Source: Oscillospiraceae bacterium (GTDB lineage Bacteria > Bacillota > Clostridia > Oscillospirales > Ruminococcaceae). Taken from it: a stretch of DNA of 64,000 bases. Below, in pieces: positions 1-64,000 of the stretch (the stretch's first letter is position 1; each line of letters begins with the position of its first letter). The stretch spans positions 1-64,000 of the forward strand of contig JAIKWY010000142.1 of assembly GCA_024684395.1 (NCBI GenBank), read 5' to 3'. The position numbers and the translations under genes are program-made. The notes beneath the pieces are model-generated. The model did no database searches and had not been told where the DNA came from. It saw only the letters and a list, made by a program, of their open reading frames with translations.

Positions 1-101
1 CCTACCTGTCCGCTGAGTATGCCTATCCTGCCGCCTAAGGCGGCACGAAACAGCTTTTCCGCCTGATTATTAACAAGCTAAAAGCAAAACGCACCCGCTG
101 T

Positions 102-187
102 TCACTCAGCAGGTGCATTTTCTGTTGCTTCTTCGATATGCCCATATTGTTCGATGAACTTCCCCAGCGCCGGGTAGCTGATGTCAA
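102..187 (-). pseudogene. C-terminal remnant of a duplicate of the neighbouring membrane protein gene
   Basis: Read on the minus strand, this stretch encodes the last 27 residues of the protein encoded at 297-1187 (DISYPALGKFIEQYG onward) and ends in the same stop. The residues are the same but many third codon positions differ (for example the codons for the GHIEEATE segment). The rest of the copy is missing: homology ends abruptly at a 22-bp GC-rich repeat (187-208). I read it as what is left of a diverged full-length duplicate, probably truncated by recombination at the repeat. No start codon or ribosome binding site is visible, so it is not expected to be expressed on its own. Confidence 0.75.
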
Positions 188-208
188 GCGGGGAGCCCCC
201 GCTGGCAG
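187..208. repeat. REP-like GC palindrome, copy 1
   Basis: AGCGGGGAGCCCCCGCTGGC followed by AG. The first 17 bases form an inverted repeat. The same 22 bases occur at 7094-7115 and, inverted, at 38009-38030, both directly at the ends of genes. Here it truncates the C-terminal remnant at 102-187. Confidence 0.8.
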
Positions 209-281
209 ACGCACGCTGAAGCATGTTCTGCCGAAAGCTCGCCTCATGCGTTGTGAGTCAGAAAATTGCCCATAAACCAAG

Positions 282-316
282 AAAACGCACCTGCCATCAT
301 TCAGCAGGTGCGTTTT
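282..316 (-). terminator. Intrinsic terminator overlapping a stop codon
   Basis: AAAACGCACCTGC and GCAGGTGCGTTTT form a perfect 13-bp stem around the stop codon (297-299) of the membrane protein gene, so the last codons of the gene are part of the terminator. The remnant upstream at 85-120 keeps a similar hairpin. Confidence 0.8.
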
Positions 317-1187
317 CTGTTGCTTCTTCGATATGACCGTATTGCTCAATAAACTTTCCCAGCGCCGGGTAGCTGATGTCAAAGGTCTTCTGCATCTTCT
401 CTATGGAATCCATCGTCTTGCGGACGCTGCGGATGCCGATGTAGATGTCCTTGTCGAGCGGTGCTTCGTCCCAGCCGATGTCCTTGGCAAAGTCCGTATC
501 GCTCAGATAGAACCGCATCGCCTCGGTCTCCTCATACTGCCCGAAATCGTCCTCTAAGTTATAGAGCGTGTGATCCGGCACGATGTACGTGTCTGCGCCC
601 TCATCCGAAATGACGATGCACGCCTCGGAGATCTGGAACTCCGCAAAGAGCTTGGTCTGGTCGCCGGTATAGCCGCTCTGCTCGGCAGTCTCGGCGGATG
701 CGGGGATGTAGTATACATCCACCACGACCTTGCCGTCGCCGTTCTCATCCTCGATATACTGCTCGAACACCTCGGAGATCTGCTCGTTGCAGGTGTAGTT
801 CAGCAGATCGTCATGCACGAGCAGCAGCACGATCATGTCCGGATGTACCGTCGTGACCGCTTGCCATACCAGAAAGCCCGTCACTGCCGCCATGAAGCCC
901 GCAATGCCCATCCACCACTTGTTGTGGTAGAAGAAATTGCCGATCTTCTGACCAAGCGTGTAGTGCTTCTCCTCTTCATGCTCCTCGTGGATGGTCTCGC
1001 TCTCCTCGATCACGCCCTGTTTCAGGCGGATCAGTTCGAGCCGTTCCTTCCGGAGCTGTTCCTCATAGGCTCGGCGCTCCTCCGCTTCCTTTTCACGGGC
1101 GAGCGCCTCCTGTTCCTCCCGGATCCGCTGCTGCTCGGCTTCGAGCTTGCGGGCGGTCTCCAGGACGGAATCTTCTTTTTTACTCAT
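297..1187 (-). CDS. Coiled-coil, single-span membrane protein of unknown function
   Basis: The 296-residue product starts with a strongly charged Glu/Lys/Arg coiled coil (about residues 1-65), followed by one membrane span near residues 88-108 (WWMGIAGFMAAVTGFLVWQA) and a roughly 180-residue domain presumably outside the membrane. No known catalytic motif is visible. The ATG at 1187 is chosen because GAGGAG lies just upstream. That ribosome binding site overlaps the stop codon of the GH5 cellulase gene, so the two are very likely cotranscribed and translationally linked. The start 24 bases further upstream has no such site. The 3' end was partly duplicated (102-187). The cellulase link suggests an envelope role, but this is inference. 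Confidence 0.75.
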   Translation of the reverse strand: MSKKEDSVLETARKLEAEQQRIREEQEALAREKEAEERRAYEEQLRKERLELIRLKQGVIEESETIHEEHEEEKHYTLGQKIGNFFYHNKWWMGIAGFMAAVTGFLVWQAVTTVHPDMIVLLLVHDDLLNYTCNEQISEVFEQYIEDENGDGKVVVDVYYIPASAETAEQSGYTGDQTKLFAEFQISEACIVISDEGADTYIVPDHTLYNLEDDFGQYEETEAMRFYLSDTDFAKDIGWDEAPLDKDIYIGIRSVRKTMDSIEKMQKTFDISYPALGKFIEQYGHIEEATENAPAE

Positions 1188-1197
1188 TGGCTGCTCC

Positions 1198-3318
1198 TCA
1201 GGATACCGCATTCATCACAGCATCAGCGATCTCGGGATAGAACCAGCTGCTGCTGCCACGGTTCAGCAGACCATAGCTCGACTTGGCACCGTTGTCCCAG
1301 ATGAAGCACGGGATGCCACGCTCGGCTGCTGCCTTGATGTAATACGCATAATAGGCTGCCCGGACAGGCGTATTGCCCTTGTCCTCGGCGCCAAATTCGG
1401 TGATGATGACCGGAACGCCCTTGTCGATGAACAATCTCTTGAGCTTGTCAAACTCGCCGTTCAGCTCGTCCTTGCCAGCCTGGTCGAAGCTGCGGACTTC
1501 CGGGTATTCCTTGGTCGTCAGCTTCCACGGCGCATAGTTGTGGATGGAGACGATGATATTGTCATCATCCGGCAGCTCCAGTCCGCTGATGGCTGCATCC
1601 GTGATGGAAGCGGCGTGTGTCGTGACAATGAGCGTGCGCTGGGCATTGTTGCCGCCGGACGCTCTCACGGTGCTGACGAAGCGCTCCTGCATATGGTTGA
1701 TGACCTTCCGCTCCTCGCTGGTACCGCCCATCCATTCGGAGGAGGTACCGTGGATCCGGGGCTCGTTCAAGCCCTCGAAGAGGAGCTTGCTGTCATAGTC
1801 CTTGAAGCGGTCGGCGATCTGCTCCCAGGCACGGACGAACCGCTCCGTGACCACGCTCTCCTCGGCGGAGGAGGGATGCATCCAGAGCGCATCCTCATGA
1901 TGTGTGTTCAGGATGATATACATATCATTGGCAGCGGCGTAATCCACGACCTCCTGCACACGATCCATCCAGGCACTGTCGATGGTGCCGGAGGCATCCA
2001 TGTGATTGCCCCAGGTCACAGGGATCCGGACAGCATTGAACCCCTTCGCCCTGACAGCGTCGATGGTCGCCTTGGTCGTCTTGACATTGCCCCAGTAGGT
2101 CTCAAGCGTCTCCGGCTTCACTGCGTCCTTGTCATCGTAGCAGTCAAGCGTGTTGCCGAGGTTCCAGCCGACACGGATGTCTGCGGCGATCTGTGCTGCC
2201 TGTGTACTGTTGCTGCTGATCACGGGGGTGTCCTCCTTGCTTGTACTTTCGCTGCTCTCAGCCGGAGCGGGTGCAGCCCCCGGCGTGTTGCCGGTGCTGT
2301 ATTTCACGGTGATGGAGTCAAGGGTGAGGCTGTTCTGTTCGCTCCACCAGCAGCCGATGCCGAGGTCGGTGATGCCGGTATGTCTGGCGTTCTCCGGCAG
2401 GATCCACGTCAGTGACAGATCCGACGCATCCGTCAGGATGGCGATGTTATCGCTCGTGTACGGCTCGCCGCCGCCCTCTGCGGTGAAGCCGCCGACGAAT
2501 TTTTTGATGATGCCGCCGGAGCTGCTGAGGTGATAGGTCACAGCCTGCGGGATGCCGTCCTCATCAAACAGCCGTCCGACAGGCACTTTGGCATATTTGG
2601 CTTCGTCATCTGCATAATATAGATCCTGTCCGACGGGGATCTCCGTGGTATTGTCCACCGGGAGCTCTGCGGAGCGGGTGTAGTTGCAGATGATCTCGCT
2701 CAGATGGACCGTGGAGACATCGCCCCACCAGTAGCCGATCTGTACCTCGCCGTCCGGGTCGATGTAAGGCTTGATGTCCCCCGGCACGTTCCAGCGTATC
2801 TCCGCAAAGCCGCCCTGTGTCGATGCTTCAAAGTTCGGGGATTCGTACCAGCCGTCCGAAGAGGAGGGACAGCCATCGGTCACGGAGATGCCGCAGCCGC
2901 CCTGGTAGGTGCCGATGTTGCCGTCTGCATAGAACACGAAGACGAACGAATCGATCTTGTCGCCCGCCTGGATGAAATTGCTCAGCGATACCTTGCAGAC
3001 CTTGTCATCGCCGTTGGAGCTGTCCTTGTTCAGATAGGCGTCTGTCTCCAGCTGCGCACCGAGTGATGTGGTGACAGTCTCGACCGGGCTGACATGGACA
3101 GTGGGTGCTTCGGTCTCCGGCTCCGTTGTCGGTTCGGTATCCGGCACGGCATCCACGGCGCTGTCCGTTTCGGATGTTTCTGTTGCTGCATCGCTCTGAT
3201 CGGCATACGAGGGGCCGAGTACCGTTTCCGCAATGTCGCACCCGGTCAGCATCGTGCAGCCGAGTGCAGCCGTACATACCGCTGCTGCGATGCGGGCAAG
3301 CATGGTTTTTCTGCTCAT
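1198..3318 (-). CDS. Secreted lipoprotein cellulase, GH5 family, with two N-terminal binding-type modules
   Basis: The 706-residue protein has a signal peptide with lipobox LTGC (Cys27) and a Thr/Glu/Ser-rich linker to about residue 75. Two beta-sandwich-like modules follow (about 80-215 and 225-345), each with a conserved GYWWG or GCWW signature resembling Ruminococcus carbohydrate-binding modules of the CBM79/CBM80 type. A GH5 catalytic domain covers about 375-700: GWNLGNTLDC, acid/base Glu519 in LNEP, and nucleophile Glu641 in ITEFGAE. It should cleave beta-1,4-glucan or a related plant glucan at the cell surface. There is no dockerin, so it is anchored by lipid rather than in a cellulosome. 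The CBM family numbers are from memory of motif style and are tentative; GH5 is secure. Confidence 0.92.
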   Translation of the reverse strand: MSRKTMLARIAAAVCTAALGCTMLTGCDIAETVLGPSYADQSDAATETSETDSAVDAVPDTEPTTEPETEAPTVHVSPVETVTTSLGAQLETDAYLNKDSSNGDDKVCKVSLSNFIQAGDKIDSFVFVFYADGNIGTYQGGCGISVTDGCPSSSDGWYESPNFEASTQGGFAEIRWNVPGDIKPYIDPDGEVQIGYWWGDVSTVHLSEIICNYTRSAELPVDNTTEIPVGQDLYYADDEAKYAKVPVGRLFDEDGIPQAVTYHLSSSGGIIKKFVGGFTAEGGGEPYTSDNIAILTDASDLSLTWILPENARHTGITDLGIGCWWSEQNSLTLDSITVKYSTGNTPGAAPAPAESSESTSKEDTPVISSNSTQAAQIAADIRVGWNLGNTLDCYDDKDAVKPETLETYWGNVKTTKATIDAVRAKGFNAVRIPVTWGNHMDASGTIDSAWMDRVQEVVDYAAANDMYIILNTHHEDALWMHPSSAEESVVTERFVRAWEQIADRFKDYDSKLLFEGLNEPRIHGTSSEWMGGTSEERKVINHMQERFVSTVRASGGNNAQRTLIVTTHAASITDAAISGLELPDDDNIIVSIHNYAPWKLTTKEYPEVRSFDQAGKDELNGEFDKLKRLFIDKGVPVIITEFGAEDKGNTPVRAAYYAYYIKAAAERGIPCFIWDNGAKSSYGLLNRGSSSWFYPEIADAVMNAVS

Positions 3319-3760
3319 ATTTCTTCCTCCTGCTCTGGTTTGGTCAAGAGTGCTTTATCGTTCCTGCTGCATCAAAGGGCGCAGCGGGCGCATGTCCCGG
3401 ATGCCCTTTTATTACATTATTTATAGGATCTCCATTCAATTATAACACTGCTGTGCCCTGAGAATATGGCTAATTTATGAACTGTCCGAAAAATCGGAGT
3501 TTTCACCAGTTTTTCGGGAGAATATGGCTGCGCTATGGGCATTTTGCAGCAGTCCGGAGCGCCTTTGTGTATACTTCAAATTGCATAAAAATCGACCTCT
3601 CAATTTGTCCAAAATGCAGAAATTCACGTCTGCGGTTATTTTTTTCAAAAAACAGGGTGATTTTATGTGGATTCTATGTTATAATAGACAATAGATATTT
3701 CTGCATCGGATCGCATCTGACCGGTGCAGTGTTGATTCTTTATCAGGAGGACAGAGCGCA
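3319..3760. promoter_or_regulatory. Divergent intergenic region between cellulase and kinase-like gene
   Basis: This 442-base region is AT-rich compared with its flanks. On the minus strand a TATAAT (3439-3444) is the likely -10 of the cellulase operon, without a clear -35 box. On the plus strand TATAAT at 3680-3685 with a weak -35 (GTGATT, 17-base spacer) probably drives the kinase-like gene, whose ribosome binding site AGGAGG lies at about 3745. I see no convincing open frame or repeat here. Confidence 0.5.
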
Positions 3761-4387
3761 ATGAAACATCCCATTATTACGATCGAGCGAGAATACGGCA
3801 GCGGCGGCAGCGTCATCGGCAAGATGGTCGCCGAGCAGCTGGGCATTCCCTTTTATAACCACGAGATCCTTGAGCTTGCCTCCGAACGTCTCGGAGAGCC
3901 GATCTCCAAGCTGGAAGGCGCCGAGGAGTCCTCGCCCAAGAGCTTCCTCTATGCGCTGCTGATGAATTCCAACCCGTCACGCACGATGGAGGACAACATC
4001 CCCGTTTCCGATAAACTGTATATCACCGAGACCCAGATCATCAAGGAGCTTGCTGAACAGGGGAGCTGCGTGATCGTGGGCCGCTGTGCCAACTGGATCC
4101 TGCGGGACAACCCGTTCAAGTTCAGCGCCTTCATCTACGCAAGGCGTGAGTTCCGTCTGCGCTATGCACAGGAGAACTACGGCATCTCTGCCAAGGAGAT
4201 CGACACGATGCTGTCCCGGATCGACAGCAGACGTGAGAAGTTCTACAACATCAACACCGGCGGCAACTGGCATGATAAGGGTAACTATGCCCTCTGCCTG
4301 AACAGCGGACAGCTCGGCATTGACGGCACGACACAGATACTTGTAAGCGCTGTGGAGCACTTCCCTGAGCCGAAAACAGCAGAATGA
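3761..4387 (+). CDS. Cytidylate kinase-like family protein
   Basis: The 208-residue protein begins MKHPIITIEREYGSGGSVIG, the P-loop variant (REYGSGG) typical of the cytidylate-kinase-like family. That family is distinct from canonical Cmk, which also carries a CMP-binding insert. The middle contains a conserved VIVGRCANWIL strand-helix and an RRE/RYAQ helix as in nucleoside monophosphate kinase lids. The substrate is unknown for most members, so CMP kinase activity should not be assumed. The start follows AGGAGGACAGAGCGCA. It stands alone, with a strong terminator between it and the convergent pdaA gene. Confidence 0.88.
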   Translation: MKHPIITIEREYGSGGSVIGKMVAEQLGIPFYNHEILELASERLGEPISKLEGAEESSPKSFLYALLMNSNPSRTMEDNIPVSDKLYITETQIIKELAEQGSCVIVGRCANWILRDNPFKFSAFIYARREFRLRYAQENYGISAKEIDTMLSRIDSRREKFYNINTGGNWHDKGNYALCLNSGQLGIDGTTQILVSAVEHFPEPKTAE

Positions 4388-4391
4388 AGCA

Positions 4392-4421
4392 AGCACCTGT
4401 TCCGTTCCCGGAACAGGTGCT
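4392..4421. terminator. Bidirectional-looking terminator between convergent genes
   Basis: AGCACCTGTTCC and GGAACAGGTGCT form a perfect 12-bp stem with a 6-base loop, a few bases after the kinase-like stop codon. The convergent gene pdaA ends at 4442, so the hairpin may serve both. The T-run is short. Confidence 0.7.
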
Positions 4422-4441
4422 GTTATCTTCTGAAAGAGGGG

Positions 4442-5167
4442 TCATACCGTATACCCTTTGTCCCGCAGTGCGTCGATGAGATCCCCGAGGATCTGTGCAT
4501 TGGTGGAGGATACTGAGTGGAGCAGCAAGATCTCGCCCCCGTGCGCCTGCCCGACGAGCTTTTCGAGGGCGGCATCCGGATCGGGCTGGTCATCCGTGAG
4601 CCAGTCCACATGCGCACCGCTCCAGAAGACTGTCCGGTAGCCGAGCTCCTGCAAGGTCTGTAACGCCTCCTCGGAATATTCCCCGCACGGACACCGGAAA
4701 TACTGCATCTTGTAGCTGTATTTCTCGATCACATACTCATGCAGGGATGAGACTTCCTCTACTGCCTCGTCATGGCTGAGACACGGCAGCGAGGCATGCG
4801 TCATGCCGTGGTTGCCGAGCATATGCCCCTCGTCGATCATGCGGCGCACGAGTTCAGGCTCCTTCTTCGCATAATCGCCGGTCAGGAAGAAGATGGCGGT
4901 GGCATGCTTTTCCGCGAGTGTGTCAAGGATGTCGTCCGTGTAGCCGTTTTCATAGCCCTGGTCGAAGGTCAGGATGATGCGGCGTTTGTCCGGCGTGGTG
5001 GCGTAGGCACCATACTGCCGGTACTGCGCATCGAAATCGAGTGCGCCGAGCGGCACATTGGCAGCATCGGTCTGTGTGCCCTGCCCGTAGCCGATGGCGT
5101 GTCCTGCGTGGACAGGCAGCGCCGTCAGCATACTGAGCCCGAGCAGGATGCAAAGTAATTTTCTCAT
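4442..5167 (-). CDS. pdaA: PdaA-type polysaccharide (muramic acid) de-N-acetylase
   Basis: The 241-residue protein has a signal peptide (cleavage probably after PVHA, about residue 21) and a NodB deacetylase domain. It carries the variant found in Bacillus subtilis PdaA: ILTFDQGYENGYT, GNHGMTHASL (metal-binding His pair), FRCPCGEYSEE, TVFWSGAHVDW and LLLHSV. PdaA removes the acetyl group from muramic acid so that muramic delta-lactam can form in spore cortex, which fits the other sporulation genes here. The Cys of RCPCG replaces the Pro of the usual RPPRG. Its role in this organism is inferred by homology. Confidence 0.88.
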   Translation of the reverse strand: MRKLLCILLGLSMLTALPVHAGHAIGYGQGTQTDAANVPLGALDFDAQYRQYGAYATTPDKRRIILTFDQGYENGYTDDILDTLAEKHATAIFFLTGDYAKKEPELVRRMIDEGHMLGNHGMTHASLPCLSHDEAVEEVSSLHEYVIEKYSYKMQYFRCPCGEYSEEALQTLQELGYRTVFWSGAHVDWLTDDQPDPDAALEKLVGQAHGGEILLLHSVSSTNAQILGDLIDALRDKGYTV

Positions 5168-5490
5168 GCAGATACCTCTTTTCTGCGGTAGATGACCGCA
5201 GTAACAGTATGTGCAGAATATGTCTGAATATGATATGTTTTTCCGGCAGTCATTTGTCGATATTGACTCGGAAAAAAGCGCCCACTCCGCCGTCGTTCGG
5301 CGGCACCCGCCTTACTGGCGGCGTGTCCCTTCTGTCCTGCGGACATCTCCCCACCCGTGGGGAGTCACCCCCGTTGGGGGAGGGAGTTCGGGGGCTGGCG
5401 CCCACTCAGACCCGCCGTGGGGTCATCACCCCACACCCCATCAACGCTAAGATCATCCAACAATTATGATATGGAAGGAAGGAATAGGTC
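5168..5490. repeat. GC-rich structured repeat region between pdaA and the mutY fusion (family A, inverted)
   Basis: The 323-base gap has an AT-rich portion next to pdaA (5168-5265) and then a series of GC-rich hairpins (5270-5440). The segment CGCCCACTCCGCCGTCGTTC and on is the inverted form of a unit seen at 23146-23172. No open frame with a ribosome binding site is visible. The next gene has its own site, GGAAGGAATAGGTC. Confidence 0.6.
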
Positions 5491-7095
5491 ATGCCGGCGG
5501 AGCTGTATGCAGAAATTGAACGATATATCCCCGCCACGGCACAGGAAGCCGCCGACCGTGAGACCTTGCTCGGACTGATCGGGCAGTATGGTCTGCACAT
5601 CCTTGACCGGGACTGCGAGGCAGGGCATATCACCTGTTCGGGCTTCATCCTCTCGCCCGATATGCAGCAGACGCTGATGGCATATCACCTCGTCTATCAG
5701 TCTGTCGGCTGGACGGGCGGTCATGCGGACGGGGATCCCGATCTCCTCGGCGTGGCGATCCGGGAGGCGAAGGAGGAGACCTCGGTCACGAAGATCTACC
5801 CGCTCACCCGGCGCATCCTGTCGATTGATGCTTTGCCCGTTCCGGCGCATGAGAAGCACGGAAAACCCGTGGCAGAGCATATGCATTACAACATCACCTA
5901 TGGTCTGATCGCTCCCGTGGATCAGCCGGTCAAGGATAAACCGGACGAGAACCGCAGCGTCCGCTGGCTTGCGACCAACGAGATCGCAGGCTGCTGCACC
6001 GAGCCGCACATGCTCCCGGTCTATGACAAGATCATTGAGCGGATGCGCCGCCTTGCCGCCGAAAAGACTGCGCTCCCGGCGCAGATGCTCTCGCCCTTGC
6101 TCGAATGGTACCCGGCGCATCACAGAGCGCTCCCGTGGCGGGAGACGGCGGATCCCTACCGGGTGTGGGTCTCGGAGATCATGCTCCAGCAGACCCGTGT
6201 GGAGGCTGTCAAGGGCTATTATGCGAGGTTCCTGGAAGCCCTGCCGGATGTGCAGGCGCTGGCAGAATGCCCGGAGGAGCGCTTGCTCAAGCTCTGGGAG
6301 GGGCTCGGCTATTACAACCGGGTGCGCAACATGCAGAAGGCGGCACGCATCGTCACGGAGCAGTACGGCGGTACTTTTCCGCAAAATTATGCGGAGATCC
6401 GGGCGCTCCCCGGCATCGGGGACTACACCGCCGGTGCGGTATGTTCGCTCTGCTTCGGACTGCCTACACCCGCGGTGGACGGCAATGTCCTGCGGGTGCT
6501 GGCAAGATTGCAGGAGGACTTCCGGAACGTCCTTGACCCGAAGGTCAAGGCGGAAATGACGGCGCAGCTTGCGGAAGTCTATCCGCTGGCGGACTGCGCC
6601 ATGCTGACACAGGCGCTCATGGAGATCGGTGCAACGGTCTGCGTTCCGAACGGCGCCCTGGACTGTGCAGCCTGTCCGCTGCAAGATCTGTGCATGGCGA
6701 ATGCCGCCCATAGCGAGCGCCTGCTCCCGGTGCGGGAGAAAAAAACCGCCCGCCGCACGGAGCAGCGAACGGTATTTGTCATGGAATGTGAGGGCAAGAT
6801 CGCCATCCGGAAACGCCCATCGAAGGGGCTTCTGGCATCGCTCTGGGAGCTGCCGAATGTGGAGGGCATCCTGACCCCGGAGGAAGCCATCGCCCGATGC
6901 AGCGAGTGGCATACCCGACCGCAGGCGCTCGAAAAGACCGTGGAGCGCCGGCATATCTTCACGCATATCACATGGGAGATGACGGGCGTGTTCCTGCGCT
7001 GCGCCGCCATGCCGGAGGGCTTTGTCTGGGCAGATGCGGCGGAGCTTGCGGAGACGTATTCGCTCCCGACAGCGTTTAGGTGCGTGCTGGAATAG
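5491..7095 (+). CDS. mutY: Nudix hydrolase-MutY adenine DNA glycosylase fusion
   Basis: The 534-residue protein joins two enzymes. Residues 1 to about 175 are a Nudix domain with GGHADGDPDLL and REAKEET; the Glu that normally precedes the RE motif by seven residues is Pro, and the last Gly is Ser-shifted, so the box is imperfect. Residues about 190-400 are a MutY HhH-GPD domain: Glu229 in SEIMLQQTRVEAV, LPGIGDYTAGAV, Asp330 in VDGNV, and a 4Fe-4S ligand set CVPNGALDCAACPLQDLC. Residues about 420-534 form the MutY C-terminal, Nudix-like 8-oxoG recognition domain. It should excise A opposite 8-oxoG. The fused N-terminal domain might hydrolyse a damaged nucleotide, but this is inference. ATG follows GGAAGGAA. 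Confidence 0.88.
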   Translation: MPAELYAEIERYIPATAQEAADRETLLGLIGQYGLHILDRDCEAGHITCSGFILSPDMQQTLMAYHLVYQSVGWTGGHADGDPDLLGVAIREAKEETSVTKIYPLTRRILSIDALPVPAHEKHGKPVAEHMHYNITYGLIAPVDQPVKDKPDENRSVRWLATNEIAGCCTEPHMLPVYDKIIERMRRLAAEKTALPAQMLSPLLEWYPAHHRALPWRETADPYRVWVSEIMLQQTRVEAVKGYYARFLEALPDVQALAECPEERLLKLWEGLGYYNRVRNMQKAARIVTEQYGGTFPQNYAEIRALPGIGDYTAGAVCSLCFGLPTPAVDGNVLRVLARLQEDFRNVLDPKVKAEMTAQLAEVYPLADCAMLTQALMEIGATVCVPNGALDCAACPLQDLCMANAAHSERLLPVREKKTARRTEQRTVFVMECEGKIAIRKRPSKGLLASLWELPNVEGILTPEEAIARCSEWHTRPQALEKTVERRHIFTHITWEMTGVFLRCAAMPEGFVWADAAELAETYSLPTAFRCVLE

Positions 7096-7115
7096 CGGGG
7101 AGCCCCCGCTGGCAG
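7094..7115. repeat. REP-like GC palindrome, copy 2
   Basis: This is the same 22 bases as 187-208, starting inside the TAG stop codon of the mutY fusion (7093-7095). It could act as a transcript-end hairpin. It is followed immediately by repeat B (7121-7216). Confidence 0.8.
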
Positions 7116-7120
7116 GATAC

Positions 7121-7216
7121 ACAGGGCTTGATTCTGGTGTTCGTACAAGCCCGATGCTTCGCAAAGGGCTTGTGCTGATGCGGTTCAGTGTCCGCTGCAC
7201 AAGGCGGCTTTAGGCA
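7121..7216. repeat. Dispersed repeat B, copy 1
   Basis: About 95 bases closely matching 13200-13296, including CGTACAAGCCC, ATGCTTCGCAAAGGGC and GCACAAGGCGGCTT. Internal complementarity (GGGCTTG with CAAGCCC, CTTGTGC with GCACAAG) predicts a folded transcript. It has no coding sense. Confidence 0.75.
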
Positions 7217-7262
7217 TCACATGCAAGAAAGCATGACCACACAAGATACAGGAGGCGGAAAC

Positions 7263-7595
7263 ATGGATACACTGCTGCTGATGATCGGCATTTTTGTCGG
7301 GATCGTTTTTGGACTGTTCGGACTGGTGCGCATCATTCTGAATAAGCTTCATCATACTGTTTCGCCTTATCTGCTGTTTGGCGGCGTTGTGATCGTATGC
7401 GCCCTGCCGGTCGTGGGCATTGCCATGTATGACATCCTGACACCGGGCGGCGACCTGAACGGGATGTTGGGGCAGTTGTTACTGATGATATTTGTTCCGA
7501 CCGTGGTCGTCTTACTGATCGGGGATGGCATTTTCTGGGCAAAACATAGGAAGAACAGCAAGGAGCAGGATCAGTCGATCCCGAACATCCGCTGA
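7263..7595 (+). CDS. Small three-span membrane protein, unknown
   Basis: The 110-residue protein has three hydrophobic stretches (about residues 3-25, 36-56 and 69-92) and a charged C-terminal tail (AKHRKNSKEQ). ATG at 7263 is preceded by ACAGGAGGCGGAAAC; an upstream in-frame start would lie within repeat B and has no ribosome binding site. The last 25 bases overlap the end of the convergent glycosyltransferase gene. I do not recognise the family. Confidence 0.65.
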   Translation: MDTLLLMIGIFVGIVFGLFGLVRIILNKLHHTVSPYLLFGGVVIVCALPVVGIAMYDILTPGGDLNGMLGQLLLMIFVPTVVVLLIGDGIFWAKHRKNSKEQDQSIPNIR

Positions 7596-8956
7596 TAATT
7601 CATTTCCCCCACGATCTTACCGAACGGCGTCAGGAGGATACCGAACACCATGCCGACGATCCAGATGAACTTCGTACCGACAAATACGCCGACCAGCACA
7701 CCGATGACGATGCCGATCAGCCAGTACAGCAAGATCGCCTTGCCGTTCTTCTTGTTGAGGACGGCGAGCGGATCGGGGGCATCGGACTTGTGCGGCGCCT
7801 GTTCGATGAATGCCGCAGCGCCGGGGATGCCGGGACATGCACGGAATCCCTTGCTGCATGTCTCTGCCGCCTGCGCATAGGCTTTCTTGGTGAGCACCTG
7901 CTTCACGGCGGTGCGGATGCCGTCGGGGGAATCGTCTTTCAGCAGCAAGCCTGCGCCGATCTCCCGCACGCGCCTTGCAACGGCTGCCTGCTCGCCCGTC
8001 TGCGGGTAGAGCACGAGCGGCGTTGCCATGTACAGGCTCTCGGAGACGCTGTTCATGCCACAGTGCGAGAGGAAGACATCCGCCCTCGCCAGCACATCGA
8101 GCTGGTCAACACGGGGGAATACCTGCACATGCTCCGGCAGCGTGCCGAGGGCGGCAATATCGACCGTATTGCCGCAGGAAATAATGACATCGGCATTGAC
8201 CTCCCGCAGTGCTTCGATGCAGTTCTTGTAGAAATCCGGCCGGTCGTTGATGACCGTGCCGAGCGAAATATAGACGAGCGGGCGATTTTTCTCCTTCATC
8301 GGCATAGCATCCGCCGGGAGGGACGGTCCGACAAAGAGATAGTGGTCGGAATAGCTTGCTGCATAGGGCTGGAATTCCTTGGATGTATAGACGATGGAGT
8401 CCGTCTGGTTGTCGCTCTGGATGAGCGAGAGAGCACCTTTGACATGATAGCCGAGCGGCTGGAGCTTTTTGAGCGCCGCCGAGATCCTCGGCAAACCAAA
8501 GATCATGTCCGCCATCTCGGCAGGGGAGTGCTTCATATACTGCGAGGAAAGCTGGTTGAAGGCGAACGTGCTCGTGGAAACGACCAGCGGCACCCCGAAT
8601 TTCCATGCATTCAGCTTGCCCCAGAAGCAGACGGAATCGCTGTAGACCACATCCGGCTGAAAATCGGCAAACTCCGCCGCAAGGAAGTCATTCAGGCACT
8701 CCGTGATGCGGATGTCCTGCAAGGTCATTTCGGTGAGGGAGACCCGTTTCAGGGCAGACTCCTCCTGCGCCGTGAGCGCCGGCAGATAGCTGTCGAGCGG
8801 GATAAATGCCGCACCGGTCGCCCGTATCTTCTCACCAAATTCCTCAAACGAATAGAACCGCACCTCGTTGCCCCGCTTCACGAGCTCTCTGACCACCTGG
8901 GTCATAGGGTTGGTGTGGCCGTGTGCCGGGATGCAGAAGCAGGCGATGCGCTTCAT
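7571..8956 (-). CDS. MGT/UGT-type glycosyltransferase with a C-terminal membrane tail
   Basis: The 461-residue protein is a GT-B fold, GT1-like enzyme. The N-terminal CIPAHGHTNPMTQVV holds the catalytic-type His, and the donor site signature FLSHCGMNSVSES plus PLVLYPQTGEQ lies near residues 300-335. After the catalytic part, about residues 390-445 are hydrophobic and glycine-rich (two probable spans, LIGIVIGVLVGVFVG and WIVGMVFGILL), unusual for macrolide-type transferases. It would move a sugar from a nucleotide donor to an unknown acceptor, probably at the membrane. Its start overlaps the AbrB-type regulator stop by 4 bases, so the two form an operon. Confidence 0.85.
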   Translation of the reverse strand: MKRIACFCIPAHGHTNPMTQVVRELVKRGNEVRFYSFEEFGEKIRATGAAFIPLDSYLPALTAQEESALKRVSLTEMTLQDIRITECLNDFLAAEFADFQPDVVYSDSVCFWGKLNAWKFGVPLVVSTSTFAFNQLSSQYMKHSPAEMADMIFGLPRISAALKKLQPLGYHVKGALSLIQSDNQTDSIVYTSKEFQPYAASYSDHYLFVGPSLPADAMPMKEKNRPLVYISLGTVINDRPDFYKNCIEALREVNADVIISCGNTVDIAALGTLPEHVQVFPRVDQLDVLARADVFLSHCGMNSVSESLYMATPLVLYPQTGEQAAVARRVREIGAGLLLKDDSPDGIRTAVKQVLTKKAYAQAAETCSKGFRACPGIPGAAAFIEQAPHKSDAPDPLAVLNKKNGKAILLYWLIGIVIGVLVGVFVGTKFIWIVGMVFGILLTPFGKIVGEMNYQRMFGID

Positions 8957-9177
8957 TTCTCTTCACCGTCCTTGGCAATCTCGGAGAATGCGACGTCGTA
9001 GAACTGCTGGAAGGCACCCTTCGGCGGGATGGCGAGCCCCTTCTGGAGATCACCAAGGAGCAGCAGCGTGTCCCCCGGCTTGATGCCGAACAGCTCACGG
9101 GCTTGCTTCGGGATGACGATCTGCCCCTTTTCGCCGACCGTCGCCGTCCATGCATAGTAGTTATCCGATGCTTTCAT
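8953..9177 (-). CDS. AbrB/MazE/SpoVT-type DNA-binding protein
   Basis: The 74-residue protein carries the swapped-hairpin AbrB fold: TVGEKGQIVIPKQAREL followed by FGIKPGDTLLLLGD. Such short proteins are either transition-state-type repressors or antitoxins. There is no toxin gene here; instead it is the first gene of a two-gene operon with a glycosyltransferase (4-base overlap), so it more likely regulates its own operon. A near-perfect promoter lies just upstream (9228-9256). Confidence 0.88.
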   Translation of the reverse strand: MKASDNYYAWTATVGEKGQIVIPKQARELFGIKPGDTLLLLGDLQKGLAIPPKGAFQQFYDVAFSEIAKDGEEK

Positions 9178-9227
9178 ATAAGATACCTCCTGTGGGATAA
9201 GTTGGTTAAGTATGATTTGTATAACTA

Positions 9228-9256
9228 ATTATACCGCGGTGAGGGTACCTTGTCAA
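9228..9256 (-). promoter_or_regulatory. SigA-type promoter of the AbrB-glycosyltransferase operon
   Basis: On the minus strand TTGACA (9251-9256) and TATAAT (9228-9233) are separated by 17 bases. The palindromic-looking AT-rich stretch downstream (9205-9230) could be the operator for the AbrB-type protein, which is inference. Confidence 0.85.
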
Positions 9257-9268
9257 GAGGAAAAAGAA

Positions 9269-9363
9269 AAAAGATGCAGGTGCAGGAGGCTCAGCCTCCT
9301 GCCGAGGGAGGTTTAGGAGGGGCGAGAAGCCCCTCCTGATCGGGCGTCAGCCCGACGCCCCCC
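9269..9363. repeat. Dispersed repeat C, copy 1
   Basis: AAAAAGATGC, GCCGAGGGAGGTTTAGGAGG and GGCGAG-AGCCCCTCCT recur at 18561-18652. It contains three successive hairpins (AGGAGGCTCAGCCTCCT, AGGAGGGGC with GCCCCTCCT, CGGGCGTCAGCCCG). It lies directly after the sigF stop codon and may end that transcript. Confidence 0.8.
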
Positions 9364-9367
9364 CGCT

Positions 9368-10024
9368 CTACTGCAACAACTCCTGCCGGAGATACAGCAG
9401 CAGCTTCTTTTCGCGGCGGGAGACCTGTACCTGCGTCATGCCGAGGACTTCGGCGGTCTTTACCTGCGTCAGCTCCTGGTAATACCGCAGCTCCAACAGC
9501 CTGCGGTCGGCAGGGTCGAGCTTTGCCATGACCTGCCGGAGGGCAAGACTGTCCGAGATCTTCTCGTCCGGGGCTTCCACGGCAATATCCATCTGCCCTT
9601 CGTCCTCGTCCGGTGCCGTCAGCGACAGCACGGGGCTACAGGCGCACAGGGCAGTGGTGATCTCCTCGGGCGTGGCACCGGTCTGCTCCGCCAGGACGGA
9701 CAGCGGCGGCTCCTTTCCGGTCTCCTTGACCGCACGCTCCGTGAGCTGCTGCACTTTGAGCGAAAGCTCCCGCAGACTTCGGGAGACATGCACCGTGCCG
9801 CTCTCCCGGAACAAGCGCTTGATCTCGCCGAGGATGACCGGCACGGCATAGGTCGAGAACTGCACGCCCCGCTCCGTGTCAAAGGCATTTGCCGCCTTCA
9901 CGAGCCCTTCGCAGCCGGCGGAGTACAGATCCTCGTAGGGGATGCCACGGTTCGAGAAGCGCCCCGCACACATATGTACCAGCCCGAGATGCTCCTCCGC
10001 CCGGATGTCAGGCTTCTTCCGCAT
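9368..10024 (-). CDS. sigF: Sporulation sigma factor SigF
   Basis: The 218-residue sigma-70 family protein shows region 2 (YSAGCEGLVKAANAFDTERG, FSTYAVPVILGEIKRLFRE), region 3 and region 4 helix-turn-helix (LTQVKTAEVLGMTQVQVSRRE). Position as third gene after spoIIAA and spoIIAB, with overlapping ends, identifies it as the forespore factor sigma F rather than SigB or SigG. It directs early forespore transcription and is held inactive by SpoIIAB. The N terminus is shorter than the Bacillus protein (about 255 residues). Confidence 0.92.
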   Translation of the reverse strand: MRKKPDIRAEEHLGLVHMCAGRFSNRGIPYEDLYSAGCEGLVKAANAFDTERGVQFSTYAVPVILGEIKRLFRESGTVHVSRSLRELSLKVQQLTERAVKETGKEPPLSVLAEQTGATPEEITTALCACSPVLSLTAPDEDEGQMDIAVEAPDEKISDSLALRQVMAKLDPADRRLLELRYYQELTQVKTAEVLGMTQVQVSRREKKLLLYLRQELLQ

Positions 10025-10454
10025 GATCGTTCCCCAGACGGCGGCGCATCGTCAGGACGGTGCCCTTTCCCGGCGCACTGCGGACATGGAGCGTGTCCGT
10101 GAAGGTCTGCATGATGGCAAAGCCCAGCCCCGCCCGGTCTTCCTCCGGCGCAGAGGTATAGAGCGGCTCCATCGCCTTCGGGATGTCCGAGATGCCGCAG
10201 CCCTTGTCGGTGACACGGATGTAGATCGTCCGCTCCGGCAGCATCCGCAGGACGATGCCGACTTCGCCGGGTGTCTCCCGGTAGCCGTGGACAATGGCAT
10301 TTGTCACCGCCTCGGAGATGACCGTCCGCAGGTCGGCGAGCTCCTGTGCCGTGGGATCGGCAGGGATGAGAAATGCCGAAACAGCTGCCCTTGCCAGTGC
10401 TTCATTTGCAGAATCGGCAGGGAAGCTGCACCGGAATTCGTTGAGGATCTTCAT
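10008..10454 (-). CDS. spoIIAB: Anti-sigma F factor / serine kinase SpoIIAB
   Basis: The 148-residue GHKL-type kinase has the N box VISEAVTNAIVHGY, the G1 box VTDKGCGISD and a G2-like motif AGLGFAIMQTFTD. It binds sigma F and phosphorylates SpoIIAA on serine. It overlaps spoIIAA by 4 bases upstream and sigF by 17 bases downstream, so the operon is tightly coupled. Confidence 0.94.
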   Translation of the reverse strand: MKILNEFRCSFPADSANEALARAAVSAFLIPADPTAQELADLRTVISEAVTNAIVHGYRETPGEVGIVLRMLPERTIYIRVTDKGCGISDIPKAMEPLYTSAPEEDRAGLGFAIMQTFTDTLHVRSAPGKGTVLTMRRRLGNDHAEEA

Positions 10455-10783
10455 TTCACCGCCTCCTTTACCGGCTCATTGCGGATGGCAGCAAGGCGCT
10501 CCATCCCGGCAAGCCGCAGCACCCGGCTGATATGCGGAGCCGGATCGAGCAGAACGATCTGCCCGCCGAGTGGCTGCATGATCTTGTAGCGTCCCATGAT
10601 GAGCCCGATGCCGGAGCTGTCCATGAAGCTGACGTTCCGGAAGTCGAGGACGAGCTCCTGCGGCAGATGCGCATAGATGGCGGCATCTACCTCCGCCCGC
10701 AGGGCATTGCTCGAATGGTGGTCGATCTCGCCGTCAAGCTGCACGGTGAGCCGGGCGGTCTCGGTGTTGTAATGGATCTGCAT
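10451..10783 (-). CDS. spoIIAA: Anti-anti-sigma factor SpoIIAA
   Basis: The 110-residue STAS-domain protein has the phosphorylation motif FMDSSGIGLIMGRYK; Ser56 corresponds to the regulatory serine of Bacillus SpoIIAA. When dephosphorylated it frees sigma F from SpoIIAB. The start at 10783 follows AAAGGAAGGAAATC, so the 34-residue upstream extension is rejected. The upstream region has TACAAT on the minus strand (near 10836-10841) but no clear sigma H box that I can defend. Confidence 0.94.
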   Translation of the reverse strand: MQIHYNTETARLTVQLDGEIDHHSSNALRAEVDAAIYAHLPQELVLDFRNVSFMDSSGIGLIMGRYKIMQPLGGQIVLLDPAPHISRVLRLAGMERLAAIRNEPVKEAVK

Positions 10784-11516
10784 GTTGATTTCCTTCCTTT
10801 GTATATGATTGGGATAGATGGCTCTATCACTCTCTATTGTAGCACATCCCGCATGTCGGATACTGCCGAAGCGGGGCAGGGGCAAAGATTTTCAGAAACA
10901 GGAGCTCTGCGCAGGATGTTCTTTAGATCCGACGATCATTACAGATAAAAGAAGGGTTCAGTAGAAACCGCCTCCTCAGCCTCCTGACAGGCGGCGCCCC
11001 CTCTGGCACATTTCCCCACAACGGGGGGAGCAAGCTTAACCCGCTCTTTAAGGAAGTGCAGGTCTCAATACAGGGGCGTGTGGCGAAGCCCCACAAAGCC
11101 CTTTCACTATCCCCGAAGTGCCGTATTACCGGTTTGTTCAGCGCTTTCTAAACTGCCAAATAAAAAGGGACCGCAGGGCGCCAGCCCCGCCCCCAGAGCG
11201 CCCGGAGCGCAGCAAACGGGCGCTCACCCCGGATTTTTAAGCAAAGCTTTAAGAAAAAACAGTGAAAACTAAGTGAAACCTGACTATCACATTTTAAAAT
11301 GCGTGTAAAAATGGCTGTATATAGCCAAAACTGTACTGATAGTAAAAATATCAAAAAAACTTAAAAAAGTTGAAAGCTTTAAGATTCATTTAAGCGCATC
11401 GCTTTATAATAAAACTGTAATCAGACGAGAGAAGAAAAGCCCACCCGGAGTGATGACCGGAGTTCAATTTGAAAGGAGCGGAGGATACGGGGGAACAGTC
11501 CCCTGGTATCGCAGAT
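10784..11516. repeat. Long noncoding stretch with two repeat families
   Basis: About 730 bases between divergent operons. 10966-11046 contains GC-rich blocks related to family A (GGCGGCGCCCCCTC, CGGGGGGAGCAAGC, AACCCGC). 11172-11226 is repeat D, copied at 44141-44199. The part from 11240 to 11420 is AT-rich and probably carries the promoter of the polyphosphate polymerase operon (TATAAT at about 11404). No reliable open frame is present. Confidence 0.6.
11172..11226. repeat. Dispersed repeat D, copy 1
   Basis: CGCAGGGCGCCAGCCCCGCC followed by AGAGCGCCCGGAGCGCAGC and AACGGGCGCTC. The same blocks lie at 44141-44199. GAGCGCCCG pairs with CGGGCGCTC, giving a stem. Confidence 0.75.
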
Positions 11517-12356
11517 ATGGCTATCAGTACATTCATGAGAAAAGAGATCAAGTTCATGCTGAACATGGATCAGTACGAGGCACTCCTTGGTGAGATCCAC
11601 AAGTATATGGATCCGGATAAATTCTGCATCGGCGGCAAGGATTACGGCATCTATAATCTCTACTACGATACCCCCGATGACTACCTGATCCGTACCTCGC
11701 TCGAAAAGCCCTACTACAAGGAGAAGATCCGGCTGCGCAGCTATGCTTCCCCGGCAGGTCCGAGCGACAAGGTGTTCCTCGAGATCAAGAAGAAGGTCGG
11801 CGGTATCGTGACCAAGCGCCGTGTGACCATGACCCTCGAAGAGTCGGATGCCTACCTGATGCAGCACAAGAAGCCGGTGGATCTGAGCAAGTACCTCCAG
11901 AAGCAGATCTTCTCGGAGCTGGATGTCTTCCTCGACACCTATCCGATCGTGCCGAAGCAGTACATCAGCTACCAGCGTTCCGCCTTCTTCGGCAAGGATG
12001 ACCCGGACTTCCGCCTGACATTCGACCGGGAGATCACCGAACGCCGCTATGATCTTTCGCTGGCACTCCCGAGCTACGGCGCACAGATCATTGCCCCGAA
12101 CCAGAGACTGATGGAGGTCAAGATCGCCGGCGCCATGCCGCTCTGGCTCTCCCAGAAGCTCTCGGAGCTCCAGATCTACAAGGTCAGTTTTTCCAAGTAC
12201 GGAACAGCTTACACACGCCATGTCCGCAACGAGCTCTACCTCAACGGGCATTTTCGGGAAAGAACGGCGCCGGCAGAAGACAAAGCCCAGCGCCCGATCA
12301 TCCAGAAGACCAATAATCCCGGATTTTTTCACAAGCACGGTGTCGTTCTTCCATGA
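11517..12356 (+). CDS. VTC-domain polyphosphate polymerase
   Basis: The roughly 279-residue protein has the VTC/CYTH-like tunnel fold signature: RKEIKFMLN near the start, NLYYDTPDD, KIRLRSY, FLEIKKKVGG with TKRRV, the basic-and-acidic strands SYQRSAFF and LTFDREI, and MEVKIAG with KYGTAY at the end. Relatives polymerise ATP-derived phosphate into polyphosphate. It stands upstream of a DUF4956 membrane protein and a beta-helix lipoprotein, a common set in Clostridia. The start is uncertain: the ATG at 11517 lacks a strong ribosome binding site, and a TTG at 11469 (after CCGGAG) is an alternative. Confidence 0.87.
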   Translation: MAISTFMRKEIKFMLNMDQYEALLGEIHKYMDPDKFCIGGKDYGIYNLYYDTPDDYLIRTSLEKPYYKEKIRLRSYASPAGPSDKVFLEIKKKVGGIVTKRRVTMTLEESDAYLMQHKKPVDLSKYLQKQIFSELDVFLDTYPIVPKQYISYQRSAFFGKDDPDFRLTFDREITERRYDLSLALPSYGAQIIAPNQRLMEVKIAGAMPLWLSQKLSELQIYKVSFSKYGTAYTRHVRNELYLNGHFRERTAPAEDKAQRPIIQKTNNPGFFHKHGVVLP

Positions 12357-12450
12357 CGGTCGTGCAGAGAGATAAAGCGATGTATGAAAACCGCCTGCGC
12401 ACCGGTCAGAGCACCGGTTCGGCGCCGTTCAATAGAAAGGAAGTTGTATT

Positions 12451-13161
12451 ATGAGTAATCTGTTTGCATCCATCCTGACCAATTCGGATTCCGTTTACGG
12501 AAGTTCGGCAGAGGTGACAACGGGCACCTTCATTGCCTGCCTGCTCATTTCGCTGGCTCTCGGCTTTGGTACGAGCCTTGTGTACATGTTCACCCACCGC
12601 AAGGAGGGCTACACCCAGAGCTATGCACTGACGCTCATCATGCTCCCGCCCATCGTCTGCGTGCTGCTGATGCTCGTGAACCTGATCGGCGGCATTGCGA
12701 TCGCCGGTATCTTCGGACTGACCCGCTACCGCAGCGTGGCAGCCGACCCGAAGGACATCGGTTATGTGTTCCTGGCGATGGCGATCGGCGTTGTTGCCGG
12801 TATGGGCTATATCGCCTATGCGATCATCTTCTTCGTCATCATGGCAGCGGTGCTGATCGGTCTGGGCTTCTTCAACTATGCAGCCCCCAAGACCAGCGAC
12901 ATGACTTTGAAGATCGCCATCCCGGAGAATCTGAACTATGACGGTCTGTTCGATTCCGTCCTCAACAAGTACTGCACCTCCTGGAAGCTCCGCAGAGTCA
13001 AGACCACGAATTTCGGCTCCATGTTCGATTGCATCTATGCCATCAAGCTTCCGACCAATGTGGAGCAGAAGAAAATGATCGACGAGATCCGCACCCTCAA
13101 CGGCAACATGACCGTGACTCTGACACTGTTCAAATACGACGATCAGATCTACGAGAAGTAA
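12451..13161 (+). CDS. DUF4956 membrane protein
   Basis: The 236-residue protein has three to four membrane spans in its first 135 residues (FIACLLISLALGFGTSLVY, LTLIMLPPIVCVLLMLV, LAMAIGVVAGMGYIAYAIIF). A conserved cytosolic loop FGLTRYRSVAADPKDIGYVF sits between them. The C-terminal half is a roughly 90-residue soluble domain. The start follows AGAAAGGAAGTTGT. The family is typically encoded next to VTC-type polyphosphate polymerases, as here, so it may anchor or regulate the polymerase or move its product. The exact function is not established. Confidence 0.87.
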   Translation: MSNLFASILTNSDSVYGSSAEVTTGTFIACLLISLALGFGTSLVYMFTHRKEGYTQSYALTLIMLPPIVCVLLMLVNLIGGIAIAGIFGLTRYRSVAADPKDIGYVFLAMAIGVVAGMGYIAYAIIFFVIMAAVLIGLGFFNYAAPKTSDMTLKIAIPENLNYDGLFDSVLNKYCTSWKLRRVKTTNFGSMFDCIYAIKLPTNVEQKKMIDEIRTLNGNMTVTLTLFKYDDQIYEK

Positions 13162-13199
13162 GTGCAGAGTCTGCGCTGGCAGCTTATGCTTATGAGAAT

Positions 13200-13296
13200 A
13201 AGGCTTGATCCTTGTGACCGTACAAGCCCAATGCTTCGCAAAGGGCCTGTGCTGGTTCGGTTCGGCGACCGCCGCACAAGGCGGCTTCAAGCATCT
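13200..13296. repeat. Dispersed repeat B, copy 2
   Basis: Matches 7121-7216 over most of its length. It lies between the DUF4956 gene and the next gene of the same operon, so it is probably transcribed as an intercistronic structured spacer. Confidence 0.75.
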
Positions 13297-13386
13297 GATC
13301 AAAGCATCATAAGGCAAACCGGATGGTAAACGCTGTCCGGTGCCTTGCCATATATAGAGAAAACACCCCGAAGGAGGAATGATCCC

Positions 13387-14724
13387 ATGAATACTGCAAA
13401 AAAAATAGCCTGCTTCCTGCTCGCAGTTGCCATGTTTACCGGCTTTGCTGCCTGCGGAAAGAAGCAGGAGACGATCTCATCGGAAACTACCACCGAGACC
13501 ACGGCGGATGCTGCGGCAGCGGCAACGGAGGAGGACGCCGAGGATGACGAGAGCGACGACGATGCGCCCATCGACCTCGACAAGGTGAGCGTCAAGGGCA
13601 AGGAAACGACCGCCCCCAAGGCGACAACTACCACCGCTGTGACCACAGCCGTCACAACAGTTGCTTCCGGGGCGACCACAGCCGCCACGACCGCCAAGGC
13701 GGGGCAGACTACCTCCAAGGCAGGACAGACCGATGCCAAGCAGACGGAAACGCAGGCTATGACCGATCCTGCCCCGGAGACCGATGTGCCGCCGGAGGAG
13801 AAGACCGTTTCCGGCGTGATCTATCTCAATGACGGCAGTTTTGAGGGCGAAGGCATCACGGTGGACGGCGGTACAGTCCGTATCACCGGAAGTGGTACGT
13901 ACATCTTGAACGGCTCCCGCACCGGCATGGTCGAGGTCAACACGACCGAAAAGGTCAAACTCAAGCTGAATGGCGTCAATATCAGCAATCCGGACGGTCC
14001 TGCCATCCTCTGTACGGATGCCAAGCGCCTGACCATCACCCTCATCGAAGGTACGTACAACGAGCTGAACGACGGCGGCGGAGCGCATGACGGCACCATC
14101 ACGTCCAATGATACATTGGAGATCAAGGGCGCCGGCACACTGCGTGTCAACGGCAATGTCGGTCACGGCATCTCTTCCGATGATGACATCATCATCAAAA
14201 ACGGCGATATCACGGTCAATGCCGTGAAGTCCGGTCTGATAGCGAATGACGACATCACCGTCAGCGGCGGCACGCTCCATGTCACCGGTCAGACCAACGG
14301 CATGAAGTCCAAGGGGACATTGCATATCGAGGGCGGCTCCATGTGGATCTACGGCGGTCCGAAGGAGAACAAGAGCAGTCTGTTCAGCGGCGGCGCCTTC
14401 ACGATCACAGGCGGCAGTGTCTATGCACTTGGCTGCGGCGTGACCGAGCCGGACGGCAGCTCCTCGCAGTGCAGCATCGCTGTGCGCTATAATCCCGGTC
14501 AGGATGGCGGAACTGCGGCATCCATCAACCTCAACGGCAACCAGATCATGTGGGAATCCTCGCCCTATGCCTTCAACACGCTGTTCGTCTCCACACCGGA
14601 CATCCATGAGGGCAATACCTTCACGGCGTATATCAACGGCGAGCAGTACGGTGATGAATACACTGTGAACGGCAAAGCTGCCTCCGCATCGGTAGAGAAA
14701 AAAGTAAACGATTCAGAAGAATAA
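13387..14724 (+). CDS. Lipoprotein with beta-helix carbohydrate-binding domain (Cthe_2159-like)
   Basis: The 445-residue protein has a signal peptide with lipobox FAAC (Cys20-21 region), a Thr/Ala-rich linker to about residue 135, then a right-handed beta-helix domain. Evenly spaced repeats are visible: VDGGTVRITGSGTYILNG, INNPDGPA-type turns, LEIKGAGTLRVNG, HGISSDDDIIIKNG and VSGGTLHVTGQTNG. This matches the DUF4353/Cthe_2159 family, for which pectin (polygalacturonate) binding has been described. The start follows GAAGGAGGAATGATCCC. It is third in the polyphosphate polymerase operon, which suggests an extracytoplasmic role linked to that system. Confidence 0.83.
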   Translation: MNTAKKIACFLLAVAMFTGFAACGKKQETISSETTTETTADAAAAATEEDAEDDESDDDAPIDLDKVSVKGKETTAPKATTTTAVTTAVTTVASGATTAATTAKAGQTTSKAGQTDAKQTETQAMTDPAPETDVPPEEKTVSGVIYLNDGSFEGEGITVDGGTVRITGSGTYILNGSRTGMVEVNTTEKVKLKLNGVNISNPDGPAILCTDAKRLTITLIEGTYNELNDGGGAHDGTITSNDTLEIKGAGTLRVNGNVGHGISSDDDIIIKNGDITVNAVKSGLIANDDITVSGGTLHVTGQTNGMKSKGTLHIEGGSMWIYGGPKENKSSLFSGGAFTITGGSVYALGCGVTEPDGSSSQCSIAVRYNPGQDGGTAASINLNGNQIMWESSPYAFNTLFVSTPDIHEGNTFTAYINGEQYGDEYTVNGKAASASVEKKVNDSEE

Positions 14725-14732
14725 TCGCCACA

Positions 14733-14765
14733 GATCCGCTTCTTCCGTCAGGAAGGGGCGGATTG
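14733..14765 (+). terminator. Terminator after the beta-helix lipoprotein gene
   Basis: GATCCGCTTCTTCC and GGAAGGGGCGGATT form an imperfect stem with loop GTCA, 8 bases after the stop codon. The T-run is poor. Confidence 0.55.
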
Positions 14766-14984
14766 TCTGTACAAATCTGAGACTTGTAAAGACAATGTTA
14801 TAAATGAATGAAATATGAATGCGAAATAAAGAAACGCGATTTCATAAAATATTCATAAATTAAGTAGCTAAAAACACGGAATCATCAAAAAATCATCACA
14901 TCTAAGATACAAAAATATAGTTTAGAATATAAATATGTATTGTAATAAGGTGCGAAATCGAGTAAAATAATGAAAACAGCAGAT

Positions 14985-15262
14985 ACAAGACCATCAGCAG
15001 GATCGGACATCGGAGGTTTCCCCTCTCAAATGCTTCCGGTCGTTCGGGTGAAATCCTGCCGGAAAAATGGAATTGCATCTTTGCTGTAGAAAAGTTAAGT
15101 TCTTTAATTATAGCGCAGTGGAACGCAAGTTCCAGTTAAAGAGCTGCTTTTCAAAAAAGTGACAGCTTGCAGTGCAGATGAGTTTAGCTCAGGATTAAGC
15201 TGTACATTTTTACCTTCCTCTTTATGAAAACATCCGACGGGAGTCGGGTGTTTTTAATTTTT
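14985..15262 (+). ncRNA. Candidate structured noncoding RNA of unknown family
   Basis: The region lies in a 700-base gap with no open frame. Visible elements in order are: GCAGGAT (14997-15003) pairing with ATCCTGC (15053-15059) around a smaller GAGG/CCTC hairpin; a stem TCTTTAA/TTAAAGA (15101-15107 with 15136-15142) enclosing GGAAC-GCAA-GTTCC with a GNRA loop; AGCTG/CAGCT (15142-15146 with 15163-15167); TGAG/CTCA (15179-15191); and an intrinsic terminator at 15227-15255. I cannot match it to tmRNA, RNase P, 6S, SRP or a riboswitch I know. The 5' boundary is a guess, and an AT-rich promoter-like stretch precedes it. Confidence 0.5.
15227..15255 (+). terminator. Intrinsic terminator of the candidate RNA
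   Basis: AAAACATCCGAC-GGGA-GTCGGGTGTTTTT: an 11- to 12-bp stem with a tetraloop and a T-rich tail. It ends no protein-coding gene, which is the main argument that an RNA gene or leader precedes it. Confidence 0.8.
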
Positions 15263-15421
15263 TCGGTTTTTGATTTAGGGGAAGCCCGGGCGGGGCTCCC
15301 CCAGAGGGGGAGGAAATAGGAAGGGTGCGCAGCACCGCCTGACCCGCTTTTCTATAAAATCTAAAAAAACTTGTAACGTTTTGCCCGCTGCGGGCTCTTA
15401 GTAATAGAAGGAGGTGGAGCA

Positions 15422-15901
15422 GTGGAGGATTTTGAGAAACTGTACCTGTCCCATTACCCGATCGTCTATGGCTACCTGCTCCGGCTCTGCGGGGATGCGC
15501 ACCTGGCGGAGGAGGTCACGCAGGAAGCATTCTTCCGGGCGATGCGCTCCCTGAAAAGCTACCGGGGGGAGTGCCGGTTTTCCGCATGGGTCTGCCAGAT
15601 CGCCAAGCATGAGCTCTTCCGGGAGATGAAGCGCCGCAAGCGCACGCTCCCGCCCGACAGCCTTGCCGCCTATGCCGACCCGGAGACCGATGTGGAGAGC
15701 CATACGGAGGATCAGGACACGGCGGAAAGGATCCGGGCGCAGATGGAAGTACTCGAAGAGCCGTATCAGAGCGTGTTCCGGATGCGTGTGCTGGAGGAAC
15801 TGCCGTTTGCGGAGATCGCCGCACGCTATGGAAAGTCTGAGAGCTGGGCAAGAGTGACCTACCACCGAGCCAAGCTACGCATACAGGAGGGATTGCGATG
15901 A
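15422..15901 (+). CDS. ECF-type RNA polymerase sigma factor
   Basis: The 159-residue protein has sigma region 2 (GDAHLAEEVTQEAFFRAMRSL, FSAWVCQIAKHELF) and region 4 (LPFAEIAARYGKSESWARVTYHRAK). The GTG start at 15422 is supported by AGAAGGAGGTGG upstream. The gene overlaps its partner by 4 bases, which is a zinc-finger membrane protein and so the likely anti-sigma factor. The regulon is unknown. Confidence 0.9.
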   Translation: MEDFEKLYLSHYPIVYGYLLRLCGDAHLAEEVTQEAFFRAMRSLKSYRGECRFSAWVCQIAKHELFREMKRRKRTLPPDSLAAYADPETDVESHTEDQDTAERIRAQMEVLEEPYQSVFRMRVLEELPFAEIAARYGKSESWARVTYHRAKLRIQEGLR

Positions 15902-16755
15902 ATGAGAACAAAAACCAGCCCTGCGAGCTCATCCGGGATCTGATGCCGCTCTGTCATGACGGCGTTGCCAGCGATGCCAGCCGCCAGGCGGTGGAAACAC
16001 ATGTGCAGGAGTGCGGGGACTGCAAGGCATACTGGGAGAAGCTCTGCGGCGGCGATCAGGTGGCAGACTACATGTTCGATGCCGAGCTGTCCCGGCAGGC
16101 GGCGGCATCCTATGCACAGGTCAAGAAAAAGACCAGCCGCCGGAATACGATCCTCATCGCCGTATCGGTCATTGCCGGCATTCTGCTGGCGACCTTCGGA
16201 CCGCTGCTGCTCTCCCTTTTCATGATGTTCACGATGGTCGGCAGCGCTAAGATCGAGGTGCATGACAATATCGCCGAGTACGAGCTGTACCGCTCCGGCG
16301 AACAGGCGGATAAGCAATTCCGGGACAAGTGGGGCATGGACGAGAGCATTTTCCCGGAGAAGATCACCCCGGAGATGGATGTGCAGGACTACAAGATGGT
16401 CTACTATGACCCGTGGGATGCAAATTACCTCGGCTATTTGGTCGTGAAGTATGACGAAGCCGCCTACGAAGCCGAATGCGCCCGCCTGCAAGCCTATCCC
16501 TCGACGGATTACATCGGCTATTACAGCGTGACAGGCGAGACGGACTACGAGCTGCTTGCCGTCAATGCAGATGCCTATTCCGGCTTTGTCTACGCCATGA
16601 CGGACGGCGCCGGCACGATCATCTACGCCGAGCAGATCTTCTGCAATTATATCATGGACATCCCGTATCATGACTATATCCCGGAGGAATATCTGCTCGA
16701 CGGCTTTGATGCATCGGACGAGAATCCCTACTGGAAAGCCCATCAGAACCAATAG
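15898..16755 (+). CDS. Zinc-finger (zf-HC2) membrane anti-sigma factor
   Basis: The 285-residue protein has an N-terminal HCC zinc-binding segment (LCHDG, ETHVQECGDCKAYWE), one membrane span at about residues 82-107 (ILIAVSVIAGILLATFGPLL), and an extracellular C-terminal domain of about 175 residues rich in Tyr and acidic residues. The zf-HC2 domain binds ECF sigma factors in known pairs. The overlap with the sigma gene supports the pairing. The signal sensed by the outer domain is unknown. Confidence 0.85.
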   Translation: MNENKNQPCELIRDLMPLCHDGVASDASRQAVETHVQECGDCKAYWEKLCGGDQVADYMFDAELSRQAAASYAQVKKKTSRRNTILIAVSVIAGILLATFGPLLLSLFMMFTMVGSAKIEVHDNIAEYELYRSGEQADKQFRDKWGMDESIFPEKITPEMDVQDYKMVYYDPWDANYLGYLVVKYDEAAYEAECARLQAYPSTDYIGYYSVTGETDYELLAVNADAYSGFVYAMTDGAGTIIYAEQIFCNYIMDIPYHDYIPEEYLLDGFDASDENPYWKAHQNQ

Positions 16756-16762
16756 AAAAAAC

Positions 16763-16794
16763 AGAACACCCCACCGGGGAAGGTGGGGTGTTCT
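16763..16794 (+). terminator. Strong terminator after the ECF module
   Basis: AGAACACCCCACC and GGTGGGGTGTTCT form a perfect 13-bp stem. A second hairpin (CGCCAAAG with CTTTGGCG, about 16826-16850) follows, and after it an AT-rich stretch with TATAAT at 16957-16962, written GCATATAATA. The latter resembles a forespore sigma -10 and may serve spoVAD, at low confidence. Confidence 0.75.
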
Positions 16795-17039
16795 GCCATG
16801 ATATAGGGATTATATAGGGGATGCCGCCAAAGATTGGGGATCCTTTGGCGTAATTCTATTATAGCCGATAAATGTGAGCGTTTTATGAAAATAATCTGAA
16901 AAGTTTTTGATAGACGAAGAATGGATACAAAAATTCAGTTATTGGCAATCTCTGCATATAATAGTTTAGCTATCATGGGGGTATATCCCTGCGAATGACG
17001 GGCATACTACCCCTGAAACCACATTCCGGAGGTATGCCT

Positions 17040-18044
17040 ATGACAAACAGAATCCGCCGCAGTATCCGGCTGGCACATCATCCCTGTGTCTACAGCTTTG
17101 CCGCAGTGGTCGGCAGCAAGGAGGCAGAGGGACCGATGGGGAAGCATTTCACCCATGTCGAACAGGATCCCATGCTCGGACAGAAGACCTGGGAGCAGGC
17201 GGAGACCCGGCTGCAAAAGCTCGCCTTGCAGGATGCACTGCAAAACGGCTGTTTGCAGCAGGAGGAGCTGGACTGCATCATTGCCGGCGACCTTGTGAAC
17301 CAGTGTACGGCATCGACCTTTGCGGCAAGGAGCACAGCCGTGCCGTTTCTGGGCGTGTACGGCGCCTGCTCCACGATGGCAGAGGCGCTGCTGCTTGCCG
17401 GGATGCTCACGGACGGCGGCTATGCGAGGTTTGCCGCAGCCGTCACATCCTCGCACTTTTCCACGGCGGAGCGGCAGTTCCGCTTTCCCTTATCCTACGG
17501 CGGCCAGCGCACACCGACCTCCCAGTGGACATGCACGGCAGCGGGTGCCGCTGTGGTGTCCGCCGAGGGAAATGCCCCAAGGCTCGTGGGAGGCTGCATC
17601 GGGCGGATCGTTGACCTCGGCATCACGGATGCCACGAACATGGGCGCAGCGATGGCACCGGCCGCGGCCGACACGATCATCCGCTATCTGCGGGACACCC
17701 ATACCCGTCCGGAGGACTACGATGCCATCGTGACGGGCGACCTCGGGAATATCGGATCGGCGCTGCTGTATGAGCTGTTCGAGAAGCAGGGCATCCGCTT
17801 GCAGGGTGTCCACCGGGACTGCGGCGCGATGATGTTCGATGAAAAAACGCAGGATACCCATGCGGGCGGCTCCGGCTGCGGCTGCTCGGCAAGCATCCTG
17901 ACGAGCTATTTCCTCCCGCAGCTCCGGGACGGACGTCTGCACCGGATCCTGTTCGCCGCCACGGGAGCGCTCCTCTCGGCGATGTCCTCCCAGCAGGGCG
18001 AAAGCATCCCGGGCATCTGCCATCTGGTCGAAATCACAGCGTGA
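17040..18044 (+). CDS. spoVAD: Stage V sporulation protein AD
   Basis: The 334-residue protein has a thiolase-like fold: GVYGACSTMAEALLLAG (the Cys region), VTSSHFSTAERQFRFPLSYGGQRTP-type core, GDLGNIGSALLYELF, and HAGGSGCGCSAS near the end, all typical of SpoVAD. It is part of the SpoVA complex that moves dipicolinate into the forespore. ATG 17040 is 7 bases after CCGGAGG; ATG 17034 is too close to it. spoVAC, which usually precedes it, is absent; spoVAE follows by 15 bases. Confidence 0.92.
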   Translation: MTNRIRRSIRLAHHPCVYSFAAVVGSKEAEGPMGKHFTHVEQDPMLGQKTWEQAETRLQKLALQDALQNGCLQQEELDCIIAGDLVNQCTASTFAARSTAVPFLGVYGACSTMAEALLLAGMLTDGGYARFAAAVTSSHFSTAERQFRFPLSYGGQRTPTSQWTCTAAGAAVVSAEGNAPRLVGGCIGRIVDLGITDATNMGAAMAPAAADTIIRYLRDTHTRPEDYDAIVTGDLGNIGSALLYELFEKQGIRLQGVHRDCGAMMFDEKTQDTHAGGSGCGCSASILTSYFLPQLRDGRLHRILFAATGALLSAMSSQQGESIPGICHLVEITA

Positions 18045-18059
18045 TGAAAGGAGAACACC

Positions 18060-18422
18060 ATGCTTCTGAGCTTGTTCAAGGCATTTCTGGTCGGCGGTCT
18101 GATCTGTGCCGCCGGACAGATCCTCATTGACTACACAAAACTGACCCCCGCCCGCATCCTGACAGCATTCGTGGTGAGCGGCGTGGTGCTGTCGGCGCTC
18201 GGATTGTATCAGCCGCTGGCAGATTTTGCAGGCGCCGGTGCGACCGTGCCGCTGACGGGCTTCGGGCATCTCCTGGCGCAGGGCGTGCGGGAGGCTGTGC
18301 AGGAGGACGGCATGATCGGCATCCTCACCGGCGGCATGACAGCGGCCTCCGGCGGCATGACGGCAGCGCTTGCTGCGGGACTGATCGCAGCGGTATGCTT
18401 CCGGAAACGGGCAAAGGCGTAG
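18060..18422 (+). CDS. spoVAE: Stage V sporulation protein AE
   Basis: The 120-residue membrane protein has three to four spans (LFKAFLVGGLICAAGQILID, ILTAFVVSGVVLSALGLY, GGMTAALAAGLIAAVCF) and the conserved GAGATVPLTGFGHLLAQGV segment of SpoVAE (SpoVAEb). It works with SpoVAD in dipicolinate uptake into the spore. GAAAGGAG precedes the start. Confidence 0.92.
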   Translation: MLLSLFKAFLVGGLICAAGQILIDYTKLTPARILTAFVVSGVVLSALGLYQPLADFAGAGATVPLTGFGHLLAQGVREAVQEDGMIGILTGGMTAASGGMTAALAAGLIAAVCFRKRAKA

Positions 18423-18440
18423 GGAATGCAGAGGAGATAA

Positions 18441-18470
18441 GGGGCAGCTTCACAGAAAGCTGCCCCTTTT
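18441..18470 (+). terminator. Terminator after spoVAE
   Basis: GGGGCAGCTT and AAGCTGCCCC form a 10-bp stem followed by TTTT. Confidence 0.88.
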
Positions 18471-18560
18471 CCGGCAAAGTTCATGGATTGTTCACATTTT
18501 TCACCTTCAAATATGCTATAATGGATTTATGTTTTTAAATGAGCATAGATTGTTAGCCTG

Positions 18561-18652
18561 AAAAAGATGCGGGTGCAGGGCGGTCACTGCCTTGCCGAGG
18601 GAGGTTTAGGAGGGGCGAGCAGCCCCTCCTAAGTCGGCGTGAGCCGACTGCA
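18561..18652. repeat. Dispersed repeat C, copy 2
   Basis: Shares AAAAAGATGC, GCCGAGGGAGGTTTAGGAGG and the GGCGAG-AGCCCCTCCT hairpin with 9269-9363. It sits between a TATAAT (18517-18522) and the PLP enzyme gene, thus probably in its 5' leader. Confidence 0.8.
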
Positions 18653-18715
18653 AGAAAGCTCATTTACAGTAATTGGAAAAACGCTCCTGCGAGCGTCCGG
18701 AAAGGAAAGAAAACC

Positions 18716-19912
18716 ATGAGCAAAAATTACGATGAAATGAGCTTTACGACCCGTGCCATCCATGTCGGCAACGAGGCAGACACCGCCACCGGCGCCATTG
18801 AGCCGGCGATCTACATGGCGAACAGCTACCTGCTGCCCTACGATGCTTCCCAGATGAACTGGTCTGCCAGCGAGGCAAATATCTACACCCGCAACGGCGG
18901 CGTGAACCAGGGGATGCTTGAACGCAAGATCGCCAACCTTCACGGCGGCGAGGACTGCGTGGTACTGGCAAGCGGCGTGGCAGCGCTCTCCGCACTGTTC
19001 TTCACCAAGCTGAAAAAGGGCGACCATGTGATCTTCTCGACCGTTACCTATGTGGCGACCTACCGCATCTTCAATGAGCTGTGGACGGAGAAGTGGGGCA
19101 TCGAGACCACCATCGTGGACTGCACCGATGTGGAGAACATCCGCAAGGCGATCCGCCCGAACACCCGCCTGATCCATTTCGAGACCCCCGGCAACCCGAC
19201 CCTCTGCATCTGCGATATCGAGGCGATCGTGCAGCTGGCGCATGAGTGCGGCATCGAGGTCTCCGTGGACAATACCTTCTCCTCGCCCTACAACACCCGC
19301 CCGCTCGAATACGGCGTAGATTACGTGGTCGAGAGCCTGACCAAGTACATCAACGGTCACGGCGACACGATGGGCGGTGCCATCATCGCATCCCACGACT
19401 TCCTCGAAAAAGTCCGCTACCAGGCACAGGTCAATATCGGCGGCTGCATCAGCCCGTTTGCGGCATGGCTCATCCAGCGTGGCTGCTCGACCTTCCCGCT
19501 CCGGATGCAGGTACACAACGACAATGCCCTTGCCGTGGCAGAGTGGCTCGAACGTCAGCCCTGTGTCAGCTTCGTGGCATATCCCGGTCTGAAGAACCAC
19601 AAGGGGCATGAGCTTGCCAGGAAGCAGATGAAGAACGGCTTCGGCGGCGTGTTGAGCTTCGGTCTGAAGGGTGAGCACGACCTCTATAACCGTGTCGTAA
19701 CGCATCTGAATGTGTTCACATCCGCCGTTTCCCTCGGCAATGCGGCAAGCCTGATCGTGTTCCTCGGCGAGGATGACGAGCGCATGTACCTCTATCCGGA
19801 GGAGTTCCACAACGGCTTCTACCGTGTGGCGATCGGCATCGAGGACAAGAACGACCTCATCCACGACCTCAAGCAGGCGTTTGAGGCAGAGGGTCTGGAG
19901 ACCGTGGATTAA
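18716..19912 (+). CDS. Trans-sulfuration PLP enzyme (cystathionine gamma-synthase / methionine gamma-lyase family)
   Basis: The 398-residue protein is of the Cys/Met metabolism PLP family: SGVAALSALFF, YVATYRIFNEL, FETPGNPTLCICDI, VDNTFSSPYNTRPLEYG, and the Schiff-base lysine in ESLTKYINGHGDTMGG. It could make or break cystathionine, or cleave methionine/homocysteine. The family cannot be resolved to one reaction by motif alone, and no methionine genes adjoin it. The leader of about 190 bases contains repeat C. RBS: GGAAAGGAAAG. Confidence 0.9.
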   Translation: MSKNYDEMSFTTRAIHVGNEADTATGAIEPAIYMANSYLLPYDASQMNWSASEANIYTRNGGVNQGMLERKIANLHGGEDCVVLASGVAALSALFFTKLKKGDHVIFSTVTYVATYRIFNELWTEKWGIETTIVDCTDVENIRKAIRPNTRLIHFETPGNPTLCICDIEAIVQLAHECGIEVSVDNTFSSPYNTRPLEYGVDYVVESLTKYINGHGDTMGGAIIASHDFLEKVRYQAQVNIGGCISPFAAWLIQRGCSTFPLRMQVHNDNALAVAEWLERQPCVSFVAYPGLKNHKGHELARKQMKNGFGGVLSFGLKGEHDLYNRVVTHLNVFTSAVSLGNAASLIVFLGEDDERMYLYPEEFHNGFYRVAIGIEDKNDLIHDLKQAFEAEGLETVD

Positions 19913-19924
19913 GTTAAGCTATTC

Positions 19925-19960
19925 AAAAGCCGGTGCTTTTCAAAAAAGCGCCGGCTTTTT
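19925..19960 (+). terminator. Terminator after the PLP enzyme gene
   Basis: AAAAGCCGGTGCT and AGCGCCGGCTTTT pair (one G-T), followed by T-run. Confidence 0.88.
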
Positions 19961-20036
19961 CTATTACCATGCAACACTTCGCCACCTTCCCCCGTATGTA
20001 TAGACAGAAGCAGATCTGCTGAAAGGAGGGGTCAAC

Positions 20037-20585
20037 ATGCAGGAGGATGAGATACGCCGATTACTGACAGATGCGCCGGAGGCGGGATGCCGTGCGCTGT
20101 TCGAGACTTACTGGGCATATGCCTATGCGGTCGTTTTCCGGACGCTGCGGAGCGCCTGCGGCAAGGAGGAGATCGAGGAATGCACTGCCGATGTCCTGAG
20201 CGATGTGATGCTGCATTACGATCCCGCCCGTTCCGGCTCGCTGAAAGCCTACATCGGCACCACCGCCCGCAGGCGTGCCATCGACCGTGGCAGAGCGCTG
20301 TCCCGGCGCAGTGCGGAGCTCTCGCTCGACAGCGAAACGGCGCCGGACATCCCCTCCCGGGAGGATGTCGCCGCTGCCGCCGAGCAGGCGGAGCTGTCCC
20401 GGGAGGTGCTCTCGGCAGTCAAAGCGCTCGGCGAACCGGACGCAAGCATCATCATCTATAAGTATTACTACGACATGAATGCCGCACAGATTGCCAAGAG
20501 CCTCGGGATGAACCCCATCACCGTCCGCAGCCGCTGTGCAAGGGCGATGAAACGGCTCCGTGCGGCGCTTTCTGAATATGAATAA
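20037..20585 (+). CDS. ECF-type RNA polymerase sigma factor
   Basis: The 182-residue protein has a divergent region 2 (EEIEECTADVLSDVMLHYDPA, SLKAYIGTTARRRAIDRGR) and a clear region 4 (NAAQIAKSLGMNPITVRSRCARAMKRL). RBS: GAAAGGAGGGGTC. It stands 12 bases before a membrane protein gene with the layout of an anti-sigma factor. Compared with the other ECF in this window, it lacks the usual zinc-finger partner. Confidence 0.87.
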   Translation: MQEDEIRRLLTDAPEAGCRALFETYWAYAYAVVFRTLRSACGKEEIEECTADVLSDVMLHYDPARSGSLKAYIGTTARRRAIDRGRALSRRSAELSLDSETAPDIPSREDVAAAAEQAELSREVLSAVKALGEPDASIIIYKYYYDMNAAQIAKSLGMNPITVRSRCARAMKRLRAALSEYE

Positions 20586-20597
20586 GGAGGGAGCATC

Positions 20598-22109
20598 ATG
20601 AAAAAGCGTGATATGATACGTTATCTGCGTCAGGCTGATGCAGAGGAGATCGCAAAGAACTGGCAGCTTCCGGATGCAGCGGCAGGGGAGCGGATCTATG
20701 AGAAATGCCGCCGCTCCGTGAAGGATCTTCCGGAAGCGGATACGGTACAGGGCGAGGTCATCACCGTGAAGCACGCCCCGGCATGGCGCTATGCAGCCGC
20801 GGCCGCCGCAGTCGTTCTGGTGGTCGGCGGGAGCGTGGGCGGCATCTCGCTCATGCAGCACATGCACAGCATGGAGCCGCTGCCGGTTGCCGAGGAGCAG
20901 AGCACGGCGACTGTCGGCTCGGAGCCGGATACTGTGGCGGCACCTGTGTATGTGGAGAGCATGGCGGAAGCGGCTGCTTCCGATGCGAAGGAGAAGCCGC
21001 GGAAGCCCTCCGAAGCGCTTGCCATCGTGGAACATACGACTGATGCGTCCGAGCCGGTCACACAGGCGGTAACGGATGCAAGCGGGAATGCCGCAAAGTC
21101 CACAACACCCGCAGTATCCACGAAGCCCGCCAAAGATTCTGACCCGACGGAAGCAGCAGACGACCATGCCGCCAGGATGGATCGTGCCTATGAGCTGCTA
21201 ATGCAGTTCGCCGCAGAGCATGAGCATATCGAGGTCTACAGGACGGCAAAGGAATACTTTGAAGCGAAAACGGGATTAGAACTTAAGGATCTGGATGATC
21301 GGGTGCTGGTGGTGTATCCGTGCAACTATGAAGATGCCTGTCTGCCTGCGATCAAGCAGTTTGTGGAGGAAAAGGGCATTGACGATGTGACATCGACCTA
21401 CTCCGGACCGAGAGAGTCAACGAGACAGACGGAGGGGCGCATCACCCTTGCCGAAGCCGAGCAGATCTGCCGGGAAAGCGCCAAAGCACAGGATGCCGCA
21501 GAATGCATCTGGGAACGCTATGAGGAAGATGAAAACTCCGGTCAGGGTGCAGTGTCCTGGCGCAGATTTTATGTAGACGATGCCAGAACCGCGTCGATCG
21601 TCACGTATTATGATAACGGCATGTGCATTTTCTATCAGGCGCCGGGCGAAAGTGACAGCCTGAACCCACAGGAGCACCGTATCCTGACGGCAGCCGGCGA
21701 TCAGCTCGGCTCTCTGCTGAACTGGCAGAGACTGGAGATGCAAAAGAGCGATTCTGTCCTCACCAACGACCAGAAGGCACAGCTCCGGGCATTGGAACAG
21801 GAAGAAAGCAGCCTCTGGTGCATTTCCTATATCCGGCGCAGACTGGAGATCATGGGTGCGATGTCGCCCGATGCGCCCCATCTTACACTGGAAGATGCGG
21901 AGTACCTTTGTGCGCATAACCAGACGCCGGAGCTGGCTGCCAGATGGATCCGGGAGCTGTATGTTCCCGACTATAACTGGGGCAGTGGCGTAGACGGCTA
22001 TGCCTACGTACTCAGCGACCACGAGACCATCAACATCGTGAACGGCAGCAGCATCTACTACGAAGACACCAGCACCGACCCCGTGACACGCAGGGATCTG
22101 TATGAATAA
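20598..22109 (+). CDS. Putative membrane anti-sigma / sensor protein
   Basis: The 503-residue protein has a roughly 60-residue basic cytosolic N terminus, a span at about residues 68-88 (RYAAAAAAVVLVVGGSVGG), a Ser/Thr/Ala/Pro-rich linker to about 195, and two extracellular domains of about 120 residues. Both include a LTLAEAEQIC or LTLEDAEYLC motif followed by a weakly similar helix, suggesting an internal duplication. Immediate downstream position to an ECF sigma gene and topology suggest an anti-sigma role; sequence family is not recognised. Confidence 0.7.
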   Translation: MKKRDMIRYLRQADAEEIAKNWQLPDAAAGERIYEKCRRSVKDLPEADTVQGEVITVKHAPAWRYAAAAAAVVLVVGGSVGGISLMQHMHSMEPLPVAEEQSTATVGSEPDTVAAPVYVESMAEAAASDAKEKPRKPSEALAIVEHTTDASEPVTQAVTDASGNAAKSTTPAVSTKPAKDSDPTEAADDHAARMDRAYELLMQFAAEHEHIEVYRTAKEYFEAKTGLELKDLDDRVLVVYPCNYEDACLPAIKQFVEEKGIDDVTSTYSGPRESTRQTEGRITLAEAEQICRESAKAQDAAECIWERYEEDENSGQGAVSWRRFYVDDARTASIVTYYDNGMCIFYQAPGESDSLNPQEHRILTAAGDQLGSLLNWQRLEMQKSDSVLTNDQKAQLRALEQEESSLWCISYIRRRLEIMGAMSPDAPHLTLEDAEYLCAHNQTPELAARWIRELYVPDYNWGSGVDGYAYVLSDHETINIVNGSSIYYEDTSTDPVTRRDLYE

Positions 22110-22136
22110 CCGAAAGCAAGGTTCATTTCCTCCTCT

Positions 22137-22172
22137 CCCCCTCTCTTGATTGAGAGGGGGAAATTTTTTTTT
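22137..22172 (+). terminator. Terminator after the second ECF module
   Basis: CCCCCTCTC-TTGATT-GAGAGGGGG with a following run of Ts. Confidence 0.92.
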
Positions 22173-22181
22173 CAAAACCCC

Positions 22182-22210
22182 TTGACAAGATATTACTTTT
22201 ATGATATAAT
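22182..22210 (+). promoter_or_regulatory. Consensus SigA promoter of the Nudix regulator gene
   Basis: TTGACA (22182-22187), 17 bases, TATAAT (22205-22210). The AT-only spacer and the stretch up to the start codon at 22245 could hold an autoregulatory operator. Confidence 0.9.
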
Positions 22211-22244
22211 CAAAATAGAAATAACAAAGAAGGACGTGATCCAC

Positions 22245-23054
22245 ATGCAGAACGAACACGAATTTCTACAGACCTACCGCCTGGACGACTACGAGCGCCC
22301 CTCCGTCACGGCGGATGTGGCGGCTTTCATGATCCGCCGCACCGCCGAGGAGAGCTACCGCAAGGAGCCGGAGAGCCGTCTGTCGCTCCTGCTGATCCGC
22401 CGGGGCGGGCATCCGTTCAAGGACTGCTGGGCGCTGCCGGGCGGCTTCCTGCAAAAGGGCGAGACCATCGAAAGCTGCGCCCTCCGGGAGATCCGGGAGG
22501 AGACGAACGTCACCCCCGCCGCCATCAAGCTCATCGGCATGTTCACCGAGCCGGAGCGTGACCCGAGAGGATGGATCATCTCAGCGGCGTTTGCCTCGAT
22601 CATCACCGAAGGCACGGTGCAGGGCGGTGACGATGCCGCCGAAGCGCAGTGGTTCGATGTCCGCTTTGAGCAGGACGAGGCGGGGCTGTATCACCTGACG
22701 CTGACCCACGGCGACACCACGCTCGATGCCGTTCTGGAGGAGCAGTCCACACGCCACGGCGCCGCAGGCTTTGCCATCCGGGAAAGCGGCTCACTGGCAT
22801 TCGACCACGCCGCCATCATCGCCGCCGCCCTCTCTGCACTCAGAAGGGAAGCGGGAAAGTTTGAAGCCATCTTCGACTTCCTCCCCGAGACCTTCACGCT
22901 CACGCAGTTGCAGCGCGTGCAGGAGACCATCCTGAACATCTCCGTCCTTCCCGCCAATTTCCGCCGGAAGGCTGCGGAATATGTCGAGGAGACCGAGGAA
23001 TACACCTCAGGCGCAGGTCATCGCCCAGCAAAGCTATTCCGCAAAAAAGCGTAA
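22245..23054 (+). CDS. NrtR-like Nudix transcriptional regulator
   Basis: The 269-residue protein has a Nudix domain with the box GGFLQKGETIESCALREIREET (shown here in part; Gly to Asn at the last Gly) and LLIRRGGHPFKDCWALPG upstream. The C-terminal winged helix carries FTLTQLQRVQETIL, NFRRK and a final GHRPAKLF, the pattern of NrtR-type regulators of NAD metabolism. In that family the Nudix domain senses ADP-ribose or a related compound. The start is ATG 22245 after AAGAAGGAC. It precedes an SPFH gene and a NAD-kinase-fold gene; regulation of those by this protein is inference. Confidence 0.87.
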   Translation: MQNEHEFLQTYRLDDYERPSVTADVAAFMIRRTAEESYRKEPESRLSLLLIRRGGHPFKDCWALPGGFLQKGETIESCALREIREETNVTPAAIKLIGMFTEPERDPRGWIISAAFASIITEGTVQGGDDAAEAQWFDVRFEQDEAGLYHLTLTHGDTTLDAVLEEQSTRHGAAGFAIRESGSLAFDHAAIIAAALSALRREAGKFEAIFDFLPETFTLTQLQRVQETILNISVLPANFRRKAAEYVEETEEYTSGAGHRPAKLFRKKA

Positions 23055-23085
23055 TATCGCCCTCAGATTTCTGCCTGTCTATTAT

Positions 23086-23190
23086 AAAGCGGGTTAAGGG
23101 GGCGCAGCCCCCTTAATTATCTCCCTCCCCCACGAAGTGGGGGAGGTGCCGCCGAATGGCGGCGGAGGGGGCGGGCGTTAAACGTCTATC
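23086..23190. repeat. Dispersed GC-rich repeat family A, copy
   Basis: AAAGCGGGTTAAGGGGGCGC then AGCCCCCTTA, a CCCCCAC-GAA-GTGGGGG hairpin and GCCGCCGAATGGCGGCGGAG. Copies or partial copies occur at 5270-5440 (inverted), 10966-11046, 29706-29797 and 31893-31985. It separates the Nudix and SPFH genes. Confidence 0.78.
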
Positions 23191-23235
23191 GTAAATAACA
23201 GTATCCGAAAATCCATATGAGAGAGGAGCATTTAT

Positions 23236-24267
23236 ATGTTTGTGAAATTCTTACCCAACCAGTACATCCTCCGTTACCGCAAGGGCAAGCTCGTTGCCGA
23301 GGGGCAGGGTCTTTCGTTCCTCTGCATGGAGCAGTTCAACTCCGCCTGCGCCGTACCGGTATCCAATACTGACGCCGACTTCATCTTCGAGGAGCAGACA
23401 CACGACTTCCAGAAAGTTTCCGTACAGGGACAGCTCACCTACCGCATCACCGACTATAAGCTGACCGCCTCCGCCATCGACTTCACCGTCAACCTCCGCA
23501 CACGGCAGTATATCAACGAGCCGATGCGGGCGCTCTCCAAGAGGATCGTCAACATCGCCGGCGTGCTTGTCAAGGGCGTTGTCGGTGAGATGGAGATGAC
23601 CGAAGCCGTCCAGTCCAGCCGTGCGCTCGCCGAGAAGGTGCTCTCCGGCTTGCAGAATGATGCCGAGCTGAAAGGCCTTGGCATCGCCGTAACGGGCTTC
23701 TCTGTCCTGCAAATTGCCGCTGCCCCGGAGACCGCCCGGGCGCTCGAAGCGTCCACCCGTGAGGAGATCCTCCGGCAGGCGGATGACGCCCTCTATGAGC
23801 GCCGCAATGCGTCAATCGAGCAGGAGCGCCGTGTCAAGGAGAATGAGCTGAATACCGAAATTTCCGTGGAGGAAAAGAAGAAGCAGATCCGTGAGACCGA
23901 GATCGCCACCAAGCGCATGGTGCTCGAGAAGGAGAACGAGATCGAGCGCATCCGCACCCTGAGCGAAGCAGAGCGTGAGCAGCTGAAACTCGATGCCGCC
24001 ATCGAGCTCGAACGCAAGCGCCGAGAGCTTGCCGACCTGCGGCTCGAAAATGCCCGCAAGGAAGCCGATGCCGAGGCATACCGCATCAGCGCTGTCATGG
24101 ATGCCTACAACAAACTCAGCCCCGAGGTGCTTGTGGCACTCGCAACACTCAACATGGAGCCCGAGACCCTCATCGCACAGGCGTTCGACAAGCTCGCTGT
24201 CAACAGCGAAAAGATCGGCACCCTCAACATCACTCCCGATCTGCTTGCAAGTCTCACCACACGGTGA
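23236..24267 (+). CDS. SPFH/Band 7 domain protein
   Basis: The 343-residue protein has an SPFH domain at about residues 1-185 (VQGQLTYRITDY, LRTRQYINEPMRALSKRIV, GLGIAVTGFSVLQIAAAPE) followed by a long charged coiled coil (about 190-285) and a short globular end. No N-terminal membrane span is visible, unlike stomatins and flotillins, so it may act as a soluble or peripherally bound oligomer. It lies 59 bases before a NAD-kinase-fold gene in the same direction. RBS: AGAGAGGAGCATTTAT. Confidence 0.87.
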   Translation: MFVKFLPNQYILRYRKGKLVAEGQGLSFLCMEQFNSACAVPVSNTDADFIFEEQTHDFQKVSVQGQLTYRITDYKLTASAIDFTVNLRTRQYINEPMRALSKRIVNIAGVLVKGVVGEMEMTEAVQSSRALAEKVLSGLQNDAELKGLGIAVTGFSVLQIAAAPETARALEASTREEILRQADDALYERRNASIEQERRVKENELNTEISVEEKKKQIRETEIATKRMVLEKENEIERIRTLSEAEREQLKLDAAIELERKRRELADLRLENARKEADAEAYRISAVMDAYNKLSPEVLVALATLNMEPETLIAQAFDKLAVNSEKIGTLNITPDLLASLTTR

Positions 24268-24326
24268 TCCGGCACGTTTCGCCGCATCGCCATGCGCATC
24301 AGCCTATGAAATGAAAGGAGAAGACC

Positions 24327-25259
24327 ATGCAGCAGACAGATAACAAGATCATCCTCGTGACCCAGCAGACCCGTCTCGAACAGATGATCCGCCGCTACAA
24401 CAACGCCGGACAGGCGAAGTTCTTCATCGAGAGCCACGGCGGCGATTTCTCCGACTATCAGGCGGAGCACGACACCTACAAAGCAGCCGTGCAGACGGCG
24501 GTGGATTTCCTCGAAGGCTATGCACGGCTGCAAGTGCTCGATCGTTCGCATGTGCCGAATTATATGTTCGGGAAAAATGACCTCGTCATCGCCATCGGGC
24601 GTGACGGGCTGGTAGCAAATGTCCTGAAATACCTCGACGGACAGCGCCTTGTCGGGGTGAATCCCGATCCGCAGCGCTGGGACGGCGTGCTGCTGCCGTT
24701 CCGGGCGGGCGATCTGCCGAAGCTCGTCCCGGAGGCATTCGCCGGGAAGCGCCCGGTGAAGAGCGTCACCCTCGCCGAAGCCGTCCTCGGGGACGGGCAG
24801 GTGCTCTGCGGGGTGAATGACCTCTTCCTCGGACAGCGCACCCACACCTCCGCCCGGTATACGCTCTCGATCGGCGGCAGGGAAGAAGTACAGTCCTCGA
24901 GCGGCATCATCGTTTCGACAGGCCTTGGCGCAACGGGCTGGCTGCGGAGCATTTTAGCAGGCGCTGCGGGCATCGGGCGTGCCTGCGGTATCGGGCAGAA
25001 GCCCGAGCTGCCGCAGAGCTTCGATTGCGGCGCACACTACCTCTACTTCACCGTCCGTGAGCCGTATCCGAGCCGTTCGACCGGTGCGGAGATCGTCTTC
25101 GGGCAGATCCGGGCGGATGCCCCGATGCAGGTGACATCGCTGATGCCCCAGAACGGCGTCATTTTCAGTGACGGCGTGGAGGAGGATGCCCTCGAATTCA
25201 ATTCCGGTGCCACCGCCCGTATCGGCGTGGCAGAGCGGCGGGGGATGCTGGTGGTATGA
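24327..25259 (+). CDS. NAD-kinase-fold protein (annotated elsewhere as sugar kinase)
   Basis: The 310-residue protein follows the NAD kinase/DAG kinase fold. The usual GGDGT motif reads AIGRDGLVANV, the NE motif reads NDLFLGQ, and the glycine-rich TPTGSTAY-like motif reads VSTGLGATGWLRS. The Arg in place of the second Gly and the changed downstream motif question NAD phosphorylation, so the activity could be on another nucleotide or lost. A terminator follows at 25267. It is paired with the SPFH gene and, further upstream, the NrtR-like regulator. RBS: AAAGGAGAAGACC. Confidence 0.78.
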   Translation: MQQTDNKIILVTQQTRLEQMIRRYNNAGQAKFFIESHGGDFSDYQAEHDTYKAAVQTAVDFLEGYARLQVLDRSHVPNYMFGKNDLVIAIGRDGLVANVLKYLDGQRLVGVNPDPQRWDGVLLPFRAGDLPKLVPEAFAGKRPVKSVTLAEAVLGDGQVLCGVNDLFLGQRTHTSARYTLSIGGREEVQSSSGIIVSTGLGATGWLRSILAGAAGIGRACGIGQKPELPQSFDCGAHYLYFTVREPYPSRSTGAEIVFGQIRADAPMQVTSLMPQNGVIFSDGVEEDALEFNSGATARIGVAERRGMLVV

Positions 25260-25266
25260 GCGTTCT

Positions 25267-25299
25267 GCCCCCTTCCCGGAAAGAGGGAAGGGGGCATTT
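25267..25299 (+). terminator. Terminator closing the SPFH/NAD-kinase-like operon
   Basis: GCCCCCTTCCC and GGGAAGGGGGC form a perfect 11-bp stem, then ATTTT. Confidence 0.9.
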
Positions 25300-25420
25300 T
25301 GCACCCGACCCATTAAAAATACGACTTTTTCATCAAAAACCGCAGCCGTCATACCATAAAAATGAATAATTCCCACAAATTCCGGAAAATAAGATTGTAC
25401 AGTATTTTTACGACATTTCA

Positions 25421-25449
25421 TTGACAGAAAGATAACAATATGGTACAAT
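25421..25449 (+). promoter_or_regulatory. SigA-type promoter of adhE
   Basis: TTGACA (25421-25426), 17 bases, TACAAT (25444-25449), 71 bases before the adhE start. I searched the neighbourhood for a Rex-type palindrome and saw none that is convincing. Confidence 0.87.
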
Positions 25450-25520
25450 GAATGTATAGGACATCGGCGCTGTGATGCGTCGGAACGCCCTTCACGATTC
25501 AGAATAGGAGAGGATCAACC

Positions 25521-28148
25521 ATGAGCGAAGCGAAGAAGAAAGCTGCCGCATCTGCGATCGTAGACAGTGTGGAGTCGCTGGACGCCCTGTTTGTCACAGT
25601 CCGTGCAGCACAGCAGCAGTATGCCTCCTTTACCCAGGAGCAGGTGGATGCCATTTTCCGTGCAGCCGCACTTGCTGCCAATCATGCCCGCATCCCGCTT
25701 GCCAAGATGGCGGTCGAGGAGACCGGCATGGGCGTGGTGGAGGACAAGGTCATCAAGAACAACTACGCCGCCGAGCATATCTACAACCACTACAAGAATA
25801 CCAAGACCTGCGGTGTCATCGAGGAGGACAAGGAGTTCGGCATCATGAAGATCGCCGAGCCGATCGGCATCATCGCCGCCGTCATCCCGACCACGAACCC
25901 GACTTCTACCGCCATTTTCAAGTGCCTGATGGCGCTCAAGACCCGCAACGGCATCATCATTTCGCCGCACCCGAGAGCGAAAGCCTCTACCATCGAAGCG
26001 GCAAGGATCGTCAAGGAGGCTGCCGAGAAGGCAGGCGCTCCTGCTGGTCTGATCGGCTGGATCGACGTCCCCTCCCTCGAACTGACGAACACCGTCATGA
26101 AGGAGGCTGACATCATCCTCGCTACCGGTGGCCCCGGCATGGTAAAGTCCGCGTATTCCTCCGGTACCCCGGCGATCGGCGTCGGCGCCGGCAATGCGGC
26201 TGCGGTCATCGACAGCTCTGCGGACATCGTCAATGCCGTCAGCTCCATCATCCTTTCCAAGACCTTCGATAACGGCATGATCTGTGCCACCGAGCAGACC
26301 ATCATCGCCTGCAAGGATGTCTATGATGCCGTAAAGGCAGAGCTCATCAAGAGAGGCTGCTATTTCCTGAACGATGAGGAGAAGGACAAGCTCCGCAAGA
26401 CCATGCTCATCAACGGTGCACTGAATGCCAAGATCGTTGGTCAGCGTCCCTGCATCATTGCAAAGCTCGCAGGCTTTGAGGTGCCGGAGGATGTCAAGGT
26501 GATCATCGGCGAGGCAGAGAGCACCGGCGTGGAGGAAGCTTTTGCACATGAGAAGCTCACCACCATCCTCGGCATGTACAAAGCAGAGAATTTCGAGGAT
26601 GCGATGGACAAGGCAGAGCAGCTCCTTGTCAATGCAGGCGGTCTGGGACATACCTCCTCGCTGTGGATCGACAATGTGAAGGAACGCGCCAAGATCGACG
26701 CTTTTGCTGAGCGCATGAAGACATGCCGTATCCTTGTCAATACGCCTTCTTCTCTGGGCGGTATCGGCGACCTCTATAACTTCAAGTTCCCGCCGTCCAT
26801 GACCCTCGGCTGCGGCTCCTGGGGCGGCAACTCCGTTTCGGAGAATGTCGGCGTGAAGCATCTGCTCAACGTCAAGACCGTGGCAGAGCGCCGGGAGAAC
26901 ATGCTCTGGTTCCGCACGCCTGAGAAGGTCTACTTTAAGAAGGGCTGCCTGCCGGTGGCACTCGACGAGCTCAAGAACGTCATGAACAAGAAGCGCTGCT
27001 TCGTTGTCACCGACTCCTTCCTCTACAAGAACGGCTTCACCAAGGTCATCACCGACAAGCTGACCGAGATGGGCATTGCCTATACCGTTTTCTCCGATGT
27101 TGAGCCTGATCCGACGCTGCGTTCTGCACAGCTCGGTGCAGAGGCAATGCGCAAGTTCGAGCCGGACTGCATCATCGCCCTCGGCGGCGGTTCTGCGATG
27201 GATGCCGGCAAGATCATGTGGGTGCTGTATGAGCATCCGGAGGCAGACTTCCTCGACATGGCAATGCGCTTCATCGACATCCGCAAGAGAGTCTACACCT
27301 TCCCGAAGATGGGTGAGAAGGCATACTTCATCGCCATCCCGACCTCGTCCGGTACCGGCTCCGAGGTAACGCCCTTCGCTGTTATCACCGACCAGGAGAC
27401 CGGTACGAAGTATCCGCTTGCCGACTATGAGCTCCTGCCGGATATGGCGATCGTGGACACCGACCTCATGATGAGCGCCCCGAAGGGTCTGACCTCCGCA
27501 TCCGGCTATGATGCGATGGTACACGCCCTCGAAGCCTATGCTTCCGTGATGGCGACCGACTATACCGACGGTCTTGCCATCAGAGCGATGCAGCTCATCT
27601 TCCGGTATCTGCCGACCGCTTACGAGGACGGCACCAATGTCAAGGCTCGTGAGAAGATGGCAACTGCCTCCACGATGGCGGGTATGGCATTTGCAAACGC
27701 CTTCCTCGGCGTCTGCCACTCGATGGCACACAAGCTCGGCGCCTATCACCATCTGCCGCACGGCGTGGCGAATGCGCTGCTGCTGACGATCGTGATGCGC
27801 TTCAACGCCTGCGAGAAGCCCCGCAAGATGGGCGTATTCTCCCAGTATCAGTATCCGCATACCCTCGAGCGCTATGTAGAATGCGCTGAGGCGTGCGGCG
27901 TGACCGGCAAGGACGATCAGGAGATCTTTGAGAACTTCCTCCAGAAGCTCGAAGACCTCAAGGCTGCGGTCGGTATCAAGAAGACCATCAAGGACTACGG
28001 CATCGACGAGAAGGTCTTCCTCGAAAAGCTCGACCAGATGAGCGAGGATGCCTTCGATGACCAGTGTACCGGTGCCAACCCGAGATACCCGCTTATCAGC
28101 GAGATCAAGGAGATGTATCTCGAAGCCTATTATGGTGAAAAGAAATGA
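25521..28148 (+). CDS. adhE: Bifunctional acetaldehyde-CoA/alcohol dehydrogenase
   Basis: The 875-residue protein has an N-terminal aldehyde dehydrogenase domain (about 1-445) with catalytic Cys255 in NGMICATEQ and the NAD site region PIGIIAAVIPTTNPTSTAIF. The C-terminal iron-dependent alcohol dehydrogenase domain (about 460-875) has ALGGGSAMDAGK, TSSGTGSEVTPFA, SGYDAMVHALEAY and the metal-binding CHSMAHKLGAYHHLPHG. It reduces acetyl-CoA to ethanol in fermentation. Length is normal. The next gene starts inside its stop codon (ATGA), encoding a degenerate copy of the ADH domain. Confidence 0.97.
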   Translation: MSEAKKKAAASAIVDSVESLDALFVTVRAAQQQYASFTQEQVDAIFRAAALAANHARIPLAKMAVEETGMGVVEDKVIKNNYAAEHIYNHYKNTKTCGVIEEDKEFGIMKIAEPIGIIAAVIPTTNPTSTAIFKCLMALKTRNGIIISPHPRAKASTIEAARIVKEAAEKAGAPAGLIGWIDVPSLELTNTVMKEADIILATGGPGMVKSAYSSGTPAIGVGAGNAAAVIDSSADIVNAVSSIILSKTFDNGMICATEQTIIACKDVYDAVKAELIKRGCYFLNDEEKDKLRKTMLINGALNAKIVGQRPCIIAKLAGFEVPEDVKVIIGEAESTGVEEAFAHEKLTTILGMYKAENFEDAMDKAEQLLVNAGGLGHTSSLWIDNVKERAKIDAFAERMKTCRILVNTPSSLGGIGDLYNFKFPPSMTLGCGSWGGNSVSENVGVKHLLNVKTVAERRENMLWFRTPEKVYFKKGCLPVALDELKNVMNKKRCFVVTDSFLYKNGFTKVITDKLTEMGIAYTVFSDVEPDPTLRSAQLGAEAMRKFEPDCIIALGGGSAMDAGKIMWVLYEHPEADFLDMAMRFIDIRKRVYTFPKMGEKAYFIAIPTSSGTGSEVTPFAVITDQETGTKYPLADYELLPDMAIVDTDLMMSAPKGLTSASGYDAMVHALEAYASVMATDYTDGLAIRAMQLIFRYLPTAYEDGTNVKAREKMATASTMAGMAFANAFLGVCHSMAHKLGAYHHLPHGVANALLLTIVMRFNACEKPRKMGVFSQYQYPHTLERYVECAEACGVTGKDDQEIFENFLQKLEDLKAAVGIKKTIKDYGIDEKVFLEKLDQMSEDAFDDQCTGANPRYPLISEIKEMYLEAYYGEKK

Positions 28149-28828
28149 GTATGCAGTCGTTCCGGATGCCGGAAAAGCTCTATTTCAAGCAGGGCTGTTT
28201 ACCGGTAGCCTTGCAGGAGCTTGTGGATGTCTATCAGGTACAGCGTGTCCTCATCCTGACCGATGAAGTGATGCTGCACAACGGCAGGCTTGCACCGCTC
28301 ACAGGCGCTCTGTATGACATGGGGCTCGACTACGCCGTCAACAGCGAGAGCTTTGCGGCGGACTGCGTGATCGGATTCGGCTTTGCGCAGGCACTCGACC
28401 GTGCCGCAGCATTTGCCGGAGACAAGCCCTTCATCGCCGTTCCGGTCTCTGCGGGGGGACAGATGTCCATCCCGGCATGGCGGAAGGCGGACATGTTCAT
28501 CCTCGATGAGGATGTCTGTGTGCCGATCCCGGCGGGCGAGATCTGCTCGCACATTGCGCAGACTGCACGGGCAAGCCTTGCGGGGGCAAATGTCTCTGAT
28601 TATACCCTTGCGCTCAGTGTGCAGGCACTGCGCATCCTGTTTGACAAAGCCCATACGACCTCTGCGCTGCTTCATGCAGCGGCAATGGCACAGCTGGCGT
28701 ACACGACAGCCCGTTCGGATGAAGTGCCGACGGATAACCTCTTTGAAGATGCTGCCGAAGCGCTCGGCATGAGCGTCACAGAGCTTGAAAACCAGATCAA
28801 TTCTGCTGTAACGGCACAGCATACTTAA
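28145..28828 (+). CDS. Degenerate iron-ADH-fold paralog coupled to adhE
   Basis: The 227-residue protein opens FRMPEKLYFKQGCLPVALQE, nearly the same as the start of the AdhE alcohol dehydrogenase domain (FRTPEKVYFKKGCLPVALDE). Similarity then weakens but stays colinear: ADCVIGFGFAQALD replaces the GGGS NAD loop, FIAVPVSAGGQM replaces the TSSGTGSE loop, and HIAQTARASLAG replaces the metal-ligand helix. The four metal ligands are lost and the domain is about half normal length. It overlaps the adhE stop by 4 bases. It is intact and under apparent selection, so I read it as a pseudoenzyme, perhaps binding AdhE. Confidence 0.8.
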   Translation: MSMQSFRMPEKLYFKQGCLPVALQELVDVYQVQRVLILTDEVMLHNGRLAPLTGALYDMGLDYAVNSESFAADCVIGFGFAQALDRAAAFAGDKPFIAVPVSAGGQMSIPAWRKADMFILDEDVCVPIPAGEICSHIAQTARASLAGANVSDYTLALSVQALRILFDKAHTTSALLHAAAMAQLAYTTARSDEVPTDNLFEDAAEALGMSVTELENQINSAVTAQHT

Positions 28829-28857
28829 ATTTTATATATGACAGGAGGAATCCCCAT

Positions 28858-29601
28858 ATGGAAATTCTGCTCGAACGCCCGAACAAGGTCATTTACCGTG
28901 AGGGCGACCACGCAGTGAAGCAGTTCGCCGAGAACTACTCCACATCCGATGTCCTGAACGAAGCCCTCAACCAGGCAAGAGTACAGGAGACCGGTCTGCC
29001 GATCCCGAAGCTCGTCGAGGTGCGCAAGAACGGCGAGAAGTGGGAGATCGTCATGGACTATATCCCCGGCAAGACAATGAAGCAGCTCTTAGAGGAGGAT
29101 CCCTCCCGTGAGGACGAGATCCTTGACCGCTTCGTGGAGATCCAGCTCTCCATCCATGCGACCCCGGCACCGTCCACGATGAACAAGCTCAAGGACAAGA
29201 TGAACCGCAAGATTTCGGAGTCCACGCTCGATGCCACCACCCGCTATGAGCTTCACACCCGTCTGGAGTCCATGCCGAAGCACAAGAAGGTCTGCCACGG
29301 CGACTTAGGGCTCGGCGACGTGATCATCACGCCCGAGGGCAAGTACTATATCATCGACTGGGCACATGCCACACAGGGCAATGCCTCCGCCGATGCTGCC
29401 CGCACGTTCCTGAAATTCTCGCTGACCTACGGCGAGGAGCGTGCCAACAAGTACCTCGACCTGTTCTGCAAGAAGAGCGACACCGCCAAGCAGTATGTCC
29501 AGCAGTGGATGCCGATCGTTGCCGCTTCCCAGTCCGTCAAGGGACATGAGGAAGAGCGTGACCTCCTGCTGCGCTGGGTCGATGTATTCGAGTATCAGTA
29601 A
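28858..29601 (+). CDS. Aminoglycoside phosphotransferase/choline kinase-like protein
   Basis: The 247-residue protein has a kinase-like fold: the hinge-like VMDYIPGKTMKQLL, the Brenner motif VCHGDLGLGDVIIT (His-Gly-Asp, with Gly for the usual Asn), and YYIIDWAHATQG for the metal-binding Asp. Substrates of such short APH-family proteins vary (small molecules or fructosamines), and none can be assigned. It follows the adhE paralog by 29 bases with its own strong site ACAGGAGGAATCCCCAT, and is probably cotranscribed with adhE. Confidence 0.82.
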   Translation: MEILLERPNKVIYREGDHAVKQFAENYSTSDVLNEALNQARVQETGLPIPKLVEVRKNGEKWEIVMDYIPGKTMKQLLEEDPSREDEILDRFVEIQLSIHATPAPSTMNKLKDKMNRKISESTLDATTRYELHTRLESMPKHKKVCHGDLGLGDVIITPEGKYYIIDWAHATQGNASADAARTFLKFSLTYGEERANKYLDLFCKKSDTAKQYVQQWMPIVAASQSVKGHEEERDLLLRWVDVFEYQ

Positions 29602-29610
29602 GCATGAAAA

Positions 29611-29645
29611 AAGCAGGTTCCCTGGATCTCCCGGGAACCTGCTTT
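29611..29645 (+). terminator. Terminator of the adhE operon
   Basis: AAGCAGGTTCCC and GGGAACCTGCTT form a perfect 12-bp stem right after the phosphotransferase stop codon. Confidence 0.9.
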
Positions 29646-29705
29646 GCATACAGAAAAGCTCCTGCACCCGTCAGGCGGGGCAGGAGCGGTAAAAACGATA
29701 ATTGA

Positions 29706-29797
29706 AAAGCAGGTCAAGGGGTGCAGCCCCCTTAACCCCCCTTTCTCCCTCGCTTGCGGTGGAGGGGGCAAGCGTTACTTGTCTATCGGAGTAAAGG
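29706..29797. repeat. Dispersed repeat family A, copy
   Basis: GGGGTGCAGCCCCCTTAACC, then CGCTTGCGGTGGAGGGGGCA and CTTGTCTATCGGAGTAAAG, closely matching 31893-31985. It lies between the adhE-operon terminator and the convergent lipoprotein gene. Confidence 0.75.
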
Positions 29798-29807
29798 AGA
29801 GCCTTGT

Positions 29808-30683
29808 TCAGGTGGTCGGTTCGGTCGCTTCCGTTGCAGGCTCTGTCACGTTCTCCGAGGCAGGCTGCGTTTCGGTCGGTTCCGTTGCGGAGGGCTGTAC
29901 ATTCAGGTCGCCGAGGTTCACGGCTTCGCCCATGATATTTGTACCGATGCCGGTATAGCGGTTGACGGTGTACCATTCGCAGGTGGCGTTGTGCCCTTCA
30001 ATATCGTCATAGAGCCGGACGGAGACCATCTCATCGGCGCTGAGCGTCACGTTGGCGAGCGCAGGCTTTTCGCCGGTCTTTGATTCGTAAAGTGCCGTTG
30101 CACGGGCGATGAGCACATCATTGCTGAGGAAACGGAACCCGGCGGTGTCATCCGAGACCTTGACGAGCGTCTCGCTCTTGCCGTCTTCCCAGTACAGCAT
30201 CGCAGTATCCTCATCCGTCCAGAACACGTCAGCCGTCTGTGCGCCGGCATCCCCGAAGCGGATCGTGATCTTATCCTTGCCGTCCATGCTGAAATGGAAG
30301 GCGGTGTTGCTGCCGTCCTCCTGGGAAATGCAGTTACCGCTTGTGCCGTCCAGGAAATAGAAGAAGCGCTCGCTCCATTCCGAAGAACGCCCGAGATATA
30401 CAGCTTTTCCAAAAGGGCTGAGCGTGTTTGCCGCTGCGGTGGCAAGGGTCGTGTCCTCTGTGGAAAGCGGCTCTGTGGTATCTTCTTCAACGGGCGTTTC
30501 CGGATGTGGCGGGATCGCCTCGGCGATCGAGGAGACCTCATCGGAAGAAAGCGTGACAAGCTCCGTCTCCGTTACCTCTTCGGAGCTGCTCCCAAAGGAG
30601 TCAGGTGCAGTATCATCACAGCCGACCAGGCACAGTGCTGCGCCTGCAAGCGCCAGGATACATATCATACGACCAAATTTCAT
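29808..30683 (-). CDS. Secreted lipoprotein of unknown function
   Basis: The 291-residue protein has a signal peptide with lipobox LVGC (Cys22), an acidic Ser/Thr/Glu-rich linker to about residue 85, and one compact beta-rich domain (about 88-260) with an alternating aromatic pattern (RFFYFLDG, AFHFSMDGKDKITIRFG, DVFWTDEDTAMLYWEDG). The C terminus is a Thr/Glu/Pro-rich tail. The family is not recognised. It is monocistronic with its own promoter. Confidence 0.8.
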   Translation of the reverse strand: MKFGRMICILALAGAALCLVGCDDTAPDSFGSSSEEVTETELVTLSSDEVSSIAEAIPPHPETPVEEDTTEPLSTEDTTLATAAANTLSPFGKAVYLGRSSEWSERFFYFLDGTSGNCISQEDGSNTAFHFSMDGKDKITIRFGDAGAQTADVFWTDEDTAMLYWEDGKSETLVKVSDDTAGFRFLSNDVLIARATALYESKTGEKPALANVTLSADEMVSVRLYDDIEGHNATCEWYTVNRYTGIGTNIMGEAVNLGDLNVQPSATEPTETQPASENVTEPATEATEPTT

Positions 30684-30730
30684 TTTCCTACCTCCATCAG
30701 TTCGGCGGCATCGCCGCTCTCTGTTTATAC

Positions 30731-30759
30731 ATTATACCGCAAATGAACGATTTTGTCAA
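30731..30759 (-). promoter_or_regulatory. SigA-type promoter of the lipoprotein gene
   Basis: On the minus strand TTGACA (30754-30759), 17 bases, TATAAT (30731-30736), 48 bases before the start codon. Confidence 0.88.
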
Positions 30760-30893
30760 GCAGCGTGCTATGCACGGGAGCGACCAAACGGGAGATCTTG
30801 TCTATTTAGGATAAGATCCCTGCAATCTGCCCCCCTTAGACCCGCTTTTTCTCAAAAAATAGATTTCCATACGCTCCGGAAAGGATGATCCGC

Positions 30894-31331
30894 ATGAACT
30901 ATATGATCCGCCGCCTGCAAAGCCACGAGATCCCGGCAGCTCTTGCGCTGACCTGGGAGGTATTCCTACAGTATGAAGCACCGGAATACCCCGAGGAGGG
31001 CGTACAGACCTTCCGGGCGTATCTCGATGATACGGAAAAGACCGCCAGCATGCGCTATTACGGCGCATTTGACGGTGAAACGCTCATCGGCACGATCTGC
31101 ACAAGGGAACCGCAGCACATCGGCGGGTTCTTTGTCAAAGGCGCCTACCACCGGCAGGGGATCGGCAGGGCGCTGTTCGATGCCATGAAGGCTGACTATG
31201 CAACGCAGGAATTTACGGTCAATTCCTCGCCCTATGCCGTGGAGGCCTACCGCCGCCTCGGCTTCGAGCCGACAGACACCGAACAGCTTGCAGACGGCAT
31301 CCGCTTCACGCCGATGCGCTACCGCCGCTGA
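30894..31331 (+). CDS. GNAT-family N-acetyltransferase
   Basis: The 145-residue protein has a GNAT fold: a first helix AALALTWEVF, IGGFFVKGAYHRQGIGRALFDAM (acetyl-CoA loop H/Q-RQGIGRAL) and a C-terminal SSPYAVEAYRRLGFEPTD. The substrate is unknown. ATG 30894 is best spaced from GGAAAGG; ATG 30885 is an alternative giving three more residues. The isochorismatase-like gene follows by 22 bases. Confidence 0.9.
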   Translation: MNYMIRRLQSHEIPAALALTWEVFLQYEAPEYPEEGVQTFRAYLDDTEKTASMRYYGAFDGETLIGTICTREPQHIGGFFVKGAYHRQGIGRALFDAMKADYATQEFTVNSSPYAVEAYRRLGFEPTDTEQLADGIRFTPMRYRR

Positions 31332-31353
31332 ATGACCCGAAAGGAGTTCCAAC

Positions 31354-31866
31354 ATGAGTACCGCACTGATCGTCATCGACATGCAGAACGACTATCTCTA
31401 TGAGAAACGCAAACCGCAGTTTTCCTATGATACGCCGCAGCTCGTGGCAGCCGTCAACAAGCTGATCCACGAGTACAGCGATGCCGGGAACGACTGCATC
31501 TACATCCGCCATATCATCCAGAACCTGCCGACCAATCGCTGGCTGTTCGGCTATTCCATCGCCGGCACGGAGGGGGCGGAGCTGTACAGCGGGCTGGATG
31601 TGGTCTCCAAGTACGTGTTCGACAAGCTCTTCGGCGATGCCCTGACGAACCGCTATCTGCTCGAACTGATCCGTGCCAAGGGCTATGACAAGCTGCATCT
31701 GTGCGGTCTGGACGAATGCGGCTGCGTGACGTCAACGGCGCTCGGCGCTGCCAAGCGTGGCATCACAGCGGAGATCGTAAGTGCGGGAACTGCAACGGTC
31801 TTCCCGGAGCAGAAGGTCATCAAGGCGCATGAAAAGCTCAAAAAAGCGGGGGTACGCTTTATCTGA
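31354..31866 (+). CDS. Isochorismatase-like cysteine hydrolase
   Basis: The 170-residue protein has STALIVIDMQNDYL with the catalytic Asp9 and the nucleophile-type Cys in GLDECGCVTSTALGA (about residue 127). Members hydrolyse nicotinamide, isochorismate or other amides, and the substrate cannot be set from sequence. RBS: GAAAGGAG. It is probably cotranscribed with the GNAT gene. Confidence 0.88.
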   Translation: MSTALIVIDMQNDYLYEKRKPQFSYDTPQLVAAVNKLIHEYSDAGNDCIYIRHIIQNLPTNRWLFGYSIAGTEGAELYSGLDVVSKYVFDKLFGDALTNRYLLELIRAKGYDKLHLCGLDECGCVTSTALGAAKRGITAEIVSAGTATVFPEQKVIKAHEKLKKAGVRFI

Positions 31867-31892
31867 TGCTACTCCTCAAAACTATAATCGAT

Positions 31893-31985
31893 AAAGCGGG
31901 TTAAGGGGGCGCAGCCCCCTTAGAAATCTTTCCTCCCCCGTTTTGCGGCGGAGGGGGCAAGCTTCGCTTGTCTGTCGGAGTAAAG
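31893..31985. repeat. Dispersed repeat family A, copy
   Basis: AAAGCGGGTTAAGGGGGCGC, AGCCCCCTTA, TTGCGGCGGAGGGGGCAAGC and CTTGTCTGTCGGAGTAAAG; the first part matches 23086-23115 and the second matches 29750-29797. Confidence 0.78.
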
Positions 31986-32002
31986 AGGAATAGTATGCGC
32001 AA

Positions 32003-32035
32003 AACAAAACGGGAGGTGCTGACCTCCCGCTTTTA
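32003..32035. terminator. Bidirectional terminator
   Basis: CGGGAGGT-GCTG-ACCTCCCG with T-rich sequence on both sides (CTTTTA on plus, GTTTTGTTTTG on minus). It lies between the isochorismatase-like gene and the convergent EAL gene. Confidence 0.85.
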
Positions 32036-32092
32036 TGTATATGTTGTCATTCGAGCACATTTTAGCCGGCTGTGCCGCATATTCATGCTGTA

Positions 32093-33745
32093 TCAGATGC
32101 AATACAGCATGATAAACTCGTCGATCGGCACCGGCTTGGAGTAGAAATACCCCTGCAGGCTGCTGACGGGATAATGCCGCAGGAAATCACGCATTTCCTT
32201 GGATTCCACGCCCTCTACGCAGACATCCGCCCTGAAGGATTCCGCCAGCGTGGAGATGAACTGCACCGTGCTCTGGTCGCTGCTGCTCGTGATGACATCC
32301 TTGACGTACTCACGGTCGATCTTGACGACGTCCACGTCCAGCTCACGCAGAATGCCCATCGAGGAATAGCCCGTGCCGAAGTCATCCAGTGCCAGCCGGA
32401 TGCCCTTGTCATGCAGCACCTTGAACACCCGTTTGAGCAGATCCATGTCGAGCAGACGGCAGCGCTCCGTGATCTCTAAGCAAAGATTCTGCGGCGGATA
32501 GTTCGTCTCCTCCAGTGCGGCAAGGACATCATCCACAAAGGTATTGGTCTCGAGCTGCGCATAGGACAGATTGACGTTCATCACGAAATTCGGATGCCGC
32601 ATCAGGATCTGCTTGCCGTCCTCCATTGCCGTGCGGAGGATCCAGCGCCCCAGCTCCGGGAAGAGCGGATCCTGTTCAAGCACATGGATGAACTGCATCG
32701 GCGGCACTGCGCCGTATTCCTCATTCCGCCACCGCAGCAGCGCCTCGGCGCCCTTGAGATGTTCGGTCACGGCGTCCATGATCGGCTGGTAGCAGAGGTA
32801 GAAGCCCTTGCAGTGCTCGGTCACGCTGTTGCGGATGGTGTTGAGCTTTTCGATGTAGAGACGGTTGTCATCCGTCAGCTCATCGGCAAAGATCACCGCA
32901 TCGCCGAGCTTCTTCTCCTTGGATTCGTAGTAGACATATTTCAGACAGCTGTAGACCGTCTCCGTGCTGATGTTGAAATTCCGCACATAGACGATGCCCG
33001 CATTCGTCAGCAAGCTCAGCCGCTCGCCGTTCACATAGAAATCATGGGATGCCTTCTCGTGGATCTTGTGGTAGACATCCGCCATTTTATCGGCAGAGAG
33101 CGTATGCGAGATGATGGCGAACTTGGTGCCGTCCATCCGGTACACCGCACCCGCATTCATATACTCCTTCTGCAGCAGATTGGCAAACTCGCAGAGCACG
33201 GTATTGCCGAAGGTATAGCCATAGAGGTCATTGACATTGGAAAAGCTGCTCAGACCGACCAGCAGCACAGCGCCCTCGTCCTGCTTCCAGAACATGGATT
33301 GCAGATCCTCAAAGAAGCCGTACAGGCTGCGCAGACCGGTGACGGTGTCCATATAGCTGAGCATACCGTGGTTGTGGATCACACCGCCGAAATAGATCGG
33401 CTTGTCATCATAATCACGGATGACCACGCCCCGGCAGGTGCAGACGACATAGTGCCCGTCTGTTGCCATCGCACGGTACTGCATATCATGCCCGAAATTG
33501 TTGCCGGCGAAGATGTTGGCGATGCTGTTACGGTAGTTCTCACGATCCTCCGGGTGGATGTGCTCCTCCCAGATGTCGCCCGCATGTTCCATATAAATAT
33601 CAGGGAGCCCGAAATAATCCACGGCATTCTGCGACCAGCGGGACATATCCTCCCGCATGTCACACAGATAGACATACTTTCCCTCGGCAAGAATGGAAAA
33701 TGCCTCAAAAAGGCTGTCCAGCCGCTGTTTTCGTTTTGGCTCCAT
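32093..33745 (-). CDS. PAS-GGDEF(degenerate)-EAL cyclic-di-GMP phosphodiesterase
   Basis: The 550-residue cytosolic protein has a PAS fold at about residues 15-125 (DIWEEHIHPEDRENYRNSI, GGVIHNHG). A GGDEF domain at about 130-290 has its active site changed to RMDGTKF, so cyclase activity is unlikely. The EAL domain at about 300-545 is complete: EALLRWRNEE, NVNLSYAQL, LEITER, DDFGTGYSSMGIL, DVVKIDREYV, CVEGVES and LQGYFYSKPV. It should hydrolyse c-di-GMP, tuned by the PAS ligand. No membrane span is present. It is monocistronic. Confidence 0.9.
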   Translation of the reverse strand: MEPKRKQRLDSLFEAFSILAEGKYVYLCDMREDMSRWSQNAVDYFGLPDIYMEHAGDIWEEHIHPEDRENYRNSIANIFAGNNFGHDMQYRAMATDGHYVVCTCRGVVIRDYDDKPIYFGGVIHNHGMLSYMDTVTGLRSLYGFFEDLQSMFWKQDEGAVLLVGLSSFSNVNDLYGYTFGNTVLCEFANLLQKEYMNAGAVYRMDGTKFAIISHTLSADKMADVYHKIHEKASHDFYVNGERLSLLTNAGIVYVRNFNISTETVYSCLKYVYYESKEKKLGDAVIFADELTDDNRLYIEKLNTIRNSVTEHCKGFYLCYQPIMDAVTEHLKGAEALLRWRNEEYGAVPPMQFIHVLEQDPLFPELGRWILRTAMEDGKQILMRHPNFVMNVNLSYAQLETNTFVDDVLAALEETNYPPQNLCLEITERCRLLDMDLLKRVFKVLHDKGIRLALDDFGTGYSSMGILRELDVDVVKIDREYVKDVITSSSDQSTVQFISTLAESFRADVCVEGVESKEMRDFLRHYPVSSLQGYFYSKPVPIDEFIMLYCI

Positions 33746-33797
33746 AGAGCTTCCCCCTTTCTTTCTGTTCTGTCAGTGTGTATCAACACCTATCATT

Positions 33798-33826
33798 ATT
33801 ATAGCATAGCAGGCTGCTTTTGTCAA
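33798..33826 (-). promoter_or_regulatory. SigA-type promoter of the EAL gene
   Basis: On the minus strand TTGACA (33821-33826), 17 bases, TATAAT (33798-33803). Confidence 0.88.
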
Positions 33827-33876
33827 TACAATTTGTGCGTATCGCCAAATCCGGCGGCAGTGGCAAATATATGCAA

Positions 33877-33907
33877 AAGCCCCGGTATCACGCAGATACC
33901 GGGGCTT
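33877..33907 (-). terminator. Terminator after gdhA
   Basis: AAGCCCCGGTATC and GATACCGGGGCTT form a perfect 13-bp stem, with T-rich sequence on the minus-strand exit side. Confidence 0.9.
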
Positions 33908-33931
33908 GTTATGCTTATCGGGAGAGCGGGA

Positions 33932-35284
33932 TCAAACCACGCCCTGAGCCTTCATAGCCTCAGCGACCTTCAGGAAGCCGGCGATGTTAGCGCCTGCAAC
34001 CAGATCGTCGCCCAGACCGTACTTGTTCGCAGCGTCGATGGAGGACTTGAAGATGTTAGCCATGATGCCCTTCAGCTTCTCGTCAACTTCCTCAGCAGTC
34101 CAGTTGTAACGCATGGAGTTCTGGCTCATCTCGAGACCGGAAACTGCTACACCGCCGGCATTAACAGCCTTGGACGGAGCAACGATAACGCCCTTGGACT
34201 TCAGGAATGCGATAGCCTCGTTGGAAGTCGGCATGTTGGATACCTCAACATAGTACTTCACGCCGTTAGCAACGATCTTCTCAGCCTCAGCCATGCCGAC
34301 CTCGTTCTGGGTAGCGCACGGCATGATGATGTCAGCCTTAACGCCCCACGGCTTCTCGCCGGCGTGGAACTCGCAGCCGAACTTGTCAGCGTAGTCCTGT
34401 GCACGGTTGCGGCAGGAAGCACGCATCTCGAGCAGGTAGTTGACCTTCTCCTCGGTGCTGATGCCGTCGGGATCATATACATAGCCGTCCGGACCGGAAA
34501 TGGTAACGACCTTACCGCCCAGCTCGTTGACCTTCTTGATGGTACCCCATGCAACGTTACCGAAGCCGGATACTGCAACGGTCTTGCCCTTGATGCTGTC
34601 ACCGAAGTGCTCGAGCATGTTGCAGGTGTAGTAAACTGCACCGTAGCCGGTAGCCTCCGGACGGATCAGAGAACCGCCGTATTCGAAGCCCTTGCCGGTC
34701 AGAACGCCGGTGAACTCGTTGCGGATCCGCTTGTACTGACCGAACAGATAGCCGATCTCACGGCCGCCAACGCCGATGTCGCCAGCCGGAACGTCGGTGT
34801 TCGGACCGATGTGCTTGCAGAGCTCAGTCATGAAGCTCTGGCAGAAGCGCATAACCTCAGCGTCAGACTTGCCCTGCGGGTCGAAGTCGGAACCGCCCTT
34901 ACCGCCGCCCATAGGCAGGGAGGTCAGGCTGTTCTTGAAGATCTGCTCGAAGCCGAGGAACTTGATGATGCCGATATATACATTGGGAGCAAAACGCAGA
35001 CCGCCCTTGTACGGACCGATCGCAGAGTTGAACTCTACACGGAAACCACGGTTTACCTGTACCTTGCCGTTGTCATCGACCCACGGTACACGGAACACGA
35101 TCTGGCGCTCCGGCTCTACGATCCGCTCGAAAACACCAGCCTCGATCAGGTCAGGTCTTGCCTCAGCAAGCGGTTCAACGGACTCGAAAACCTCAGTCAC
35201 TGTCTGGATAAACTCCGGCTCGCCCGGATTTCTTTTCTCGACTCTCTTCAGGAGGTCGAGGAGATACTGATTCTTTAACGCCAT
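33932..35284 (-). CDS. gdhA: NADP-type glutamate dehydrogenase
   Basis: The 450-residue protein has the hexameric GDH signature SLPMGGGKGGSDFDPQGKSD (catalytic Lys in GGGKGGSD), GPNTDVPAGDIGVGGREIGY, and the Rossmann loop AVSGFGNVAWG. It fixes ammonium into 2-oxoglutarate. The length and motifs fit the NADP-dependent class, although cofactor choice is inferred. ATG 35284 follows GTAGGAGGG; a longer frame extending 20 residues upstream covers the promoter region and is rejected. Confidence 0.96.
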   Translation of the reverse strand: MALKNQYLLDLLKRVEKRNPGEPEFIQTVTEVFESVEPLAEARPDLIEAGVFERIVEPERQIVFRVPWVDDNGKVQVNRGFRVEFNSAIGPYKGGLRFAPNVYIGIIKFLGFEQIFKNSLTSLPMGGGKGGSDFDPQGKSDAEVMRFCQSFMTELCKHIGPNTDVPAGDIGVGGREIGYLFGQYKRIRNEFTGVLTGKGFEYGGSLIRPEATGYGAVYYTCNMLEHFGDSIKGKTVAVSGFGNVAWGTIKKVNELGGKVVTISGPDGYVYDPDGISTEEKVNYLLEMRASCRNRAQDYADKFGCEFHAGEKPWGVKADIIMPCATQNEVGMAEAEKIVANGVKYYVEVSNMPTSNEAIAFLKSKGVIVAPSKAVNAGGVAVSGLEMSQNSMRYNWTAEEVDEKLKGIMANIFKSSIDAANKYGLGDDLVAGANIAGFLKVAEAMKAQGVV

Positions 35285-35353
35285 TGTTAAGAACCCTCCT
35301 ACATATAAAATTCCGCCTGTGGAATACAACTGTATGTCCCACACGGTATTTCT

Positions 35354-35382
35354 ATTATAGCATGTATCACTTTAAATTGCAA
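35354..35382 (-). promoter_or_regulatory. SigA-type promoter of gdhA
   Basis: On the minus strand TTGCAA (35377-35382), 17 bases, TATAAT (35354-35359), about 70 bases before the start codon. Confidence 0.82.
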
Positions 35383-35520
35383 GTATTTTTTCAAAAAAAT
35401 TTTTGTTTTTTCAATCTGACAATCAGAAGGCGCTGAAATACGTTCATTCTGTGCATATGCACAAAAGCCGCTGCCCCTTAACCCCCCCGTATTGTGCCTT
35501 CGTCACTTTCTGACAGAATA

Positions 35521-35549
35521 AAAACCCCTGCCGGCTGGCAGGGGTTTTT
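35521..35549 (-). terminator. Terminator of the zinc-ribbon protein gene
   Basis: AAAACCCCTGCC-GGCT-GGCAGGGGTTTTT: perfect stem with T-runs on both strands. Confidence 0.9.
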
Positions 35550-35555
35550 CTGTGA

Positions 35556-35987
35556 TCAATAATTCTTGATGGTATCGGCGTTGAAGAAGCTGTCGCTCTC
35601 GGTGTAGTAGTCGTTCGACTCGAGGGATGTGAAATCCTCATCATCCGCATCGGGCAGGCGAGCGCCGCAAACGCCGCAGAACTGGAACTTCTCGTTGACC
35701 TCGGCATCGCACTTGGGGCAGATCTTGTAGCCACGGATGCTGTTGAGCTCGAAACGCATCTTCTTGATACGGCGGCGGCGGGTGTCGATGTCATCGCACA
35801 GCGCCTTGAGCACAGCCGGATCCTCATCGGGGTTCTTGTAGTACTTCTTGCCGATGTCTGCAAAAACCTCAACGATACGCTCCTCCTCATACAGGATCTT
35901 ACGCTTCAGGTTGTTGACCTCAGAAACGTTTCTTGCCTTTTCGCTGACGCCTCTGCCGGCACCGCTGATCGTGTCCATGAATCCCAT
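35556..35987 (-). CDS. Zinc-ribbon protein with coiled-coil N terminus
   Basis: The 143-residue protein has a helical N-terminal half (about 20-90; VNNLKRKILYEEERIVEVF, DTRRRRIKKMRFEL) and a zinc ribbon with two CxxC pairs (ICPKCDAEV, FCGVCGARL) near residues 93-113, then an acidic tail. Such small ribbon proteins often bind RNA or a partner protein, but no function can be assigned. ATG 35987 is 9 bases after TTTAGGAG. Confidence 0.82.
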   Translation of the reverse strand: MGFMDTISGAGRGVSEKARNVSEVNNLKRKILYEEERIVEVFADIGKKYYKNPDEDPAVLKALCDDIDTRRRRIKKMRFELNSIRGYKICPKCDAEVNEKFQFCGVCGARLPDADDEDFTSLESNDYYTESDSFFNADTIKNY

Positions 35988-36063
35988 AACTCTCAACTCC
36001 TAAATAATATTGTGATACGGCATGAACCATACGGCACTGCCGTGAGTTACATTCCTACTATAA

Positions 36064-36091
36064 ATTATACAACATTTTCAGAATTTGTCAA
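36064..36091 (-). promoter_or_regulatory. SigA-type promoter of the zinc-ribbon gene
   Basis: On the minus strand TTGACA (36086-36091), 16 bases, TATAAT (36064-36069). Confidence 0.85.
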
Positions 36092-36231
36092 GCCCTTTTT
36101 GGATAAAAGCAAATGAAATACTAAAATTCCGGCAATTCTCACAAATAATTGATGTGGGGTTTTTACCGTGGATAGATGGGGTATCATAAGGAGAGCCCGC
36201 CGGGTGAGGGCGGGCTGATGAATGGGGTTAT

Positions 36232-36927
36232 TTAAGAAGTTTCTGATTCGCTGGAAGAAGTATCTGCTTTTGTTAGGGTTGCATCTATTCCAACGAAAGC
36301 CCATTCTGTGCCTATTAGTGTCATTCCATTATGATATTTAATCTCTAATACATCAACATCTTCAACATTATAGTCGAATTCCTGTGGCAGTACACCACCG
36401 GTAAAGGATAGTGTTCCAAGAATTATCCCATCTCCACGAAACTCTATGATTGTTTCGTAGTTTGATGACCTTGAATCGTATTGCAGAAAGGCACTTCCAA
36501 AAAGGTGGCTATATTTTTTATTTAGGTAGTATTGAGAATATCCGTCATTATACACACTTCCTCCTGAAGAGGTGCTTAGTATACTGGGGTAAGTGTTTCC
36601 AAGATTGTCCTTTGTTGAGATGACGCAAAGTGCATTATCTCCATTGAAATAATCTAAGTCTGTAAGTTTTACTTCTTTTGGTTCATACTCCTTTGGAGGG
36701 ACAACGGTTTGGGTTTCAGTTAGTTCTGAGAAAGAAATAGGTTCTGTTTCAGTAGTGATTTTTTCGCTAATACTTGATGATTCTGTTGGTGAATTATTAT
36801 GTGGCTTAATTCCTAACCAATCTAAAATCTGAGTAAGATTGGCAAAAACAGCTATAATTGCGATTACCAGTGTGCCGACACCGACCTTAACTGCCGTTTT
36901 GTGTTCTTCATATTTCATTTTTCTCAT
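36232..36927 (-). CDS. Membrane-anchored protein with NPCBM-like domain, AT-rich gene
   Basis: The 231-residue protein has a short basic N terminus, a single span at about residues 13-33 (VKVGVGTLVIAIIAVFANL), a Ser/Thr/Glu-rich linker, and a C-terminal beta-sandwich-like domain (about 90-215). The motif pattern Y-LNKKYSHLFGSAFLQYD with IIEFRGDGIILG resembles NPCBM-type (novel putative carbohydrate-binding) domains, as seen in Clostridia. The gene is visibly AT-rich and uses A/T-ending codons unlike every neighbour, a sign of recent transfer. Its promoter abuts the divergent XRE gene. Confidence 0.75.
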   Translation of the reverse strand: MRKMKYEEHKTAVKVGVGTLVIAIIAVFANLTQILDWLGIKPHNNSPTESSSISEKITTETEPISFSELTETQTVVPPKEYEPKEVKLTDLDYFNGDNALCVISTKDNLGNTYPSILSTSSGGSVYNDGYSQYYLNKKYSHLFGSAFLQYDSRSSNYETIIEFRGDGIILGTLSFTGGVLPQEFDYNVEDVDVLEIKYHNGMTLIGTEWAFVGIDATLTKADTSSSESETS

Positions 36928-36938
36928 CCCCTTTATAA

Positions 36939-36997
36939 TTGTTCTTAGAACGTTATGTTCTATAATAAATTATAGTGCAATTTGCGCTAAAAGTCAA
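36939..36997. promoter_or_regulatory. Back-to-back promoters sharing a perfect palindrome
   Basis: CTATAAT-AA-ATTATAG (36960-36975) is a perfect 16-base palindrome that supplies the -10 on both strands. On the minus strand TTGACT (36992-36997) is 17 bases from TATAAT (36969-36974). On the plus strand TTGTTC (36939-36944) is 16 bases from TATAAT (36961-36966). GTTCTTAGAAC (36941-36951) is a second near-palindrome. These are probable operators for the XRE protein encoded next door. Confidence 0.75.
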
Positions 36998-37047
36998 TAT
37001 GCATGTTGGAATTTCGTAAAATAAATATAATAAAGGGGTGTGCGTTT

Positions 37048-37263
37048 ATGCAATATATACGAATCCGCAATCTGCGGGAAGATAAAGATCTGACGCAGCA
37101 GCAAATGGCAGACTATCTGCACTGTTCGCAAAGGTGTTACAGCAACTATGAAACCGGCACCCGCTACATCCCCACCGAAACCCTCATAAAACTCGCCGAC
37201 TTCCACAATGTCTCCATCGACTACCTCCTCGGCAGGACGGATAAAAAAGAAATGAACAAATAA
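37048..37263 (+). CDS. XRE-family helix-turn-helix regulator
   Basis: The 71-residue protein is a single Cro/CI-type domain: RIRNLREDKDLTQQQMADYL, SQRCYSNYETGTRYIP and LADFHNVSIDYLLGRT. ATG 37048 follows AAAGGGGTGTGCG. It is divergent from the AT-rich membrane-protein gene and shares its promoter region, so it probably represses itself and that gene. No toxin partner is adjacent. Confidence 0.9.
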   Translation: MQYIRIRNLREDKDLTQQQMADYLHCSQRCYSNYETGTRYIPTETLIKLADFHNVSIDYLLGRTDKKEMNK

Positions 37264-37300
37264 AGCCAGCCCGTATCGCTACAGGCTGGCTCGGTTTTTG
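37264..37300 (+). terminator. Terminator of the XRE gene
   Basis: AGCCAGCC and GGCTGGCT stem around CGTATCGCTACA, then CGGTTTTT. A near-identical hairpin recurs at 37897-37927. Confidence 0.85.
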
Positions 37301-37308
37301 TCACAGCA

Positions 37309-37746
37309 TCAAAGATGGAAGCAAAGCCGTGGGATCCATGCCGATGCGAACAGCGCAACGAGCACGATGAGCGTTGCCCATCCGAATTGCAGCAGGGCGG
37401 CGCTGGCGATCGCAATGACCGGCAGGTCGATCAGACAGGCGATCAGCGGACACAGCCACCACTTATAGTGATCTTGCAATCCGATCGGATTGTGAAAGAT
37501 GAACAGATACTCGCACATCGGCCAGATCATCAGCACCAGTGCGATCGCGCTCATGATCAGCGTGGCGATGAGCGCCGCCTGTACAACGCCGAAATAGGAG
37601 AAAAATGACAGCAGAAAAACGCCGACGCCCGACAAGATCCAGAGGATCAGCGTGATCACGATGGACGGAACGGCTTTTTCATGGTGGCGGGTAGGTTTCA
37701 GGATCATTTTGGCACCTTTGGGTGCGTGAAACATGGCACTAAACAT
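37309..37746 (-). CDS. Four-span membrane protein, unknown
   Basis: The 145-residue protein has four hydrophobic stretches (about 27-50, 54-78, 88-115 and 117-140; IVITLILWILSGVGVFLLS, AALIATLIMSAIALVLMIW). Between the second and third is the short soluble stretch FHNPIGLQDHYKWW. The family is not recognised. It has its own promoter and follows AGGAGGATCC upstream of the ATG at 37746. Confidence 0.68.
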   Translation of the reverse strand: MFSAMFHAPKGAKMILKPTRHHEKAVPSIVITLILWILSGVGVFLLSFFSYFGVVQAALIATLIMSAIALVLMIWPMCEYLFIFHNPIGLQDHYKWWLCPLIACLIDLPVIAIASAALLQFGWATLIVLVALFASAWIPRLCFHL

Positions 37747-37804
37747 AGGATCCTCCTTTCTGCGCTGACCGCAGAACGCAAAGGGCTGTTTTCTTCATAG
37801 CTTT

Positions 37805-37833
37805 ATTATAGACCAATTATTCCCATAAGTCAA
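37805..37833 (-). promoter_or_regulatory. SigA-type promoter of the four-span protein gene
   Basis: On the minus strand TTGACT (37828-37833), 17 bases, TATAAT (37805-37810). Confidence 0.83.
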
Positions 37834-37896
37834 TAGATTTGTTTGTATTTGGTAAGGATGCAGTGCGGAAACGCTCCTCCATTGTGTAATATCAAC

Positions 37897-37932
37897 AAAG
37901 CCAGCCCCTATCGCTACAGGCTGGCTTTTGTT
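37897..37932 (+). terminator. Orphan terminator duplicating that of the XRE gene
   Basis: AAAGCCAGCC and GGCTGGCTTT with the same loop core (TATCGCTACA) as 37264-37291. No plus-strand gene stands before it in the 280-base gap 37747-38029, so it probably marks a lost gene. Confidence 0.7.
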
Positions 37933-38008
37933 ATACCATATCAGCTTTGCGGCTCTGCTTGCAAGCCGCATTGCGGACACCAGAAGCAGGCGCTTTCCTC
38001 CTTAGTAC

Positions 38009-38030
38009 CTGCCAGCGGGGGCTCCCCGCT
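38009..38030. repeat. REP-like GC palindrome, copy 3 (inverted)
   Basis: This is the reverse complement of 187-208 and 7094-7115. It abuts the clpB stop codon (38030-38032), exactly as copy 2 abuts the mutY stop, and probably forms the 3' end hairpin of the clpB transcript. Confidence 0.82.
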
Positions 38031-40630
38031 TACTTCTCATTCAGCGTAAACGCCCCATCCGCATAATCCACCACGAGCATCGTACCCGGTGCGGGGTCGT
38101 TGCCGATGATGTGCTTGGCGATCATCGTTTCAAGCTTCTGCTGGAGGTAGCGGCGCAGCGGTCTTGCACCGAAGCTGACGTCATAGCTGTTGTCCACGAC
38201 TGCCTGCTTGGCGGCATCGGTCAGCTCCACACTGAGCTGCTTGTCAGCCAGACGGCGCCGCAGATCGTTCAGCAGCAGATCCACGATGCGGAAGATCTCG
38301 CTCTTCTGGAGCGGCTTGTAGAAGACGATCTCATCGAGACGGTTCAGGAACTCCGGACGGAACTGCTGGTGCAGCAGGGAATTGACCTGCTTCTTGGCAT
38401 CCTCCGAGATGCTGCCGTCCTCCTGCATCCCTTCAAGGATGAACGGGCTGCCGAGGTTCGAGGTCATGATGAGGATGGTGTTCTTGAAGTCCACAGTGCG
38501 CCCCTGCGAATCCGTGATACGGCCGTCATCGAGCACCTGTAACAGCAGGATGAACACATCCGGGTGTGCCTTCTCCACCTCGTCGAGCAGTACGACCGAG
38601 TAGGGCTTTCTGCGCACGGCTTCGGTGAGCTGACCGCCCTCTTCATAGCCGACATATCCGGGAGGCGCTCCGATCAGGCGGCTCACGCTGAATTTCTCCA
38701 TATATTCGCTCATGTCGATGCGCACCATGTTGTTCTCATCGTCAAAGAGCGCCTGTGCCAGTGCCTTTGCGAGCTCCGTCTTGCCGACACCGGTCGGACC
38801 GAGGAACAGGAACGAGCCGATCGGACGGTTCGGATCCTGGATGCCTGCACGGCTGCGGAGGATGGCTTCGCTGACCTTGGTGACAGCTTCGTCCTGCCCG
38901 ATCACACGCTCATGCAGAATGTCCTCCATGCGCAGCAGCTTCTCACGCTCGCCCTCCATCAGCTTGGAGACCGGGATGCCCGTCCAGCGGCAGATGATCT
39001 TGGCGATCTCCTCCGCCGTGACTTCGCTCCGCAGGATGGAACCGGCGCTGCCCTTGCCGGCAGCGGCTTCCTCCTCCTCGATCTTCTTCTGCAGGTCGGG
39101 GATGCGGCCGTATTTCAGCTCTGCCGCCTTGTTCAGGTCGTACTCACGCTCGGCACGCTCCATCTCGGCGGTCGCCTGTTCGAGCTCCTCACGCAGCTTC
39201 TGCACCTTGGAGATGCCGGACTTCTCGTTCTCCCAGCGTGCCTTCATCTCGGCAAATTTATCCCGCAGCTCGGCGAGCTCCTTCTGGATCTCGGAGAGAT
39301 GCTCCTGCGAGATCTTGTCGGTCTCCTTTTTCAGGGCGGTCTCCTCAATTTCCAGGCGGATCATCTGACGGGAGATGTCGTCCAGCTCCTGCGGCATGGA
39401 ATCCATCTCGGTGCGGATCATGGCACATGCCTCGTCCACGAGGTCGATCGCTTTATCCGGCAGGAATCTGTCGGAGATATAACGGTCGGAGAGGGTCGCA
39501 GCGGCAAGCAGTGCGCCGTCGTGGATCTTCACGCCGTGGAATACCTCATAGCGTTCCTTCAGACCACGCAGGATGGAAACGGTATCCTCGACCGTCGGCT
39601 CCGGCACCATAACCGGCTGGAAACGCCGTTCGAGCGCCTGATCCTTCTCGATATACTGGCGATATTCGTTCAGTGTCGTCGCACCGATGCAGTGCAGCTC
39701 ACCTCTTGCCAGCATGGGTTTCAGCAGGTTGCCGGCATCCATCGCACCGTCCGTCTTGCCGGCGCCGACGATGGTATGCAGCTCGTCGATAAAGAGGATG
39801 ATGCCGCCCTCGCTCTTCTTGATCTCCTGCAATACGGCTTTCAGACGCTCCTCGAACTCGCCGCGGTACTTCGCACCGGCGATCAGGGCACCGAGGTCGA
39901 GGGAGAAGATCTTGCGCTCTTTCAGGGAATCCGGCACGTCTCCACGCACGATACGCAGCGCCAGCCCCTCTGCGATGGCAGTCTTGCCGACACCGGGCTC
40001 ACCGATGAGGACGGGGTTGTTCTTGGACTTTCTCGACAGGATGCGGATGACGTTCCGGATCTCGCTGTCACGTCCGATCACGGGGTCGAGCTTGTTCTGG
40101 CGGGCAAGCTCCGTCAGGTCGGAGCCGTATTTCGTGAGGACATCATAGGTATCCTCCGGATTCTCGCTCGTCACACGGGTATTGCCACGCACCTGCAGCA
40201 GCGCTTTCAGGAAGCTGTCCTTGGTGATGCGGTACTGGTCGAGGATCTTTTTCAGGAGCGAATCCGGCTTCTCGATCAGACAGAGGGCGACGTGCTCCAC
40301 GGAGACATACTCATCCTTCATCTTTGCAGCAAGCTGTTCCGCAGCCGTCAGCGCAACGTCCACGTCACGGGAGACATAGACCTTGTCCGGTTCACGCCCG
40401 GAGCCCGTTACGGCGGGCATTCCGTCGATGGTATTCTGTAATGTCTGGCGGAGCGCCTTGCAGTCCACGCCGAGCTTCTGCATCATCTGACCGATCAGAC
40501 CGTTTTCCTGCTGCACGAGTGCTGCAAACAGATGCACCTGCTCGATCTGCTGACTCTGCGCCGCAATAGCGATGCTCTGTGCCGACTGGATGGCTTCCAT
40601 AGACTTCTGTGTGAATTTCTGTGCGTTCAT
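38030..40630 (-). CDS. clpB: ATP-dependent disaggregase ClpB
   Basis: The 866-residue protein has a Clp N domain (about 1-145), a first AAA module ([13 protein letters not shown], Walker [13 protein letters not shown]), the ClpB-type middle coiled coil (about 400-530), and a second AAA module ([25 protein letters not shown]). It rescues aggregated protein with DnaK. No CtsR or HrcA/CIRCE operator is visible. It is 57 bases downstream of a ribbon-helix-helix gene in the same direction. RBS: AAAGGAGGAGC. Confidence 0.97.
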
Positions 40631-40687
40631 AAATGCTCCTCCTTTACATATGGGTCAATGCCCTGTGATTTTTCAGATAATAGCCGA

Positions 40688-41329
40688 CTAAATGACCTGC
40701 TCGAGCTTCTTGGCATCATGGCGGAACCGCATGTCCAGCACCTGCGCCCTGCCCTGGGGATCGGCAATGTCGGAGAAATAGACTTTCAGGTATTCGTCAA
40801 AGGTGCGGATATACTGGCAGATGAGCGAACCAAGCTCTTCCTCGGAAACGCCCGGATCCCGGAAGGTGCGTTCGAGCCTGCCCGGTGAGATGCGGTAGAC
40901 CGTCCCTGCGGATGCCGGTACATAGCGTTCTTCGAGTGCCATCCAAAGCCGGAAGAACTGCTCCAGCACCTGCAGGAGCGTCTCATTCTGCGTCCGGAGC
41001 TGTACCCGGATGCGTCCGGCATGATCCTGCACCGGCACCCGGTAGAGATCCACGTAATACTGCACGGTCGGCTTGTACTTGTAGTCGAGCTGGCTTTGCA
41101 CCGAGAACAGATGCGCCGAGCTCTGACGCTGTATCCGGAACTGTCCTGCCAGCATGCCCATCTGGCTGAAGATCGTCTGCATCCGCATCTCCGGCGTGAC
41201 GCAGGAGAGATGCTCGGCGAGGATCTGGTTGATGAGGTTCGAGCGGCTCGTGTGCATTTCATACGCCATGCGGTCAACTGCTTCTACCACATCATCCGCC
41301 AGCACGAGACTGTAGATACTTCGCTTCAT
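40688..41329 (-). CDS. Ribbon-helix-helix protein upstream of clpB
   Basis: The 213-residue protein begins with a ribbon-helix-helix DNA-binding segment (MKRSIYSLVLADDVVEAVDR, MHTSRSNLINQILAEHL; about residues 1-45). The remaining 165 residues are of unknown fold, with helices, QLRTQNETLLQVLEQFF and an aromatic/basic end. ATG 41329 follows AAGGGAGGAAAACGGG. Its position as first gene of the clpB transcript, with repeats around its promoter, suggests an autoregulated heat-shock or stress regulator in place of CtsR/HrcA. That is inference. Confidence 0.72.
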   Translation of the reverse strand: MKRSIYSLVLADDVVEAVDRMAYEMHTSRSNLINQILAEHLSCVTPEMRMQTIFSQMGMLAGQFRIQRQSSAHLFSVQSQLDYKYKPTVQYYVDLYRVPVQDHAGRIRVQLRTQNETLLQVLEQFFRLWMALEERYVPASAGTVYRISPGRLERTFRDPGVSEEELGSLICQYIRTFDEYLKVYFSDIADPQGRAQVLDMRFRHDAKKLEQVI

Positions 41330-41372
41330 TCCCGTTTTCCTCCCTTCATAATTTGTTTTGGATATTATTAGT

Positions 41373-41421
41373 TTCACTTACAAGTTTATTCTATCACAAC
41401 TTTAAGAATTTGTCAAGTGAA
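41373..41421 (-). promoter_or_regulatory. Promoter and probable operator of the RHH-clpB operon
   Basis: On the minus strand TTGACA (41411-41416), 17 bases, TAGAAT (41388-41393). The promoter is bracketed by inverted 7-mers, TTCACTT at 41373-41379 and AAGTGAA at 41415-41421 (plus-strand reading), each with an AT-rich extension. RHH proteins commonly bind paired short repeats like these. Confidence 0.7.
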
Positions 41422-41573
41422 TTATTAATATTTCACACAATTTTCACGCAACAATAAAAAAGCCCCGGATGGCTGCTGGTTCGGTTCACAAAAAAGCGGT
41501 AACGCATGTACTGCAACATTGCTCCAAACCAAACTATGCGTGTGTCTGCCGGCAGGGGCTCCCTGCAAAAACG

Positions 41574-41600
41574 AACCGGGCTGCCAGTGCAGCCCGGTTT
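41574..41600 (-). terminator. Terminator of the pseudopilin gene
   Basis: AACCGGGCTG-CCAGTG-CAGCCCGGTT, with T-rich sequence on both exits. Confidence 0.85.
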
Positions 41601-41638
41601 TACGTTATTATGATACTTTCCCCCATCTATTATGCGTA

Positions 41639-42370
41639 TTATGCGTACTCAGGAGCGGTGTTCGGATATACACGGTATACCGGACCGTTTGCAGCCTTGT
41701 AGCCGTCGCCTGCCCAAATCTCTACCTGCTCGGGATTGTCCCAGTTGTAGACGATCAGCCAGCGGATGATCGGCATCTGACCGCCATCCTTGCGGATGTT
41801 GTACGGCATCTTGACCTTGTAGCCTTCGGAACGCTTCTGGACATTGGCTTTCATATCCAGCTCGATGCACATTTTCTCTACAAAAGTCTTGTACTTGTCA
41901 TCGGACCAGCTCCAGGTGTTGTAGGTCTTGGTGATGTGAGTCGGATTGTTCCAGTCGCTGCCGGTCTCATGGTCAGCGCCGTCCACACGGGCTACCACAG
42001 TGATGCGATAGTTCTCGCTGGAGCTCAGCTTGTCCTTGCTGCTCAGCTTATTGGAATAGGTGTATTCCGTGTCGTTGTACTTGGTGGTGGTATTCACGCA
42101 GGTGCCGTTCTGGCGCACCTCAAAGGTGGTGCCGATGCTCTTCGTCTTTTCCTTATGATAATAGAACGAATTGCGAGCCTCTTCATCGCCGGTCAGTGTG
42201 GACATCGCCGCCATGTACAGCGTCTTACCATTGGCGATATTGGCTTTTTTCTTTGCTAAGTTCACATAAGCGGAGATCGACGGCACGAGGATCATCAGCA
42301 GAACACCGATAATGGCGATCGCAATGATCAGTTCGATCAGTGTGAAACCCTTCATAGTCTTCTTTTTCAT
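41639..42370 (-). CDS. Orphan type IV pilin-like / pseudopilin protein
   Basis: The 243-residue protein has a class III prepilin signal: MKKKTMKG-FTLIELIIAI with the peptidase site after Gly8 and Glu at mature position 5, then a hydrophobic helix to about residue 34. The remaining globular domain is Lys/Asn/Thr-rich (TTTKYNDTEYTYSNKLSSKD). It has no pilin assembly genes next to it, so assembly needs proteins encoded elsewhere. ATG 42370 follows AAGGAGTTGACTG. It has a consensus promoter. Confidence 0.87.
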   Translation of the reverse strand: MKKKTMKGFTLIELIIAIAIIGVLLMILVPSISAYVNLAKKKANIANGKTLYMAAMSTLTGDEEARNSFYYHKEKTKSIGTTFEVRQNGTCVNTTTKYNDTEYTYSNKLSSKDKLSSSENYRITVVARVDGADHETGSDWNNPTHITKTYNTWSWSDDKYKTFVEKMCIELDMKANVQKRSEGYKVKMPYNIRKDGGQMPIIRWLIVYNWDNPEQVEIWAGDGYKAANGPVYRVYPNTAPEYA

Positions 42371-42490
42371 AACAGTCAACTCCTTCAAACAGCACAAGCG
42401 GTCTGTACCGCTCTGATCCTTTCACAACCACTGTTTCTCATCATCATCTACTGTTTCTTTCACATCATCTTCTGTACTATCTGTAATCAT

Positions 42491-42519
42491 ATTATACCCC
42501 ATTTTTCGGAAAATGTCAA
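42491..42519 (-). promoter_or_regulatory. SigA-type promoter of the pseudopilin gene
   Basis: On the minus strand TTGACA (42514-42519), 17 bases, TATAAT (42491-42496). Confidence 0.88.
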
Positions 42520-42775
42520 TAGAACTAACACGTTTTCGGGATTATTTGAATTTTCGTTCCGAAAATCGTTTACGTTGTGTATAATCACAAAAATATCCGG
42601 AGCGTATAGTCTGACTATCGCAGATGCGCCGTTTCGGGACTTTTCGTGATAGGCTGACTTTGTTTCGATAGCCCGTCCATCGAAGATTCACAGAAAGTTT
42701 ACAATTTTTCGGCTGAAAAAACAGAGGGTCCAGACGCCGGCAGGAGCTGTTTTCGTGCGAAAATACGACATTGCA
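42520..42775. other. Divergent intergenic region with weak hairpins
   Basis: CGTTTTCGG (about 42530) can pair with CCGAAAATCG (about 42558-42567). Otherwise this is mixed-composition sequence with no open frame, repeat or clear regulator site that I can support. Confidence 0.4.
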
Positions 42776-42804
42776 TTGACAATTCAGCCCCGATATGCTA
42801 TACT
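42776..42804 (+). promoter_or_regulatory. SigA-type promoter of the DUF1015 gene
   Basis: TTGACA (42776-42781), 17 bases, TATACT (42799-42804), 34 bases before the start codon. Confidence 0.87.
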
Positions 42805-42838
42805 ATAATAGCTAAATATATTGCAAAGGAGCAAAACT

Positions 42839-44071
42839 ATGCAGCAGATCTTTCAGGCGGCAGATATTCTTCTGCCCGATTTCACCAAGTGCGATGCCGA
42901 AAAGTGGAGCGTCATCGCATGTGACCAGTACACCGGCGATCCCGCATACTGGGAGCGCACCGAGCGCAATGTCGGCGATGCGCCGTCCACGCTGCGGATG
43001 ACGCTGCCGGAGATCTACCTCGAGGAGCCGGATGTCAGAGAGCGCATCTCCGCCATCCACGAGAGCATGAAGAAATACCTCGATGCCGGCATTTTCAAGA
43101 CCTACCCGGATGCGATGGTCTATGTGGAGCGCATCCAGGGCAACGGCATCCTGCGCACCGGCGTGGTGGGCAAGGTCGATCTCGAAGCCTACAACTATGA
43201 GCAGGGGAGCAAGTCGCCCGTCCGTGCGACCGAAGCGACCGTCCTCGAACGTATCCCTCCCCGCATGAAGGTGCGTGCCAAGGCACCGCTTGAGACCCCG
43301 CATATCATGATCCTCATCGATGACCCGGATGACAGCGCCATCGGCACCTGCACGGCGGCGAAGGATACCATGACCGTGCTGTATGACACGCCTCTGATGA
43401 ACGGCGGCGGCAGCATCGTGGGCAGACTGATGGACAAGACCGCACAGGCGGCATTCCTCGAAAAGCTCGATGCCGTGATGACCGCAAGCGGCGAGCTCCA
43501 GTTGGCGATGGGCGACGGCAATCATTCCCTTGCCACGGCAAAGGCTTGCTATGAGGCGCTGAAAAAGGCACATCCGGAGGTGGATTACAGCAACCATCCC
43601 GCCCGCTATGCGCTTGTGGAACTGGTGAACCTGCACAGCGAAGCGCTCCAGTTCGAGGCGATCCATCGTATCATCACCGCCACCGACCCCGGCCGCATGA
43701 TGATGGCACTGGCTCGTGTGCTCGGGCTGTCCGAGGAGCCGGCTGACCAGTCGATGATCGTGGTACAGGGCAACACCAAGCGCCGCATGTACATCCATAA
43801 GCCGACCTCGAACCTGACCGTGGGCAGTCTCCAGAATGCGCTGGATGCCTATCTGTCGGCGAACCCCGGCAAGATCGACTACATCCACGGCACCGAGACC
43901 GTTGAGCGCCTTGCCGCCATGCCGGATGCCATCGGCTTCCTGCTGCCGGATATGGACAAGGCAGACCTCTTCCCGAGCGTCCAGAAGGACGGCGCCCTCC
44001 CGAGAAAGACCTTCTCGATGGGTCATGCGGAGGACAAGCGGTATTATATGGAGGTACGGGCGATACAGTAA
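42839..44071 (+). CDS. DUF1015 family protein
   Basis: The 410-residue protein matches DUF1015: PDFTKCDAEKWSVIACDQYT near the start, the family motif YVERIQGNG, a MGDGNHSLATAKACYEALK motif (about 224-242; DGNHSLA corresponds to DGHHR), and the C-terminal IDYIHGTETVERLAAM. Family members often stand near serine biosynthesis genes in Clostridia; here it is alone. The enzymatic role is not established. ATG 42839 follows AAAGGAGCAAAACT. Confidence 0.88.
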   Translation: MQQIFQAADILLPDFTKCDAEKWSVIACDQYTGDPAYWERTERNVGDAPSTLRMTLPEIYLEEPDVRERISAIHESMKKYLDAGIFKTYPDAMVYVERIQGNGILRTGVVGKVDLEAYNYEQGSKSPVRATEATVLERIPPRMKVRAKAPLETPHIMILIDDPDDSAIGTCTAAKDTMTVLYDTPLMNGGGSIVGRLMDKTAQAAFLEKLDAVMTASGELQLAMGDGNHSLATAKACYEALKKAHPEVDYSNHPARYALVELVNLHSEALQFEAIHRIITATDPGRMMMALARVLGLSEEPADQSMIVVQGNTKRRMYIHKPTSNLTVGSLQNALDAYLSANPGKIDYIHGTETVERLAAMPDAIGFLLPDMDKADLFPSVQKDGALPRKTFSMGHAEDKRYYMEVRAIQ

Positions 44072-44087
44072 GCCGCCTGAGCAAGAG

Positions 44088-44116
44088 AAAGCGCTGACCG
44101 GGTGGTCAGCGCTTTT
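44088..44116 (+). terminator. Terminator of the DUF1015 gene
   Basis: AAAGCGCTGACC-GGGT-GGTCAGCGCTTT then T: perfect 12-bp stem. Confidence 0.92.
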
Positions 44117-44140
44117 GGCGGCAAAGTTGCCATAATGGGT

Positions 44141-44199
44141 CGCAGGGCGCAGCCCCGCCCCCCCCCCTCGAGCGCCCGGAGCGCAGCGAACGGGCGCTC
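44141..44199. repeat. Dispersed repeat D, copy 2
   Basis: CGCAGGGCGCAGCCCCGCCC, a C-run, then GAGCGCCCGGAGCGCAGCG and AACGGGCGCTCG; matches 11172-11226. Confidence 0.75.
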
Positions 44200-44308
44200 G
44201 CCCACGGCTGAAAGGCATCTCCACACTGTCATCCGTCAGCAAACGCTCTTAAAAAGCAGTTGTTTTGCAGAAAATTCCGTAACTATTTGAAAAAAATGCA
44301 AAAACCCC

Positions 44309-44337
44309 TTGATTTTTCAAATCATTTGTGCTATAAT
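44309..44337 (+). promoter_or_regulatory. Promoter of the rimP-nusA-infB operon
   Basis: TTGATT (44309-44314), 17 bases, TATAAT (44332-44337). It is followed by a roughly 200-base leader with a hairpin AAAGGACCGG/CCGGTCCTTT (44356-44386) and the MITE-like element. Confidence 0.82.
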
Positions 44338-44415
44338 AGGTATTGTAATAGGATGCAGAAAGGACCGGAAAAACAACCGGTCCTTTGCTTATGTATCCCT
44401 GCTCCACTGATACAG

Positions 44416-44522
44416 GGTACCTCTAAAAAACATAGTTTTTAGAGGCAGGGTGCGGGCGGAGCCCCGCAGCTGATCCATTTTTCCTTTCGCAAAAAAGAAA
44501 AATGGGGGTTTTTAGAGATACC
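44416..44522. mobile_element. MITE-like element in the rimP leader
   Basis: The 107-base element is bounded by inverted 14-mers GGTACCTCTAAAAA and TTTTTAGAGATACC (13 of 14 pair). Inside are two smaller hairpins, CTCTAAAAA/TTTTTAGAG and CCATTTTTC/GAAAAATGG. No open frame is present. It lies entirely within the transcribed leader, ending 20 bases before the rimP start. Confidence 0.6.
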
Positions 44523-44542
44523 TACAAGAAAGGAAATGATCT

Positions 44543-45031
44543 ATGAAGCTGAAACATTTCGGCGGTACCGAGCAGAAGATCTATGACCTCTGCGCCCCGG
44601 TCATCAATGACCTCGGGTATCTGGTCTGGGATGTCCGGTACGAGAAGGAAGGTGCCAACTGGTATCTGCGCATCTTCATCGACAGCGAGACCGACACCAT
44701 CGGCATCAACGACTGCGAACGGGTCACGGGACCTGTCAGCGACCTGCTCGATGAGAAGGATCCCATCTCCCAGAGCTATATCCTCGAGATCAGCTCTGCC
44801 GGACTGGAAGCCGATCTCGTGCGGGAAAGCCACTTCGATGCCTGCATCGGCTGCGAGGTGCGTGCAAGAGGCATCCGCCCGTTTGAGGACGGCAGCCGTG
44901 AGCTCGTCGGCGTGCTCGAAGACTGGGACAAGGAGACTGTCACCCTTACCGTGGACGGCGCACAGCGTGTGCTCCCGCTCAAGGAGCTGGCATTCGTCAA
45001 GCTGTTCTTCGACTTCGGAGACAACACCTGA
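44543..45031 (+). CDS. rimP: Ribosome maturation factor RimP
   Basis: The 162-residue protein has the RimP N-terminal alpha/beta domain (VINDLGYLVWDVRYEKEGAN, LRIFIDSETDTIGINDCERV, YILEISSAGLEADL) and a C-terminal SH3-like barrel. It assists 30S subunit assembly. It is first in the nusA-infB cluster. RBS: AAGAAAGGAAATGATCT. Confidence 0.95.
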   Translation: MKLKHFGGTEQKIYDLCAPVINDLGYLVWDVRYEKEGANWYLRIFIDSETDTIGINDCERVTGPVSDLLDEKDPISQSYILEISSAGLEADLVRESHFDACIGCEVRARGIRPFEDGSRELVGVLEDWDKETVTLTVDGAQRVLPLKELAFVKLFFDFGDNT

Positions 45032-45103
45032 CCGCTGAAGCTTCGGGCTTCACACACTCATTATTTCTGTTAATCATTACTAAATGGAGGCGTATGTAAA
45101 ATC

Positions 45104-46342
45104 ATGGACAAAAATTTCTTTGAAGCGCTGGCGGATCTCGGTACAGAGAACAGCGTCGATGCTGAGACTGTGATCGAGAAGGTCAAGTCCGCTATGCAGA
45201 AGGCTGCGCAGCGTATGTATCCTGAGTGCAAGGAGTGCATCCGTGTGGACATCGACCCGGAGAAGATGATCTTTGACGTTTATCTGCTCCAGACGATCGT
45301 GGACGACGAGCCGTTCAACAACACCGAGATCAACATCGACGAAGCAAGAGCACAGGATCCGAATGCCTATGTCGGCGGCATCTTTGAGAAGCGGCTGGAC
45401 ATCTCCAAGTTCGGCAGAGCTTCCGCACAGTCGGCAAAGCAGTCCATCAAGGGCGACCTGCGTGACATCAACCGTGACCGCATCCTCGAGAAGTTCGACA
45501 GCAAGGTCGATGACATCATCACTGCCACCGTCACCCAGGTAGAACCGGGCAGAGGTGCTGCAACGCTGATGTATGACAAGACCGAGCTCTACCTCCTGCG
45601 TCAGGATCAGATCCCGGGCGAGGTGCTCCGTGAGGGCATGAGCATCAAGGTCTATGTCACCAAGATCGCAAACCGCAGCAAGAAGCCGATCATCAAGCTC
45701 TCCCGTATCCACAAGGGTCTGGTAAAGCGCCTGTTCGAGCTCGAGGTACCGGAGATCTTCGACAGCACCGTTGAGGTGAAGTCCATCTCCCGTGAGGCAG
45801 GCTCCCGCTCCAAGATCGCAGTGCTGTCCCATGATCCGAATGTGGATGCCATCGGCGCCTGCATCGGTCCGAAGCGCTCGAGAATCTCCGCCATCGTGCG
45901 TGAGCTCAACGGCGAGAAGATCGACATCATCCCCTACAGCGACGATCCGGCAGAGTACATTGCCAATGCGCTCTCTCCGGCCAAGGTGCTCAAGGTCTAC
46001 ATCCTGCCGCCCGAGGAGGAGCCGGAGGAGTATATCACCGAGAGCGGCGAGCGCCGTGAGCGCACCCCCAAGCTCTCTGCCATCGCAGTCGTTCCGCATG
46101 ATCAGCTCTCCCTTGCCATCGGCAACAAGGGCCAGAACGCCAAGCTGGCTGCCAAGCTGACCGAGTGCAAGATCGACATCAAGTCCGATCAGGAGGAGTT
46201 CGAGATCCCCGAGGCAAAGCCTGTAACAGTTGCGGAGGATGACGACCTCTTCGAGGAGGATGTACAGGAGACTGCTGAGGAAGCTGAGGAGACCGCTGAG
46301 GCGGCAGAACCGGCAGAGGACGCCGAGCCGGCTGCTGAGTGA
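45104..46342 (+). CDS. nusA: Transcription elongation/antitermination factor NusA
   Basis: The 412-residue protein has the N-terminal RNA polymerase-binding domain (to about 135), the S1 domain (about 138-205; ITATVTQVEPGRGAATLMY), two KH domains (DPNVDAIGACIGPKRSRIS, QLSLAIGNKGQNAKLAAKL) and an acidic Glu/Ala/Asp-rich C-terminal tail of about 45 residues. The E. coli-type AR repeats are lacking, as in other Firmicutes. RBS: AAATGGAGGCG. Confidence 0.97.
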   Translation: MDKNFFEALADLGTENSVDAETVIEKVKSAMQKAAQRMYPECKECIRVDIDPEKMIFDVYLLQTIVDDEPFNNTEINIDEARAQDPNAYVGGIFEKRLDISKFGRASAQSAKQSIKGDLRDINRDRILEKFDSKVDDIITATVTQVEPGRGAATLMYDKTELYLLRQDQIPGEVLREGMSIKVYVTKIANRSKKPIIKLSRIHKGLVKRLFELEVPEIFDSTVEVKSISREAGSRSKIAVLSHDPNVDAIGACIGPKRSRISAIVRELNGEKIDIIPYSDDPAEYIANALSPAKVLKVYILPPEEEPEEYITESGERRERTPKLSAIAVVPHDQLSLAIGNKGQNAKLAAKLTECKIDIKSDQEEFEIPEAKPVTVAEDDDLFEEDVQETAEEAEETAEAAEPAEDAEPAAE

Positions 46343-46358
46343 GCGGCGAGGAGCGGCT

Positions 46359-46634
46359 ATGGTAAAGAAGATACCGATGCGGCAATGCATCGGCTGTGGT
46401 GAAATGAAGCCCAAGCGTGACCTCATCCGGGTGGTAAAGCCCAAGGAGGGGGAGATCGCATTGGATCTGACCGGCAAGGCAGCCGGACGTGGTGCATATC
46501 TCTGCCGGAGCGCAGAGTGCCTGCGGATGGCGCAGAAGAGCCACCGTCTCGAACGGAGCTTTTCCTGCAAGGTGCCGGCGGAGGTATATGAGGTGATGCT
46601 GCATGAATTATCAGAAGCTGACGGGGATTCTTAG
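46359..46634 (+). CDS. ylxR: YlxR (DUF448) RNA-binding protein
   Basis: The 91-residue protein has PMRQCIGCGEMKPKRDLIRVV and GRGAYLCRSAECL, the YlxR signature with Cys residues. It is always between nusA and infB in Firmicutes. ATG 46359 follows GGCGAGGAGCGGCT; the longer frame is an overlap with nusA. Confidence 0.93.
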   Translation: MVKKIPMRQCIGCGEMKPKRDLIRVVKPKEGEIALDLTGKAAGRGAYLCRSAECLRMAQKSHRLERSFSCKVPAEVYEVMLHELSEADGDS

Positions 46635-46929
46635 CATCTGCCGCAAAGCCGGCAGAATGGCAGTCGGCTTTGATCCCATGCGGGAGGCGCTCGAGACCGG
46701 GAAGGTCTGCGGCGTGATCACGGCATCGGACATTTCACCGAAGACTTATAAAGAAGTATGTTATTTCTGTCAGAAGCATAACGTGCCTGTGGAGCAGCTG
46801 CCGATGGACATGGCAGTGCTCGGTGCGGCGATCGGACGCAAGGCGGCTGTCGTAGCTGTCACCGACCAGGGCTTCTTTGACAGGATCCGCCAGCTCTGTA
46901 CCGATGCGGTACAGGAGCCGTCAGAGTAG
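46603..46929 (+). CDS. ylxQ: L7Ae-family ribosomal protein YlxQ
   Basis: The 108-residue protein has the L7Ae/L30e fold: LSICRKAGRMAVGFDPMREA, CGVITASDISPKTYKEV, AVLGAAIGRKAAVVAVTDQG. Members bind kink-turn RNA. It overlaps ylxR by 32 bases, in a different frame, and so is translationally coupled. Confidence 0.93.
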   Translation: MNYQKLTGILSICRKAGRMAVGFDPMREALETGKVCGVITASDISPKTYKEVCYFCQKHNVPVEQLPMDMAVLGAAIGRKAAVVAVTDQGFFDRIRQLCTDAVQEPSE

Positions 46930-46941
46930 GAGGGTTTGCCT

Positions 46942-49644
46942 ATGGCAAAGAAGATCAAAGTATCGGAGGCTGCGAAGGACTTGCAGCTCTCTGCAAAGGA
47001 GCTGCTTGCGTTCCTCGAGGAACACGGCTCCGGCAAGAAAACGACCAGCTCGTCCGTTTCGGAGGAGGAGATGAACCTGGCGCTGGAGTATTTCACCCAG
47101 AAGTCCCAGGTGGAGAGTTTTGATGCCTATTTTGCGACAAAGAACGATCCTCGTCCGGAAAAGCCGGCAAAGGAGGAGAAGAAGCCCGCACCGAAGAAGG
47201 CTGCCAAGCCCGCTGCAAAGGCTGAAAAGGCAGAACCGGCAAAGGCTGAGCCTGCCAAGGCAGAAAAGGCAGAGCCCGTAAAGGCTGAGAAGCCCGCTGC
47301 ACCGAAGGCAGAGGCACCGAAGCAGGAGCCTGCAAAGGCAGAAAAGCCTGCCGCACCGAAGCCGGAAGCTCCCAAGGCAGAAGCGCCGAAGAAGGAAGCT
47401 CCCAAGGCAGAAGCACCGAAGAAGGAAGCTCCGAAGGCAGAGGCGCCGAAGAAGGAAGAGCCCAAGGCAGAGGCACCGAAGAAGGAAGAGCCGAAGCAGG
47501 AGGCGCCGAAGCCCGCAGCCCCGGCAGAGAAGAAGCCGGAGCCCGCTGCACAGCAGCAGAAGAAGCGCAAGGAAGAGAAGAAGAAGGCAAAGCCGCAGGT
47601 GCATGGCGAGAAGACCCGTCTGGGCGGCGTGATCGGCGAGGGCAAGGCGGAGACGCCGGAGCAGCGCCGTACTGTCGATACCCGCGGCAGCTATGTCGAT
47701 CTCGACAAGTACAACGAGCGCTATGAGCAGATTGCCGGCACCGACAAGCGCCGCGACAATGCTTCCACCAAGAAGCAGAAGATCAACCAGAAGTCCGCAC
47801 AGCGTGCCAAGGGCAAGCAGGGCGGCAGAAAGCAGGAGACCGAGGCACAGCGCCTGTCCCGTCTGGAGCTCGAGCGTGCCAGAAAGCAGCAGCTCAAGGT
47901 CAAGATCCCGGACAGCATCACGGTTTCCGAGCTGGCGACCCGCCTGAAGGTGACTGCTTCCAAGGTCATCGGCAAGCTGATGGGTCTGGGCGTGATGGCA
48001 TCCATCAACGAGGAGATCGACTTCGACACCGCCTGCCTCGTAGCAGAGGAGCTGGGCGCAAAGGTAGAGAAGGAAGTCGTTGTCACCATCGAGGAGCGTC
48101 TGATCGAATCCGAGGAGCATGACGACGAGAACCAGCAGCCCCGTCCGCCGGTCGTTGTCGTTATGGGTCACGTTGACCACGGCAAGACCTCCATCCTCGA
48201 CCGCATCCGTCATGCGAATGTCACCGCATCTGAGGCAGGCGGCATCACCCAGCACATCGGTGCGTATCAGGTCAAGCACAACGACCAGGTCATCACCTTC
48301 CTCGATACGCCCGGTCATGAGGCATTTACCTCCATGCGTGCAAGAGGTGCGAACATCACCGATATTGCCATCCTCGTAGTCGCTGCGGATGATGGTATCA
48401 TGCCGCAGACGGTCGAGTCCATCAACCATGCGAAGGCAGCAGGCGTTTCCGTCATCGTTGCCATCAACAAGATGGATAAGGAAGCCGCCAACCCCGACAG
48501 AGTCCTCCAGCAGCTCACCGAGTACGGTCTTGTCTGCGAGGAATGGGGCGGCGACACGATCTGCATCCCGGTATCTGCCAAGACCGGCATGGGCATCGAC
48601 GATCTGCTTGAAAACATCCTCCTCGTAGCCGAGGTCAAGGAGCTGACGGCAAATCCGGACAGACTGGCAAAGGGTACTGTCATCGAGGCACGTCTGGACA
48701 AGGGCAGAGGTCCGATCGCCACACTGCTCGTACAGAAGGGCACGCTCCATACCGGCGACATCATCATCGCAGGCACCACGGTCGGCAAGGTACGTGTCAT
48801 GACCAACTACAAGGGCAAGCCCGTGAAGGAAGCGGGTCCGTCCGTTCCGGTCGAGATCACCGGTCTGGACGAAGTGCCGAGCGCAGGCGATATCTTCGAT
48901 GCGGTTGAGGATGAGCGTCTGGCAAGAACGCTCGTGGAGCAGAGAAAGCACGAGCAGAAGGAAGCCTTCTTCCAGAGCACCGGCACCAAGCTCACGCTCG
49001 ACAATCTGTTCAGCCAGATCGCCGAGGGCGAGACCAAGGAGCTGCCGATCATCGTCAAGGCAGACGTACAGGGCTCTGCCGAGGCTGTCAAGGCATCTCT
49101 CGAAAAGCTGTCCAATGACGAGGTGCGCGTGCGCGTGATCCATTCCGCCGTTGGTGCAGTCAAGGAGAGCGACGTGATGCTCGCCAATGCATCGAACGCG
49201 ATCATCGTCGGCTTCAATGTCCGCCCGGACAGCGTTGCCGCAGAGAGCGCAGCCCGTGACGGCGTGGACATCCGTCTGTATCGTATCATCTACGATGCGA
49301 TCGACGAGATCAGCACCGCTATGAAGGGTATGCTGGCACCGAAGTTCCGTGAAGTGATGCTCGGCCGTGCAGAGGTGCGTGAGATCTACAAGATCTCGAG
49401 CGTCGGCACAGTTGCGGGCTCCTATGTACTCGACGGCAAGCTGACCCGTCAGAGCCAGATCCGTGTGGTACGTGACGGTATCATCATCGCAGATGACAAG
49501 ATCGCAGGTCTCCAGCGCTTCAAGGATGCCGTCAAGGAAGTCGCTTCCGGCTACGAGTGCGGTATCTCCCTCGAAAAGTTCGCCGACCTCAAGGCAGGCG
49601 ACATCTTCGAGGCATATATCATGGAAGAATATCAGCCTGATTGA
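46942..49644 (+). CDS. infB: Translation initiation factor IF-2
   Basis: The 900-residue protein begins with an IF2N domain ([20 protein letters not shown]). It continues with a long low-complexity Lys/Ala/Pro/Glu region (about 65-220, with repeated APKAE and KKEAPK units), a second IF2N, and the GTPase domain ([24 protein letters not shown]), then domains III-IV. It brings initiator tRNA to the 30S subunit. ATG 46942 follows AGGAGGGTTTGC. The low-complexity region is longer than in many Firmicutes. Confidence 0.97.
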
Positions 49645-49671
49645 TGCTTTGAAAGCAAATTCGAATAGATT

Positions 49672-49692
49672 CCGGAGGGCATCGCTCTCCGG
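49672..49692 (+). terminator. Intercistronic hairpin between infB and the next gene
   Basis: CCGGAGGGCATCGCTCTCCGG forms a 6- to 8-bp stem without a T-run, so it is more likely an RNA-stabilising or attenuating hairpin than a full terminator. Confidence 0.45.
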
Positions 49693-49750
49693 TGGGGTAT
49701 GGGGAAGAATCCCCAGAAAGAAATAATAGATATAGGAGGACTGAACAGCT

Positions 49751-50053
49751 ATGCATAACAAAAGAATGAGCACGGAAGACATGCTCCAGTATTGTAATGA
49801 GGCTCTGGCTTGGGAATCTTTCGGCCCGGTAGATATTTTCTTCTTCGAGTCGGTCAAGCGGATCCTGCTTGGTCAGGTTCCGGCGATCGAGTACCCGGAG
49901 GATGACGAGCTGCGGGGCGTCAAGACCCCGATCCCTGCCGAGGAACTGATCTCCTACGATGAGAATACCAAAGAGCTGAAACATGCCATGACAGATGAGC
50001 ATTTCTTTGAGGACAGCCAGGACTACAAAATGACTGATACAAAGGAGAGCTGA
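49751..50053 (+). CDS. Small acidic protein between infB and rbfA, unknown
   Basis: The 100-residue acidic protein has an N-terminal helix (STEDMLQYCNEALAWESFGP) and a hydrophobic DIFFFESVKRILLG stretch, then a charged tail. ATG 49751 follows ATAGGAGGACTGAACAGCT. It stands in the position usually held directly by rbfA, with rbfA starting 2 bases after its stop. I do not recognise a family; coupling to the ribosome-assembly genes suggests a translation-related role. Confidence 0.72.
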   Translation: MHNKRMSTEDMLQYCNEALAWESFGPVDIFFFESVKRILLGQVPAIEYPEDDELRGVKTPIPAEELISYDENTKELKHAMTDEHFFEDSQDYKMTDTKES

Positions 50054-50055
50054 GA

Positions 50056-50436
50056 ATGCCAAGCTTTAAAAACGACCGTATGGCGGAGGATATCCACAGA
50101 GAACTGACCGATATTTTCCGCATGGTCAAGGATCCGAGAGTCAGCAGCATGATCTCTGTTGTGAGAGTGGAGCTCGCCGGCGACGGATCACACTGCAAGG
50201 TCTATGTTTCGAGCCTGCTCGGCATGGACGACACCAAGGAATCTGTCAAGGGACTGCGCAGCGCTGCCGGGTTCATCCGGCGGGAGCTGTTCGCACGTCT
50301 GAAAATGCGCAAAAGCCCGGAGCTGCACTTCATCGCCGATGATTCCATCGCAAGAGGTGCCGAAGTCACCAAGAAGCTCGAAGGAATGACATTTGCGCAG
50401 GATACGGAGGTTTCTGATGAAACAGCTGACGATTGA
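50056..50436 (+). CDS. rbfA: 30S ribosome-binding factor RbfA
   Basis: The 126-residue protein has a KH-type fold: DRMAEDIHRELTDIFRMVKD, SMISVVRVELAGDGSHCKVYV, LKMRKSPELHFIADDSIARG. It helps mature 16S rRNA 5' end. RBS: AAAGGAGAGCTGAGA. Confidence 0.95.
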   Translation: MPSFKNDRMAEDIHRELTDIFRMVKDPRVSSMISVVRVELAGDGSHCKVYVSSLLGMDDTKESVKGLRSAAGFIRRELFARLKMRKSPELHFIADDSIARGAEVTKKLEGMTFAQDTEVSDETADD

Positions 50437-51373
50437 GCAGACTGCGGATTATCTGAAAAATTGTGAGGATGTACACATCCTGATCCATCGCTCGCCGGAC
50501 GGCGACTGCATCGGTGCGGGCTATTCGCTCCAGGCGGTCTTCCGTCTGCTCGGCAAGCGTGCCAAGGTGCTGTGCGCCGACCCGATCCCAGCACGTTTCG
50601 ACTATCTGATGCCGAAGGAGCCGGAGGAGGACTTTGCGCCGAAGTGCATCATTTCCACCGATGTCTCTGACGAGAAGCTGTTCGGTTCGCTCGAACCGAT
50701 CTACGGCGGCAAGGTGGAGCTCTGCATCGACCACCATGTTTCCAATCTGTTCTATGCACAGAACGTTTTGCTCGAGCCGGATGCGGCTGCTGCCTGCGAG
50801 ACTCTTTATAAGGTATACCGGGCAATGGGCATCCGGTTCACCGAGCAGATCGCCATGTGCCTGTACACGGGCATTGCGACGGATACGGGGTGCTTCAAGT
50901 ACTCCAACGCCAACGCCGACACGCATATGTACACCTCCGAGATCATGCGGGAGTTCCCGGACATCCGCTATGACCTCATCAACCGTGCGATGTTCACGGT
51001 CAAGAGCCGTGGCGCACTCCAGGCGGAGATGATCATGCTTTCCAACATGGAATACCATTGTGACGGCAAGGTCACGCTCGTCTGGGCAACGCAGGATGTG
51101 TGTATGCAGAGCGGCGTGGATCCCAAGGACATGGAGGGCATCACCTCCATCGGTCTCCAGCCGGAGGGCGTGGAGATCGGTCTGACCGTCCGTGAACCGG
51201 AGCCGGGGCTGTACAAGGTCTCCATGCGTTCGGCACGGGACATCAATGTCTCGGCGCTGTGTACGCAGCTCGGCGGCGGCGGTCATGTCAAGGCAGCCGG
51301 CTGCACGATGACCGACTGCACTCGTGACGAGGTACGTGAGCGGCTCCTTGCAGTCGTCAGGACGGCACTATGA
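50417..51373 (+). CDS. nrnA: DHH/DHHA1 phosphoesterase, NrnA-like
   Basis: The 318-residue protein has the DHH motifs: LIHRSPDGDCIGAG (DxD), IISTDVSD, CIDHHVSN (DHH) and, at the end, GGGGHVKAAGC (DHHA1 substrate loop). It degrades short oligonucleotides and pAp in relatives, possibly including cyclic dinucleotide products. ATG 50417 overlaps the rbfA end, after ACGGAGGTTTCTG. The neighbours rbfA and truB are typical. Confidence 0.92.
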   Translation: MKQLTIEQTADYLKNCEDVHILIHRSPDGDCIGAGYSLQAVFRLLGKRAKVLCADPIPARFDYLMPKEPEEDFAPKCIISTDVSDEKLFGSLEPIYGGKVELCIDHHVSNLFYAQNVLLEPDAAAACETLYKVYRAMGIRFTEQIAMCLYTGIATDTGCFKYSNANADTHMYTSEIMREFPDIRYDLINRAMFTVKSRGALQAEMIMLSNMEYHCDGKVTLVWATQDVCMQSGVDPKDMEGITSIGLQPEGVEIGLTVREPEPGLYKVSMRSARDINVSALCTQLGGGGHVKAAGCTMTDCTRDEVRERLLAVVRTAL

Positions 51374-52275
51374 ACGGGATCCTGCTCATCAACAAGCCGC
51401 AGGGCTGGACATCGTTTGACGTGATCGGCAAGCTGCGGGGGATTTTGCACATGAAACGCCTCGGTCATGCCGGGACGCTCGATCCGATGGCAACAGGCGT
51501 GCTGCCGGTATTCGTCGGCTATGCGACAAAGGCGTGCGGCATTTTGCCGGACGACACAAAGGCATATACGGCGGGATTCCGGCTCGGACAGGTGAGCGAC
51601 ACGCTCGACTGCACGGGTACGATCCTCGAAACACACGAAATTGCGGGCATCACCGCCGAACAGATCACCGCTTTGTTCAGTGGCATGACAGGCGAAGTCA
51701 TGCAGCTGCCGCCGATGTATTCCGCCGTGAAGGTGGACGGCAAGAAGCTCTATGAACTCGCAAGGCAGGGCAAGACGGTGGAACGCACACCCCGGAAGGT
51801 CCGCATCGACGAACTGAAGCTGACGGCATACGACCCGGCAGCGGGCACCGGCACGCTACAGATCAAATGCGGCAGCGGGACTTATGTCCGGACGGTCATT
51901 GACGATCTCGGGCAGGCGCTCGGCTGCGGTGCGCTGATGACATCGCTCTGCCGGACGCTCTCGAACAATTTCATCATCGACAGATGCATCACCATCGAAC
52001 AGGCGCAGGCACTCAGTGATGCAGGCAGCATCGAAACGGCGATCATACCCATTGCGGAGGTGTTCCGTGTCCTGCCGCCGCTGCATCTGAATGAAGAGCA
52101 GACCCGGCTCTACCGCAACGGCGTGAAGCTCCGCCTGAACGAGCTAAAACTGCTGAGCGGCGGGCGATTTGCCGTTTACGGGACACCGGACGGCTTTCTC
52201 GGCACGGCTATTGCCGACCGGGAGAACCAGATACTCCGCATTGAACGCAATCTAAAGGAACCCCAGACTACCTGA
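51370..52275 (+). CDS. truB: tRNA pseudouridine-55 synthase TruB
   Basis: The 301-residue protein has NKPQGWTSFDVIGKL, the catalytic GHAGTLDPMATGVLPV (Asp39-type nucleophile), PMYSAVKVDGKKLYELARQG and KCGSGTYVRTVIDDLG. It modifies U55 of the tRNA T loop. It overlaps nrnA by 4 bases. Confidence 0.96.
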   Translation: MNGILLINKPQGWTSFDVIGKLRGILHMKRLGHAGTLDPMATGVLPVFVGYATKACGILPDDTKAYTAGFRLGQVSDTLDCTGTILETHEIAGITAEQITALFSGMTGEVMQLPPMYSAVKVDGKKLYELARQGKTVERTPRKVRIDELKLTAYDPAAGTGTLQIKCGSGTYVRTVIDDLGQALGCGALMTSLCRTLSNNFIIDRCITIEQAQALSDAGSIETAIIPIAEVFRVLPPLHLNEEQTRLYRNGVKLRLNELKLLSGGRFAVYGTPDGFLGTAIADRENQILRIERNLKEPQTT

Positions 52276-52322
52276 TCCGGCGTTAGCTGGCAAAATACAC
52301 ACCTGAACCGGAGGTGACATTT

Positions 52323-53231
52323 ATGAGTATGCAAAAACAAGCAGCCGTCGCGCTGGGCTTATTCGACGGCGTACACGAGGGGCACAGAGCCGTGCTCCAG
52401 GCGGCATACCGACAGAAGAAAAACGGCCTTGTGCCGAGCGTATTCACATTCCACTCCGAGATGGCTTCCCAGAAGCAGGCACCGGGCTATATCTACACGA
52501 CCCACCTGAAGACCCGGATCATGGAGGGCGACTGCAAGATGGAGCGCATCTATGCGCCGCCGTTCGAGCTCGTCAGCGCCATGACGGGTGACGAGTTCGT
52601 CAAGAGCGTTCTGTTTGAGCGCATGAAGGCAGCCTATGTCTGCTGCGGCAAGGATTTCCGCTTCGGCAAGGATGCCAAGTGGGATGTGGAGGATCTGAAA
52701 CGCCTCGGCGCACGCTACGGCTTTGATGTGGACGTGATCGACGATGTGCGCATCGGCGGGACGACCGTCTCTTCCCATGAGATCCGGGAGCTGCTGATGG
52801 AGGGCGACCTGAAAAAAGCCAATCTGCTCCTCGGCGACCCGTACATGCTCCGCGGCGAGGTCAGAGAAGGCGCACACCTGGGACATACCATCGGATTCCC
52901 GACGGCGAACCTGTGGTTCCATGAGGGACAGCTCGTGCCGAAATTCGGCGTCTATGCCTCCGAGACACGGACACCGGACGGCAGCTGGCACCGCTCTGTC
53001 ACCAACATCGGCATCAAGCCGACGGTACACTATGAGGGGATGCCGCTCTCCGAGACCTATATCGACGAGTTCTCCGGCTCTCTCTACGGCGAAAAGATCC
53101 GTGTCGTGCTGACCAAGCTCCTCCGTGAGGAGATGCAGTTCGGCTCGGTGGAGGAATTGCAGGCGCAGATGGAGAAGGATATGATCCAGCGCTGGCAGCT
53201 TTCAAAAAGCTATCACTTGTCTGACACATAA
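52323..53231 (+). CDS. ribF: Bifunctional riboflavin kinase / FAD synthetase
   Basis: The 302-residue protein has an N-terminal adenylyltransferase domain with AVALGLFDGVHEGHRAVL (GFFDGVHLGH type), VCCGKDFRFGKDA and VSSHEIRELL, and a C-terminal flavokinase domain with LGHTIGFPTANLWF and KFGVYASE. It makes FMN and FAD from riboflavin. ATG 52323 is 7 bases after GGAGGT; the GTG at 52314 lies within that site. It ends the translation cluster. Confidence 0.94.
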   Translation: MSMQKQAAVALGLFDGVHEGHRAVLQAAYRQKKNGLVPSVFTFHSEMASQKQAPGYIYTTHLKTRIMEGDCKMERIYAPPFELVSAMTGDEFVKSVLFERMKAAYVCCGKDFRFGKDAKWDVEDLKRLGARYGFDVDVIDDVRIGGTTVSSHEIRELLMEGDLKKANLLLGDPYMLRGEVREGAHLGHTIGFPTANLWFHEGQLVPKFGVYASETRTPDGSWHRSVTNIGIKPTVHYEGMPLSETYIDEFSGSLYGEKIRVVLTKLLREEMQFGSVEELQAQMEKDMIQRWQLSKSYHLSDT

Positions 53232-53306
53232 GCATACTATACTATAATCTGGCAGGCAGGACATGTCTGCCCGTGAAAGTGAAGAATAAGGAGGGAAAAG
53301 TTCCCT

Positions 53307-54269
53307 ATGATCGAAGTCAGAAATCTGACGAAGCACTACGGCGACAAAAAGGCTGTGAATGACATCAGCTTCACCGTTGAGGACGGCGAGATCCTGGGCT
53401 TCCTGGGACCGAACGGTGCCGGCAAGTCCACGACCATGAACATGCTCACCGGCTATATCTCCTCGACCTCCGGTCAGGTGCTCATCAACGGCACCGACAT
53501 CCTTGAAGACCCGATCAAGGCGAAGGCGTGCATCGGCTATCTCCCGGAGATCCCGCCGCTGTACCTCGATATGACGGTCAAGAGCTATCTGAATTTTGTC
53601 TTTGACCTGAAAAAATGTAAGCTCCCCAGACGCTCCCATCTCCGGGACGTCCTGAAGCTCTGCAAGATCGACGATGTGGAGAACCGCCTCATCAAGAACC
53701 TGTCCAAGGGCTACAAGCAGCGTGTCGGACTGGCGCAGGCGCTCATCGGCAACCCGCCGGTGCTCATCCTCGACGAGCCGACGGTCGGTCTTGACCCGAA
53801 GCAGATGGTCGAGATCCGTACCCTCATCAAGAAGCTCGGCAAGAACCACACGGTCATCCTGAGTTCCCACATCCTCTCGGAGATCCAGATGGTCTGCGAC
53901 CGGGTCATCATCATCAACCACGGCGTTGTGGCTGCGAATGACACGGCGACCCGCCTTTCCGAGAAGGTCTCCACCGACCACCGCATCATCGTGCGCATGG
54001 AGGGCGAGCGTGTTGCCATCTTACAGGCGATCCGTGCGCTCGACGGCATCAAGTATGTCCGTGCGGACATGGAGCGTGAGCCGGGCATCTGGGAATACGA
54101 GATCGAAGCCGAGCCCGGACGGGACATCCGCCGGGACATCAACCGCCTTGCCCGTGAGAACGAGTGGAACATCCTGATGCTCAAGACCATGGAAATGACC
54201 CTCGAGGACATCTTCCTCAAGATCACGATGGGCGAGCATATCGAGCTGGGAAAGGGGGCTGCTAAGTAA
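53307..54269 (+). CDS. ABC transporter ATP-binding protein, GldA-like
   Basis: The 320-residue protein is a complete ABC ATPase: GPNGAGKSTTMNMLTG (Walker A), signature LSKGYKQRVGLAQAL, VLILDEPTVGLDP (Walker B) and the switch His in LSSHILSE. A C-terminal extension of about 90 residues, typical of the ABC-2 exporter subfamily, follows. With the permease, GldG-like and DUF4340 proteins it forms one export/envelope system. RBS: AAGGAGGGAAAAGTTCC. It overlaps the permease gene by 1 base. Confidence 0.93.
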   Translation: MIEVRNLTKHYGDKKAVNDISFTVEDGEILGFLGPNGAGKSTTMNMLTGYISSTSGQVLINGTDILEDPIKAKACIGYLPEIPPLYLDMTVKSYLNFVFDLKKCKLPRRSHLRDVLKLCKIDDVENRLIKNLSKGYKQRVGLAQALIGNPPVLILDEPTVGLDPKQMVEIRTLIKKLGKNHTVILSSHILSEIQMVCDRVIIINHGVVAANDTATRLSEKVSTDHRIIVRMEGERVAILQAIRALDGIKYVRADMEREPGIWEYEIEAEPGRDIRRDINRLARENEWNILMLKTMEMTLEDIFLKITMGEHIELGKGAAK

Positions 54270-54985
54270 TGGGTGCGATCTATCGCAGAGAAATAGGCGC
54301 TTTCTTCACCTCAAGCATCGCCTATGTGTTCCTGAGCGTATTCTATATCATCACCGGATTTTTCTTCTTCCTGGTCAACCTGGGCAATTCCTCCGCAGAC
54401 CTGAGCTTTGTCTGCCTGACCATGTTCATCATCAGCATTCTGCTGATCCCGCTGCTGACGATGCGTCTGTTCAGCGAGGAGAAGAAGCAGCGCACCGAGC
54501 AGGGGCTCCTGACGGCACCTGTCCCGCTGACGAGCATCGTGCTGGGCAAGTACTTTGCGGCGCTGACGGTCTATGCCATTGCGGCGTCCATCATGTTCCT
54601 CTACGGCGTGATGCTGTCGCTCTTCGGCACGGTGGCATGGCTCACCTTGCTGTCGAATTTCATAGCGCTGCTCTTTGTGGGCGCTGCGTTCATTGCCGTG
54701 GGTCTGTTTATCTCGGCGCTGACGGAAAACCAGGTCGTTGCGGCGATCGGCGGCGTGGCAAGTCTGCTGGCATTTTTGCTGGTACACTTTGCGGCATCGC
54801 TGGTCGGGAACTATGCAAGTCTGGGCTGGCTCCAGTCCATCCTGAATTTCCTGTCATTCTACAGCAGATATTATGAATTTACCTGCGGTATCTTCAATCT
54901 CTCGAGCGTGCTGTTCTTTGTCAGCGTAGCGGTGCTGTTCAACTTCTTCACCGTCCGTGTGTTCGAGAAGAGACGCTGGAGCTGA
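54269..54985 (+). CDS. ABC-2 type permease, GldF-like
   Basis: The 238-residue protein has six membrane spans (SIAYVFLSVFYIITGFFFF, MFIISILLIPLLTMRLF, ALTVYAIAASIMFLYGVML and three more) and the conserved EEKKQRTEQGLLTAPV loop that meets the ATPase. It should form the membrane channel of the transporter with the gene upstream. The substrate is unknown. Confidence 0.92.
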   Translation: MGAIYRREIGAFFTSSIAYVFLSVFYIITGFFFFLVNLGNSSADLSFVCLTMFIISILLIPLLTMRLFSEEKKQRTEQGLLTAPVPLTSIVLGKYFAALTVYAIAASIMFLYGVMLSLFGTVAWLTLLSNFIALLFVGAAFIAVGLFISALTENQVVAAIGGVASLLAFLLVHFAASLVGNYASLGWLQSILNFLSFYSRYYEFTCGIFNLSSVLFFVSVAVLFNFFTVRVFEKRRWS

Positions 54986-54998
54986 GGAGGTGCGCAAC

Positions 54999-56624
54999 AT
55001 GGCAGAAGAAAAGAAGAACAAGCAGGATACGCCTGCTGATAAAGCAGCTCCGGAGAAGACCGAGAAGGCTGCTTCGGAGAAAAAGGAAGCCGACAAAACG
55101 GCTGAGGCTACTGAGAAGCCCAAGAAAAAGCGTGACCCCGCCATGATCAAGAAGCTCAAGTACGGCGGTGTTGCAACGGCGATCACCTGCGTGGTCGTGG
55201 CAGTTGTGGTACTGGTGAATGTGCTTGTGAGCCGTCTGGTGGAGCGCTATCCGCTGAAGATCGACCTGACCGACAACGGCATGTTCGAGATCAGCGAGCA
55301 GACCGAGACCTATCTGAAGGATCTGGACAAGGACGTCAACTTCACGGTGCTCATGTCCGAGAATACCTTTGAGACCAACGGCATCACCTACAAGATGATC
55401 TCCGAGATGCTCAACCGCTATACCCAGTATTCCAACAAGATCCATCTGACCTATGCGGATCCCACCGCCAACCCGGATGTGGTGAGCCGCTACCAGAAGA
55501 GCTATGCCGGTACGCTGGCAGAGAGCGACATCATCGTTTCCGATGCGGCAGATGACACCAAGATGCGTGTTGTCAAGCTGTCCTCTCTGGTAAGCTATGA
55601 CCAGCAGCGCAACACCTACAATTTCGTGGGCGAGCAGAACCTCACCGCAGCACTGCTGTATGTGACCGATGCGAACCCCATCAGCGTGGCGATCCTTGCC
55701 ACCGGCAACGGCAGCCCGCTCTACAACACCAGCAACAACTACTCCGTCGGCATGTTCAGCTCGCTGCTCGCAAGCAACGGCTATGACGTGGAGGTCATCG
55801 ACATCTACACCGACACGCTCGACCCGGAGAAATACGACATGGCAGTGCTCCCGGCACCGGTCAATGACCTGACGCCCTCTGCCATCGAGATGATCACGAG
55901 CTTCCTTTACAACGACGGCAAGTATGACAAGAACATGGTCTACTTCGCAGACTTCACGCAGGGCGAGACCCCGAACGTGGACGAGATGCTCTCTACCTGG
56001 GGCATCGAGGTGACGAAGAACCTGGCACTCGAAGGCAACAGCGGCGCTGCCCAGCAGGTAACGCTGACTGTCGGCACGGCAGCCGTTCCGGCAGTGACGA
56101 TCGCCGACGAGAGCTATTCCGAGGGCATGATCAACACCACGCTCCCGATCGTGGCACCGCTGTGCCGTCCGATCAACCTGCTGTGGGAAAGCACCACGAG
56201 CGGCATCACCACCTCCGTGCTCCAGACCTCCGATACGATCTATCTCAGCGAGATGGGCAAGAGCACCGAGGACGCCGACAAGACCCCTGCTGGCAAGCAG
56301 ACGGTCATGGCTGTGACCTCCAGAAAGCAGATGATCGACAATGTACAGCACGGCAGCAGCATCATGGTCATCGGTTCCATGATGGTCGCTGACTATATGG
56401 TATTGCAGAATGCATCCTATAACAATGCCACCTTCCTCGTGAACGCCGTGAACGTGATGACCGGCAAGACCAACAGCGTTGTCATCTCCGGCAAGTCCAT
56501 CGAGGAGCCGACTGTTGCCATCACGACCAAGAATGCCATCGGCATGATGGTAGTAGTCTTCCTGATCCCGCTGGTGATCATCGTTGTCGGTATTGTTGTT
56601 ATCGCAAGGAGAAAGAACAGATGA
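54999..56624 (+). CDS. GldG-family membrane protein (ABC-type uncharacterised transport)
   Basis: The 541-residue protein has a Lys/Glu/Ala-rich cytosolic start, a span at about residues 55-75 (VATAITCVVVAVVVLVNVLV), a large external GldG-like domain (PLKIDLTDNGMFEISEQTET is the family opening), and a C-terminal span (GMMVVVFLIPLVIIVVGIVV). GldG proteins act with GldA/F transporters in secretion or gliding in Bacteroidetes; here, in a Firmicute, the export role is inferred. ATG 54999 follows GAGGAGGTGCGCAAC. It overlaps the next gene by 4 bases. Confidence 0.88.
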   Translation: MAEEKKNKQDTPADKAAPEKTEKAASEKKEADKTAEATEKPKKKRDPAMIKKLKYGGVATAITCVVVAVVVLVNVLVSRLVERYPLKIDLTDNGMFEISEQTETYLKDLDKDVNFTVLMSENTFETNGITYKMISEMLNRYTQYSNKIHLTYADPTANPDVVSRYQKSYAGTLAESDIIVSDAADDTKMRVVKLSSLVSYDQQRNTYNFVGEQNLTAALLYVTDANPISVAILATGNGSPLYNTSNNYSVGMFSSLLASNGYDVEVIDIYTDTLDPEKYDMAVLPAPVNDLTPSAIEMITSFLYNDGKYDKNMVYFADFTQGETPNVDEMLSTWGIEVTKNLALEGNSGAAQQVTLTVGTAAVPAVTIADESYSEGMINTTLPIVAPLCRPINLLWESTTSGITTSVLQTSDTIYLSEMGKSTEDADKTPAGKQTVMAVTSRKQMIDNVQHGSSIMVIGSMMVADYMVLQNASYNNATFLVNAVNVMTGKTNSVVISGKSIEEPTVAITTKNAIGMMVVVFLIPLVIIVVGIVVIARRKNR

Positions 56625-58201
56625 GTGACGAGAATCAGAAGCAGGAATCCGTCTATGTTGCCGAGAATGCGACCGAGGAGGCAGAGACCATCTTCGGCGC
56701 ATCACCGGTGCAGACGGCTGCCCCTGAGAAAAAAGGCGGTCTCTCCCGGAATGTGAAGTGGCTGATCGCCGGAATCTGTGCGGTGGTACTGCTCGGCGGC
56801 GGTCTGACAGCTGTCCTGCTGCTGCAAAAGCCGGAGGAGCCTGCCGATTCCGTATCAGATACGCAGGAGAAAATCCGCCTGAACAACAGCGGCACCGATG
56901 AGGTCACGAGCATCGACATCAAGGGCAAGGAGAACGGCGATTTCACCGTGGATCTTGTCTCGAAGGGCGACACGACCGTCAAGAGCGTCTACGGCATTTC
57001 CGGTCTGGACGACGTGATGCTCGACACCAATCTTGTCGGCACGCTGATCGACAACGGCAATGCCCTCGAAGCGGACAGCCTTGTCGCCGAAAAGGGCGCA
57101 GACCTGTCGATCTACGGGCTTGCGGAGCCCTCTGTCGCTGTCACGATGCACTATGCGGACGGGCAGACGTTCACGTTCGGCGTGGGCGATGCGGCACCGA
57201 CCGGCTCGGCACAGACCTACTGCGAGGTGGACGGCAATGTGTACCTCGTGCGCAATTCCTTACTGGCTAATTATCTGAAAAAACCGGAGCAGTTCGTCTC
57301 CCCGATCGTCCTGCCGGAGCCCTCGGATGAGGACTACCCCATCGTGCAGTCCGTGCTGGTGGAGCGGGATGACCTTGACTATGACATTCTGCTCGAATAC
57401 GACTATGAGGGTGCGGATGACGATACCGTCGGCGGTACGGCGGCAACGCATGTCATGACGCAGCCGACCTACGCCTATCTCAGCCCGGATAAGTCCGTGA
57501 AGATCACCAACGGCATGTTCGGTCTGACGGCGATCGCTGTGGATACCGTTCACCCGACCGAACAGGATCTCAGGGAGAAGGGGCTCGACAAGCCGTTCTG
57601 CCTTGTCACGATGAAATGCGATGACGGCACGCTCCACGAGCTGCGGCTCGGCAATGCCTATGAGACAGAGCTGGGCGCCGCCTGCTACTATGCGACATTC
57701 GACGATGTGCCGATCATCTACGGTCTGACACAGGACGATGCGGCATGGGGCACTGTCATGCCGGGCGACATCACCTCGGCAAGCGTCTTTGTGACGATGG
57801 TTTGGGATATCGGCAGCCTCGATGTCAAGACCCCGGACGGCACCGTGCAGTTCAAGGGCACGGGCGATGACAAGGAGACCTATGAGGTGACCAAGGACGG
57901 CGCCGCCTGCGATACCGAGCGGTTCCGCCAGTTCTATCACTTCCTGCTGAGCATCTACGGCGAGGAGATGTACTACGACGCCCTTCCGGAGACCGATCCG
58001 GATGTCACCATCCATCTGCATACGCAGAACGACAAGCAGGACTATACAGTCTCGTTCTACAAGCTGTCGGATATGAAGACGCTCGTAGCACGGGACGGCG
58101 GCTCGGCATTCGTCATCCGCACCTCCTGCCTGAACATGCTGCTGCACAATCTGGAGATCATCGACGATCCCGACCAGGAGATCTCCCTGACATGGCAATA
58201 A
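56621..58201 (+). CDS. DUF4340 membrane-anchored protein
   Basis: The 526-residue protein has a span at about residues 47-67 (WLIAGICAVVLLGGGLTAVL) and a large external domain. The core contains DUF4340-like repeats of a lipocalin-like strand pattern (SIYGLAEPSVAVTMHYADGQ, KGLDKPFCLVTMKCDDGTLH). It closes the four-gene Gld-type set and probably acts outside the membrane with the GldG-like protein. The function is unknown. Confidence 0.86.
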   Translation: MSDENQKQESVYVAENATEEAETIFGASPVQTAAPEKKGGLSRNVKWLIAGICAVVLLGGGLTAVLLLQKPEEPADSVSDTQEKIRLNNSGTDEVTSIDIKGKENGDFTVDLVSKGDTTVKSVYGISGLDDVMLDTNLVGTLIDNGNALEADSLVAEKGADLSIYGLAEPSVAVTMHYADGQTFTFGVGDAAPTGSAQTYCEVDGNVYLVRNSLLANYLKKPEQFVSPIVLPEPSDEDYPIVQSVLVERDDLDYDILLEYDYEGADDDTVGGTAATHVMTQPTYAYLSPDKSVKITNGMFGLTAIAVDTVHPTEQDLREKGLDKPFCLVTMKCDDGTLHELRLGNAYETELGAACYYATFDDVPIIYGLTQDDAAWGTVMPGDITSASVFVTMVWDIGSLDVKTPDGTVQFKGTGDDKETYEVTKDGAACDTERFRQFYHFLLSIYGEEMYYDALPETDPDVTIHLHTQNDKQDYTVSFYKLSDMKTLVARDGGSAFVIRTSCLNMLLHNLEIIDDPDQEISLTWQ

Positions 58202-58265
58202 GCGCTTCAAAGTAAGAAAAGTAATGAGAAGTCAGACAGACTTCGTATCCGAAAGGAGAATGATT

Positions 58266-58538
58266 ATGGCTTTTATGATGTACAAAGGATGCCCGCTGGT
58301 ACGCTGTGGGAATGATATCTACTACGGCTACATGAACGAGGACTATGTTGTATGGCTTCAGACGGAATCCCCCAAGGAGATCGACGGCATCGCCGTTTCC
58401 CAGAACGTGAAATTCTACCTGATGTCCACCGATGACAAGCTCAACCCCATTGAGCGGGTCGTCAAGAACGGTGAGCGTCCGACCCTCTATGAAGCGCTTG
58501 ATGTAGCAACGACCTGGCTGAACAAGGCGAATGCATGA
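58266..58538 (+). CDS. Small conserved-looking protein, unknown
   Basis: The 90-residue protein begins MAFMMYKGCPLVRCGNDIYY and has a beta-rich middle (YVVWLQTESPKEIDGIAVSQ) and a C-terminal helix. No membrane span or motif is recognised. ATG 58266 is 7 bases after AGGAG; the ATG at 58260 is too close. The cyclophilin lipoprotein start lies inside its end region. Confidence 0.7.
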   Translation: MAFMMYKGCPLVRCGNDIYYGYMNEDYVVWLQTESPKEIDGIAVSQNVKFYLMSTDDKLNPIERVVKNGERPTLYEALDVATTWLNKANA

Positions 58539-58548
58539 GGTGGCAGGC

Positions 58549-59157
58549 ATGAGAAGAAAACTGCTTGCACTGCTGACAGCCGGACTGATCCTCTGCGGCT
58601 TGTTTGTGCTGACAGGCTGCGGTGAGGAGACCATCCCGGAGGATGCGATCGTCATCACGCTCTATCCCGAGAAGGCGCCGATCGCCTGTGAGAATTTTGA
58701 ATCGCTCGTAAAACAGGGCTTCTACAACGGCGTGGTCTTCCACCGCATCAGAGATGACTTCATGGCACAGGGCGGTGATCCAACTGGCACCGGCATGGGC
58801 GGCTCCGGAAAGACGATCAAGGGCGAATTTGCTGCCAACGGCGTGGAAAACGACCTGCATCATGGCAGGGGCATCGTTTCGATGGCACGCAGCTCGAACT
58901 ATGATTCCGCTTCGAGCCAGTTCTTCATCTGCTATACGGACTGCGACTTCCTCGACGGGAATTATGCAGCATTTGGTGAAGTCACCCAGGGCATGGAGAT
59001 CGTGGACAGCTTCTTACAGGTGGAGCGTGTGGTCGGAAGCGACCGTGCTGTTTCCTCCCCGACCAAGCCGATCCGGATGGAGAAGGTCAAGATGGTCTCT
59101 GACGACGAGGAAGGACACCCCCGTGTCATGATCCTCATGAATGATTTTCTTTCATAA
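58549..59157 (+). CDS. Lipoprotein peptidyl-prolyl cis-trans isomerase (cyclophilin)
   Basis: The 202-residue protein has a signal peptide with lipobox LTGC (Cys24) and a cyclophilin domain: APIACENFESLVKQGFYNG, VVFHRIRDDFMAQGGDPTGTG (active-site Arg and Phe), SMARSSNYDSASSQFFICYT and FAAFGEVTQGMEIVD-like end. It probably aids folding of exported proteins at the outer face of the membrane. ATG 58549 follows GAGGTGGCAGGC. Confidence 0.92.
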   Translation: MRRKLLALLTAGLILCGLFVLTGCGEETIPEDAIVITLYPEKAPIACENFESLVKQGFYNGVVFHRIRDDFMAQGGDPTGTGMGGSGKTIKGEFAANGVENDLHHGRGIVSMARSSNYDSASSQFFICYTDCDFLDGNYAAFGEVTQGMEIVDSFLQVERVVGSDRAVSSPTKPIRMEKVKMVSDDEEGHPRVMILMNDFLS

Positions 59158-59163
59158 CAGAAA

Positions 59164-59203
59164 AGAGCAGGCTGATGCGAGATCAGCCTGCTCTGTCTTT
59201 TTT
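59164..59203 (+). terminator. Terminator of the cyclophilin gene
   Basis: AGAGCAGGCTGAT-GCGAG-ATCAGCCTGCTCT, then a T-run. Confidence 0.93.
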
Positions 59204-59240
59204 AGCTTTGAGGATCAGTATGAATCGGATGATCTGTAAA

Positions 59241-59280
59241 AGAAACAGGCTGATGTGCGGAACATCAGCCTGTTATTTTC
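59241..59280 (-). terminator. Terminator of the polytopic membrane protein gene
   Basis: AACAGGCTGATGT-GCGGA-ACATCAGCCTGTT. Its stem core AGGCTGAT is shared with the neighbouring terminator, suggesting one was copied from the other. Confidence 0.88.
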
Positions 59281-59294
59281 TATCTCAGCCCGGT

Positions 59295-60761
59295 TCAGCC
59301 TTCCTGAACGGGGGCTTTTTGCTTTTTGCCGCCGGCGATCAGCTGGACGATCAGTACCATAAGAGCGAATACTGCGCCGCCGAGCAGAATATACTGCATC
59401 AGCTGGCGGATCTCGATCCAGGTGAAATCCTGTGCGATGTGCAGCCGGTAGGTCGCATACAGCACCGCCTGCGCCAGCAGCAGCAGCGTCATGACCGGCT
59501 TGGTGAACCTGAAGGATGCGTAGCTGCCCTGTTCGAGGTTATGCAGCAGGAAGAGCACCGTGAACAGCATGAACAGGAACAGCAGCAGTTCGGCTGCCGG
59601 ACGCCATTCATAAAGATGGATCAGATAATTCGTGTAGGAGGCGAGCAGAATGAGCGAGTACAGCGCATTGATCAGCACCGAGACCGTCCGGAAGCGGTTC
59701 AGCACGTTCATGCGGGTGAGCAAAAACGCCGCTGCCGAGGCGGCAAGCAGTACATAGATGACCGGCATAGCGCCGGGATCCATCTTCCGGATGCCGAGGA
59801 ACAGCAGCACATACAGCACATAGCGCACCATCTGTCCGCCGGTGGATTCCGAGATGCCCGATTTGCTGCGCACCAGATTGACCAGCTCCACCAGACGGTT
59901 CATGATGACGAACAGCGAATAGATGCCCTGTATGATCAGGATGACATTCAGCACCGAGCGCATCTTTTCCGTGGTCGTGCCCAGCAAAGTGCAGATGCCC
60001 CAGGCGGCTGTCAGCGCCAGGAAGAACAGCACCTCGAGCGGTTTCGTGCCCGAGTAGGAGAAGTAGCCCTTCGATTCGATCGACCCGACGAAGATCAGCC
60101 CGATCAGGAAGAAGGCACCCACCACGATGTATTGCAGCGGTTCGGCATCCCGGATGGGGAACTGCCACAGGAACTGTGCATAGATGCACGAGACGACCAT
60201 CGTATAGATCGTGTTGACGAAGATCATGCCGGTCAGCAGCTTCTGCTTCAGCAGGCTGCGGGAGATGTAGAACGCCAGTATCGTATCCACTGCCAGCAGG
60301 ATTGTATAGGGCAGGAACGTCTTTGCCAGCAGCAATGTGACTGCCGGCAGGAGCGCCGCCATGACATACCGGGCGACCGCAGCGCCCGTGTCTTCGGTAT
60401 CTTTTCGTATGGGAAAGTCAAAATCCGGTGACGGTATCAGCAACGATCTGATCGCCGCCATGGTAGAGAGCTTTTCGGTGCTGTCCGGCGTACCCGGGGA
60501 AGCGTTCGGATCCGGCTCCGCATCCTGCCTTCGCATCTCACGCCCCTGGTTGTCGTAGTAGGTGACATTGCCGTTCGCATCGGTGTAGCTCGTTCCGATG
60601 ATATAGCCGTTCGCATCATATTGGTCGGCATAGCCTGCATCGCCCCGGAGGATGCTGTATCCGGTGAAATGCCCGTCCAGATCGTAGAAATCCGTTCTGC
60701 CGTTGCCTTTATCGATACTCCAGCCGATCGGATTGCCGTACCGATCGAGAATATCAGCCAT
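59295..60761 (-). CDS. Polytopic membrane protein with N-terminal YD/G-type repeats
   Basis: The 488-residue protein has an N-terminal soluble stretch (1 to about 80) of four short repeats with a shared Y/L-D-x-x-G-x-x-x-G-x-S pattern (DRYGNPIGWSI, DLDGHFTGYSI, DANGYIIGTSY, DANGNVTYYDNQG). About ten to twelve membrane spans follow from residue 128 onward. No transporter signature is recognised. The repeats resemble YD-type or WG-type sequence but are too short to assign. The gene has its own consensus promoter and stands alone. Confidence 0.78.
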   Translation of the reverse strand: MADILDRYGNPIGWSIDKGNGRTDFYDLDGHFTGYSILRGDAGYADQYDANGYIIGTSYTDANGNVTYYDNQGREMRRQDAEPDPNASPGTPDSTEKLSTMAAIRSLLIPSPDFDFPIRKDTEDTGAAVARYVMAALLPAVTLLLAKTFLPYTILLAVDTILAFYISRSLLKQKLLTGMIFVNTIYTMVVSCIYAQFLWQFPIRDAEPLQYIVVGAFFLIGLIFVGSIESKGYFSYSGTKPLEVLFFLALTAAWGICTLLGTTTEKMRSVLNVILIIQGIYSLFVIMNRLVELVNLVRSKSGISESTGGQMVRYVLYVLLFLGIRKMDPGAMPVIYVLLAASAAAFLLTRMNVLNRFRTVSVLINALYSLILLASYTNYLIHLYEWRPAAELLLFLFMLFTVLFLLHNLEQGSYASFRFTKPVMTLLLLAQAVLYATYRLHIAQDFTWIEIRQLMQYILLGGAVFALMVLIVQLIAGGKKQKAPVQEG

Positions 60762-60824
60762 AGAGAGAATCCCCCCTGTTTTGTCAAAGTTGGCGGACTG
60801 CTCCGCAGTAACGCCTATTCTAAA

Positions 60825-60853
60825 ATTATAGCATTTCCCTGCGGATTTGTCAA
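60825..60853 (-). promoter_or_regulatory. SigA-type promoter of the polytopic protein gene
   Basis: On the minus strand TTGACA (60848-60853), 17 bases, TATAAT (60825-60830). The rest of the 300-base gap to 61061 holds no other feature that I can support. Confidence 0.88.
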
Positions 60854-61061
60854 TAGTTACGGAAAATAGACGCCCGACAAAAGCATTTACTCTGCTAAAG
60901 TGTGTTTTGAGGGCAATTCTCTTGACAGCCGCCCTCAGCCCCGCCTTTACATACGTAATGACAGAAAAAACACGCTGCCGTGCATGTTCCGATAAAAATG
61001 GGGGATGCTAACAGCAGTACCCGGCGAAAGCGGGGATCCTGACGGTTCTGGAGGCGCATGG

Positions 61062-61979
61062 ATGAGAGCATGGAAACAGGACATACGGCTGCTGCTGGTG
61101 AGCGATGAGCCATATCCCGCCGCGTGGGCAGGCGCTGCTGTCTGCGGACGTGCGGGGACAGATACGCCGGACAGCGAGCTCCGGCGGCGTTTGCAGGGCT
61201 GTGACGGGCTGCTCCTGTATCATGTGCCGTCTGTGCAGCGCTCCCGGATGATACGGCTCTGCTGCCGGGAACAGCGCTGCATCTGCATCGTACCGGAGCC
61301 GGAGGAAATTTTGCTCCGCAGTGCCCGGATGCCGCCCGGTATGCCGTTCTGGGTGTGCAGCCCTGGGCTGTCGCCGCTGCAAAAGGCTGCCAAGCGTGCC
61401 TTTGATCTGCTGTGCGGTACGACGGCACTGCTGCTGTCTGCGCCTCTGATGCTGCTCTGTGCAGCGGCGGTGAAGCTCTGTGACGGCGGCAGCATCCTCT
61501 ACCGGCAGGAACGCCTGACCGAGGGCGGAAAGGTCTTTACCTGCCTGAAATTCCGCAGCATGATCCCCGATGCCGAACCCGACGGCGCACGGCTCGCCGT
61601 CCCCGATGACGCCCGTGTCACGCCGGTCGGCGCTGTCCTGCGGCGGTTCCGGCTCGATGAGCTGCCGCAGCTCTTCAACATTCTGCGGGGCGACATGTCT
61701 GTCGTGGGACCCCGCCCGGAGCGCCCGTGCTTTGCGGAGCAGTATGCCGCACAGGAGCCGGCGTTCCGGCTGCGGCTGCTGGTCAAGGCGGGGCTGACAG
61801 GGCTTGCACAGGTCTGCGGCCGCTATGACACGCCGCCCGCCGAGAAGCTGCGCATGGATCTGACGTATATCACGGGGTATTCCTTCCTCAAGGATGTGGA
61901 AATCATTCTTCTGACCGCAAAAGCATTGCTGCTGCCGCCCCACGGCTGGCAGGAGCAGCCAAAGGAGGATCCCACATGA
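61062..61979 (+). CDS. Undecaprenyl-phosphate sugar transferase (polyprenyl glycosylphosphotransferase)
   Basis: The 305-residue protein has an N-terminal nucleotide-like soluble domain (about 1-105), a membrane-associated helix (FDLLCGTTALLLSAPLMLL), and the catalytic bacterial sugar transferase domain: SILYRQERLTEGGKVFTCLK, FRSMIPDAE, DELPQLFNILRGDMSVVGPRPE and GLTGLAQVCGRY. It would start an exopolysaccharide unit on a lipid carrier. Start chosen at 61062 after GGAGGCGCATGG; the ATG at 61005 has no good site. It overlaps the next gene by 4 bases. Confidence 0.9.
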   Translation: MRAWKQDIRLLLVSDEPYPAAWAGAAVCGRAGTDTPDSELRRRLQGCDGLLLYHVPSVQRSRMIRLCCREQRCICIVPEPEEILLRSARMPPGMPFWVCSPGLSPLQKAAKRAFDLLCGTTALLLSAPLMLLCAAAVKLCDGGSILYRQERLTEGGKVFTCLKFRSMIPDAEPDGARLAVPDDARVTPVGAVLRRFRLDELPQLFNILRGDMSVVGPRPERPCFAEQYAAQEPAFRLRLLVKAGLTGLAQVCGRYDTPPAEKLRMDLTYITGYSFLKDVEIILLTAKALLLPPHGWQEQPKEDPT

Positions 61980-63031
61980 AACTGACCGCACTTGTCATGG
62001 CAGGCGGTAGAGGCGAACGCTTCTGGCCGGTCAGCCGTGAACGCTGCCCCAAGCAGTTCCTGTCTCTGACCGATGACGGCGAGACGCTCATCCAGAAGAC
62101 CGTCCGCCGTTTGCTGCCGCTCGTGGCACCGGAGGATGTCTATATTGCGGCGAATGCCGCCTATTCCGGCCTGATCGTCGCACAGCTCCCGGAGATCCCG
62201 CCGGAGAACATCCTCACCGAGCCATGCAGCCGGAACACAGCGCCCTGCATCGGGCTTGCCGCCGGGATCTTTGCCAAGGTCTACGGCGATGCGGTAATGT
62301 TGGTATTACCCTCGGATCATCTCATCCGGGATACGGCGCTGTTCTGCGAGGATCTGCGCACCGCCGTCCATGCAGCGGAGAGCGGGAGCCTTGTGACCCT
62401 CGGCATCCCGCCGGCATACCCGGAGACGGGCTATGGCTATCTGCATTGTACACCGGGCGAGGGATGCTGCAAGGTGACGCAGTTCGTGGAAAAGCCGCCC
62501 CGTGAAACAGCGGAACAGCTCGTGCAGAGCGGGAAATGGCTCTGGAACTCGGGCATGTTCGTCTGGCGGGTGGGAGCCATCCGTGCGGCGCTCCGGATAC
62601 ATCAGCCGATGCTGTATGCGCAGGTGGAGACCATCGCAGATGCGTGGGGAAAGCCATCCTATGCGGATGTTCTCGCCGCAAATTACCCGGCGCTCCCGTC
62701 CGTATCCGTGGACTATGGCGTGATGGAGCAGGCGGAGGACATCTGCGCCGTGCCGTGCCGCTTCGGCTGGGAGGACATGGGCAGCTGGCGGGCGCTCGAA
62801 CGCATCGGCGATGCCGACCCGGAGGGCAACTGCCTGCACGGGGACGTTGTGACGGTGGACAGCACCGGCTGTACGGTCTCAGGACAGGAAAAGCTCATCG
62901 CCGTGCTCGGGCTGCGGGAGATCATCATCGTGGATACGCCGGATGCGCTGCTTGTATGCAGCAAGCACAGCACGCAGGACATCAAGAAGCTGACAGCCGC
63001 ACTGCGTTTGCAGCATAGGCAGGTATTATGA
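61976..63031 (+). CDS. manC: Mannose-1-phosphate guanylyltransferase
   Basis: The 351-residue protein has the nucleotidyltransferase start [21 protein letters not shown], then [34 protein letters not shown] and WNSGMFVWR, all typical of GDP-mannose pyrophosphorylases. The C-terminal isomerase domain of the long form is absent. It supplies GDP-mannose to the dehydratase downstream. Confidence 0.95.
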
Positions 63032-63042
63032 GAGGAGACGCC

Positions 63043-64000
63043 ATGAAGAAAGCACTTATCACCGGCATCACCGGGCAGGACGGCTCCTATCTGGCGGAGC
63101 TGCTGCTCGGAAAGGGCTACGAGGTCTGGGGACTGCGCCGCAGAAGGGCAGGGGATGACTATGGGCATGTCGGGCATCTGCTTGACAGGATCCGGCTGCT
63201 CTGCGGGGATATGACCGACCCGGTCTCACTCCTTGAAGCTGTCCGCACGTCGCAGCCGGACGAGGTCTACAACTTAGCGGCACAGTCCTTTGTGGCGGCA
63301 AGCTGGGCTGCGCCGCTCTCCACGGCGGAGATCAACGGCTTCGGCGTGGCAGCGCTCCTCGAAGCGATCCGCATCGCAAAGCCGGATGCCCGTTTCTATC
63401 AGGCATCGACTTCGGAGCTGTTCGGGAAGGTGCAGGCAATGCCCCAGAATGAACAGACGCCGTTCTACCCCCGCAGTCCCTACGGCGTGGCGAAGCTCTA
63501 CGGGCACTGGATCACACGCAATTACCGGGAAAGCTATGGCATGTTCGCCTGTGCGGGGATCCTGTTCAACCACGAATCCGAACGCCGTGGGACGGAGTTC
63601 GTCACCCGGAAGATCACCCGTGCCGCCGCTGCCATCGCCCACGGACAGCAGGAGATGCTGCTGCTCGGCAACCTCGATGCAAGGCGGGACTGGGGGCATT
63701 CGGCGGACTATGTGCGTGCCATGTGGCTGATGTTACAGCAGCCGGAGCCGGAGGATTATGTCATCGCATCGGGGGAGACACGGACGGTGCGTGAGTTCGC
63801 ATCTGCCGCCTTTGCAGCCGCCGGGATCCCGCTCACATGGGAGGGCGAGGGCTTGCAGGAGGTCGGCAGGCTGCAGCGCTCCGGCAAGATCGCCGTCAAG
63901 GTCAGCGAGCAATTCTTCCGCCCTGCGGAGGTCGATGTCCTCCTCGGCGACCCGTCCAGGGCGGAGCAACAGCTCGGCTGGCGGCGGGAGATCGGCTTTG
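63043..64000 (+). CDS. gmd: GDP-mannose 4,6-dehydratase, truncated by the window end
   Basis: The first 319 codons are visible, ending inside the frame. Motifs: [15 protein letters not shown] (NAD site), [25 protein letters not shown] (catalytic Ser/Thr-Glu), [16 protein letters not shown] (Tyr-x3-Lys), [19 protein letters not shown] and [10 protein letters not shown]. It produces GDP-4-keto-6-deoxymannose, precursor of GDP-fucose or GDP-rhamnose. RBS: AGAGGAGACGCC. A full protein is usually 340-370 residues. Confidence 0.95.

Follow-up and report, generated by a model that had tools for sequence, protein, structure and literature searches.

The window, the whole stretch of 64,000 nucleotides analysed here, carries on its forward strand an adhE gene, a short gene that begins within the adhE stop codon, and a kinase-like gene in succession:

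25521..28148, forward strand: adhE, a bifunctional acetaldehyde-CoA/alcohol dehydrogenase of 875 aa (NCBIfam NF010378, 1351 bits against a cut-off of 951; Pfam Aldedh, Fe-ADH and ADH_Fe_C)
28145..28828, forward strand: AdhE paralog gene, 227 aa with an ATG start, an internally deleted ADH-domain derivative without catalytic residues
28145..28148, forward strand: ATGA start-stop overlap of adhE and the paralog, read from the sequence
28160..28222, forward strand: constant head segment, paralog residues 6–26, FRMPEKLYFKQGCLPVALQEL, assigned by identity to AdhE and holding socket positions L12 and F14 (E. coli I460 and F462)
28386..28828, forward strand: divergent paralog body, from about residue 81 (boundary +/- about 60 nt), placed by nucleotide identity windows against the related genome G019
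28601..28603, forward strand: paralog Y153, which corresponds to F670 of E. coli AdhE, the residue acting as knob between paired ADH domains, placed by alignment and the role of F670 given in PMC6778083
28858..29601, forward strand: APH/RIO-like kinase gene, 247 aa, with AGGAGG upstream (Pfam PF01636, 51.9 bits)

The paralog starts inside the adhE stop, the ATGA being common to both frames, and its product is a half-length, colinear derivative of the AdhE ADH domain, as the preliminary description had proposed; the ~420-aa ADH domain has been cut down by internal deletions and by loss of most of its C-terminal helices. Searched against its own genome at E <= 1, the 227-aa protein finds only itself and the ADH domain of AdhE, the latter at E 1.2e-12 with 47% across residues 3–68. 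The near-identity to AdhE described for the first 20 residues is borne out, 16 of the 20 residues aligned in the head being matched. Recent gene conversion from adhE is rejected as the source of this similar head, since the two genes encode 10 of these 16 residues with different codons. Pfam returns one Fe-ADH match below threshold (PF00465, 21.2 bits against a cut-off of 31.3, residues 9–65), PF25137 is not found in the Pfam search at E <= 1, and the AdhE model NF010378 covers residues 2–61 only, its 32.2 bits falling short of the required 951. The GGGS loop, the GTGSE loop and the four metal ligands, said to be replaced, are all lost from the 227-aa protein. Its codon adaptation is the lowest among nine window genes compared, with one other gene nearly tying.

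Homologs of the paralog follow adhE in 23 of the 32 informative genomes of the host genus, a set that leaves out G015 and G027 (contig ends), while in the remaining nine the APH-like kinase gene follows adhE directly. Four genomes (G013, G026, G028 and G029) gave no match in the genus search. The carriers comprise 21 intact ORFs of 208–309 aa, one gene with an internal stop (G018) and one truncated by a contig end (G002); the TGA in G018 is internal, whereas in G023 the TGA simply ends the gene. The paralog lies directly behind adhE in 23/23 carriers and the kinase gene comes next in 21/21 with a sufficiently long contig; the APH/RIO-like kinase also adjoins adhE beyond the genus. A gene confined to one strain, with frameshifts elsewhere, had been named as telling against the original reading; instead it is intact in 21 of 23 carriers, and these 21 homologs rule out a one-strain oddity or a frameshifted pseudogene. 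The carriers form a bacterial group related to Ruminococcus, and AdhE is the main ethanol-fermentation enzyme.

The 4-bp overlap expected in relatives is only partly general. Overlapping starts (ATGA, GTGA, TGATG or TAATG) occur in 10 of the 23 carriers, but 12 have a spacer of 58–72 nt, G002 being counted in neither class at its contig end. A hairpin lies in the spacer in 12/12 spacer-type species, a count made without a shuffle control. Among the matches listed in the genus, family and order searches, no stand-alone paralog copy lies elsewhere than behind adhE. Specifically, the family profile search (297 genomes, five of the host genus) and the order search with the protein (394 genomes) gave AdhE and Fe-ADH-sized frames and, among the matches listed, no dead stand-alone paralog outside the genus; a 242-aa frame in G085 and a 165-aa frame in G604 are left aside here, and far homologs may escape.

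Alignment of 21 sequences, leaving out G002 (contig end) and G018 (internal stop), reveals extensive loss of the catalytic apparatus. The metal ligands D653, H657, H723 and H737 are retained in 0, 1, 0 and 0 of the 21 paralogs, respectively, and the GGGS nucleotide loop keeps its first glycine in 17, its second in one, its third in none and its serine in four; over nine catalytic positions, exact retention amounts to 14 of 189 cells. A complete metal site, the NAD loop and AdhE channel loop 3 are absent from all 21 intact ORFs, so relatives that keep the ligands or the NAD loop, which would have spoken against a pseudoenzyme, are not seen among them. Loop 2 is largely deleted in 17/21 (mean occupancy 0.26) and kept in the four ~300-aa forms. 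A working reductase is excluded by the lack of a complete metal site and NAD loop. Seventeen columns are invariant across the 21 sequences, and dN/dS lies between 0.12 and 0.43, below 1 in all 29 pairs computed (those of 210 paralog pairs at >=50% identity). Together with the 21 intact frames among 23 carriers, these ratios bear out the earlier view that selection holds the frame. On sequence criteria the paralog is a pseudoenzyme, with catalytic residues lost and selection for an intact protein.

Structure prediction of the 227-aa protein alone, suggested as a check, gives a compact mini-ADH in AlphaFold2 at pLDDT 90.2. AdhE and other Fe-ADHs occupy the top rows for this model in Foldseek and VIA-align, with an ADH domain from a spirosome as the top PDB hit, and the predicted fold is that of an Fe-ADH. 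Compared with the AdhE ADH domain (C. thermocellum 8uhw, E. coli 6ahc/6scg), the paralog lacks a complete metal site, the NAD GGGS, loop 3, mostly loop 2 and most of the C-terminal helical region. According to PMC7080775, AdhE dimers are joined into the filament by ADH-ADH pairing, and the interface of AlDH and ADH is where loops 2 and 3 are located. At the ADH-ADH contact, F670 fits a pocket of the partner ADH formed by I460, F462 and I712, and F670 mutation disrupts oligomerisation (PMC6778083); C. thermocellum AdhE has a Tyr at this place (PMC12204686), and the 21 paralogs have Tyr in 20 and Phe in one.

Across positions 460, 462, 670 and 712, the lenient chemical class is kept in 79 of 84 cells. 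A Fisher comparison of this figure with the 14/189 sets lenient class against exact identity and counts related sequences as independent, and its value is not used as a probability. Random sets of four hydrophobic columns equal the four named positions with P 0.068, so that interface retention may only reflect the fold; when the 193 columns are ordered by residue conservation, position 460 comes 110th and position 712 comes 163rd. Ec 488, 492, 705 and 821, considered in connection with inter-helical contact and spirosome length, are not kept, being identical to the window AdhE in 0, 4, 0 and 1 of 21 paralogs. Mean paralog-AdhE identity is 0.77 in the head (Ec 454–474) against 0.37 over later, fully occupied columns. 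An AlphaFold2 model in which the AdhE ADH domain and the G032 paralog were joined as a single chain, with stops read through, reaches pTM 0.52 and pLDDT 69.5; its AdhE half, covered by only four alignment rows, is poor, and the model speaks neither for nor against pairing. The retained ADH-ADH contact chemistry, the absent AlDH-ADH loop 3 and the largely deleted loop 2 fit the anatomy of a putative partner of AdhE.

The paralog consists of a constant head of ~40–80 aa and a body that diverges between close relatives, with sharp boundaries inside the gene. In 60-nt windows against G019, the body has 43–66% nucleotide identity, while the adhE flank has 88–100% and the kinase flank mostly 90–98%. 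For the G000/G019 pair, dS is 0.24 in adhE, 0.20 in the kinase gene and 1.13 in the paralog; in G003/G004 the flanks have dS 0.48 (adhE) and 0.52 (kinase), and the paralogs are 35% identical and differ in length. In the opposite direction, paralog dS in G020/G024 and G030/G006 is 0.51 and 0.44, below flanks at 1.0 or more. These values come from 18 hand-picked pairs, most others showing milder excess or none; dS values that approach or exceed 1 are not to be trusted where the bodies align poorly, and the allele comparison uses one genome per species. In the tree, all paralogs lie on one side of a branch (100/99), apart from AdhE. The paralogs of G000 and G020/G024 form one group (95/96) and those of G019 and G021/G022 another (99/89), yet G000 and G019 are sisters in the tree of AdhE ADH domains (99/97). 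ADH-fold residues are retained in the body of all classes. The constant head and the apparent replacement of the body between close relatives with nearly identical adhE and kinase genes are new findings.

From the computed gene family, catalytic loss, dN/dS below 1, predicted fold, separate paralog grouping and body-confined divergence, we infer a non-catalytic AdhE partner that may bind AdhE, cap or space spirosomes, be made at lower dosage and influence reaction direction; this reading has close to an even chance of being right. A tandem copy of the adhE ADH half probably arose once in the host genus, between adhE and the kinase gene, and would have become a pseudoenzyme, leaving a mini-ADH without the metal site, the NAD loop and the channel-sealing AlDH-ADH loops and with the ADH pairing face kept. 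Such a protein could pair with the free ADH domain at a spirosome end and, because it has no AlDH domain, could not pass the chain on, so that the filament would be capped or shortened. The start overlapping adhE, or the spacer hairpin, would keep the paralog less abundant than AdhE. A changed spirosome length might then shift the balance of ethanol formation and ethanol oxidation; section 3.4 of PMC12173503 describes a much more efficient reverse reaction in the short-spirosome fraction.

Known systems provide partial precedents. Monofunctional Fe-ADH dimers such as FucO share the fold (matches 5br4, 7qni and 1rrm), and the FucO dimer interface is superimposable on the AdhE ADH-ADH interface, according to PMC7080775. 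FucO, however, is a full-length active enzyme, whereas the paralog is ~60% as long and has lost the catalytic residues. ErcA (NCBIfam NF041833) is an Fe-ADH-like regulatory protein and resembles the paralog as an Fe-ADH homolog named regulatory rather than metabolic; its model (382 positions) is not matched by the 227-aa protein, which hits three NCBIfam families at E <= 0.01. Prozyme-type pseudoenzymes, such as the trypanosome AdoMetDC prozyme, bind and regulate an active paralog. The likeness lies in an inactive relative of a working enzyme whose proposed action is through pairing with it; unlike in prozymes, the parent family forms filaments, and the paralog is internally deleted, sits behind the parent gene and has a putative pairing with AdhE.

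Several points weigh against the cap. The paralog could equally pair with itself, its body diverges far faster than AdhE at a speed that a pure cap would not need, and the gene is missing in 9/32 informative genomes. A homodimer would need the same interface retention, and with the confident stand-alone fold and the strong divergence of the body between allele classes this would suit a mini-ADH that works on its own, as homodimer or monomer, in a new function apart from AdhE (as ligand sensor or scaffold), left behind adhE only through its birth by tandem duplication. Such a function is somewhat unlikely, as the gene lies directly behind adhE in every carrier, has no other stand-alone copy among the matches listed in the genus, family and order searches, and is most AdhE-like in its head. 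The absences, the size series from 309 to 208 aa, the fast evolution and the internal stop in G018 would also suit a decaying duplication remnant, tolerated while it shrinks through in-frame deletions; against the 21 intact ORFs, the dN/dS range, the 17 invariant columns and the confident fold, this is very unlikely.

The sharp boundaries, the paralog dS excess in G000/G019, the low paralog identity in G003/G004, the discordant grouping of G000 and G019 and the lowered dS in G020/G024 and G030/G006 are what an adaptor or decoy that docks on AdhE and evolves by diversifying selection might leave, its constant head serving AdhE and its variable body a changing partner or attacker, such as a phage or competitor factor targeting AdhE or its filaments. 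We consider this unlikely: dN/dS is below 1 in all 29 pairs, the body of all classes keeps ADH-fold residues, the partner or attacker is hypothetical, neutral recombination in a dispensable gene could also yield swapped alleles, and the dS contrasts carry the limits of pair choice, poor alignment and single genomes given above. Extremely unlikely is a frame that serves mainly at the mRNA level, as a translated spacer and hairpin setting adhE message stability or kinase translation. Operon position and the hairpin in all 12 spacer-type species (again without shuffle control) point that way, but protein-level selection and fold, the start-stop-overlap carriers without such a spacer, and the adhE-kinase order kept in the nine genomes without the paralog do not.

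Spirosome purpose and length control are unsettled, and recent work ties length to reaction direction (PMC12173503). If the capping reading is true, a natural ADH-only protein, genetically linked to adhE, without an active site and with a pairing face, would be the first protein regulator of spirosome length, as far as the literature was searched; among the matches listed, titles and abstract starts contained none on such a protein or on an adhE-linked kinase, where 'adhe' in part of the searches mainly hit words like 'adhesion'. The carriers provide a natural series of differing lengths and alleles, and capping could be put to a direct in vitro test. Why a dead metabolic enzyme should apparently swap alleles is a puzzle of its own. 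It is quite unlikely, yet conceivable, that the AdhE filament has a dedicated operon-encoded pseudoenzyme derived from its own domain, in which a constant docking head is joined to a hypervariable body that passes between species in discrete allelic forms, much as at immune or decoy loci. If that were true, AdhE spirosomes would be both tuned and dressed with a diversifying module, for example in evading or trapping AdhE-targeting factors.

In the window, adhE is followed by an ORF derived from the AdhE ADH domain (the paralog) and by a kinase-like gene:

25521–28148, adhE
28145–28828, 227-aa ORF (the paralog), in ATGA overlap with the adhE stop
28858–29601, APH/RIO-like kinase gene, 247 aa, 29 nt past the paralog, with AGGAGG upstream

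The paralog begins inside the adhE stop codon, as the preliminary description stated, and the near-identity claimed for its first 20 residues is borne out, with 16 of 20 identical by hand count (FRMPEKLYFKQGCLPVALQE versus FRTPEKVYFKKGCLPVALDE in AdhE). Because the codon differs from adhE at 10 of these 16 residues, the likeness of this N-terminal head does not reflect recent copying. Searched against the genome it comes from, the 227-aa protein hits only itself and, at E 1.2e-12, the ADH domain of AdhE (threshold E ≤ 1). At 4.21 Mb (225 contigs), this assembly is larger than any of the 37 further genus members listed (1.3–2.9 Mb); it could be a composite, or the genome could be uncommonly large.

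The genus search covered 38 genomes including our own, with a match in 34, and the adhE region was read in these (the window and 33 fetched regions). Leaving out G015 and G027, which meet contig ends, the paralog lies behind adhE in 23 of 32 informative genomes and is not confined to one strain; a genomic search for adhE genes followed by an overlapping gene had been proposed in the preliminary description. These carriers comprise 21 intact ORFs of 208–309 aa, one with an internal TGA (G018) and one cut by a contig end (G002). The kinase comes after the paralog in all 21 intact-ORF carriers (that of G012 is cut by a contig end), while in the nine non-carriers it directly follows adhE, 19–83 nt past its stop. 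In the AdhE tree, a single change suffices to explain the carriers, weakly supported at 72% of bootstrap trees, and one non-carrier, G037, is placed in their half. When the 21 paralogs are combined with 33 AdhE ADH domains in one tree, the paralogs form one side of a branch (100/99), for which the tool issued a long-branch warning. Beyond the genus, no stand-alone dead paralog was found among the matches listed from a family sample of 297 genomes or from an order sample of 394 genomes, a 242-aa frame in G085 and a 165-aa frame in G604 being set aside; both searches could miss far homologs.

The kinase stands out among the surroundings, since its linkage to adhE extends well outside the genus. 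Among 119 family genomes surveyed, 37 gave a match at E ≤ 1e-10; by hand comparison of coordinates, 30 of these carry it within ~3 kb of adhE on the same contig, downstream, upstream or divergent, with the listed adhE on another contig in four and no adhE among the matches listed in three. G144 carries it at both adhE copies. The protein has HGDL and DWA motifs and a TIGR02172 match below cut-off, and is a candidate AdhE-linked kinase.

Judged from its residues, the paralog appears to be catalytically inactive, and what it has lost follows a pattern. E. coli numbering was carried over through a phmmer alignment to 6tqh and checked on the published D653, H657 and F670. As the preliminary description had read from the window, the catalytic motifs are replaced: metal ligands D653, H657, H723 and H737 are kept in 0, 1, 0 and 0 of 21 paralogs, GGGS retains its second G in one and its third in none, and the E of GTGSE is present in four. 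Additionally, AdhE-specific loop 3 (758–772) is missing from all 21, and loop 2 (561–589) is kept only in four ~300-aa forms (G001, G003, G005, G033); PMC7080775 places both loops at the AlDH–ADH interface, where they seal the channel.

The ADH–ADH contact, in which F670 fits into a pocket formed by I460, F462 and I712 (PMC6778083), appears chemically kept, though its retention does not clearly exceed that of the hydrophobic core. Specifically, position 460 is V/I/L and position 670 Y/F in 21/21 paralogs, position 462 is F in 19 and C in two, and position 712 is M/I/L/V/F/C in 18; Tyr at 670 also occurs in the window's AdhE and in that of C. thermocellum (PMC12204686). Mean identity to AdhE is 0.77 across segment 454–474 versus 0.37 over the 167 later columns in which none of the 21 has a gap. 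The qualification follows from a control in which four random columns, drawn from 71 that are hydrophobic in AdhE, match the retention of the named positions at P 0.068, and from the ordinary conservation of 460 and 712 (ranks 110 and 163 of 193). In four relatives the paralog shares the reading frame of adhE, and with the spacer stops read as serine AdhE-ADH and paralog could be joined into a single chain; its AlphaFold2 model gave pTM 0.52 and pLDDT 69.5, with the AdhE half itself poorly modelled.

The overlap with adhE, described as 4 bp in the window, recurs only in part: ten carriers have overlapping starts (ATGA, GTGA, TGATG or TAATG), twelve have a 58–72 nt spacer, and G002 falls in neither count. 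A hairpin is predicted in 12/12 spacers (L058, L059, L060, L038, L033, L035, L036, L037, L042, L044, L047, L056) at −18.9 to −27.3 kcal/mol from adhE stop to start codon, values that carry no shuffle control; its stem varies in sequence by species while pairing is kept (G030 versus G031). Just upstream of the start, AGAATTGAGGTTA is invariant in the seven species aligned. Upstream ribosome sites, judged by eye, are weaker for the paralog than for the kinase. Among the nine window genes compared, the paralog ranks last in codon adaptation, nearly level with one other (0.355 vs 0.389; 0.514 vs 0.515). A paralog dose below that of AdhE would fit. In G011, ~124 nt with an apparent long inverted repeat separate paralog and kinase, longer than in 16 other genomes compared.

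The paralog's body, beyond its constant head, appears to have a different history from its flanks. Between G000 (the window's genome) and G019, dS is 0.24 for adhE, 0.20 for the kinase and 1.13 for the paralog; in 60-nt windows, nucleotide identity is 88–100% in adhE, mostly 90–98% in the kinase, and in the paralog 80–90% over about the first 80 codons and 43–66% beyond. G003 and G004 (307- and 236-aa forms) show a like pattern with a shorter constant head of ~40 codons. Since the G000 paralog groups with G020/G024 and that of G019 with G021/G022, even though G000 and G019 are sisters by AdhE ADH domain, this argues for replacement rather than divergence in place. The opposite pattern, paralog dS below the flanks, occurs in G020/G024 and G030/G006. 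All of these pairs are extremes among 18 picked by hand; paralog and flanks agree in several others (e.g. G004/G010), and high dS values are rough. Between G012 and G010, the paralog and kinase start are 95–100% identical and the adhE end 86–100%, with the spacer window at 66%, a break that is another sign of recombination at the locus. With one genome per species, the body swapping may reflect either selection or neutral exchange.

Capping of AdhE filaments is the reading proposed for the paralog; an independent homodimer and, more boldly, an adaptor or decoy are less probable. Under the capping reading, which assumes by analogy with the AdhE family that carrier AdhE forms spirosomes, the paralog would pair with the terminal ADH of the filament; because ADH–ADH pairing lengthens spirosomes (PMC6778083, PMC7080775) and an AlDH domain is missing from the paralog, the chain would end there. 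For EHEC AdhE, PMC12173503 reports that a short-spirosome-dominated fraction is much more efficient from ethanol to acetyl-CoA and no different in the other direction, so that a cap could set reaction direction through spirosome length. We infer that the paralog may bind and cap AdhE at a lower dose and thereby tune the direction of its reaction.
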